Below the pieces are notes generated by a model that worked only from the letters and a program-made list of their open reading frames with translations, was not told where the DNA came from and did no database searches. Made by a program: the position numbers and the translations under genes. This document shows positions 1 through 33,224 of a DNA stretch of 33,224 nucleotides, piece by piece. Numbering within the stretch: the first letter of the stretch is position 1; each line of letters opens with the position of its first letter. Origin of the DNA: a virus; the IMG/VR virus record IMGVR_UViG_3300013285_000046, positions 1 to 33,224 of that record; one strand, 5' to 3'.

Positions 1-249
1 GACCTGCAATCGGCCATAGGCCAATGGTGCAAAGACAACCCCGAGCCGATCTTAGGCATAGGCGATGAGCGTAAAGCCGGATGGACACAACGCGATCACT
101 CATGGCTGGCGTATTACGACAAAAGCGAGCGGGGGAAATTCTTACCACGTGGAAAAAACAATCTGATTAGCCTGCTGCGAGAGCAATGTCCCGCCGTGGT
201 TTGCTACCTAGGCAATAAGCCTCATAGAAGCCCGCTGGGGCCGGTCTAA
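1..249 (+). CDS. C-terminal fragment, probably of the replication initiator
   Basis: The first frame is open from base 1 to a TAA-type stop (TAA at 247-249) and gives 82 residues with no start inside the window, so this is the 3' end of a gene. It is rich in Trp, Arg and Lys (for example WTQRDHSWLAYY and a basic GKNN segment), as expected of a nucleic-acid-binding C-terminus. I do not recognise the domain itself. The window's last gene (32845 onward) is cut off on the same strand, so on a circular map this is most simply its other end. Joining the two ends directly would shift the frame, so at least some bases must be missing between them. Confidence 0.7.
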   Translation, partial: DLQSAIGQWCKDNPEPILGIGDERKAGWTQRDHSWLAYYDKSERGKFLPRGKNNLISLLREQCPAVVCYLGNKPHRSPLGPV

Positions 250-315
250 GGCAAATCCGGTCGGGTAGGGGCGGGCGATACATAAAGACCGCTGGCGACC
301 CCTCCCACGATAAGC

Positions 316-344
316 AAAAAAAGACCCCGGTTGTGACGCCGGGG
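316..344 (-). terminator. Rho-independent terminator of the small leftward operon
   Basis: On the minus strand CCCCGG, an 8-base loop and CCGGGG are followed by TC and a run of T (A-run 316-322 on the plus strand). It lies about 30 bases beyond the stop of the 375-653 gene. There is no T-run on the plus-strand side, so it acts leftward only. It also separates this operon from the convergent gene ending at 249. Confidence 0.9.
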
Positions 345-374
345 CTAAGTTTGGAGGGAGGAAACATCGTCAGA

Positions 375-653
375 CTAAATTACTCCTTCGTCCGGTTCAA
401 CGTGGAATTTGTCGCGAAATACCTCGCTCACATCACCTGCATTGTCTGCCGCCGCGCTAGGCAGGAGGTCCATCATAGTGCTGATTATATCCTCATACCG
501 GTAATGCCGGTTGCAAAAAACTTCCGGCTCCCCCACTGCCTTGATGTAGTTTATGGCGTTTATCAGCGCCACCCGGATATGCTCGTTTTGTTGCAAACAC
601 TTGTCAGTTTCATCATTGGCAAAATTAATCCAATAATCACGGTTCGATGACAT
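375..653 (-). CDS. hypothetical acidic small protein (92 aa)
   Basis: Last gene of a three-gene leftward operon. The protein is soluble and acidic, with the composition of a real gene, but I recognise no family. A GGGAGA Shine-Dalgarno lies 6 bases before the ATG at 653, and the start overlaps the end of the upstream gene by 17 bases, which suggests translational coupling. The intrinsic terminator at 316-344 follows it. Position beside the replication gene suggests an early accessory role, which is inference only. Confidence 0.8.
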   Translation of the reverse strand: MSSNRDYWINFANDETDKCLQQNEHIRVALINAINYIKAVGEPEVFCNRHYRYEDIISTMMDLLPSAAADNAGDVSEVFRDKFHVEPDEGVI

Positions 654-819
654 TGTAGGTCTCCCGGTTGTATTCTATGTCTTTACGCAACGCCAATAGT
701 TCCACTAGCGCCCCGTTGAGGGATATGCGGTCGTCTTTCGACTTGGAGTTTGTAATTTGGGTGCGCAATTGGGTAATCCGGCGCGAAAGGCGCTCCATCA
801 CGTCAAGCGGTGGCAGCAT
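637..819 (-). CDS. hypothetical coiled-coil small protein (60 aa)
   Basis: The open frame runs further upstream, but the start is set at the ATG at 819 because GGGGAGG lies 5 bases before it and the upstream gene ends there as TAATG. The protein is Leu/Arg/Lys/Glu-rich and probably helical (a segment near residues 6-25 with regularly spaced Leu and Ile, then a second helix). No catalytic motif is visible and I do not recognise the family. It is the middle gene of the leftward operon. Confidence 0.8.
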   Translation of the reverse strand: MLPPLDVMERLSRRITQLRTQITNSKSKDDRISLNGALVELLALRKDIEYNRETYNVIEP

Positions 820-962
820 TAGAGCCTCCCCATAAGATAACCGGCGAGTGCGCCGACCATCACGGCAATCAGTATGCAGCTCGCTATAGGCAGCGCCGTC
901 CGCCGTTGTTTTTCCTGCCAGATACCGTATTTTAAGTGGGCGTTCCGCTGTTGCATGGTCAT
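819..962 (-). CDS. small single-pass membrane protein (47 aa)
   Basis: A short gene with an ideal AGGAGG ribosome-binding site 3 bases before ATG 962 and a TAATG overlap with the next gene. Residues 1-22 are polar and basic; residues 23-46 form one hydrophobic helix ending in a small-residue segment (GALAGYLMG). This looks like a single transmembrane helix with the positive N-terminus in the cytoplasm. The function is unknown. Early phage membrane peptides of this size often affect superinfection or the host envelope, but nothing here proves that. Confidence 0.8.
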   Translation of the reverse strand: MTMQQRNAHLKYGIWQEKQRRTALPIASCILIAVMVGALAGYLMGRL

Positions 963-1012
963 ATCCTCCTATTATTATCCTAATCTTATCTCCGGCGTGA
1001 TTGCCTGATACC

Positions 1013-1040
1013 CATTTATAGACCGCACTCCCGCTGTCAA
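1013..1040 (-). promoter_or_regulatory. candidate promoter of the leftward operon
   Basis: Minus strand: a perfect -35 TTGACA (1035-1040), then 16 bases to TAAATG (1013-1018) or 14 to TATAAA (1015-1020), about 50 bases before the first start at 962. A second copy, GCTTGACC, lies 19 bases upstream (TTGACC at 1054-1059), giving a tandem GCTTGAC repeat. The -35 is strong and the -10 assignment is uncertain. Confidence 0.5.
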
Positions 1041-1103
1041 GCAATTAAATCGAGGTCAAGCATATTATTTTGCCGCGGTCCATACGTCGCATTCTCTTCC
1101 CCA

Positions 1104-1124
1104 GCGTACACGCGCGCACGCGTA
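1104..1124. repeat. alternating purine-pyrimidine tract
   Basis: Twenty-one bases alternate strictly purine/pyrimidine, mostly CG and CA steps, followed directly by GTATATAC (1125-1132), which also alternates. Such tracts can adopt Z-DNA or melt easily under supercoiling. The tract lies between divergent operons. Confidence 0.6.
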
Positions 1125-1131
1125 GTATATA

Positions 1132-1151
1132 CTTAGCTATAGGTAGCTAAG
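1132..1151. promoter_or_regulatory. 20-bp palindrome, possible operator
   Basis: CTTAGCTA, TAGG, TAGCTAAG: an 8-base perfect inverted repeat with a 4-base centre. It overlaps the end of a TATACT sequence that could be a rightward -10. The size and symmetry fit a dimeric repressor site; no partner is proven. Confidence 0.5.
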
Positions 1152-1491
1152 CTAAGGCCAAGCTCAACCGACAAGCAAGACGAGCAAGCCGCCAAGCTAA
1201 GCCAGGTTGAGCGTGCGAGGTTGGTGGTGATGGCCTCTACCCGCGCCGGTCCCAATTGGGGCTTTTCTATCCGCGCCGGCCCGGATAAAGCGGCTCTCTT
1301 GCTGTGCATTCAAGCCTGTTCTGTTTGCTGTTCGTCATGCCCTGGTCTGGCACTGGGCAGGCTCTGGTATGGGCTTGGCATGGGCCTTGGGGGGGCTGGT
1401 GCGGGTGCCCCTTTCGTCCCTCCCCCCAGCCAAAAACTAGATATACTGGCGTGTAAAACTATGATATGGACTTAATAGGAGGGCATGTAAG

Positions 1492-1914
1492 ATGGTTAAG
1501 AGGCGCGAGTCGTTAAACCGCTTAGAGCGTATTTTGGACATGTGGGTTACGAACCATCGTTTGCGGGACATTTGCGAGCGGGAGAGTGTTTCGATGGCGA
1601 CTGTCTTTGCTTATTTGAAGTATGCTCGTGGGACTGGGGATCATCGCGCTCATGTGCGTGCGGTTCGGTCTTCGCAGAAGCCTGTTTGGTTTTTGGATGG
1701 TTGTGTGCTGGCTGGTGAGGGTGGCGCTGACTTTGCGCTGTTGAAGCAGTTGTTATGGCCTCATGGTTATGTTCCTGCTTCGTGGCGGACGATTTTCAGT
1801 ATCTTGGCGCGGCGTTGTCGGAATGACGGCCATCTGATTGATTGCAGGAAGGGGGCGTATTTTTATGTTGGACTTAACGTGGTCACTGAAGTCTCGCCTG
1901 CTGTTGAGCAGTAA
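1492..1914 (+). CDS. HTH protein, candidate small terminase subunit
   Basis: First gene of the late operon (140 aa), directly upstream of the large terminase. Residues 8-45 look like a helix-turn-helix of the kind at the N-terminus of many small terminase subunits (RLRDICERESVSMATVFAYL). A second basic helical part follows. The start is the ATG at 1492, 9 bases after AGGAGG. Small terminases recognise the genome end and hand it to the large subunit. The assignment rests on HTH plus position, so another HTH regulator remains possible. Confidence 0.65.
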   Translation: MVKRRESLNRLERILDMWVTNHRLRDICERESVSMATVFAYLKYARGTGDHRAHVRAVRSSQKPVWFLDGCVLAGEGGADFALLKQLLWPHGYVPASWRTIFSILARRCRNDGHLIDCRKGAYFYVGLNVVTEVSPAVEQ

Positions 1915-1935
1915 TTTGTATGGCGTAAGTCTGGT

Positions 1936-3696
1936 ATGAAGTTTGATCTGCGGAAGTTTTATCGGTTTTGTTCTGAGCTTCAGATTGAGACCAAGGAGCA
2001 AGGTCTAAAGAAGCTTGGCACATTGCTTGGCACTCAGCGTTACGTGATGGAGGAGATGCAGCGTGGGCTGGAGGATGGTGCGCATCATTTTGTGATTCTC
2101 AAGGGTCGGCAGTTGGGGATTACGACGATAAGTTTGGCTCTGGACTTGTATTGGGTGTTTACTCATCCTGGCTTGGGCGCGACGTTGGTGACTGATACCG
2201 AGGAAAACCGGGAGATGTTCCGGAGCACTTTGGGCATGTATCACGAGCATTTGCCGCGTGAATGGAAGATGCCGGTTGATAGTCACAATCGGAACCAGAT
2301 GGTTCTGAAGAACCGTAGCCGGCTGTTTTATCAGGTTGCTGGTGTGCGGGCGAAGGGGACTTTGGGGCGCGGCAAGGCAATTACTTATTTGCACGGCACG
2401 GAGACAAGTTCATGGGGCGATGAAGAAGGTTTGGCGTCACTGCTTGCTTCGTTGGCAGAAACCAACTCTGACAGGTTGTATATGTTTGAGAGCACGGCGC
2501 GAGGCTTCAACATGTTCCATGATATGTATGTCACGGCCAAAAGGGCCAAGACGCAGCGCGCTATATTCTGCGGTTGGTGGCGGAACGAGTTCTACTCGAT
2601 TGACCCGGAGTCTCAGGTCTACAAGGTTTACTGGGATGGACGATTGACGGGCGAGGAGAAAGAGTGGACCCGCGACATTAAGAAGCTGTATGGGGTTGAG
2701 ATCAATTCCCGGCAGATGGCTTGGTGGCGGTGGAAGCTGGCGGAGGGCATCCGCGACGAGTCTCTGATGTATCAGGAGTTCCCGCCGACTGAGGACTATG
2801 CGTTTGTAATGACGGGCAGTTCTTTCTTTTCAAACGCTCGCTGCACGGATGCGATGAAGGACGCGAAGAAGCTGGTGCCCGAGGTCTATCGCTATGTGAT
2901 GGGCGCGCACTTTGCTGATACCGAGGTAATTCGGTCGACTGAGAAGTTGGCCACTCTTAGGATATGGGAACAGCCGATAGACACGGCTTACTACGTTATT
3001 GGGGCGGATCCGGCGTATGGGTCGAGCGATTGGGCGGATAGGTTTTGCATCAGCGTTTGGCGGTGTTATTCTGACGGCATGGAGCAGGTTGCGGAGTTTG
3101 CAACCAGTGAGTTGAATACCTACCAGTTTGCTTGGGCGATTAGCCACCTTGCCGGAGCGTATAGGAACTCGACGCTGAATCTGGAAGTGAATGGTCCAGG
3201 GCAGGCGGTGATTAACGAGTTGAGGAACTTGCGGAGACAGGCGGTTAGCGCGGGCGGGCAGCACGGCAAAGACTTGATGGATGTGCTCGGTCACATGACC
3301 AACTACCTCTGGCGGAAGAATGATTCGATGGGCGGCCCCAGCAACGCGATAGGTTGGGTGACGACGGTATCTTCCAAAGAGCGGATGATGGCCTACCTCA
3401 AGGATTACTTCGAGCGCGGGATGATGAAGATTTGCAGCCAGGATTTGATTGAGGAGATGAAGACCATTCGGCGCGATGGCGGGTCTATTGAGGCTGGCGG
3501 GCGCGGAAAGGATGATAGGGTTATTGGTGCGGCTTTGGCGGCGGCGGCTTATGCTGAACAGGTTCAGCCTCGCTTGATAGCGATGAAACTGAGCCGGGCA
3601 GTAAGCAAGGCGCAGGAGAGCAGCACCCCTGAACAGTTGAGTGTTGGCAAGAATGTGTCGGATTATCTCAAGAAGATCGGAATGTATGGCACCTAA
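1936..3696 (+). CDS. terL: terminase large subunit
   Basis: ATPase and nuclease that packages DNA into the prohead (586 aa, normal family length). The Walker A-like loop is at residues 56-64 (KGRQLGITT), the Walker B region at 149-156 (ITYLHGTE), and the coupling motif ESTARG at 185-190. The RNase-H-like nuclease carries acidic residues at D358 (VIGADPAYG), E417 (LNLEVNG) and D526/D527 (GKDDRVIGAAL). The Shine-Dalgarno is weak and lies 21 bases after the previous stop, so coupling is likely. It ends in TAATG with the next gene. Confidence 0.95.
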   Translation: MKFDLRKFYRFCSELQIETKEQGLKKLGTLLGTQRYVMEEMQRGLEDGAHHFVILKGRQLGITTISLALDLYWVFTHPGLGATLVTDTEENREMFRSTLGMYHEHLPREWKMPVDSHNRNQMVLKNRSRLFYQVAGVRAKGTLGRGKAITYLHGTETSSWGDEEGLASLLASLAETNSDRLYMFESTARGFNMFHDMYVTAKRAKTQRAIFCGWWRNEFYSIDPESQVYKVYWDGRLTGEEKEWTRDIKKLYGVEINSRQMAWWRWKLAEGIRDESLMYQEFPPTEDYAFVMTGSSFFSNARCTDAMKDAKKLVPEVYRYVMGAHFADTEVIRSTEKLATLRIWEQPIDTAYYVIGADPAYGSSDWADRFCISVWRCYSDGMEQVAEFATSELNTYQFAWAISHLAGAYRNSTLNLEVNGPGQAVINELRNLRRQAVSAGGQHGKDLMDVLGHMTNYLWRKNDSMGGPSNAIGWVTTVSSKERMMAYLKDYFERGMMKICSQDLIEEMKTIRRDGGSIEAGGRGKDDRVIGAALAAAAYAEQVQPRLIAMKLSRAVSKAQESSTPEQLSVGKNVSDYLKKIGMYGT

Positions 3697-4109
3697 TGAG
3701 CGTTCTTCCTAGAAAAGAGTTACTGGCGCGGATGGACAGGTTTGTCGCTGATAAAAAGCGCGGCATCCCATTGACGCTGTTTGCCGAGGTCGCCGGCATT
3801 ACGTATGCGCTGTTTAGGAAGAACTTCACTGAAAAGACGATGACCATGTCTGAAACAACGCAAATCCGGGTTAGCCGCGCCTTGCAGCAGTGGGAGGACG
3901 GTGAGATTGCGGTGATGCAGGGTATGTATAATACCAAGTTCACTGAGTATCGCCGGGTTGCTAAGCCGAGGATGTATCGCCACTTGGGAGTGCAAGTGGT
4001 TGATGGACAGGTGAAAATGGACGTGGGCATCCGCAATAGAGCCGATTACTCGCGGCCAACGTTTGACCAACAACTCAAAAGCGGAAAGGGGACTAACAAT
4101 GGCTATTAA
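3696..4109 (+). CDS. conserved phage protein beside terminase (137 aa)
   Basis: Its ATG overlaps the terL stop (TAATG). Residues 1-75 are helical and suggest an HTH-like fold (LTLFAEVAGITYALFRKNF); the C-terminal part is basic and ends in a flexible polar tail. To my knowledge proteins of this pattern (MxRKELL...GIxLxLFAE...NRADYS) recur next to terminase genes in podoviruses, but no function is established. A packaging accessory or DNA-binding role is inference from position. Confidence 0.8.
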   Translation: MSVLPRKELLARMDRFVADKKRGIPLTLFAEVAGITYALFRKNFTEKTMTMSETTQIRVSRALQQWEDGEIAVMQGMYNTKFTEYRRVAKPRMYRHLGVQVVDGQVKMDVGIRNRADYSRPTFDQQLKSGKGTNNGY

Positions 4110-4569
4110 ACGTGATTACAAATGCGACGCGCACGGCTTCTTTGAGGCGTGGGAACCTGAGTGCCCGTCTGGCTGCACTGAAGGCGTCAATGTCGTATTC
4201 TTGCGCGCCCCAGTTTACTTGTCGGCTAGAACGAAAACGGCTGATAAGGCGCTTAGAGGCATGGCTAAAGAGTTCAACATGACCAACATCAAGAGCACGC
4301 GGGAAGGCGAGAACCAGGGCAACTACATCACGCGGAACAACGCGCCTGCCCCCAAGCAGGAAGAACAGATGCGGGAGGCTCGTCCGGGCGATAATGCGAT
4401 TTGGGGTGGCGGCGCTGGAATCAGCCTGGCGAATGTTATGGGCGGCGGCGCATACAAGTCTGTTAAAGGCGAGTCGGTTAGTGTATTGCCGAGGGACCTG
4501 GGAAACTTGCCGGGGCCGCGGGCTGCTAGTTATACTGCCGACCATGAGGGGTTGAAAATCAAGCCATGA
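4099..4569 (+). CDS. zinc-ribbon-like protein upstream of portal (156 aa)
   Basis: The start is placed at ATG 4099, preceded by AAAGGGG, rather than an earlier in-frame ATG. Residues 9-26 carry C-x2-H ... C-x3-C (C9, H12, C22, C26), which could bind one zinc. The rest is polar with a Gly-rich stretch near residues 105-125. Similar short proteins sit between terminase and portal in other podovirus genomes, with unknown role. Its TGA overlaps the portal ATG (ATGA). Confidence 0.8.
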   Translation: MAIKRDYKCDAHGFFEAWEPECPSGCTEGVNVVFLRAPVYLSARTKTADKALRGMAKEFNMTNIKSTREGENQGNYITRNNAPAPKQEEQMREARPGDNAIWGGGAGISLANVMGGGAYKSVKGESVSVLPRDLGNLPGPRAASYTADHEGLKIKP

Positions 4570-6197
4570 TTATCCCATCCGACGCTGACGAGAGAGAGAT
4601 GTTCTACCTGGACTTGGTGGAAAAGTGCTACGTCTCTCAGGACGAGAGGAAGGGTGATTATGTTTCCCTGCGTAGTTATTTCTTGTTTGGTTCCGGACCG
4701 GAGGAAAGCCCGGCGCACTACAACAAGATTTATCCGCACATTGACCAGCTCGTCGCCTTTCTCTACAGCGCGGATCAGACCCGGTTTTCAATTGCGATGG
4801 GTGCCTCGGTTAAGGAAGCCGAGCATTCCAAAGTCCCGATTCTAACGCAGGCCCTGAACGACGAGTGGTCTAACACCAACGCTGACAACATTTTCAGCAT
4901 GGCCCTAACTTGGTCGCTGGTGTTTGGCTGCACGTTTGTAAAGTTGGTCCGGCGTCCTGGTGGCGTAGCCCCCTACATGGTCGATCCAGGTTCCATGGGC
5001 GTGCTGCGGGAAGATATTCCCTACACCGACCGGCAAGAGGCAGTCTGTCAGACCTATTATATCACGCGCTCGGAGTTGGCGCGGAACCTGTATCGGCATC
5101 CCAACCGCGATAAGCTCATGCGGCGCATTACCGAATCCAAGCACAAGCCGACAGAGATTCCGAATGCGGTCAATCGCATTATCATGTCTCAAAGCAACCC
5201 CACGATCTACGGCAACGTCAACTTGGACTTGTCGGGTGTGAATCGTATGCGGCCAGTGGTTGCCGAAGACACGGTGGAGATGCGGGAGCTTTACGTTTAC
5301 AACGATGAAACCCATGACTATCAGATAGTTACCATTGCCGAACCGGGCGTGGTGATCTTTGATAGGCCGCTATGGGATGAGGACGCGAACAAGGCTGTCT
5401 TCCTCAAGGGGGAGTTGCCGTTCATCCACATCAACCCCAACCCGCAGTATGACTACTATTGGGGCCAATCCGAAGTTTCGCGGCTCGTTTACCTGCAAGA
5501 AATGCGGAATAAGCGGATGAGCGAGATTCTGGACCTGCTTTCCAAGCAAGTGAACCCGCCAACGGCTTTGATGGGCTTTACCGGCATCCTGGACGAGAAA
5601 AACTTCGCGTTGAACCGTGCCGGTGGGTTGATCTCTACCGACATGCCCAACGGGAAGGTTGAAAAGCTCGCTCCCACGATTCCGCAAGACCTCTACAAAG
5701 AAATCACCGAGATTGACGCCATGTTTGCCGAGGCTTCCGGCATTAGCAGCATTCTTGCTGGTCGCGGCGAGTCCGGCGTGCGGTCTTCTGGCCATGCTTC
5801 GCAACTGGCGCGTTTGGGGTCTTCTCGTGCGAAGAAGCGCGCTCTTGTGGCCGAGGATGCCCTTGAAAAGATGGCAACACTTTATCTGCGGCTGAAGCAG
5901 ATAGACGACAACACCGTTTACCAAGACTCCAATGGGATGGAGTTTATCGCGGACCAGTTTACTAAGGATTTTGTGGTCAAAGTTGACGCGCATTCTAACA
6001 GTCCGATTTTTATGGAAGATTTGCGCACTTTGGCGTTTAATCTTTTTAAGGCCGGCGCGATTGATAAAAGCAGCCTGTTGGATATGTTGGAGCCTCCCAT
6101 GAAGCAGATGTTGAAAGACAACCTGAAGAAGATGGAAGCAAAAGCCGCGTCCCAGCCGCCGCACGAAGGCGGCGCTAAACTCAAGCAGGTTAAGTGA
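4566..6197 (+). CDS. portal protein
   Basis: 543 aa, the usual size of a podovirus portal, placed after terminase and before scaffold and coat. The acidic N-terminus with repeated Tyr/Phe, the central wing/stem region and the helical C-terminus (GHASQLARLGSSRAKKR then long helices) fit the portal family. The portal forms the dodecameric ring at the packaging vertex and binds terminase, then the adaptor. The start overlaps the previous stop (ATGA) and the stop overlaps the next start (TGATG). Confidence 0.88.
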   Translation: MIIPSDADEREMFYLDLVEKCYVSQDERKGDYVSLRSYFLFGSGPEESPAHYNKIYPHIDQLVAFLYSADQTRFSIAMGASVKEAEHSKVPILTQALNDEWSNTNADNIFSMALTWSLVFGCTFVKLVRRPGGVAPYMVDPGSMGVLREDIPYTDRQEAVCQTYYITRSELARNLYRHPNRDKLMRRITESKHKPTEIPNAVNRIIMSQSNPTIYGNVNLDLSGVNRMRPVVAEDTVEMRELYVYNDETHDYQIVTIAEPGVVIFDRPLWDEDANKAVFLKGELPFIHINPNPQYDYYWGQSEVSRLVYLQEMRNKRMSEILDLLSKQVNPPTALMGFTGILDEKNFALNRAGGLISTDMPNGKVEKLAPTIPQDLYKEITEIDAMFAEASGISSILAGRGESGVRSSGHASQLARLGSSRAKKRALVAEDALEKMATLYLRLKQIDDNTVYQDSNGMEFIADQFTKDFVVKVDAHSNSPIFMEDLRTLAFNLFKAGAIDKSSLLDMLEPPMKQMLKDNLKKMEAKAASQPPHEGGAKLKQVK

Positions 6198-6346
6198 TGG
6201 CTGACGAAAGCCCTCGCAGCGACCAGCCTCGGATTCAGACCAAGGACATTAGTCCTGAAAGAAATAGCCAGAGCATTGAATATCGTGTATCCTCTATTCG
6301 CCCATCCGCGCCGCGTGCAGATAGCCGCCGCATGGATCGCGGATGA
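6197..6346 (+). CDS. small polar protein (49 aa)
   Basis: A short gene whose ATG shares a base with the portal TGA. The product is highly charged and Ser/Arg/Pro-rich with no hydrophobic core, so it is probably disordered. The position directly after portal and the coupled start make it likely to be translated. No family is recognised. It is followed by two even shorter, very basic ORFs. Confidence 0.65.
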   Translation: MADESPRSDQPRIQTKDISPERNSQSIEYRVSSIRPSAPRADSRRMDRG

Positions 6347-6361
6347 AAGAAGGTGATATAA

Positions 6362-6403
6362 ATGTATCGTGCTTCAAAGCGTGCTCGTCGTCGGTCACGT
6401 TAG
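6362..6403 (+). CDS. micro-ORF encoding a 13-aa arginine-rich peptide
   Basis: MYRASKRARRRSR: seven Arg/Lys of the last eight or nine residues. AAGGTGA lies 5 bases before the ATG, a good ribosome-binding site. It is far below normal gene-finder limits. Composition resembles a protamine-like or nucleic-acid-binding peptide. Expression is inferred only from the RBS and from the second similar ORF 48 bases downstream. Confidence 0.5.
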   Translation: MYRASKRARRRSR

Positions 6404-6451
6404 TTGACGGCAGTTCAAGGGGAACAACCCTAGCAGAGAAAGGAGATTCCC

Positions 6452-6484
6452 ATGCGCAAGGGTCGTAAAGCTCGCCGGAAGTAA
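6452..6484 (+). CDS. micro-ORF encoding a 10-aa basic peptide
   Basis: MRKGRKARRK: eight of ten residues are Arg, Lys or the initiating Met, and seven carry positive charge. AAGGAG lies 6 bases before the ATG, a near-ideal Shine-Dalgarno. Its TAA stop is the first part of a 13-bp stem-loop (6484-6514). It could be a leader peptide controlling downstream translation, or a real basic peptide. Confidence 0.5.
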   Translation: MRKGRKARRK

Positions 6485-6514
6485 CTAACGGACGGCCTTG
6501 GGCTGTTCGTTAGT
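6484..6514 (+). other. 13-bp stem-loop at the stop of the micro-ORF
   Basis: ACTAACG (6484-6490) pairs with CGTTAGT (6508-6514) and the stem continues inward six more pairs (two G-U) to a CTTGG loop. No T-run follows, so it is not a classical terminator. A second hairpin CCGTCC/GGACGG (6525-6530 with 6539-6544) and a third TGCGTT/AACGCA (6577-6582 with 6590-6595) follow in the 138-base gap before the next gene. Together they could slow transcription, stabilise or process the mRNA. Confidence 0.6.
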
Positions 6515-6622
6515 CTCCGCGCTACCGTCCGCTGAGGGGGACGGACGTCAAAAAATATTCCCCCTTGTTTTTCCTGTGCGTTTTTTGCTAACGCAAAGAC
6601 GTTAAAAAAATTGGAGCGGCTT

Positions 6623-7135
6623 GTGTCGGAATCTAACGCCAAGATGATGGAATTGATGCGCTCGCAGCAGCCGTCCCCTGGCGCTGATATGGGCGCAGAC
6701 CCGAATGCACCCCAGCCTCCGTCGGGGTCGCCGATGTCTACGCCCGAACCTCGGATGGGCACACAAGAAGCGGCGCGTATAAATGTTGGCTTGGCGATGG
6801 ACTTGCTTGAACAGTCTTTGCCGGGCTTGAGTGCGGAAAGCGATGAAGGCCAGAAAGTGATGTCGGCTCTCAAGAGCCTGACCGCTATGATGGGGCCTCG
6901 CACGGCCAAGACTAACGGACTCAAGAATGCTGAAATTCTTCAGATGTTGCAAACCCTGCCAAGTGCAGGTGGCGGCAGTCCTGAAGCTAGGGCTATGGCG
7001 GCTTCGCCGCCGATGCCCGGTGCGCCTCCGAGTGCTCCTCCGGGAGCAATGCCGGGCGCTCCTCCGCCGATGCCTCCGGGAATGCCCGGTGGTATGCCTC
7101 CAATGCCGCCGGGTGGCGGCGCTCCCCCCATGTAA
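6623..7135 (+). CDS. virion/assembly protein with Pro-Gly-Met-rich tail (170 aa)
   Basis: No ATG is available near the start. I choose GTG 6623 because GGAG lies 6 bases before it; TTG 6611 in the same frame has no RBS. Residues 1-45 are polar, 45-105 helical and acidic (DLLEQSLPG, VMSALKSL), and from about residue 125 it is a low-complexity Pro/Gly/Met/Ala tail. Its place between portal and coat suggests a head-assembly or minor head protein. No family is recognised. Confidence 0.7.
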   Translation: MSESNAKMMELMRSQQPSPGADMGADPNAPQPPSGSPMSTPEPRMGTQEAARINVGLAMDLLEQSLPGLSAESDEGQKVMSALKSLTAMMGPRTAKTNGLKNAEILQMLQTLPSAGGGSPEARAMAASPPMPGAPPSAPPGAMPGAPPPMPPGMPGGMPPMPPGGGAPPM

Positions 7136-7145
7136 GGGTAAGACC

Positions 7146-7331
7146 ATGGAACTCTTTAAGCCGAGGGGCGCTGGTTCAATCCGCCGCCCGACTGATAACA
7201 GCCAAATGCACGGCCCGATCTACAACCCGTTGCGCTTCTCGCCGCTTGGTGGGCTTTCTTCCGCGTCAAAGGCCGGATCAAAGAACACTATGGCTATCAA
7301 GAAGCCCGGCGACGGGCACAAAGTCATCTGA
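7146..7331 (+). CDS. small basic hypothetical protein (61 aa)
   Basis: ATG 7146 lies 10 bases after the previous stop, with AAGGG upstream. The product is basic, Gly/Pro/Ser-rich and probably disordered. It is located between the Pro-rich protein and the scaffold-like protein in the head gene cluster. No function recognised. Confidence 0.7.
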   Translation: MELFKPRGAGSIRRPTDNSQMHGPIYNPLRFSPLGGLSSASKAGSKNTMAIKKPGDGHKVI

Positions 7332-7349
7332 GAAGGCTAGGGGGCCAAC

Positions 7350-7892
7350 ATGTCATCTCTTGAAGATCTTTCGCCAGAAGCCCGCGATGAACTCGCGTCT
7401 TTGGCGCGTCAGCTTGCTGAAAATCCGTCCACTCGCAAGGAGTTCTTGCGTCTGACGAAGAAGGCAAAGCCTGACATGACGATCCCGGAAATTGACATCG
7501 AGGATAGCACTAACCATGCTATTCATGCGTCAGACAACCGGGTTCGCCATCTTGAAGCGCGTCTTCAAGAAAAAGAAGCTCTCGAAGACCTCGAACGTCG
7601 TCGCACCAACCTGATGAAAAAAGGGCTTGTGCGGAACGAAGGCGAGATTGAGGAAGTGGAAAAGATCATGTTGGAGAGGGGCATTACCTCCCACGAAACC
7701 GCTGCGGACTACCATCGTTGGATGCGTGAACAGGCTGCGCCGACCTCCATGTCCTATAACCGGAACGTGATGGACGACTCGGCTAAAACTGCGCTTTCCT
7801 CCTTTTGGAAGAATCCTCAGATGGCTGCGCGAAATGAGGCGGCAAAGGCTTTACATGAGTTGAGGCGCAATCCTCGGCCCATTGGCATTTGA
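7350..7892 (+). CDS. candidate scaffolding protein (180 aa)
   Basis: Directly upstream of the coat gene, the usual place for a scaffolding protein. The protein is highly charged and almost fully helical, with a coiled-coil-like segment around residues 65-115 (LEARLQEKEALEDLERRR) and a basic C-terminus (ELRRNPRPIGI), typical of scaffolds that bind coat through a basic helix. AGGGGG precedes the ATG. Scaffold sequences diverge quickly, so this rests on position and architecture. Confidence 0.65.
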   Translation: MSSLEDLSPEARDELASLARQLAENPSTRKEFLRLTKKAKPDMTIPEIDIEDSTNHAIHASDNRVRHLEARLQEKEALEDLERRRTNLMKKGLVRNEGEIEEVEKIMLERGITSHETAADYHRWMREQAAPTSMSYNRNVMDDSAKTALSSFWKNPQMAARNEAAKALHELRRNPRPIGI

Positions 7893-7930
7893 CGGTTACA
7901 GGGGACTTAATCACTTTACGGAGATAAACC

Positions 7931-8947
7931 ATGCCTATCGGTGGTGGCATTCTTCCGGCGACGGGTTCAACGCAGTATTCCGAGCTGACTTATGTCACGC
8001 GGCGTGCGTTTATCCCCAAGCTGGTTGTTCAAATCTACAACTCGACCCCGCTTCTGGCGGCGTTGATTTCTAACAGCCAAGTGGCCTCGGGCGGCGTGTC
8101 CTCGATCACCGTTCCGGTGCAGGGTTCGCAGTTCGTCAATGCCCAGTGGTCAGACTATAGCGGTTCGTTCAGCCAGCCAGCCGTCCAGCAGGGCGCGTTT
8201 GATGCTGAATTTAACCTCAAGTTGATGATCGCTCCGGTGCCATTCCTCGGGATGGAAGGCGCGGTTCAGCAGGACCACGCAATTATCCCACTCATTGAGG
8301 CTCGCATGAACGATGCGACCAACGTGATGATGGATGCAATGGCGACCGCGCTGTACACCAACACAACCAACACTCAGCAGTTCACTGGACTGCCAGCTGC
8401 GGTTGATGATGGCACGGGCACCGCGACTTACGGCAACATCACTCGCTCGACCACTCAGAATACTTGGTGGCGCTCGAAGGTGTATGCGGCTGGTTCGGTC
8501 AATCCGACCCGTCAGAACATTCTGCAATACATCTCCGGCACCGTGAAGAACGGCGCTGAAGTCCCGACCTTTGCGGTCTGCGGCTTCGGCACATGGACTT
8601 TGCTGGCGCAGGATTATGTCGGCCAAGAGCAATACGTTATCACGCCGGGTCACGGCTTTGATACCGATGCGAACGGCCCGCAGGCCGCGTTCCGCGCTCT
8701 CATGGTTGCTGGTGTTCCGGTCTATGCGGACCCGTATTGCCCTGAAGGCACGGTTTACTTCCTCAACACCAACTACCTATCGCTCTATATCCATGAGCAG
8801 GGTTCGTTTGTGTTCACGGGCTTTGAATCCACTCTGCCCAACTGGCAGATTGGTTATGTCGGCGCTGTTCTCATGATTGCGGAATTGGTGAACACCAAGC
8901 CGCGTTCCATGACGAAAGTCACCGGCTACAACAGCCTTTCGATTTAG
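7931..8947 (+). CDS. major capsid protein (HK97-type fold expected)
   Basis: 338 aa, a common length for podovirus coat proteins, placed after the scaffold candidate and before small decoration-like proteins. The pattern fits the phage capsid family: a polar N-arm, an E-loop-like segment rich in Gly/Ser/Val (about residues 50-85), a spine-helix region (IEARMNDATNVMMDAMATAL) and a C-terminal beta-rich P/A-domain part. The product builds the icosahedral shell. The RBS GGAG lies 9 bases before ATG 7931. Confidence 0.85.
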   Translation: MPIGGGILPATGSTQYSELTYVTRRAFIPKLVVQIYNSTPLLAALISNSQVASGGVSSITVPVQGSQFVNAQWSDYSGSFSQPAVQQGAFDAEFNLKLMIAPVPFLGMEGAVQQDHAIIPLIEARMNDATNVMMDAMATALYTNTTNTQQFTGLPAAVDDGTGTATYGNITRSTTQNTWWRSKVYAAGSVNPTRQNILQYISGTVKNGAEVPTFAVCGFGTWTLLAQDYVGQEQYVITPGHGFDTDANGPQAAFRALMVAGVPVYADPYCPEGTVYFLNTNYLSLYIHEQGSFVFTGFESTLPNWQIGYVGAVLMIAELVNTKPRSMTKVTGYNSLSI

Positions 8948-8958
8948 GGAGCAGTCAA

Positions 8959-9315
8959 ATGGCACTAGCCCTTAATAAAATCATCGTCTCCAACGCCAGC
9001 GCCAACACGGCGGCGGCGTATTTTCAGCCGGTTACGGTTGCAAGCGTAGGTGCGGGTAACGCTACTGCGATGCTTCTTTCGCAGTTTGTTCCTGCCGGCT
9101 TGTACTTGATGCTTCCGGCTGCCAACGTGACTATCGAAGTCAATAACTACACCGGCACTGCAAATAGCTGGAGCACGCTACTTGCTAATAACACAGGCGG
9201 CGTGTTGATTTCTGATGGTTTCAACGTCCGTGCAAATGCTGTTACTGGCACCCAAACCGTCACTCTGTTGACGGTAAACGGCGGTCAGGCGGCTACTGGC
9301 ACGTACCTTACCTGA
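8959..9315 (+). CDS. small beta-rich head-decoration-like protein (118 aa)
   Basis: Directly after the coat gene, with GGGAG before the ATG. The sequence is Thr/Ala/Val/Asn-rich with short beta-strand periodicity and almost no charge, as in trimeric decoration proteins or small beta-barrel head proteins. Composition is very like the next gene and the 14705-15034 gene, and the three may share a fold. Assignment is by position and composition. Confidence 0.65.
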   Translation: MALALNKIIVSNASANTAAAYFQPVTVASVGAGNATAMLLSQFVPAGLYLMLPAANVTIEVNNYTGTANSWSTLLANNTGGVLISDGFNVRANAVTGTQTVTLLTVNGGQAATGTYLT

Positions 9316-9325
9316 GGAATGACCC

Positions 9326-9778
9326 ATGGCTAGTCCTGACTCCGTAAGCCAAAATACGCAAGATTCCTTTGGGTCTTACCGTATTGCTTTTGCCCCGGCT
9401 TTGTCGATTGCTGCAACGGGTAACGCGGTTGCTGCCCTTGCCATCCTCAGTGGTGGCATTGGTAGCGGCTCGTATATTATCCGTCGCATCACGGTTGCCA
9501 ACCCGGCCAACACTGCGGGCGGAACTGTGCCTTCGCTGGCAACTGCCAACGTGACCATTCTAACCAGCAATGACGGTAACACGTCTAATGCGGTGACAAC
9601 GGCTGCTGGGCAGCTGCTAGGCAACGTGACTGCTGTCAATACTTGGCAAGACCTCACGTTGGTCGCCGGCGCGGCCACTTCCGCCTATACCGCCAATGCG
9701 CTTTTTGTGAAGGTAGGTGTGGCTTCCGCCAACACTTCCGTCAACATTAGCGTTTGGGGCGATGTTGTAAGCTTCTGA
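9326..9778 (+). CDS. second beta-rich head-decoration-like protein (150 aa)
   Basis: It follows the previous gene after 10 bases, with GAGGAATG upstream of the ATG. Ala/Thr/Val/Asn-rich and nearly uncharged, with a regular alternation of strands and turns, compatible with a jelly-roll or Ig-like decoration protein. Its TGA overlaps the next ATG (TGATG). No catalytic residues are visible. Confidence 0.65.
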   Translation: MASPDSVSQNTQDSFGSYRIAFAPALSIAATGNAVAALAILSGGIGSGSYIIRRITVANPANTAGGTVPSLATANVTILTSNDGNTSNAVTTAAGQLLGNVTAVNTWQDLTLVAGAATSAYTANALFVKVGVASANTSVNISVWGDVVSF

Positions 9779-10122
9779 TGGAAACCGTATGGATCACCAA
9801 TACTGGCACTGAGTTTTTGCAGGGCGCGTGGGACGGGGAAACCTTCAAGTTTCCGCCGCAAACGCCTGTGCAGGTGCCAATAGAGGTGGCCCGTGCGACC
9901 TTTGCCTATCAGATTGCAGATAAAGCACCCTGTTTGGTGCGACTAGGTTGGGTTCAAACGTCAAATGACGTTCCCAAGGGATTGGTGCGCCTTGCAGAGA
10001 TTCAAATAAGCAATGAGGCACCTCAAAGTCGTCGCTTGATGTCCCCGGCGGCGGTCAACGCAACTCCTCTAGCCCCTCACCGGGCTGGAGGGGAAGCGAA
10101 GACCACACACGCTTCTCGATGA
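9778..10122 (+). CDS. hypothetical structural protein (114 aa)
   Basis: Start ATG 9778 is coupled to the previous stop; an earlier in-frame ATG would run into the previous gene and lacks an RBS. Residues 1-60 look like a compact beta-rich domain (TVWITNTGTEFLQGAWDG); the last 45 residues are Pro/Ala/Arg-rich and probably disordered. Position between decoration proteins and the adaptor suggests a minor head component. No family is recognised. Confidence 0.7.
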   Translation: METVWITNTGTEFLQGAWDGETFKFPPQTPVQVPIEVARATFAYQIADKAPCLVRLGWVQTSNDVPKGLVRLAEIQISNEAPQSRRLMSPAAVNATPLAPHRAGGEAKTTHASR

Positions 10123-10134
10123 CCAGGGGCGCGC

Positions 10135-10773
10135 ATGACAACAACGCTTCAAAGTTACATAACGCAGTGTCAGCGGCTTCTGCATGACGCAAACGCGAAC
10201 TTTTACTCCACAAGCGAGCTAACCGACTACATCAACGAGGCGCGCAACCGCCTGGTGCGGGATACCGGCTGCCTTCGCACCATTCAGATGTTGAACACGG
10301 CCACCAGCCAAGAGACATATACGTTTTCCGCGATGCCGCAGGGGTCGCAGACTATGGATATTCTGAATATCAACCTCTACTGGGGCAACAGCAGGGTTCC
10401 TCTGCGCTACCTGGCGTGGTCGGACTTCAACGCGCAGCTCCGCTATTGGCAAAACTACATTGGGCGTCCGATTGCGTTCTCGATGTATGGACCACAAACC
10501 TTTTATCTCGGCCCGGTGCCGGATCAGGTTTACGCCATGGAAATCGACACGGTGCTTGAGCCTGTTGCGCTGGTGAACACGACCGACGTTGATCCTATTC
10601 CCGACCCTTGGACTGGACCGGTTGCTTATTACGCCTGCCACACCGCCAAATACAAAGAGCAGGCTTACGGCGAGTCCGAAATCTTCAAGAACGAATACAC
10701 CAAAAAAGTCCAAAACGTTCTCGTGGGAACTTACACGCGAAGGCTGCCGAATCCGTATAGCCAGGGGTACTAA
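10135..10773 (+). CDS. head-tail adaptor protein
   Basis: 212 aa. The N-terminal half is helical (CQRLLHDANANFYSTSEL, then YINEARNRLVRDTGCLR), and the C-terminal half has a beta-sheet insertion and a final Tyr/Lys-rich helix. This pattern matches phage adaptor proteins that bind under the portal (SU10-type adaptor or gp6/gp11-like ring proteins). It lies directly before the nozzle gene, the expected order. AGGGG precedes the ATG. Confidence 0.7.
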   Translation: MTTTLQSYITQCQRLLHDANANFYSTSELTDYINEARNRLVRDTGCLRTIQMLNTATSQETYTFSAMPQGSQTMDILNINLYWGNSRVPLRYLAWSDFNAQLRYWQNYIGRPIAFSMYGPQTFYLGPVPDQVYAMEIDTVLEPVALVNTTDVDPIPDPWTGPVAYYACHTAKYKEQAYGESEIFKNEYTKKVQNVLVGTYTRRLPNPYSQGY

Positions 10774-10775
10774 CC

Positions 10776-12749
10776 ATGGCTGCGGCAGAACAGCGCAAAC
10801 AGTATCTAGTCATAAAAGATTTCAAGGGTATCAACACCCACGCCAACCGCACGGCAATCTTTGAAAACGAGTTTTCTTGGCTTGAGAACGCCATGCCCAT
10901 TGGTTCGGGAAATCTAAAGATTGTTCCGGCGCAAACTTCCGTCACAAACAGCACCGGCAACGTGGTGACATGGACCACTGCCACGACTTACTTAACGGAA
11001 TCCAATATCAGCTTGGCCGATTACATTTTGTCGTTTCAAAGCAATGGCGCGGCTGAGAACTTCAACATTCTGACTTCTGTAAAAGGCACGGTTTCTGTTG
11101 CCAGCACATTTAGCGGCGCTGGCGTGCGGGCGGCTCAATGGAAAAACGAGCGCCTGCTGATTATAGACCCGGCTAAGGGTCTTTACAGTTGGGACGGCAC
11201 GAACGTCGTATCCATTGGGTCTGTTGGTGTTATTGCGATCACTGCGCCGGGAACCGGTTACACAAGCGCTCCCTCAATTGCCGTTAGCGCGCCCAATAAT
11301 GCAAATGGCGTCCAGGCTACTGCCCAGGTGTCCATCACGGGCGGAGGTATCTCTGGCATTACTTTGACAAACGCTGGAACAGGCTACACGGGACCGGTCA
11401 CAATCACCGTCAGCGGCGGCGGCGGTTCTGGCGCTACTGCTATTGCAAGTTACATAAGCTTTGCGACTGGCACGGTTGCGATCAACGTCCAGAGCGGCGG
11501 AACGGGCTACACAACACCGGGCACAATTGCTGTAGGCATCACTGGCGGCGGCGGAAGTGGAGCAACGGCAACTGCGGTAGTCGCGGGCGGCGTTATCTTA
11601 CAGATTGTGATGACCAACCTTGGCACCGGCTACACGTCTAACCCCACAATTGCGATCACGGGCGGCGGCGGCTCGGGCGCTATTGCTACGGCGGTGGCGA
11701 GCACCAATGCCAACACGGATGTGGCGACCTTTTCAGGCCGCGTTTGGGTGTCTCAGGGGCGCTCTGTTTACTACTCGGCGGCAGGCTCTTACAGCGATTT
11801 TGTAACTGTCTCTGCGGGCGTTGCCACGCTGACGGACGAGACGCTGCATGGAAACATTCAAGGGCTGCTGTCGGCCAACAACTTTCTCTACATCTTTGGC
11901 GACGATAGCATCAATGTCTTTTCTGATGTGCGCGTGCAAACCAATGGGTCCACGATATTCACCAACACCAACGTCAGCGCGTCAGTGGGCACAAAGCGGA
12001 TGGGTGGCGTATATCCGTATTTCCGCAGTGTTCTGATGATGAACGACTACGGTATCTACGCAATTGTCGGTTCGACCACGACTAAGCTGTCAGATGCGTT
12101 GGATGGCATATTCCCGCTGATTGACTTCACGCAGCCGGTAACGGGCGGGCAGGTTTTGCTCAACAGCATCCTCTGTGCGGCGTTCAATTTTTACTACCAA
12201 GACCCAGTGCTGGGCACTCGCCCGATGCAGGCTGTGTTCTTTGACAAAAAGTGGTTTCTAACCAGCCAGGGCACTGTCAAATACGTTACCGGAGTTCCGG
12301 TAGGTGGCGTTCCGTCAATCTACGGCACAAGCGGCACTTCTTTGGTAAAACTATACCAGGACAGCACAACCAGCATTTCGTCCAACGTGCAAAGTGCATT
12401 GTGGACTATGGGCGACGTTATACGCGACAAACAGGCGCTCAAGTTTGGCATCGAAGCCACCTTGACCAATAGCGGCGTGTTCAATGTCACGGTTGATAGC
12501 CAAAGCAACTCAAGCCCAATTTACACGCTGTCCAATCAGGTGCCCTGGGTCAATTTGCTGGGAAGCGTTATTCCTTGGGTCAATAATGTATCGTCTGTTA
12601 TCCCGTGGGACTTTACCAACGGCTACTACCTCTACAAGAGCGATGCCCAGCAATGGGGCAAGTATCTCGGTTTAACAATCACCTCTACTTACGGCGGTTT
12701 TGTGATAAACACGCTTGAGACAGAGCATGAACTAAGGGCGAGGTTCTAA
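10776..12749 (+). CDS. tail nozzle / tail tube B-like protein with inserted repeats
   Basis: 657 aa, following the adaptor by 2 bases. Blade-like motifs with Trp, Asp and Gly (RLLIIDPAKGLYSWDGT; VWVSQGRSVYYS; LYIFGDDSINVFSD) suggest a beta-propeller like those of podovirus nozzles. Residues 151-308 are an insertion of four 41-residue repeats, each with GTGYT and most with GGGGSGA. The C-terminus is beta-rich with two PWVN segments. The nozzle closes the tail and carries the spikes. It ends in TAATG with the tailspike gene. Confidence 0.75.
   Translation: MAAAEQRKQYLVIKDFKGINTHANRTAIFENEFSWLENAMPIGSGNLKIVPAQTSVTNSTGNVVTWTTATTYLTESNISLADYILSFQSNGAAENFNILTSVKGTVSVASTFSGAGVRAAQWKNERLLIIDPAKGLYSWDGTNVVSIGSVGVIAITAPGTGYTSAPSIAVSAPNNANGVQATAQVSITGGGISGITLTNAGTGYTGPVTITVSGGGGSGATAIASYISFATGTVAINVQSGGTGYTTPGTIAVGITGGGGSGATATAVVAGGVILQIVMTNLGTGYTSNPTIAITGGGGSGAIATAVASTNANTDVATFSGRVWVSQGRSVYYSAAGSYSDFVTVSAGVATLTDETLHGNIQGLLSANNFLYIFGDDSINVFSDVRVQTNGSTIFTNTNVSASVGTKRMGGVYPYFRSVLMMNDYGIYAIVGSTTTKLSDALDGIFPLIDFTQPVTGGQVLLNSILCAAFNFYYQDPVLGTRPMQAVFFDKKWFLTSQGTVKYVTGVPVGGVPSIYGTSGTSLVKLYQDSTTSISSNVQSALWTMGDVIRDKQALKFGIEATLTNSGVFNVTVDSQSNSSPIYTLSNQVPWVNLLGSVIPWVNNVSSVIPWDFTNGYYLYKSDAQQWGKYLGLTITSTYGGFVINTLETEHELRARF
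11226..11699 (+). repeat. four tandem 41-residue GTGYT repeats in the nozzle gene
   Basis: GTGYT occurs at residues 159, 201, 242 and 283 of the nozzle protein (period 41-42). Each copy is followed by a Pro/Ile strand; GGGGSGA follows in copies 2-4. At DNA level the copies are clearly diverged, so the duplication is not recent. It probably forms small surface beta-domains. Confidence 0.85.
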
Positions 12750-14338
12750 TGACACTTCCAGTCAGCGTTCCATTTACTTTTGGCAGCACAACGACGCAAA
12801 ACTCGTTGGTTAGTCTCGACACCAATTTCTCGACCGTCTACACAGCCGTCAACGGAATTGGCAATGGCACAAATAGTCTTTCTAACGCGGTGTCTACTGC
12901 TACTGGCTCCACGACCTCCCGGACGTTTGGGGCGCGAGAGGCGGATGTCGTGAACGTCAAGGACTTTGGAGCGGTTGGAGATGGTGTTGCTGATGATACC
13001 ACTGCAATTCAAGCCGCGTTGAACACAGGTAAGAATGTTGTTTGCCCTACAGGAACGTTCAAAGTATCAGCGCCGCTAGTTTGCACGGTTGCCGGAACAT
13101 CGTTCATTGGTGCCGGTCGGTATCTGACCAAAATTCTTCAAACAACACTGACTGTCGGGATATACAGCGATGCCGGGTTGAAGGGTTGTCGTCTTGAGAA
13201 AATGACGTTGGGATATCCAACCCAAGCAACTGCCGGAACAGCAATGTTGATGACCGGGTTTTACTCCGGCGCAAATGACTTTCTGATTGACCTGCCGTTT
13301 ATTGGCCTGTCAGCAACGGGCACAGCGCTAGCTTATTCAAATAGCATCGGGTTCAATGACTTTACAGTTCACAATCCAAAATCAATCGGCCTAAATCTCA
13401 CTTACGCTTACAACACGAATGTAACTAACTTTTATTTATCTGCCGACGACTTGGTCAATTCCGGGCAGCAGGGTATGCTTGTGATGAACCATGGCCAAGG
13501 GCATAATATTAGCGTCGGAGAAGTTTACCAAGGCGTGATAAGCCATCTTATCAATGATATTCAATTTTGCCGGCTATTTGCAGTCTATTTTGATTCCTCG
13601 GCACAAGGCTCGTTGTTCACTAATTCATCTGCCGTCGAATCGTTTGGCACTTGGTATTCTGCGGGGCGCAGCGGAGGAGGTTACGCGGGTTGCGTGATTG
13701 GCAATTCAGGCGGGACAGACACATCGGTTGGCATTTCATTTACCGGAACTCAATTTATTAACTGCGGTGCAAGCGGCTTATTGGTGTGGCCTGGCCCGGC
13801 AAAAACTTCGTTGGCGAATTGCCAGGCCGCCGCAAATTCAGTTACGGCGGGAGCCAACGTCAAACACGGTATTGAGTTTGCAACCGGGGCATCTGATTTT
13901 TCCATTGTCAGTGGTGCAGCCGGAAACATTGGGTTCACAGGTGCGGGAACGCAGGCTTATGGAGTGTTTATCAACAGTGGATGCTCGAACTACAGCATTT
14001 TCGGGATATCGTTGATAGGCAACGGAACCGGCGCGCTGGTTGATGGGTCGGCTTCAGCGACAGGGCATATTTCACAATGCGCTGGGTATATTACCCAGAA
14101 TAGTGGAACTACCACTGTTCCGATTGGTCAAACCACTGCCACTATTTCACATGGACTTCCGTTCACCCCTAATATCCAAGATATATCAGTCTCCGTGACC
14201 TCCAGCCCTGTATCCAGTAGCGTTGCTACAATCTGGGTAACGGCCGTTGGCGCCACTACTTTCCAAATTGCGACCAATGCTGCTGTGGCGGGAACCGCTT
14301 TAAGCGTTGCGTGGCAAGTAAGAAGTAAAGGATCGTGA
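12749..14338 (+). CDS. tailspike with pectate-lyase-type beta-helix
   Basis: 529 aa. Residues 1-65 are a polar head-binding part. Residues 68-90 carry VNVKDFGAVGDGVADDT and AIQAAL, the entry motif of the pectate_lyase_3 superfamily and the start of a right-handed parallel beta-helix. The repeating short strands with Gly and Asn turns continue to about residue 430, and a beta-rich C-terminal domain follows. Such spikes bind and often cut surface polysaccharide of the host. The catalytic residues cannot be assigned by eye. Confidence 0.85.
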   Translation: MTLPVSVPFTFGSTTTQNSLVSLDTNFSTVYTAVNGIGNGTNSLSNAVSTATGSTTSRTFGAREADVVNVKDFGAVGDGVADDTTAIQAALNTGKNVVCPTGTFKVSAPLVCTVAGTSFIGAGRYLTKILQTTLTVGIYSDAGLKGCRLEKMTLGYPTQATAGTAMLMTGFYSGANDFLIDLPFIGLSATGTALAYSNSIGFNDFTVHNPKSIGLNLTYAYNTNVTNFYLSADDLVNSGQQGMLVMNHGQGHNISVGEVYQGVISHLINDIQFCRLFAVYFDSSAQGSLFTNSSAVESFGTWYSAGRSGGGYAGCVIGNSGGTDTSVGISFTGTQFINCGASGLLVWPGPAKTSLANCQAAANSVTAGANVKHGIEFATGASDFSIVSGAAGNIGFTGAGTQAYGVFINSGCSNYSIFGISLIGNGTGALVDGSASATGHISQCAGYITQNSGTTTVPIGQTTATISHGLPFTPNIQDISVSVTSSPVSSSVATIWVTAVGATTFQIATNAAVAGTALSVAWQVRSKGS

Positions 14339-14339
14339 T

Positions 14340-14672
14340 ATGAAACATAACGAACGGCTGGCCATCGCAGTCCTACGAGGCGGGCGAAGCTTTGCTGAAG
14401 CCGCTGAGATGAGCGGGATTCCTGTAAATGTGGTTATGGAGCTGTGGAAAAAAAGGCGTAGCGTAAATGGACCAAAACCTTATCAACACGCTGGTTGCCG
14501 GCTTTGGAACGATCCTCGGATGGACGCTAAAAGTCGTGTGGGATTCGATCCGCAGCCTAGAAACGGACGTAAAAAGTTTGGAGAAAGACCTTCACACCAA
14601 GTATGTTACCAAGGACGAATACCGCCAGGACATTCTGGAAATAAAGGACATCCTGGGCAAGATTTTCGATAA
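14340..14672 (+). CDS. small HTH gene, probably broken at an A7 run
   Basis: Only the first ~40 residues look real: an HTH-like segment (FAEAAEMSGIPVNVVMELWK) starting at ATG 14340, one base after the tailspike stop. After the A7 run (14448-14454) the frame becomes Pro/Gly/Arg-rich and runs 206 bases into the good gene at 14467 in another frame, which looks like out-of-frame reading. Removing one A gives a stop at 14464-14466, exactly before ATG 14467. A sequencing indel, a true frameshift or programmed slippage are all possible. Confidence 0.45.
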   Translation: MKHNERLAIAVLRGGRSFAEAAEMSGIPVNVVMELWKKRRSVNGPKPYQHAGCRLWNDPRMDAKSRVGFDPQPRNGRKKFGERPSHQVCYQGRIPPGHSGNKGHPGQDFR

Positions 14673-14697
14673 ACTGGACCGCAAGGCGGACAAGTGA
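14467..14697 (+). CDS. membrane-anchored coiled-coil protein (76 aa)
   Basis: Residues 4-27 form one hydrophobic helix (INTLVAGFGTILGWTLKVVW), followed by a charged heptad-like coiled coil (residues 29-74). Small proteins of this design occur often near phage tail or lysis genes; roles proposed include holin-like or membrane-anchoring functions. It lies between tailspike and another beta-rich protein. AAGG lies about 10 bases upstream of the ATG. Confidence 0.75.
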   Translation: MDQNLINTLVAGFGTILGWTLKVVWDSIRSLETDVKSLEKDLHTKYVTKDEYRQDILEIKDILGKIFDKLDRKADK

Positions 14698-14704
14698 GGG
14701 TAAA

Positions 14705-15034
14705 ATGGGTATCAATGCGTTTACGCCACTAGGCAACACGGTTGTGTTTACGGCTGCGACTACGGCTCCCGCGCCTGTGCAGGCTACGGGCCTTACGCTT
14801 GGGCCTAACCAATACCGGATTATCAACACTGGGGCCGTCACGGTGTTTCTTGGCGTGAGCATTTCCTCGGCGGGTGCCACGGCTAACGCTGTGATCGTAA
14901 CATCGACTGGCGGGGCCATTCCACTGCTTGCGGGAACGGATGAGATTCTGTCCTTCCAGCCCAACGCCTACTTCACGGGCATTACTGCGAGCGGAACTGG
15001 TGCTGTTTATATCACTCCGGGCGATGGAGTGTAA
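14705..15034 (+). CDS. small beta-rich virion protein (109 aa)
   Basis: GAGGG precedes ATG 14705. The sequence is Thr/Ala/Val/Gly-rich with regular strand-turn alternation and very little charge, much like the decoration-like proteins at 8959 and 9326. Located among fibre genes, it may be a small tail-associated or decoration protein. No family assigned. Confidence 0.65.
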   Translation: MGINAFTPLGNTVVFTAATTAPAPVQATGLTLGPNQYRIINTGAVTVFLGVSISSAGATANAVIVTSTGGAIPLLAGTDEILSFQPNAYFTGITASGTGAVYITPGDGV

Positions 15035-15037
15035 GAC

Positions 15038-16012
15038 ATGTTGAAGACTGTATCCTACCCTCAAGTTGTTGGTTTCGTCACCACCTTCACATCGTCCGGC
15101 ACTTACACACCTCGCGCTTCCTCAACATTTGTTCAGGTTCTTGTGATTGGTGGCGGTGGCGGTGGTGGATTTGGAGGCACTTATGCGGCGGTTGGTGGCG
15201 GGTCGGGCGGCGCCGGTGGCGGCGGTGCTGGGTGGAGTGGCAACACTTTCCGTGCAAGTGACATCGCTGCGGCATCTACTATCACTGTTGGCGCGGCTGG
15301 TGCTGCGGGCACAGCGGGGGTTACGCCATCTGGCGGCTCGTTGGCTGGGCAGGGCGGCTCAGGCGGCTCCTCGCAGTTTTACGCATATTTGCAAGCTAGT
15401 GGTGGTGGCGGCGGTGGGCCGGGTTCGGCTGCCGCAACAAGCGGCGGCGGCGGCGGGGGCGGTGCTGGACTGTCTGTCGGGGGATTTGGCACAACTACTG
15501 GCGGAGTCGGTCTACCCGCAGGCGGGGCGAGCGGTGGCACCGGGACAAGTGGAGGTGGGCCTAATGGCCCCACTTACGGTTCTGGTGGAGGCGGGTGTTC
15601 GGCGGCTGGTGTGGCGGTAAACTCCGGCAACAACTTTTTGGGCGGATCATCGGGCGGGGCTGCAGGGGGCGGGTTTACCGTGCCCGGTGTGCAGACAGCC
15701 GGCAGCATCGCCGGAGCGTCTATAGTTCCCGGCAACACATTTGGCGCTAACTTCACGCAGCCTGCGGGCACGGCTGGTGGAGGAAATGGGACTAATGCGA
15801 GTTCTCCAACAGCGACTTGGGTTCTAACAACCCCTGGCGGCTCAGGTGGCGCAGGCGGCGGTTCCGCAACAGCAGCAAATGGTGGAACGGGCGGGTTCGG
15901 TGCCTGGGGCGGCGGTGGCGCAGGTGGTGGTGCCGGTAATAGCACTGGTGGGTTTGTTGGTGGCGCTGGTGGCGCTGGCAGCATTGGGCGTGTAATCGTG
16001 GTGGAGTGGTAA
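15038..16012 (+). CDS. glycine-rich tail adhesin
   Basis: 324 aa. Residues 1-35 form a beta-rich leader (FTSSGTYTPRASSTFVQVLV), after which nearly the whole protein is Gly/Ala/Ser with long poly-Gly runs, ending in a conserved strand (GRVIVVEW). This matches glycine-rich fibre domains in which poly-Gly-II helices pack into a sandwich, as in the S16 gp38 adhesin, with exposed loops contacting the receptor. GGAGTG precedes the ATG. It is a second candidate host-binding protein beside the tailspike. Confidence 0.75.
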   Translation: MLKTVSYPQVVGFVTTFTSSGTYTPRASSTFVQVLVIGGGGGGGFGGTYAAVGGGSGGAGGGGAGWSGNTFRASDIAAASTITVGAAGAAGTAGVTPSGGSLAGQGGSGGSSQFYAYLQASGGGGGGPGSAAATSGGGGGGGAGLSVGGFGTTTGGVGLPAGGASGGTGTSGGGPNGPTYGSGGGGCSAAGVAVNSGNNFLGGSSGGAAGGGFTVPGVQTAGSIAGASIVPGNTFGANFTQPAGTAGGGNGTNASSPTATWVLTTPGGSGGAGGGSATAANGGTGGFGAWGGGGAGGGAGNSTGGFVGGAGGAGSIGRVIVVEW

Positions 16013-16013
16013 A

Positions 16014-16838
16014 ATGGCACTGAAAACAATCAGCCCTCAGCCCAGCAGCGGTGGCACTGTCACCAGCGTAAATGTCGTTGGCGGCGCAACCGGCCTGACA
16101 ACCAGCGGCGGTCCTATTACAACAGCCGGCACAATTACGGTAGCGGGAACGTTGGCGGTTGCTAGCGGCGGCACTGGCGTTACAACCAGCACCGGATCAG
16201 GCAATGCTGTTCTGTCAATTAGCCCGACCCTGGCAACCCCTGCGCTGGGGACGCCGACTTCGGTGGTATTGACTAATGCAACCGGATTGCCGCTCACTAC
16301 TGGCGTTACAGGCACTCTTTCTGCAGCCAATGGTGGAACTGGCGTCACGTCTTCAACGGGCACCGGTTCGGTTGTGCTGTCGGACAGCCCAACCTTGACA
16401 GGGACGCTAGCGGCTGCGGCGCTTGTGATGACTGGTCTAGCAAAGCTGGGGACAACAATTGCTCAGTCGGCTCCATCTGCTACGAATATTGTGCCCACCG
16501 CTGTAGCGGTGATTGGCGGTTCCGGAGGAAATCAGCTTTCTATAGGCCAATATTCTAACTTTGCTATGTGGCTACAAGCCTCATACACTAACCCGACGAC
16601 CGCTGTATATAACTTAGTGCTGAACCCGCTCGGGGGAAACGTGGGTATAGGCACGGCTACTCCCACAGCCCTGCTGGATGTTCAATCAACAACGTCTGGC
16701 GTTCGCTTTCCAAATATGACCTCGACGCAGAAAAACGCCATATCAAGCCCGCAAGCCGGAACGGTTGTCTTTGACACCACATTGACCAAGCTAGCTGTTT
16801 ATAGCGGTGCTGCGTGGCAAACTATAACTTCAGTCTAG
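16014..16838 (+). CDS. tail fibre protein
   Basis: 274 aa, starting 1 base after the adhesin stop. Residues 15-140 hold repeated fibre units (SGGTGVTT, ANGGTGVTSSTGTG, LSDSPTLTG), the pattern of triple-beta fibre shafts in phage fibres. Residues about 205-274 (GGNVGIGTATPTALLDVQS, then a short VYSGAAWQTI end) form the typical tip module next to a chaperone-like or fold-assembly end. The protein probably trimerises. Confidence 0.75.
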   Translation: MALKTISPQPSSGGTVTSVNVVGGATGLTTSGGPITTAGTITVAGTLAVASGGTGVTTSTGSGNAVLSISPTLATPALGTPTSVVLTNATGLPLTTGVTGTLSAANGGTGVTSSTGTGSVVLSDSPTLTGTLAAAALVMTGLAKLGTTIAQSAPSATNIVPTAVAVIGGSGGNQLSIGQYSNFAMWLQASYTNPTTAVYNLVLNPLGGNVGIGTATPTALLDVQSTTSGVRFPNMTSTQKNAISSPQAGTVVFDTTLTKLAVYSGAAWQTITSV

Positions 16839-16844
16839 CAAGCC

Positions 16845-17186
16845 ATGAACTTTGACCAACTCAGCGCGGTAGAGTTTGGCAACGCGGATAGCCTAAAGGG
16901 CTTTTTGTTTGAGAACGGCTTGCAACACGTTTTATTCAGGAACACTTTCTTCGATCAGGGGTTAGCCGTTCCCGCCTATCCGATCATGGATGCCGACACT
17001 GATAATCTTGATGACTGGTTGCAGGCACATCAGGTAGAACATCAAGCATTCGCCGGCCTAACAAACCTAAACAACCCGTTTAACATGTTGGATGTGAACT
17101 TCAACAACGAGGGTTCCTTCTATGATTGGCTTGCGGAGCATTTGCTGATTCACCAGCAGATTGCGGCAGTGTTAGGAGTTTCTTGA
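16845..17186 (+). CDS. acidic hypothetical protein (113 aa)
   Basis: Acidic and rich in Asn, Asp, Phe and Leu, with an internal two-fold pattern: DSLKGFLFENGLQHVLF, DDWLQAHQVEHQAF and FYDWLAEHLLIHQQI each give a helix carrying a His. It may have a repeated helical fold. It sits between fibre and ejection proteins and ends in TGATG with the next gene. No function is recognised. Confidence 0.75.
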   Translation: MNFDQLSAVEFGNADSLKGFLFENGLQHVLFRNTFFDQGLAVPAYPIMDADTDNLDDWLQAHQVEHQAFAGLTNLNNPFNMLDVNFNNEGSFYDWLAEHLLIHQQIAAVLGVS

Positions 17187-17683
17187 TGCCCAGAACGGCA
17201 GAGGCGCAGCCCAAGGAACGCGGGGCAGGCAAAGACCTGATGCGTGTAATGGCGCGTCAACGTGGTCAGGCTCCCGTTTCCAAGCCACAATCTCCGTTTG
17301 AGATTATCAAAGCCACCATGGAAAAGCAGGCCCCTCCGGCAGAAGCGGCTAAATATGTCGCTGCAATTGCTGCAATGGCCAAAAAGGGTGCCTGCAAGCC
17401 TTTACAGATCGGGAATACGGTGTTTTTGCTGTTTCCCAAGGGTCCGGGCGTGTTTGAGTTTCATACCGCGACCACTGAGCCGGCTGATGTCCTTGTTGAT
17501 CGGTTCAAGGCGGGGGTTAAGGCTGCAAAGCAGCTTGGTGCCAAGCAACTGTATTCCTATTTTACCGACCCTTCGTTTTTGCGGATTGCGGAAATGAGCG
17601 GGTTGCAGGCAAAAATAACCCAGTCGCAACAGATGGTTAAGGGCGGTATGCGCCCGGCCTACAAGGTTGAGGTGACTGTATAA
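17186..17683 (+). CDS. hypothetical virion-region protein (165 aa)
   Basis: The start is ATG 17186, coupled to the previous stop, not the earlier in-frame ATG. After a basic N-terminus (residues 1-30) comes an alpha/beta domain (VFLLFPKG, VFEFHTATTE, AAKQLGAKQLYSYF, SFLRIAEMSGL). The order weakly recalls the GNAT-like small internal proteins found beside ejection proteins in T7-like phages, but the acetyl-CoA loop cannot be confirmed by eye. It overlaps the next gene at TAATG. Confidence 0.7.
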   Translation: MPRTAEAQPKERGAGKDLMRVMARQRGQAPVSKPQSPFEIIKATMEKQAPPAEAAKYVAAIAAMAKKGACKPLQIGNTVFLLFPKGPGVFEFHTATTEPADVLVDRFKAGVKAAKQLGAKQLYSYFTDPSFLRIAEMSGLQAKITQSQQMVKGGMRPAYKVEVTV

Positions 17684-18516
17684 TGCCCGTACTTGTTCCC
17701 GTTATTGCTTTTTTGGCTGAAGCGGCTGGTGTAGCGGCGGAGATTGGCGGCGTTGTTGCCGGAGCTTTAGGCGGTGAAGCTGCTGCCGCTGCGGCAATAT
17801 TGGCGCCGACGGCTGCTGCAGCTGAGGCTGCTGCTTCAACTCTGGCGACAATCACTATGGTTGCCGACGCTGCCACAGGCGCGATTATTGGCGCTGGTTC
17901 GGGCGCTCTTGGCGCTGCCGTTCAAGGTGGTGACCTCGGGCAGGGCGCTCTCGGAGGTGCTGTTGGCGGGCTTGTTGGCGGGGCTATTGGTCCTGGCGTT
18001 AAAAATTTAGTCGGCGGGTATATCACTCCCGAATTGAGTGGGTTGGGTGACACAGCCTCCAAAGCTTTGAGTTCGGGTCTAACCCGCGGCGTTACTGGGG
18101 CAGCATCGGGCGCGGCAGGTGCCGGGGCTACGGGTAGGGACGTGCTTAGAGGCGCAGAATTTGGTGGCTTGAGTGGGGCGGCTAGCGGTCTGGCGTCCAG
18201 TTTGTATGCCTCGGGTTCTGGCGATGCCCCTAATTCTACGGGAAGCAAGTTTGCCGGCAGTCTGGCTAGTAACCTGGCTACTGGCGCGGCATTCCCGTCT
18301 GGCGGTTCATTCCCGTCCGGTGGCGGCGTGTCGGCAACAGGCGCGGGGGCTATTCCTACGGCATCGACTGCTGCTTTGGCACAGGGCTTGAGTTTGTCGC
18401 CAGATTTGTCTTACCAGCCTGGCGGAACGTATTTTGGTTCTTCCGATACTGGCCAGTCTAATCGTAATGTGTGGAACTCCGCCTCCCTGCGGCAAAAAGA
18501 TGGGTCTGGAGCTTAG
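17683..18516 (+). CDS. Ala/Gly-rich hydrophobic ejection-type protein (277 aa)
   Basis: Residues 1-110 are strongly hydrophobic and Ala/Gly-rich, with several potential membrane-inserting helices; the rest is Gly/Ser/Ala-rich and flexible. It is the first of four consecutive proteins of the internal/ejection type before the lysis region. In podoviruses such proteins leave the capsid with the DNA and form a channel across the envelope. The assignment is by composition and position. GAGGTG precedes ATG 17683. Confidence 0.6.
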   Translation: MPVLVPVIAFLAEAAGVAAEIGGVVAGALGGEAAAAAAILAPTAAAAEAAASTLATITMVADAATGAIIGAGSGALGAAVQGGDLGQGALGGAVGGLVGGAIGPGVKNLVGGYITPELSGLGDTASKALSSGLTRGVTGAASGAAGAGATGRDVLRGAEFGGLSGAASGLASSLYASGSGDAPNSTGSKFAGSLASNLATGAAFPSGGSFPSGGGVSATGAGAIPTASTAALAQGLSLSPDLSYQPGGTYFGSSDTGQSNRNVWNSASLRQKDGSGA

Positions 18517-18518
18517 TT

Positions 18519-19583
18519 ATGGCAAGTCTGGCAAGGGCTTTGAAAACCGACATTATGGCTGACTTGGACCTCAAGGGTCTGGCTCAGATACTAAAGTCGC
18601 GTGGCCGTAAGGGCGATACAATCCTTGCGCATATCTCTCCGGCGGAGGCAAAACTGCTGAAGAAGCGCGGTGGATCGGGCAAGAGCAACCCGGAAACTGG
18701 TCTGCCTGAGTTTGCGCTTGAGAGTGATCCGGACTCCTTTTCGCAATCTTTTGCACAGCCTGCTTATGTGCCCCCTAGCACGTCTCAAGGGATGGACACT
18801 TACGAACCCGGACCTCGGCAACTCGCACCAACATCTGCGTCCGACGCCGCTCAGTACCAAGGAAATCAGGCTTTTCCGCAAGCGACACAAGATTATGTGC
18901 CTCAGTTTACACCGCCAGTCGGCGGCGGAGGCAGCAATGCGACAACGGTGGTTCCAACCGCTGCTCCAACTACGGTAGGCGCTCCACAGCCACTTGCGAC
19001 TTCTGAGGCAACTCAGCCCGCAACTCAGCCCGCAACTCAGACTAAGCCGCCGCCGCCGGAAAGCACTTTTGATAAAGCACTCAAGGCACTGCAAGACCCG
19101 TCTAACCTACTCAAGTTAGGGCTTGGAGGTCTTGGCGTTGGCATGGGAATGCAACAGTCTGCGGGAGCGCGTAAACAAGCGGCGGATGCCCAAGCGCAAT
19201 ACGCCAAACTAGGCCAGCCCTTCCAGGCTCAGGGCAATGAGATGATGCGCGCCGCACAGGCGGGGGAGCTTTCTCCGCAATCGCGTCAGGCTTTCCAAGC
19301 GGCGCAGGCTCAAAGCGCACAGCAAACAGCAAACCAGGGCGGCGTAGGGCAGCAACAGGCGGCAACCCAGCTTGGTGCCCTCTACAGCAAGCTCCTTGAG
19401 AACCAGAACACCTTGGGCCTCAGCCTTGTCCAAGTAGGCGACACCTATGCCGCACAGGGCATTCAGGCCGGATTGCAAGCTAACCAGCAGTTGCAGTCCA
19501 TGACGGCCAATTATTATTCTACTCTGGCGCGTATGCTGGTTCCGTCCATGGCTGGCACAGCAACTCCAGGGAAACCAGTGTAA
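18519..19583 (+). CDS. ejection-type virion protein (354 aa)
   Basis: The start is set at ATG 18519, 7 bases after GGAG. Residues 30-65 hold GRKGDTILAHISPAEAKLLKKR and the following GGSGKSNPETGLPEF segment, a pattern I know from phage ejection or minor structural proteins. Next comes a Pro/Thr/Gln-rich linker with a PATQ repeat (residues 165-185), a hydrophobic Gly-rich segment (LGLGGLGVGMGM) and a long helical Gln/Ala-rich C-terminus. It ends in TAATG. Confidence 0.7.
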   Translation: MASLARALKTDIMADLDLKGLAQILKSRGRKGDTILAHISPAEAKLLKKRGGSGKSNPETGLPEFALESDPDSFSQSFAQPAYVPPSTSQGMDTYEPGPRQLAPTSASDAAQYQGNQAFPQATQDYVPQFTPPVGGGGSNATTVVPTAAPTTVGAPQPLATSEATQPATQPATQTKPPPPESTFDKALKALQDPSNLLKLGLGGLGVGMGMQQSAGARKQAADAQAQYAKLGQPFQAQGNEMMRAAQAGELSPQSRQAFQAAQAQSAQQTANQGGVGQQQAATQLGALYSKLLENQNTLGLSLVQVGDTYAAQGIQAGLQANQQLQSMTANYYSTLARMLVPSMAGTATPGKPV

Positions 19584-21148
19584 TGGGAGACACTCTTACA
19601 TCCAGGGTTTTGGACCCTGCGGTCGGCGGCTTTAGCAATCCACTAAACCTGACCGGCAAAACTGCGGCACCGCCCACTATGCCGCCCATGCCAACAAGCG
19701 TATCCGGCGCATTACAGCAAGGTTTTGGGGCTGACATTGATCTTGGCCGCGCTCAATCCGCGCAAAGGCAAACTACGCTAGCCGGTGAGCAAAAGGTGTT
19801 GGAAGAAAAGGCCAAAGCCGACGATGCGGCTTATGAGCCGGTCAAGCAAATGACAGTTCCCAAGTTTGTCCCGACCCAAGAGACAGCAACGGACCTTGCC
19901 GGGCTGTTTGGTATGCTGGGCGTGCTGGGCACTGCTATGGGCGGCAAGGGCAAGGCGCATGGTATGGACGCTATGTCGGCTATGACCGGCATGATGACCG
20001 GCTATACGCAAGGCCGCAAAGACCTATACGAAAATGAACTCAGCAAGTTTAACGCTGCCAACGAGCAGTTTAAGAACGAGCTGAGTATGCGGATGAGCGC
20101 CTACAACGCGGTCCTGAAGAAAAACCAAACGAACGTCGATGCCTCTTTGAAGGGCGTTGCTTTGCTGGCAACCCAGTTTGACGATCAAGTCACTTTGGCG
20201 GCTGCTAAAAGCGGTATCTACAGCAAGATGTTGTCCGTTCTCCAGGCTCAACAGCAGCTTGGTCAGCAGCATACAAATTCGCTAGATTTGCTAAAGAAAA
20301 AACACGAATACGACGAAGCAATTGAAGCAAAAAGATTAGAGACGGCGCGTGCGCAGCACGTTAATCTCAGGAAAGAACAAGAGGGTGATTGGGTTCGGCA
20401 GCAGGGTCCGGACGCAATGGTAATTTATTCTCAATTTGGCATTCCCGTGACTAAAGTGGCGGCGGAAAAAATTGGAGCTGCTTCAATTGCCATTGGTGAG
20501 GGGCTTTCTATTATTGACGAAGTTAACAAACTGCCGGAAAATATGGGCCGAAGCGGGCAGGTTAAGTCGTTTTTAGAAAGGTATATTACATCTTGGACCG
20601 CTAATGTGAGGGATGGGAAAGAACCGGAGCCGTCGTCTGAATTATCTGCTGACGAAAAAAAGGCATTGAGCAGCGACCAGGGCGCTCAGGACGCTTTGAT
20701 TTTTGCCAAGCGGTATGCTTCTTATCTTGTCAAATACGAACAATCTTTGGCTGGGGGGAGTAGGGGGTTTACCGTTTCTTTCCAGAACAGGTTTAACGCG
20801 CTGATGGCGCAGGGCCAGTTCACCCGAGCCGGCATGATAAAGCTTCTTGGAGAGCACGTTAAAGAATTGTCTTCAGCCGCGGTGACTCCCGGTATTCCAA
20901 ACTTGGATTTCGCCAAGCTGGCAGAGATGTCAATTCAGCGTAAAGACCAGTCGTCTTCCCCCGATGTTGCTGGGAGTGCCGCGAGAGGCTATGCGCTGGC
21001 CTTTCCAAAAGGTGGCGCTGCGGGCGGCGCAGGTTCGCAAACGCAGGATTCCCCACCGGCGGCGTACCCAAGCGCGAAAAAAGCGCTCGACGGAAAGTGG
21101 TATATTTCTGATCCGAATCGTACAGGCAAATACTTAGAGGTGCCCTGA
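19583..21148 (+). CDS. internal/ejection protein with long helices (521 aa)
   Basis: N-terminal Pro/Met-rich part (residues 20-45), a hydrophobic Gly/Met segment (LAGLFGMLGVLGTAMGG, about 105-121), then long charged helices with coiled-coil potential (about 145-280) and a mixed C-terminal half. The design fits podovirus internal core proteins that are ejected ahead of the DNA. No enzymatic motif is seen. The start overlaps the previous stop (TAATG) and the stop overlaps the next ATG (TGATG). Confidence 0.7.
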   Translation: MGDTLTSRVLDPAVGGFSNPLNLTGKTAAPPTMPPMPTSVSGALQQGFGADIDLGRAQSAQRQTTLAGEQKVLEEKAKADDAAYEPVKQMTVPKFVPTQETATDLAGLFGMLGVLGTAMGGKGKAHGMDAMSAMTGMMTGYTQGRKDLYENELSKFNAANEQFKNELSMRMSAYNAVLKKNQTNVDASLKGVALLATQFDDQVTLAAAKSGIYSKMLSVLQAQQQLGQQHTNSLDLLKKKHEYDEAIEAKRLETARAQHVNLRKEQEGDWVRQQGPDAMVIYSQFGIPVTKVAAEKIGAASIAIGEGLSIIDEVNKLPENMGRSGQVKSFLERYITSWTANVRDGKEPEPSSELSADEKKALSSDQGAQDALIFAKRYASYLVKYEQSLAGGSRGFTVSFQNRFNALMAQGQFTRAGMIKLLGEHVKELSSAAVTPGIPNLDFAKLAEMSIQRKDQSSSPDVAGSAARGYALAFPKGGAAGGAGSQTQDSPPAAYPSAKKALDGKWYISDPNRTGKYLEVP

Positions 21149-23316
21149 TGCCCACTCCCGTAGATTTCGACCCGTTTGCCCAGAAGCCTACTCCCGTAGA
21201 TCACGACCCGTTTGCCAAAGCCCCGGCATCCCCTGACTATGATCCGTCTATTGTTATGTTTGGCGGGACAGGTGGCGGCTTTGATCCGCAGGCTTCTCAG
21301 TCTCTTGTCAAAGGCGCGGGGGCTGCCGCTAAGGGCTTGGTAGGTGGAGTGGCCGGGCTTTTACCCAATGAATGGGGCGGCGATTGGGGGCGTAGAATTT
21401 CCCAACAGGCGGAAGACGATTTTAAGGAAGCCTCCAAGGCAGACCCGGTTGCTTCGCGTGTTGGCTATTGGGGGTTAGAGGCGGCTCCTGCGCTTCTTAC
21501 CAAAGGTCGCTCGCTTACAACGCAAGGGTTGTCTTTGGGCACAAGAATGATTGAAGGGGCGCAAACCGGGGCCGTTGTCGGCGCTGGATATGGCGCTTTG
21601 TCTCCAAGCACTCAAGAAAGTTATTCCAAGCGTTTGAAAGAGAAAGGCCTTGATGCACTTGTCGGCGGCACTCTTGGCGGCTTACTAACGGGAGGGCTTC
21701 CTTTAATTGGGGCTGCCGGGGGGGCCATTGCCAATTACTTAGCTACAGCACTTGGGCGGAAAGCCACTAAGGCTGAGCTTGCACTAGTGGAAAAAGCAAA
21801 AGATTTGGCGGAAGGTAAAATCTCCGATTTGTCAGCCGAAGAAAAGCGCCTTGCGCAACACATGCGCGATACCATGGAACAAAAAGGAATAGTGGCCGGC
21901 GAGTTAGATAGGGTTCATCCCGAAGACCTTGTTGCTAGACAGCAAGCCGCCAAAGCCACGGGATTGCCTAGCCCGACTACGGGCGATCAAATTGCGGCTG
22001 GCACACACGTTGAAGGGCAGTTGCGTCCGTTGGCAGAAACGGCGCTTGCAAGGGCGGAGGCAATTCAAGCCGCAGAGGGTGGCAAGCCGTTCCGTAAATA
22101 TCTTGAAGTCGCTAACAAAAAGCAGGCTATTCAACCGTTTGGCTTGTCCCCCGAAGGTAAGGCCCTTGAAGGTGAACTAGAAAACATCATTCAGGGCGGC
22201 TCTAAAGACCTCAAGAATGTCAGCGCCGACGAAGCGGCTACCGCCAAAAGATTGCTAGACGCGCTTTATCCTAAATCCGCAGGGCCAGTCCCCAATATTG
22301 ATCCGGAGCTTGCCGCCCAATTGCAAGCTTTTGGTGCGTTGCCTAAATCCGAAGCGGGCCGTCAGGTTGACTTCAGTCTAGTTGAACGTGAACTCCGGCA
22401 TTTGCGTGATTTGCAGCAAAAGAAAGCCATTGAAGCATTCACTGGCGTTCAACGGGCGGAAACAAAAGGGATAGCTGACCGCCTTGAAAACGCAATGAAG
22501 GCTTGGGTTGGCAAGGACAACTACGCTCGACCGGATTACGCAGCCGCCTCCAAGGAATACAACCTTTGGAAAACCCAGTTTGGTGAAAAACTAACCGGCA
22601 AACAAGAAATTCCCTATTCGCTTGAAGGTGGCGTTTACGTTGCGCCTGAAAGCCAGTTGGGCCAGCATGTGTTTCGAGACAAAGATACGGTTGGCTTTGC
22701 CCAAAGATTGATGGGGGAGGCGCAGGTTAATTCACTTGCTGAGCAGCACGCCGTTGACCAGTTGAAGGGCCTAAAGGGAGAAGCAGCCCGCGATTGGTTG
22801 GACAGTTCTAAGAACACTTTTATTGATGCGGTGCCGGGATTGCGCGGCAAGCTGAGCTCTTACGTCCAAAAGATAGAGCGACATGAGGTTGGAGGCGCTA
22901 CTCTTAAACGAGTGAAAGAAACCGCCCTTAGTGAATTAAAGGATTTGGACGCCAGCGTATCAGCTCTTTCTAGCCAAATTGGAGAAATCGGCGGGCGCAG
23001 CAAAACCCTTCAGGCGGGGGTTGATGCTATAGAAGCGGCTGGGAAAATTGCGGCTAAGGACAAAGCCCTTGGCTCCAAGGCGGTTCAAGAAGCAGCGTCT
23101 CAGTTGGTTGGAAAATTAAAAAACGAGCTTACCTTAGACCAATTTGCACAAGCGAAGCTGTTGGTTGATAAACTTGAGGCAGCCATTGCAAAGAGGAATA
23201 AGGCAAGGGTGGTTGTTGGCGGGACGGCGGCGGGCGCGGCATCAGCTTTGGGCGGCGGGGCTTTGTTTGGCTATGCGGCTAGAAACACTGCGTCATCAAT
23301 GCTTGGCGATCGATAG
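21148..23316 (+). CDS. large internal/ejection protein (722 aa)
   Basis: It begins with a short tandem motif, PTPVDFDPFA then PTPVDHDPFA (12-residue period, third weaker copy PDYDPS). A Gly/Ala-rich, partly hydrophobic region follows (about 50-210), then long amphipathic helices through the middle and C-terminus, and a last hydrophobic Gly/Ala segment (VVVGGTAAGAASALGGGALF, near residues 690-710). It is the largest of the ejection group. No lysozyme or transglycosylase motif is visible. Confidence 0.7.
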   Translation: MPTPVDFDPFAQKPTPVDHDPFAKAPASPDYDPSIVMFGGTGGGFDPQASQSLVKGAGAAAKGLVGGVAGLLPNEWGGDWGRRISQQAEDDFKEASKADPVASRVGYWGLEAAPALLTKGRSLTTQGLSLGTRMIEGAQTGAVVGAGYGALSPSTQESYSKRLKEKGLDALVGGTLGGLLTGGLPLIGAAGGAIANYLATALGRKATKAELALVEKAKDLAEGKISDLSAEEKRLAQHMRDTMEQKGIVAGELDRVHPEDLVARQQAAKATGLPSPTTGDQIAAGTHVEGQLRPLAETALARAEAIQAAEGGKPFRKYLEVANKKQAIQPFGLSPEGKALEGELENIIQGGSKDLKNVSADEAATAKRLLDALYPKSAGPVPNIDPELAAQLQAFGALPKSEAGRQVDFSLVERELRHLRDLQQKKAIEAFTGVQRAETKGIADRLENAMKAWVGKDNYARPDYAAASKEYNLWKTQFGEKLTGKQEIPYSLEGGVYVAPESQLGQHVFRDKDTVGFAQRLMGEAQVNSLAEQHAVDQLKGLKGEAARDWLDSSKNTFIDAVPGLRGKLSSYVQKIERHEVGGATLKRVKETALSELKDLDASVSALSSQIGEIGGRSKTLQAGVDAIEAAGKIAAKDKALGSKAVQEAASQLVGKLKNELTLDQFAQAKLLVDKLEAAIAKRNKARVVVGGTAAGAASALGGGALFGYAARNTASSMLGDR

Positions 23317-23326
23317 GGGACTAATC

Positions 23327-23530
23327 ATGGCCAAAAAACAACGCGGGCTTAATCCTGACTTGGAAGACGCTATCAACAAGCTACTCCGGCAGGTGATGGA
23401 AGACCCGGAGGCAAGCTTGACTGACAAGACCAAGGTCATTGACCGTGCGTTGCATCTGGAAAAAATTAAGCAGCGAGTTTCTGAGGAAGACTTCGGATCG
23501 GGCTTCTTAAGCGGTGACGAGGAGCAATAA
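23327..23530 (+). CDS. small helical acidic protein (67 aa)
   Basis: GGGGA lies 6 bases before ATG 23327; the longer open frame upstream lies within the ejection gene. It is fully helical and charged (LEDAINKLLRQVMED, TKVIDRALHLEKIK). Similar short proteins often precede the lysis genes in podovirus genomes, with no known function. Confidence 0.8.
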   Translation: MAKKQRGLNPDLEDAINKLLRQVMEDPEASLTDKTKVIDRALHLEKIKQRVSEEDFGSGFLSGDEEQ

Positions 23531-23570
23531 ACTATGTACGGTGTTTTCGCGTTTAACTTAGGGGGCACCT

Positions 23571-23801
23571 ATGGACACCGTCTGGCTACGAATCGTGCGT
23601 ATTGCTTTGCAGGTCATCAGCGACCGGGTTCTTACTATCCTGTCTCTCTGCATGACCTTTGTGCTGTCGTGCTGGGTTATGAAAGAACCGACGTACGAGC
23701 GCATTGTTATGGCGGCGTTTTTCGGGGCGGTGATATTCGTCCCATCACTCTGGAAGGAAAAGAAACGTGAAGGACAGCAGCAACAAGCTCTTGAAGACTG
23801 A
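23571..23801 (+). CDS. small two-TM membrane protein, holin-like (76 aa)
   Basis: AGGGGG precedes ATG 23571. Two hydrophobic helices (about residues 13-36, and 45-60 with AAFFGAVIFVPSLW) are followed by a charged KEKKREGQQQQ tail. Size, two transmembrane segments and a basic cytoplasmic tail fit class II holins, but a 3-TM holin lies beside the endolysin, so this could be an antiholin or an unrelated membrane protein. Confidence 0.65.
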   Translation: MDTVWLRIVRIALQVISDRVLTILSLCMTFVLSCWVMKEPTYERIVMAAFFGAVIFVPSLWKEKKREGQQQQALED

Positions 23802-23985
23802 TACCGCACGGGCGTCGGTCTCATCGCGCTCGCAGATTCCGCAAGACAAATACGGCATGGGCACAGTCTGGCACCAGGGCGAGGGTATGCCGCCGGGCGG
23901 GTTCCGTTCGGTGTTTAGCTTTCGCAACGGGCCAAACGATACCAAAAACAGCCCGACTACCAAGCCCGGCAAAAGAATCTACTGA
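23767..23985 (+). CDS. small polar hypothetical protein (72 aa), GTG start
   Basis: Starts at GTG 23767 inside the end of the previous gene (35-base overlap), with GGAAGG 9 bases upstream. Basic, Ser/Thr/Gly-rich and lacking a hydrophobic core, so probably disordered. Part of the small-gene cluster before lysis. No family is recognised. Confidence 0.65.
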   Translation: MKDSSNKLLKTDTARASVSSRSQIPQDKYGMGTVWHQGEGMPPGGFRSVFSFRNGPNDTKNSPTTKPGKRIY

Positions 23986-24008
23986 TTGCAACGCAATAGG
24001 AGGTTAGG

Positions 24009-24176
24009 ATGGTTGAAGTGGTGCGGATTTGGAGCGAGATGCTCTCGTTTTCGGAAGTGGCCGTTGAAGAAGTTATCGCCGACGTTCAAGCGGTGGTTGA
24101 AGCCGTTGTCGCGGATGTGGAATTGGTTGTTAATCCCGCCCCCGAGGAAGAACCGCCGCCGATAGACATGGCGTAA
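24009..24176 (+). CDS. small very acidic protein (55 aa)
   Basis: Below the usual length limit, but preceded by AGGAGG only 5 bases before ATG 24009. Residues 10-42 form a Val/Ala/Glu helix with a heptad-like pattern (VEEVIADVQAVVEAVVADVE), then a Pro/Glu tail. No function recognised; located between two other small late genes. Confidence 0.75.
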   Translation: MVEVVRIWSEMLSFSEVAVEEVIADVQAVVEAVVADVELVVNPAPEEEPPPIDMA

Positions 24177-24181
24177 GTGAC

Positions 24182-24433
24182 ATGCCATCTCTTTCTGTAT
24201 CTCGTGGCGAGAAACTTTCCACAAAATCCGGTGCCGGCCTTACGGCTAAAGGGCGGGCTAAATACAACAGCGCCACAGGCAGCAATCTAAAGGCTCCTGC
24301 GCCTCACCCCAAAACTGACAAAGATGCAGGCCGAAAGGCTTCTTTCTGCGCTAGGATGAAAGGCGTTGTGAAGAAAGCCAACGGCCCGGCAGAACGTGCC
24401 AAAGCTAGCCTTAAAAGATGGAATTGCAAGTAA
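24182..24433 (+). CDS. DUF6321-like basic protein (83 aa)
   Basis: The pattern GLTAKGRAKYNSATGSNLKAP, then SFCARMKG and a KRWNCK end matches a conserved phage family I know as DUF6321, common in podoviruses and other phages. Function is unknown. It is strongly basic with two conserved Cys (C56, C82), and might bind nucleic acid. It starts 5 bases after the previous stop with only a weak Shine-Dalgarno. Confidence 0.8.
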   Translation: MPSLSVSRGEKLSTKSGAGLTAKGRAKYNSATGSNLKAPAPHPKTDKDAGRKASFCARMKGVVKKANGPAERAKASLKRWNCK

Positions 24434-24443
24434 GGATGTCTCG

Positions 24444-24977
24444 ATGAACTACTTGGTATTGCTGGGCGCATTGCTGCCGGCTTTTGCGTTGGCTGAATCG
24501 TTCAAGATGTGCACGGGCGAGTTTGCTCTATGCGCGGCCAGCGGCGCTACGCTGACGGGCAAGACAATCACCGTGAACGGCAACACTTTCCCCGAGGTAG
24601 TGGCTGTTTGCCCGGTGCTACGCGGCCCGGCGATTGCTGACGTTACAGGCGGAAACATGCAGGGAAGCTGCAACCCGCCCGGCAAGAACCAAGTCTGGTC
24701 TCTCTACCAAGTCCGCAAGCATATCCCGCAAGCGCCCGACTGGCAGCACGACACGATTGCGCCTTACAGGATTTTCGTTACCAGCCAGACGGCTCCAATG
24801 AGCAACCTGTTTAGCTTTTCCTGCACTAAGTCTGCGGTGGTGAACGGCCAGCAGCTCGCCAACTGTTACGGCCCGTCCAACGAGAATCTTGGCGGTGAGG
24901 CAGTGCCGGTTGGAACGAGTATTATCACGCAGGCTCCCGTTGGGGCTGCTTACCCGGTCGGAGGGCCTCTCCCATAA
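24444..24977 (+). CDS. secreted six-cysteine protein (177 aa)
   Basis: The start is ATG 24444, with AAGGA 8 bases upstream. Residues 1-17 form a clear signal peptide (MNYLVLLGALLPAFALA), with likely cleavage before ESF; there is no lipobox. The mature part has six Cys (positions 23, 30, 56, 76, 127, 141), so three disulfides are possible in the periplasm. The role is unknown; exported phage proteins may act on the envelope, superinfection or release. It overlaps the holin start by one base (TAATG). Confidence 0.8.
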   Translation: MNYLVLLGALLPAFALAESFKMCTGEFALCAASGATLTGKTITVNGNTFPEVVAVCPVLRGPAIADVTGGNMQGSCNPPGKNQVWSLYQVRKHIPQAPDWQHDTIAPYRIFVTSQTAPMSNLFSFSCTKSAVVNGQQLANCYGPSNENLGGEAVPVGTSIITQAPVGAAYPVGGPLP

Positions 24978-25588
24978 TGTTACTCGCCCTTCTTCCACTG
25001 ATAGCCCAATTCGGCCCCATGCTGGCTAGCTGGCTTGGCGGTCCGCGTGATGGTGCCATTGCTGCGCGGGTGGGTGCGGCGGTCACTGCGGTTACAGGCG
25101 TTGTAACTGGCACGTCAGACTCGACTGCAACGGCCATGGCGGCGCTTGCTGGCAAGCCAGAACTTGCGGCGCAACTGACGCAGCGGTTGGCAGAAATCCA
25201 TGCCGAGGAAGTGCAATCGCAGACGGCGGCGATCACTGCGCAAGTGTTGGCGTCCGCCCAATCTCAGGCCGATGCGCGGTCCTACAGCCTGGGTCTGGTC
25301 AAGGCCGGATCGTCAATGGCATGGGGAGCGCCGTTACTGTCGGCAATCATCCTAGTGTCGTTTGGAATAATGCTGTGGGTGGTGCTGACCCGCGTGGTGC
25401 CGGCTGGTTCGGAACCGCTGGCCAATGTTCTGCTGGGAACGCTGGCGGCAATGGCAACGCAGGTGGCGAACTATTGGCTGGGATCGTCGGCGGGTAGTTC
25501 TGCGAAGAACGAGACAATCGCGTCGGCTGCATCTGCCCTTGCTACGTCATCGCCCGGAGGGGCGGCTCAGCGCCCTTTGTCTCTATGA
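24977..25588 (+). CDS. holin, GTA-type 3-TM family
   Basis: 203 aa. N-terminal hydrophobic helix (LLALLPLIAQFGPMLASWL), a polar Ala/Gln-rich helical middle, then two C-terminal membrane helices (AWGAPLLSAIILVSFGIMLW and LANVLLGTLAAMATQVANYW) ending in NYWLGSSAGS. This matches the 3-TM holin family of gene transfer agents and phages. It makes the membrane lesion that lets the endolysin reach peptidoglycan. Its stop overlaps the endolysin ATG (ATGA). Confidence 0.85.
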   Translation: MLLALLPLIAQFGPMLASWLGGPRDGAIAARVGAAVTAVTGVVTGTSDSTATAMAALAGKPELAAQLTQRLAEIHAEEVQSQTAAITAQVLASAQSQADARSYSLGLVKAGSSMAWGAPLLSAIILVSFGIMLWVVLTRVVPAGSEPLANVLLGTLAAMATQVANYWLGSSAGSSAKNETIASAASALATSSPGGAAQRPLSL

Positions 25589-26040
25589 GTGCCATTGCTA
25601 TGGCGGCGCGTTTGATTCGGCAATGCGAGGGTTGCGTTCTGACCCCGTATGCTGACACGGGCGGGACTTGGACAATTGGCGTTGGGTCTATCCATGATCT
25701 GGCCGGCAACCGGGTGACAGCCAACACCCCGCCGATTACCCAGCAGGATGCCGACGATCTGATGATGGCGGAGTTGACGCCAACTGCCGCCCGTGTCGAC
25801 GCGCTGGTGACGGTGCCGGTCACAAACAACCAGAAGGCGGCGCTCTATTCGTTTTCCTACAACGAGGGCGTCAACGCGCTGGGCAAATCAACGCTGTTGA
25901 GGCTGCTCAACGCGGGCGATGCTGCCGGCGCCGCGGCTCACTTTGCCGACTGGAATATCGTCGCCGGCAAGGTAAGCAAAGGGCTGGTCAACCGGCGTGC
26001 ATTGGAGGCGGCGGTATTTTTGGGGCGGGTAACGCCCTAG
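25585..26040 (+). CDS. endolysin, GH24 lysozyme (T4 type)
   Basis: 151 aa. The catalytic triad is in place: E15 (QCEG), D24 (YADTGG) and T30 (TWTIGVG), with the E-9-D-6-T spacing of T4 lysozyme. The C-terminal helical lobe has KAALYSFSYNEG and the final VNRRALEAAVFL. It cuts the NAM-NAG glycan bond in peptidoglycan. There is no signal or SAR helix at the N-terminus, so it needs the holin. It is the last rightward gene. Confidence 0.92.
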   Translation: MSAIAMAARLIRQCEGCVLTPYADTGGTWTIGVGSIHDLAGNRVTANTPPITQQDADDLMMAELTPTAARVDALVTVPVTNNQKAALYSFSYNEGVNALGKSTLLRLLNAGDAAGAAAHFADWNIVAGKVSKGLVNRRALEAAVFLGRVTP

Positions 26041-26104
26041 CCGGCGCCGGGTTGGCCTCGTGCCATTGCGCCGCGCGCTCGATCCATTCCGCGCTCTGCG
26101 TCGG

Positions 26105-26758
26105 TCATAGCTTCAGGGCCTCCCGTGCGTTCTCGACGAACGTGTCGTAAGCGCCTTCAAAATCTCTGAGCCTTCCATCGGCATGCGACATTTCATACGT
26201 GGTTTTCTGTTTGGCCATGCCGTTCAATACCTCCCGCAAATCCTCCCGCCTCACGGTCACGAAATAGGGGTTGGCGATACCTGCCTGATGATCCAGTGCG
26301 GCTTTGAGACTTTTATTCCGATCCTCGATCAAATGCTCGTCGTCCTCGATGCGCTCTTTCAGCCGCGCAATCTCGGCATTGGCGGCAGTGAGTTGGGCGT
26401 CAAGTTGGTGGAACGCATGGGCATCGCCGTCCCGCAGCGCGGCCATGTTCACCACTTCCAACCGCAACAGATCAAGCCTGAAATTGGCGACGGAAAGCTC
26501 CGCCTGTAACGCCTCAACCTCCGTGAACGTTGGGACGGGGCCAAGGATGCGATGGTCGTCATAAGTTAAATCTTGAATGGTTTCGTAATTAGCGCCGACT
26601 AGCCATTTTTGATAGACCATATCCCAAAAATACGGGCTCTCCCCGTGTGGCGTATCTTGATACCACCACCCGCTAACGGTCGGGTCGAAGGGCTGGCACG
26701 TCGCGGGCTGCTCGGGGTCAGACATTGCCTGGTCGCCGGTTTTCCATTCTTTTGTCAC
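26105..26758 (-). CDS. coiled-coil hypothetical protein (217 aa), GTG start
   Basis: Last gene of the leftward operon. AGGAGG lies upstream of GTG 26758, which also overlaps the previous stop (GTGA). An internal Met at residue 12 (MSDPEQP) repeats the start of another gene (28277) at DNA level. Residues 20-75 are Trp/Tyr-rich; residues 80-160 form a long coiled coil (LQAELSVANFRLDLLRLEVV, IARLKERIEDDEHL). Function is unknown. Confidence 0.8.
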   Translation of the reverse strand: MTKEWKTGDQAMSDPEQPATCQPFDPTVSGWWYQDTPHGESPYFWDMVYQKWLVGANYETIQDLTYDDHRILGPVPTFTEVEALQAELSVANFRLDLLRLEVVNMAALRDGDAHAFHQLDAQLTAANAEIARLKERIEDDEHLIEDRNKSLKAALDHQAGIANPYFVTVRREDLREVLNGMAKQKTTYEMSHADGRLRDFEGAYDTFVENAREALKL

Positions 26759-26910
26759 GTCCGTTCCTCCTCCTGTTCGATCTTAACACACGCCTCAACC
26801 GGCAGCCAGACCCATTGCGGGCTGGCCTTGTCGATCCACCGGATGCGGTATTTGCCGTTGAGCACCTGCACCACCCGGACCGCTACGAGGTCGCCGGCAA
26901 AGGCGGTCAC
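26755..26910 (-). CDS. small SH3-like hypothetical protein (51 aa), GTG start
   Basis: A short gene coupled on both sides by GTGA overlaps (26907-26910 and 26755-26758). The product is beta-rich (VAVRVVQVLNGKYRIRWI, WVWLPVEACVKI), like a small barrel, ending in a Glu-rich tail. The tail codons also supply the AGGAGG for the next gene. No family assigned. Confidence 0.75.
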   Translation of the reverse strand: MTAFAGDLVAVRVVQVLNGKYRIRWIDKASPQWVWLPVEACVKIEQEEERT

Positions 26911-27407
26911 GAGGCAACGCCGATATGGGCCATCACACCGCGCAAGCTTTCCGCAAGCGGCGGCGGTTTGTCGTGGTTGCTTTGCGCTTTGACAACGGTT
27001 TCTTTCGTCAGATGCGCAATCATCGACATAGTGGCGATCTCAGCAACAACCTTGCGCTGCACATCGGCGGGCAGATCGTTAGCGCGGTTCAAGCTGTTCG
27101 CCATCGTTTTGGACGCATTGCGCGCGGTGTGGCGCATTTTCCGCCGCGCGTTGCTGCCGATCAGCCCGGTCTCTGTGGCTGCCAGGCGCTTGTATCCGAC
27201 CCGGACGACGTTTCCAAATATCGCGCCGCTGTCGGTGTTGAGCTGGCGCATCGCGGCAAACAGTAGGTAGCGCCGGCGCCGGACATCCGAACCAATCGCG
27301 GCGGAAAGCGTGTCGTATCCAATCACCGAGCCAATGGCGGTTTTGGCCAGCACGGCGGCAAGGGCCGCGATGTCCGATTCGTTGGAGACTGATGAAATGA
27401 AGGGCAT
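26907..27407 (-). CDS. basic helical protein downstream of CAC array A (166 aa)
   Basis: The open frame runs further upstream through the CAC array, but the real start is ATG 27407: AGGA lies 6 bases before it, at the end of the array. Helical and basic, with an Arg cluster (SDVRRRRYLLFAAMRQL; NARRKMRHTARNASKTM), as in nucleic-acid binders; one His-rich end. I do not recognise the family. Its leader carries ten CAC triplets at 5-base spacing, so its translation is probably controlled. Confidence 0.8.
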   Translation of the reverse strand: MPFISSVSNESDIAALAAVLAKTAIGSVIGYDTLSAAIGSDVRRRRYLLFAAMRQLNTDSGAIFGNVVRVGYKRLAATETGLIGSNARRKMRHTARNASKTMANSLNRANDLPADVQRKVVAEIATMSMIAHLTKETVVKAQSNHDKPPPLAESLRGVMAHIGVAS

Positions 27408-27415
27408 GGGGTGTC

Positions 27416-27465
27416 CTGTGCTGTGCTGTGGGGTGCCGTGCTGTGAAGTGACGTGCCGTGCGGTG
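27416..27465 (-). repeat. CAC array A: ten CACNN units before gene 27407
   Basis: On the coding (minus) strand CAC occurs ten times in a row, each separated by exactly two bases; the spacers vary (AG, CG, GG, GT, TT, CC). The last CAC is directly followed by AGGA, the Shine-Dalgarno of the 27407 gene. The 5-base period is not a codon period and the variable spacers exclude a simple recent microsatellite. The layout resembles the triplet arrays bound by TRAP. Confidence 0.85.
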
Positions 27466-27474
27466 CTGTTGCAG

Positions 27475-28077
27475 CTACGCCGCGTTCTTACGGTTATCCG
27501 TCCATTTGATCGCGTCGATCTTGTAGCGTCCGCCGAAACCGCCGCCTTTGTTGCCGGGGCGGTTTTGGCCGATGCCGATAAACATACCGGCGAGGTCAAC
27601 CATTTCGGCGAACACGTCCTTGGTGATGATCGGATCAACAATCATCACGTTGAAATTCGTTACCCAGCCTTGCGGGATGCGCGGAAAACGGCGAGTGACG
27701 CGCTTTCCAGATCCACGCACGCCATCAGCGTTGGCACTGATCGCAATGCAGTTGATGGTTTCCGGGTCGATGTTGAGCGGCAGGTTTCCGTAAAAGATCA
27801 GGCCGGACGCAAACTTGGCGGTCCATGTGGCTTTGCCCTGCCCTGGGATTTGGCGCTTGCTGTATTGCGCGCCGGCGATGATGGACTGGTGAAGCGCCAT
27901 CTGCGGAATAACGACGGTTTTGGTTTTGCCGATCGTATCGACGTGCATTTTGTGCATCCAGGTTCGGATATCGAAATCGTCGTGGTTTTCGCCGGCCAGC
28001 TTCGGCTCGGTGTGCTGGCGGGATTGAAACATGTCGGAAAAGCCGGTGAGGGTGACGTTGGCGATTGAGGCGTTCAT
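27475..28077 (-). CDS. conserved early phage protein between CAC arrays (200 aa)
   Basis: ATG 28077 is 9 bases after an AGGA that directly follows CAC array B. The pattern (SRQHTEPKLAGENHDDFD, MALHQSIIAGAQYSKRQI, GQGKATW, VFAEMVDLAGMFIGIGQNRP, GGGFGGRYKI) recurs in early regions of many phages in my memory, without a defined function. It is mixed alpha/beta with conserved basic and Gly-rich segments; the C-terminal Gly-rich loop recalls RAMP/RRM-fold RNA-binding proteins, which is only a guess. It lies between two arrays and may bind them. Confidence 0.8.
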   Translation of the reverse strand: MNASIANVTLTGFSDMFQSRQHTEPKLAGENHDDFDIRTWMHKMHVDTIGKTKTVVIPQMALHQSIIAGAQYSKRQIPGQGKATWTAKFASGLIFYGNLPLNIDPETINCIAISANADGVRGSGKRVTRRFPRIPQGWVTNFNVMIVDPIITKDVFAEMVDLAGMFIGIGQNRPGNKGGGFGGRYKIDAIKWTDNRKNAA

Positions 28078-28090
28078 GGGGAGTGTTCCT

Positions 28091-28145
28091 GTGCGGTGTG
28101 GTGGCGTGCGGTGGTGTGCAGTGGCGTGCGGTGCGGTGTTGTGGC
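28091..28145 (-). repeat. CAC array B: eleven NNCAC units before gene 28077
   Basis: On the coding strand eleven CAC triplets follow one another at exact 5-base spacing with varying spacers (GC, AA, CG, TG, AC, CA). The last is directly followed by AGGA and then the ATG of 28077. The array is the same in design as array A although the spacer order differs. Eleven is also the number of triplets in classical TRAP sites. Confidence 0.85.
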
Positions 28146-28152
28146 GTTTACC

Positions 28153-28166
28153 CGCCGTTGCCGGCG
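28153..28166 (-). promoter_or_regulatory. GNRA-tetraloop hairpin 5' of array B
   Basis: On the coding strand CGCCG, GCAA, CGGCG: a 5-bp G/C stem capped by a GNRA loop, 7 bases before the first CAC unit. In the trp leader a 5' stem-loop helps TRAP bind its triplets, so a similar helper role is possible. Confidence 0.45.
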
Positions 28167-28187
28167 AATTGCGGTGATTTCGTCCAC

Positions 28188-28277
28188 CTAATCGGCGTCG
28201 GCAGCGGCGGCGAGATCGTATTCCAGTTTGTCAAGAAACTGCTTAGCGGTGCGTTTCGGCGGCTCGGGGTCAGACAT
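28188..28277 (-). CDS. small polar protein (29 aa)
   Basis: AGGAG lies 6 bases before ATG 28277 (strong), and the start overlaps the end of the upstream gene by 8 bases. Begins MSDPEPPKRTAKQFLDKLEY and ends in an Ala/Asp helix. Too short for a domain; probably a small regulatory or accessory peptide. Confidence 0.6.
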   Translation of the reverse strand: MSDPEPPKRTAKQFLDKLEYDLAAAADAD

Positions 28278-28530
28278 TGTAAACTCCTACTAAATAATCA
28301 CCTTTGCCTTCTTCTTCGCGAAGTTGGCCGTCTAGGTTGTGTTGCCCGGCGCAGCACCGGAACCAGTAATTCCCAGGTTCGCCGCGCACAATTCGGATAC
28401 CAGCTTTTTCCTGCCGTTTGCCGTCCCAGCTTTCGCACAGCATGTCGTCGTCAACACGAATGCGGAGGCCGGCTCGCATCTGCGACATACGAGCGTAAGG
28501 AGTGCCAAGGGCGTCAGACATCGGGGTCAT
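28270..28530 (-). CDS. hypothetical beta-rich protein (86 aa)
   Basis: AAGGAG lies 8 bases before ATG 28530, and the start overlaps the upstream stop (TAATG). Residues 15-60 look like a compact beta-rich domain with Cys (LRIRVDDDMLCESWDG; GNYWFRCCAGQHN) and a mixed-charge tail. It might bind nucleic acid or metal, but there is no known motif. Within the leftward early operon. Confidence 0.75.
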   Translation of the reverse strand: MTPMSDALGTPYARMSQMRAGLRIRVDDDMLCESWDGKRQEKAGIRIVRGEPGNYWFRCCAGQHNLDGQLREEEGKGDYLVGVYNV

Positions 28531-28670
28531 TACTTCGGCTCCTTATTGTTGATCGTCAGGTTGATTGTAACAAATGGGTGGCTATCCAGAAACCAGCCGG
28601 CAACGAACCGATATAAAAACAAATAACCAAAGAATGCTCCGATAATGCCCATGATGTCGCTTGCCGTCAT
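28530..28670 (-). CDS. small membrane protein (46 aa)
   Basis: GGAGG lies 7 bases before ATG 28670; it overlaps its neighbours through ATGA and TAATG. Residues 5-28 form one hydrophobic helix (MGIIGAFFGYLFLYRFVAGW), followed by a polar C-terminus. A single-pass early membrane protein; the function is unknown. Confidence 0.75.
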   Translation of the reverse strand: MTASDIMGIIGAFFGYLFLYRFVAGWFLDSHPFVTINLTINNKEPK

Positions 28671-28879
28671 CCCCGTTCCTCCGCTTCGAGTTCACTGAGT
28701 TTTTCGCTAACCGCCATAATTAGCCGCGTGAAATCTTGTTGTGGACTGCAAAATAATTTCTCAACCGCCTTCCGCAGCGCATCGTATTTGCTCGGCGGGC
28801 GTTGGGCGGCTAGGAGGGCATCGACGGATGCCATAAGCGACCTAGTGCCGTCCACCAATTGATCTGTGGTGAATATCAC
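28667..28879 (-). CDS. small helical protein (70 aa), GTG start
   Basis: GTG 28879 overlaps the stop of the glycosyltransferase gene (GTGA). The product is entirely helical and charged (MASVDALLAAQR, YDALRKAVEKLF, VSEKLSELEAEER), with no catalytic motif. It ends in ATGA with the next small gene. Unknown role. Confidence 0.75.
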   Translation of the reverse strand: MIFTTDQLVDGTRSLMASVDALLAAQRPPSKYDALRKAVEKLFCSPQQDFTRLIMAVSEKLSELEAEERG

Positions 28880-29652
28880 TGGGGTTCCTCCAGCAGGCCG
28901 CCCTCAAAGATGTAGGTGCCGATATGTGCCAGCTTTACCCATGGTGCTGCATGGATTTTACCGCCGGCCTCACGCCACTTGAAGCAGAAGTGATAGTCCT
29001 CACTCAGCAGCCGGTTGCTGGCAGCGTCAATGCTGGTGCTGAAGAACTCATGAATTTTCTCCGCCCCCATGTTGCCGGCCAGGTCGCCAACATCGTTGGT
29101 GTAAGACGGCACCAGCCCGATCATCTTTTCAAAGACAGCCCGCTTGATAAGCATACAACCAGTGCCGCCCGCCATAATCTCAAACGGCTTATTCTGCGCG
29201 ACAGTCACCTCACGGGCGTCTTCCAGCAGGTTCAAGACAAAGCTGGCAGTGTGCTTTTTAAGCTGGTCCACCGGGACGCCCGATTTTACTGCCCGCTCCA
29301 CCATATTCCAGTTGATCTCTTTTTTAGGATAAATCCCACACAGAACGTCAACGTCGGCTTGGACCATTGCGGCAATGTGTTCTGCTTCAAAGCGGATGTC
29401 TGCGTCGATAAACAGCAGGTGGCTCGCCTCGGTCTTTAGAAACTGGTGAGCGATCGCGTTCCGGGCGCGTGTAATGAGGCTTTCGTTGAAAACGAAGCTA
29501 CTCATGAAAGACCAGCCTAGCGAGGAAAACCCGGCTTGTAGTTTGCAGACGCTTTGCATGAAAAAGCCGGTCGTCATGCCGCCATACATCGGCGTTCCGA
29601 GCATCACAAACGGCGTTTGCTTCTTTTTGGCTTTAGTCGGTCCCTTTGGCAT
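28876..29652 (-). CDS. GT-A fold glycosyltransferase
   Basis: 258 aa. Residues 80-87 hold the DxD-type motif (LFIDADIRF; D83, D85) for metal and sugar-nucleotide binding. AGGTGCMLIKR (161-171) is the acceptor loop and SEDYHFCFKW (217-226) carries the catalytic ED-like pair; H243 is a likely third metal ligand. It belongs to the phage GT2-like class. Its position among recombination genes suggests DNA-base modification rather than envelope sugar transfer, but neither is proven. GAGGGG precedes ATG 29652. Confidence 0.8.
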   Translation of the reverse strand: MPKGPTKAKKKQTPFVMLGTPMYGGMTTGFFMQSVCKLQAGFSSLGWSFMSSFVFNESLITRARNAIAHQFLKTEASHLLFIDADIRFEAEHIAAMVQADVDVLCGIYPKKEINWNMVERAVKSGVPVDQLKKHTASFVLNLLEDAREVTVAQNKPFEIMAGGTGCMLIKRAVFEKMIGLVPSYTNDVGDLAGNMGAEKIHEFFSTSIDAASNRLLSEDYHFCFKWREAGGKIHAAPWVKLAHIGTYIFEGGLLEEPQ

Positions 29653-29965
29653 TGTTCGTTCCCCTCAGTAGCGGCAGGAAGTCGTCTAACCGCATAATAA
29701 TGATATTCTCTCGCCTGTCCGCCCGAGCTATCACCAGCGGCGTTTGGCCGGGTTTGGCTGTCTTGGTGGCTTGGTCAAGCCAATCATAAACGGCAATTCC
29801 AGCGCGCCTCTTGCATTCCACGAGGTAGCCGGGGAGGTCTATGTCCCCCCCGCCGTCCCGTGTTTGCGATAGATTGCGCTCGGTATCATCACCAAAAACG
29901 TCCCTAAGAACACGGACAATCTCCCGTTCATAAACAGCGCCTTTGGTGCGTTGGGACTTTCCCAT
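29633..29965 (-). CDS. Hjc-like Holliday junction resolvase / PD-(D/E)xK nuclease
   Basis: 110 aa, normal for the family. E14 in an N-terminal helix (REIVRVLRD), then GGGDIDLPGYLVECKRR with D41 and E50-x-K52, forms the PD-(D/E)xK core. Archaeal Hjc and phage relatives cut four-way junctions; some members cut other branched DNA. It fits the recombination operon with RecT and the exonuclease. The start is coupled at TAATG and has no strong RBS. Confidence 0.75.
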   Translation of the reverse strand: MGKSQRTKGAVYEREIVRVLRDVFGDDTERNLSQTRDGGGDIDLPGYLVECKRRAGIAVYDWLDQATKTAKPGQTPLVIARADRRENIIIMRLDDFLPLLRGTNNAKGTD

Positions 29966-30243
29966 TAAAACGGTACGTCGTCGTCAAAAGCGGAAATTTC
30001 CTTGGGCTTGTAGGTTTCTGCGTTTTCCTTGCGCGGACCCGGCTTGAAGTTGTCAATCTTGAGGCTCAAGAAAAGGCCGTTCGCGCCGTGCCGGTTCCAA
30101 AACCCAATCTTGAGTTCCTTGCCCTTGGGATAATCTTCGTCCAAAACCAACAACCCCTCCCAATCAGGGGCTTTTTCGTGCTTTTTGTGCTCGTTCTTGA
30201 AAGCAATCCCGTAGCCGGGTTGCGGCGGTGTATTAAGTTTCAT
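29965..30243 (-). CDS. SSB-like small protein with acidic tip (92 aa)
   Basis: A beta-rich basic core (GIAFKNEHKKHEKAPDWEGL, GFWNRHGANGLFLSLKI) and a C-terminal FDDDVPF, which closely resembles the acidic tip (DDDIPF) by which bacterial SSB recruits repair proteins. The core is shorter than a typical OB-fold SSB, so it could be a diverged phage ssDNA-binding protein. It lies directly downstream of recT. AGGTG precedes ATG 30243. Confidence 0.65.
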   Translation of the reverse strand: MKLNTPPQPGYGIAFKNEHKKHEKAPDWEGLLVLDEDYPKGKELKIGFWNRHGANGLFLSLKIDNFKPGPRKENAETYKPKEISAFDDDVPF

Positions 30244-30983
30244 TGTTTCACCTGTGAGATTTGGTCGCTGGTCATGAGTTCAAAAATAGGCCGGTTAGCC
30301 GCAAACAACTCCTGCACCGTGGCTTGCTTGCTTTCATCGCTCAGCTTGCCGGACGATTGAATGCGGTCCACCAGCGCGTTGTAACCTTCCACCCAATCGT
30401 TCATATGCGCGTGGATTGCGTGTTTTTTGCCGTTCGGCATTAGTAGTTGGTGCCCGTCCTCCTCCTCTTCTTCGTCAACGGCAATTGCAATGGCAGGCAC
30501 CGGGCTTGGTGAGAAGCTTTCGACCTCCTCATCCGTGTAAGTGCCGACAACGCAGCCCGGATAGACCGTGCGGATGCCTTCGGAGACGCAACGCGAGCGC
30601 AGCATCGCCCGAGGGTATTTGTTCCAGTTATCTTTGCCGGCAAGCCCGATAGCGTGCGCCTGCTTCATCGTCCAAGTCAGTTCGAGCGAACCGCCCTGGG
30701 GATGGCTAAACACCCCGGTGACTTGCTGATCGGTGTAGGTTTTCCACTCGACCTTGCCGCCGGCAGCCTGGAAGCGTGCCAGCATCGCATCGGCTTTGAG
30801 CGTAGGCCGGCCCTGGATAACATGGTAGTCGCGTGCCGCGATTGCCGGATGCAGCCCTTCGCCTTGGGCGATAAGCATCAACGCCAGCGCTTGATCCTCG
30901 GTTTTAATCCCGAAAAGTCCGCTTTTAGCCACGGCAGACGCCATTTGACGCATCTCAGAGACAGGTATCAGTGCGTTACTCAT
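30240..30983 (-). CDS. recT: RecT-family ssDNA annealing protein
   Basis: 247 aa. The N-terminal half has the conserved early pattern of the family (KSGLFGIKTEDQALALML, GLHPAIAARDYHVIQGRP, LKADAML), and NKYPRAMLRSRCVSEGIR with a YTDEEVE loop follows. It anneals complementary single strands and works with the exonuclease at 31249-32169. The acidic linker (DEEEEEDG, about 180-187) separates the C-terminal helical domain. AAGGTG lies 7 bases before the ATG; it overlaps its neighbours by 4 and 8 bases. Confidence 0.88.
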   Translation of the reverse strand: MSNALIPVSEMRQMASAVAKSGLFGIKTEDQALALMLIAQGEGLHPAIAARDYHVIQGRPTLKADAMLARFQAAGGKVEWKTYTDQQVTGVFSHPQGGSLELTWTMKQAHAIGLAGKDNWNKYPRAMLRSRCVSEGIRTVYPGCVVGTYTDEEVESFSPSPVPAIAIAVDEEEEEDGHQLLMPNGKKHAIHAHMNDWVEGYNALVDRIQSSGKLSDESKQATVQELFAANRPIFELMTSDQISQVKQ

Positions 30984-31239
30984 CTGGGTTCACCTTCTTC
31001 ATGGCCGCCTGAAACACGGTCTCAGCGCCGACATATTCGCCAGAGATGGCCGAAGCGACGAAATTAAGCACTTCCTCCACCGTCGCGGCGCCAATTCCCG
31101 GCAGTTCTTTCAACCGCGCTACGGTTTCCTCAGACACTTCGCCCAGCATCACGGCCTCGCCGTACTCCACCATCAAAGCCCTCTTGGCGCGGTACGACAT
31201 AGGCGTTTCGGCTACGTAGATCTCTGCCCAATTAGACAT
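30976..31239 (-). CDS. helix-hairpin-helix DNA-binding protein (87 aa)
   Basis: Residues 43-60 hold LKELPGIGAATVEEVLNF, a classic helix-hairpin-helix (LPGIG) that grips the DNA backbone without sequence preference. The N-terminal part is helical and basic. It lies between the exonuclease and RecT genes, so it probably assists recombination or replication. AGGGG precedes ATG 31239. Confidence 0.8.
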   Translation of the reverse strand: MSNWAEIYVAETPMSYRAKRALMVEYGEAVMLGEVSEETVARLKELPGIGAATVEEVLNFVASAISGEYVGAETVFQAAMKKVNPDE

Positions 31240-31248
31240 TGCATGCCC

Positions 31249-32169
31249 CTATTTAATCAGCATCCGGCGACTGCCGGCGCGTTCCATGATAAACCTATCG
31301 TACGTATCGGGCAGTTGCGCCTTAAACGTTCCGACATCAAAGGCTTGCGTAGATTTAGCGGCTTTCCAAGTCACCAGCGTTTTGCCGTCAATCGTCCTGA
31401 TTTCGCTGGCATTCCCCATGGAAAGTGCCAGGTAAGTGCCGATTTCCTCCTCTTGGTTTTCTAAGAACTTGCGCTGGGCCTTTATCTGCTTAACCTGCTG
31501 CACCAGGCTTTCACATTGGGCACTCGCCAGCACATAATCCCCGTTGTCTTGCGGCCAGATTAGGCGAGCGTCGTTCCCGCTTTTAGGGTCGGGCAGGGTG
31601 CCCTGGACAACATGCGCCCATAGCGTCGCGTAGTACTTTATATGGTCCTGCTTCATTTCGTCGCTTACGGCGATGCGGAATGTGCGGAAGTGCTGGCCGC
31701 CAAACAAAACCGCCAGATAGATGATGCTGACATGGGCCACGCAGGCCTCATGGATGCACTGCGCCATATCGGCGGGGGGAACCCTGACCGTCTCACCTTC
31801 CTCGCTAAACCGCACCGCCGCCGCCGCATTGTAGTTTTTGATCTCCACCAGAACGGTGTTGTCCTCCGAAATATAATCAAAGTGCGATTTCAGCCATTGC
31901 TCGGTCGGGTGGCTTAGGGCCACGTCAAGCTGCTTCAAGCGTATTTCGTGCTTATCCTCAAACAGCCGGGCGATTTTTGGCTGAAGGAAAAGGCCCATAC
32001 GCATAGCCTCTTGCTGACGTTTCGGCAGTTCCCATGTCGGGTTGCGCGTCCTCTTGCCCTGCTTTTCCATCACCACTTCTGCCGCCTCGCCATTGACGGC
32101 CCTGCGGCAGTCGGTAGACCACCAGCTCGTTGCGCGGGTTTCGGGGCTAAACTCTTTGTGATCAGACAT
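31249..32169 (-). CDS. YqaJ-type viral exonuclease (lambda Exo-like)
   Basis: 306 aa. A PD-(D/E)xK core: D98 (SHFDYI), E109-x-K111 (LVEIKNY) and Q137 (MAQCIHEACVAHVSIIYLAV), as in the YqaJ viral recombinase family. It degrades one strand of dsDNA ends to make 3' tails for RecT. The C-terminal third has a coiled-coil segment (QQVKQIKAQRKFLENQEEE). GGGGAGG precedes ATG 32169. Partner order in the operon fits a SynExo system. Confidence 0.85.
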   Translation of the reverse strand: MSDHKEFSPETRATSWWSTDCRRAVNGEAAEVVMEKQGKRTRNPTWELPKRQQEAMRMGLFLQPKIARLFEDKHEIRLKQLDVALSHPTEQWLKSHFDYISEDNTVLVEIKNYNAAAAVRFSEEGETVRVPPADMAQCIHEACVAHVSIIYLAVLFGGQHFRTFRIAVSDEMKQDHIKYYATLWAHVVQGTLPDPKSGNDARLIWPQDNGDYVLASAQCESLVQQVKQIKAQRKFLENQEEEIGTYLALSMGNASEIRTIDGKTLVTWKAAKSTQAFDVGTFKAQLPDTYDRFIMERAGSRRMLIK

Positions 32170-32365
32170 GCTGGCCAGCCTCCCCAGTGTGCAAGTGCGC
32201 CCACAATTCTGTCATTAGTTCCCGCGCCTGATCCTCGGCCAGCACAATAGAGGCGTGGACCGCTCCCGTATTAACTCCGATAAAATACTTATTTTCATCG
32301 GACATGTAGACCAGGGACATCGAGGGTAGGCTTTTTAGAAATACGCAAGACGTTTCTGCGGTCAT
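32162..32365 (-). CDS. hypothetical protein (67 aa)
   Basis: AAGGAGG lies 5 bases before ATG 32365, a very strong RBS; the stop overlaps the exonuclease start. Beta strands then a helix (CVFLKSLPSMSLVYM, FIGVNTGAVHASIVLAEDQA). No family recognised. Second gene of the early operon. Confidence 0.75.
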   Translation of the reverse strand: MTAETSCVFLKSLPSMSLVYMSDENKYFIGVNTGAVHASIVLAEDQARELMTELWAHLHTGEAGQHV

Positions 32366-32568
32366 TTCTGCCTCCTTGGGTTATGAATTTTGGAAAGTGC
32401 CACGATTAACGCAGATATTGCCGAGCGCGGCCATTCTATCGCCGTGTGACAGCCATAGCCGTCGTGCTCGATCGTGCTGGAGACGTAAATCCGCTCTTGC
32501 TCGTGCTCGACCCGGAAGGTTGTCGTGCATATCCCGTCGGAGACTACGTGTTGATGGATCACATTCAT
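32362..32568 (-). CDS. first gene of the leftward early operon (68 aa)
   Basis: AAGGA lies 8 bases before ATG 32568; the stop overlaps the next ATG. The order is beta-rich then helix (GICTTTFRVEHEQERIYVSS, AIEWPRSAISALIVALSKI), the same as in the next gene (strands then C-terminal helix), so the two may be distant duplicates. Unknown function. Confidence 0.7.
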   Translation of the reverse strand: MNVIHQHVVSDGICTTTFRVEHEQERIYVSSTIEHDGYGCHTAIEWPRSAISALIVALSKIHNPRRQK

Positions 32569-32696
32569 GGTGTGCGTCCTTGCCGTGATTGGCTTAACCT
32601 ATGTAAACCCCCCGCGTGGTCAATGCAATCCTTTTTTGTTGACGCAGGCGTAAAATGTCGGCACGGTGCGGACTGATAAACCAAAGGAGACTTCAG
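32569..32696. promoter_or_regulatory. divergent early control region
   Basis: A 128-base gap between the leftward operon and the RHH gene. It holds GGTCAA and TTGACG flanking a T-rich stretch (about 32609-32643), so TTGACC reads leftward and TTGACG rightward, like back-to-back -35 elements. Possible -10 matches are weak on both sides. AAAGGAG (32683-32689) is the RBS of the RHH gene. Confidence 0.45.
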
Positions 32697-32864
32697 TTGG
32701 CAGAACCCGACACCGTTCGAATCATGGCGCGCATCCCGGTCGAAACCGGCCGATTGCTGACCGAAATTGCAGTTCAACAAGACCGCAGTCTGAGTTCCAT
32801 CATCCGCCTCGCGCTCCGTCAATGGTGCGAAAGGCACGCGGAAAATGATCATTCAGCCGACTAA
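32697..32864 (+). CDS. ribbon-helix-helix regulator (55 aa), TTG start
   Basis: TTG 32697 is chosen because AAAGGAG lies 7 bases before it; the longer frame from ATG 32655 has no RBS. Residues 7-50 fit a CopG/Arc-type ribbon-helix-helix: a short strand (TVRIMARIP), then ETGRLLTEIAVQQDRSLSSI and IRLALRQWCERH. Such dimers bind operators as repressors. It overlaps the initiator gene by 20 bases, and the operators may lie in 32569-32696. Confidence 0.75.
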   Translation: MAEPDTVRIMARIPVETGRLLTEIAVQQDRSLSSIIRLALRQWCERHAENDHSAD

Positions 32865-33224
32865 TTGGGCGCAGCTTCAGCATTATAAAGACCGCTCTCC
32901 AATTTGGATAAAGCTGCACCGAAGCCTGCTGATAGACTTCAATTGGGTGCGCTTGCCGGTTGCTAGCAAGGCGCTAGCACCTTGCCTCTGGTTGCTAGCA
33001 AGTGAGTATCAGGACGGCCGAATAGAGGCTTCCCTCGAGGAAGTGTCATGGCGCATCTCTTTGCCTCATGATGTCATCATCGAGGGTCTCAAGGCATTGT
33101 TAGATAACGGTTTCTTCACCGTTGATAGCGTCTTGCTAGCAAGTTGCAAGCATGTTGCTATCCTAGAGAAAGAGAAAGAGAAAGAACTAGAGAAAGAGAA
33201 AGAACTAGAGAAAGAGAAAGAGAA
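32845..33224 (+). CDS. replication initiator-like protein, 5' part (truncated)
   Basis: ATG 32845 runs to the window end (126 complete codons). The N-terminal domain (NWAQLQHYKDRSPIWIKLHR, FNWVRLPVASKALAP, ASEYQDGRIEA) matches the winged-helix start of phage replication proteins that load the host helicase. From residue 107 it becomes LEKEKE repeats, which end the window. Three TTGCTAGCAA palindromes lie inside the gene. The C-terminal part is probably 1-249. Confidence 0.75.
   Translation, partial: MIIQPTNWAQLQHYKDRSPIWIKLHRSLLIDFNWVRLPVASKALAPCLWLLASEYQDGRIEASLEEVSWRISLPHDVIIEGLKALLDNGFFTVDSVLLASCKHVAILEKEKEKELEKEKELEKEKE
32960..33142. repeat. three TTGCTAGCAA palindromes in the initiator gene
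   Basis: Perfect 10-base palindromes at 32960-32969, 32992-33001 and 33133-33142, plus a partial GCGCTAGCAC at 32971-32980. Copies 2 and 3 share 12 bases (TTGCTAGCAAGT). Copy 1 is read in a different codon frame from copies 2 and 3, so conservation is at DNA level. They are candidate iterons or operator sites. Confidence 0.6.
33163..33224 (+). repeat. CTAGAG(AAAGAG)n low-complexity repeat at window end
   Basis: Hexamers GAGAAA/AAAGAG punctuated by CTAGAG at 33163, 33187 and 33205 give Leu-Glu-Lys-Glu repeats in frame. The unit length varies by whole hexamers, so it keeps the reading frame. Short-read assembly would collapse or stop here, which explains the window end. Confidence 0.85.

What the first reader, a model, noticed from the sequence alone, without database searches (positions are those of the whole stretch)
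27408..28187. Two CAC-triplet arrays: a TRAP-like, undescribed translational control system
Two leaders in one operon carry 10 (27416-27465) and 11 (28091-28145) consecutive CAC triplets on the transcript strand, with exactly 2-base spacers. The spacers vary and CAC does not, so selection acts on the triplet and its spacing. In both leaders the last CAC is directly followed by AGGA and then the start codon, so a protein on the array would block the ribosome site. Bacterial TRAP binds 11 (G/U)AG triplets with 2-3-base spacers around a ring, which is established knowledge; CAC arrays of this type are not known to me. The inference is a phage ring or filament protein that wraps CACNN RNA and represses two early genes.
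Basis: partly seen in the sequence, partly recalled or inferred. Interest (0 to 1): 0.88.

Follow-up and report, generated by a model that had tools for sequence, protein, structure and literature searches.

The report
Phage RNA-guide arrays beside Vipr gene
The two CAC arrays are very probably guide RNAs of VIPR, a recently described phage relative of CRISPR in which the two variable bases after each fixed triplet together spell out a DNA target, usually in a rival virus; they are not a TRAP-like translation switch.

Summary
In detail: exact runs of 11 (28091-28143) and 10 (27418-27465) CACNN pentads lie on the minus strand, each followed by AGGA and a start codon. The TRAP-like reading is not what the evidence supports. 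The gene between the arrays (27475-28077) is a Vipr protein: its family profile hits the solved SUSP1 Vipr chain (E 4.6e-10) and its model matches CRISPR Cas7/Csm3 RAMPs. The next gene (26907-27407) is the accessory gene (vap). Relatives carry both genes with CACNN, CGCNN or CTCNN tracts in front of them. The NN bases change faster than synonymous sites, as guides do. Three guides of a related Paracoccus prophage, read by VIPR's published rule (NN pairs, one target base skipped), hit phage genes: serine integrase twice (one 22/22, about 75 exact copies) and terminase (10/11 NN), with the skip on the wobble base. So this is a VIPR system whose triplet is CNC instead of GGY, with guide tracts inside the mRNA leaders and no structured tail seen. 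VIPR is already described (bioRxiv 2026), so this is a variant of a known kind. No target was found for the window's own guides; the guide strand was not tested. Leader autoregulation remains open.

The parts
28091..28143 (-). guide tract V: 11 CACNN units in the leader of vipr (NN: AA CG CG GC TG AC CG GC CA CG, then AG)
28075..28090 (-). AGGA Shine-Dalgarno directly after tract V, then the ATG of vipr
27475..28077 (-). vipr: 200-aa single-domain RAMP (Cas7-like) with conserved G-rich loop (GMFIGIGQNRPGNKGGGFGGRY)
   Evidence: profile A3 to PDB 36pp_D 'SUSP1 Vipr protein' E=4.6e-10; AlphaFold2 pLDDT 92.9; the 50 best Foldseek PDB hits are Csm or type VII CRISPR effector-complex chains, best E=4e-7; phrog_4652
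27418..27465 (-). guide tract A: 10 CACNN units between vipr and the next gene (NN: CG GG GT TT AG GG CC AG AG, then AG)
27405..27417 (-). AGGA Shine-Dalgarno directly after tract A, then the ATG of vap
26907..27407 (-). vap-like accessory gene: 166 aa, predicted winged-helix N-terminal part plus helical C-terminal part; next to vipr in nearly all relatives
   Evidence: 12 of 75 members weakly match an MGMT-type DNA-binding domain; no significant PDB fold match

Best explanation
This is a phage VIPR system. Vipr (27475-28077), a single-RRM RAMP related to Cas7, coats RNA made of five-base units. The fixed triplet (here CAC) is the protein's register mark. The two variable bases of each unit pair with double-stranded DNA, skipping one target base per unit. 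Each CACNN tract is therefore the guide part of a vrRNA, carried in the 5' leaders of vipr and vap and presumably cut from, or bound within, that transcript. The loaded complex most likely silences genes of competing phages or prophages, helped by the DNA-binding-like Vap. Shown here: arrays, gene identity by profile and fold, linkage, NN hypervariability, and the one-base-skip code in a homologous system. Inferred from homology and the preprint: that the CAC strand is the guide strand, RNA processing, binding and repression by this phage. Unknown: the targets of its two guides.
For: Profile of 53 homologues hits PDB 36pp 'SUSP1 Vipr protein', E 4.6e-10. Predicted fold matches Csm3/Cas7-type RAMPs. 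Vipr-vap pair with pentad tracts in most relatives: lag-5 identity 0.45-0.49 in leaders against 0.24-0.26 in coding DNA; tract end to start codon usually 10-30 nt. NN entropy 3.6-3.9 of 4 bits except in the last three, AA-rich units. NN diverge while genes do not: L105/L102 third codon positions 98% identical, C1/C3 24/25 and middle base 12/12, NN 8/24; L168/L160 97% against NN 4/14. The triplet's middle base (A/G/T) follows the Vipr tree (9 changes for A, 17.3 in shuffles, 0 of 500 as low). L185 Paracoccus guides read with one-base skip: 22/22 match at about 75 places, serine recombinase YKIDR codons; 10-11 of 12 NN in the same gene's YTRKSSEE codons; 10/11 NN in a terminase; skip on the wobble base; 2-skip version of the terminase guide 0 hits; reversed-pattern controls none, or few and weak. 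Code and system: PMC13142463.
Against: No target for the window's own guides: IMG/VR cores extend only at chance; 289 alphaproteobacterial genomes gave no match with fewer than 2 mismatches. The decisive target test used CGCNN guides of a Vipr of about 44% identity, not CACNN; CACNN guides of L184 gave only one ambiguous hit. The triplet is CNC, not the GGY of the preprint's main text. No structured 3' tail was seen after the tracts. Related structural-gene phages MW202825 and MW202753 lack genes and arrays, which fits a mobile module but tells nothing of function.
Confidence: 0.92

Rival explanations
1. TRAP-like translational control: a phage protein wraps the CAC triplets and blocks the adjacent ribosome sites of both genes; the spacers are filler.
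For: Arrays abut AGGA in the window; tracts sit shortly upstream of start codons in most relatives; the array between the genes leaves no room for its own promoter after the vipr stop.
Against: Spacers change faster than synonymous sites, unexpected for filler; guides of a homologous system match phage integrase and terminase genes; Vipr has a RAMP fold. In many relatives 20-60 nt separate tract and start codon.
Confidence: 0.04
2. Double use: the tracts are vrRNA guides and, while still in the mRNA leader, are bound by Vipr, which lowers translation or destabilises the vipr-vap message and so matches protein to guide supply.
For: Tracts lie in leaders of the two genes whose products would use them; AGGA follows the last CAC without a gap in the window; co-directional with the genes.
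Against: Not tested; spacing between tract and start codon varies widely among relatives, so occlusion of the ribosome site cannot be general.
Confidence: 0.25
3. A dsDNA-binding array (omega-repressor-like operator, iteron or partition site) bound by the winged-helix Vap.
For: Vap is predicted winged-helix; direct repeats upstream of genes.
Against: Tract A starts 9 nt after the vipr stop and ends at the Shine-Dalgarno, so it is no promoter operator; hypervariable NN and matching targets; the middle base follows the Vipr tree.
Confidence: 0.03
4. Simple-repeat slippage without function.
For: About 40 of the 90 pattern hits are low-variety repeats, mostly constant-spacer microsatellites.
Against: Window spacers are mixed while CAC is invariant; linked to vipr/vap in 42 of 50 varied loci, 0 of 40 low-variety loci.
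Confidence: 0.005

Closest known systems
VIPR systems (Vipr plus vrRNA; Escherichia phage SUSP1 type II; PMC13142463)
   Same: Single-RRM RAMP of about 200 aa, adjacent accessory gene, tandem five-base units with a fixed triplet and hypervariable NN, 9 or more units, phage-borne, one-base-skip targeting of rival elements with the skip on the codon wobble base (the last shown here in the Paracoccus relative).
   Different: Triplet is CNC (CAC here; CGC or CTC in relatives) instead of GGY; tracts lie inside the mRNA leaders of vipr and vap, next to the ribosome site; no structured 3' tail seen, only AA-rich last units in many relatives. The preprint allows 'a related consensus' in its fig. S17, which could not be read here.
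Class 1 CRISPR Cas7/Csm3 RAMPs
   Same: Predicted fold and G-rich loop; filament on guide RNA with periodic unpaired positions (established knowledge).
   Different: No CRISPR array seen in the window, contiguous spacers replaced by NN pairs, about 10-16% sequence identity in the structure matches.
TRAP (trp RNA-binding attenuation protein)
   Same: Triplets with short spacers repeated about 11 times in a leader.
   Different: TRAP is an 11-subunit ring binding (G/U)AG with informationless spacers; no TRAP homologue was found among the genes scanned; the spacers here carry target information.
Omega repressor heptad arrays (plasmid pSM19035)
   Same: Tandem short direct repeats in front of genes.
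   Different: Omega binds 7-bp duplex repeats in promoters; here 5-nt units lie between a stop codon and a ribosome site.

Membership tests
VIPR | Vipr protein: ancestral single-RRM RAMP with G-loop | tested here: met
   hmmsearch to SUSP1 Vipr chain 36pp_D E=4.6e-10; Foldseek to Cas7/Csm3-type chains
VIPR | adjacent vap accessory gene | tested here: met
   26907-27407 family neighbours vipr in nearly all loci; predicted DNA-binding-like fold
VIPR | tandem five-base repeats, 9-16 units, fixed triplet plus hypervariable NN | tested here: met
   11 and 10 units; NN hypervariable in relatives
VIPR | GGY triplet (main-text consensus) | tested here: not met
   Triplet is CAC; CNC in relatives. The preprint text widens this to 'or a related consensus'
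VIPR | DNA targets matched by NN with one-base skip | tested here: inconclusive
   Met for the homologous Paracoccus system L185; no target found for the window's own guides
VIPR | vrRNA expressed and bound by Vipr | not testable with these tools
   needs small-RNA sequencing and pull-down
VIPR | structured 3' tail (SUSP1 clade) | tested here: not met
   Tracts end 8-11 nt before the start codons, leaving no room for a tail; no Rfam match in the window. The preprint ties the pseudoknotted tail to the SUSP1 clade
TRAP | TRAP protein and (G/U)AG triplets | tested here: not met
   triplet is CAC; the adjacent gene is a RAMP; no TRAP family match among the 10 genes scanned

The most novel reading that the evidence does not exclude
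A CNC-type VIPR in which guide RNAs are built into the leaders of their own effector genes, so that Vipr loading on the leader both produces the guide complex and throttles its own translation; with the triplet's middle base (A, G, T) switching repeatedly among Vipr lineages, giving mutually incompatible codes that could be mapped to protein residues.
Probability: 0.25. Interest if true: 0.8.

Novelty: new variant of a known kind. Interest (0 to 1): 0.62.

Why it matters
It gives independent, sequence-only support for the newly reported noncontiguous guide code in a Vipr clade with another triplet, spread over phages of Alpha- and Gammaproteobacteria, Nitrospirota, Bacteroidota and Cyanobacteriota. 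It names concrete targets (conserved catalytic codons of serine integrases, terminase), which makes the inter-phage warfare model testable. The CAC/CGC/CTC switches supply natural variants to find out how Vipr reads its triplet.

Tried and rejected
Rfam search of the window and 13 loci for ribozymes or known leaders: only tRNAs in L054 and L101. Targets of the window's guides: IMG/VR exact 8-NN cores, a 2-skip control, extension test, 289 alphaproteobacterial genomes, own genome, two structural relatives: nothing above chance. All-against-all guide search among held loci: no excess for any skip. CAC-type guides of a Methylococcaceae MAG: one 19/20 hit in front of a phosphoesterase gene, not clearly phage, left undecided. 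Promoter/terminator scan of the region: nothing above shuffles. TRAP, omega-repressor, iteron and slippage readings rejected as main explanation for the reasons given under rivals. The preprint's supplement (fig. S17, types) could not be opened, so whether CNC/NN is already listed there is unknown.

Full report
Observation. On the minus strand the window holds 11 CACNN units at 28091-28143 and 10 at 27418-27465, with CAC invariant, a strict 5-nt period and mixed spacers; each tract runs into AGGA and a start codon. No other triplet array of comparable order exists in the window apart from a terminal AGA/6 microsatellite. The window is a virus record of 33,224 bases with terminase, portal and major head genes on the plus strand and RecE-like, RecT-like, SSB-like and RusA-like genes on the minus strand.

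Spread. A scan of IMG/VR for nine CACNN units gave 90 loci. Fifty have at least five different spacers; 42 of them encode homologues of one or both genes next to the window's arrays, against none of the 40 loci with low-variety spacers. The arrays were thus found by DNA pattern alone and the genes came with them. A profile search for the first gene gave 80 listed viral loci (263 confirmed) and 17 genome loci; nearly all carry both genes side by side. Many relatives have CGCNN or CTCNN instead of CACNN.

What the genes are. The 200-aa protein has no Pfam family, but its family profile hits PDB chain 36pp_D, 'SUSP1 Vipr protein', at 4.6e-10. Its AlphaFold2 model (pLDDT 92.9) has Csm or type VII CRISPR complex chains as its 50 best PDB fold matches. 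The preprint PMC13142463 describes VIPR: a single-RRM RAMP, an accessory gene, and vrRNAs of alternating GGY/NN motifs whose NN pairs recognise DNA with one skipped target base. The 166-aa neighbour is predicted to be a winged-helix protein with a helical C-terminal part, weakly like MGMT DNA-binding domains, which fits the DNA-binding vap genes of some VIPR types.

Do the spacers behave like guides? Across nonredundant relatives, leader DNA has lag-5 identity of 0.45 (vipr) and 0.49 (vap) against 0.24-0.26 in the genes themselves. NN entropy is 3.6-3.9 of 4 bits, falling only in the last three units, where AA dominates. In close pairs the triplet is kept while NN turn over: L105/L102 have vipr third codon positions 98% identical, C1/C3 24/25 and middle base 12/12, but NN 8/24; L168/L160 97% against NN 4/14. 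Not all pairs do so (L079/L024 and L104/L102 keep their NN), as expected if guides are replaced now and then. Filler spacers would not outrun synonymous sites.

Do they find targets? Paracoccus litorisediminis (L185) carries four CGCNN tracts around its vipr. Read as NNxNNx and searched in 121 Paracoccus genomes, the tract at 3282-3351 matched 22 of 22 bases at about 75 places. Four translated examples (three exact, one with 10 of 11 NN) are all the serine recombinase motif V[DI]VVVVYKIDR read from the other strand. A uniform-base estimate of chance exact matches is about 5e-5 (my arithmetic); the reversed-pattern control gave about ten hits in the 3-mismatch search, against more than 120. The tract at 4558-4642 matched the YTRKSSEEGLE codons of the same kind of gene with 10-11 of 12 NN in 23 genomes, reversed control none; in several genomes the two sites lie about 207 bp apart. 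The tract at 3883-3952 matched a large terminase with 10 of 11 NN in two genomes; its 2-skip version found nothing. In all three the skipped base is the codon wobble position, as the preprint reports for SUSP1. Hits within one gene family are not independent, so the count of copies is not a count of events; the strength lies in the exact match and in three guides all landing in phage or integrase genes. The gene names integrase and terminase are read from the translated sequences, not from a family search.

Limits. The window's own guides have no detectable target, so the claim for this phage rests on homology, anatomy and NN behaviour. Which strand is the guide is inferred from co-direction with the genes; a dsDNA target search cannot tell. 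Two environmental phages with 67-71% identical portal proteins lack vipr, vap and arrays, showing that the module comes and goes as a unit.

Variant features. The triplet is CNC rather than GGY. Its middle base follows the Vipr tree (A needs 9 changes, shuffled mean 17.3, none of 500 as low), with several switches, which suggests that Vipr lineages read their own triplet. The tracts lie in mRNA leaders, abutting the ribosome site in the window, without a structured tail. Whether this gives feedback on vipr and vap translation is open and is the most novel reading left.

Conclusion. It is a CNC-type VIPR system with two guides.

Noticed in passing
L022, L027, L031, L045, L064, L012: In one group of relatives several CACNN tracts stand in a row, punctuated by a repeated CAACAGTTTTCC / CATCCATTTCC element that shifts the 5-nt phase by one base; looks like serial vrRNA units with a common boundary.
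   Followed up: partly
L053:3779-3861 and 4589-4671 (minus), L132: Both tracts are followed by the same hairpin-rich stretch (AACAGGTCCCTCGGACCCTTCCCGGAGTACGACTCCGGG...), a candidate structured tail before the start codon.
   Followed up: no
L017, L054, L144: Tracts contain internal duplications of blocks of units (for example AC GG AA TC CT repeated in the NN order of L054), suggesting growth of guides by block duplication.
   Followed up: no
L063:6521-7447, L055:3905, L041:8573-9148: CACNN tracts also stand upstream of RecT/Bet-like and ParA-like genes, not only vipr and vap.
   Followed up: no
G391:C15 57505 and 57712; G307:C1 2254125 and 2254332: Two guides of one Paracoccus prophage hit two conserved catalytic motifs of the same serine integrase gene about 207 bp apart.
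   Followed up: yes
window 33165-33224: AGAGAA / 18-nt microsatellite at the very end of the record.
   Followed up: no
phage records OQ594955 (4903-5385, LESphi2) and OR003939 (22441-22833): Weak Vipr relatives in deposited phages, annotated hypothetical or HTH regulator.
   Followed up: no
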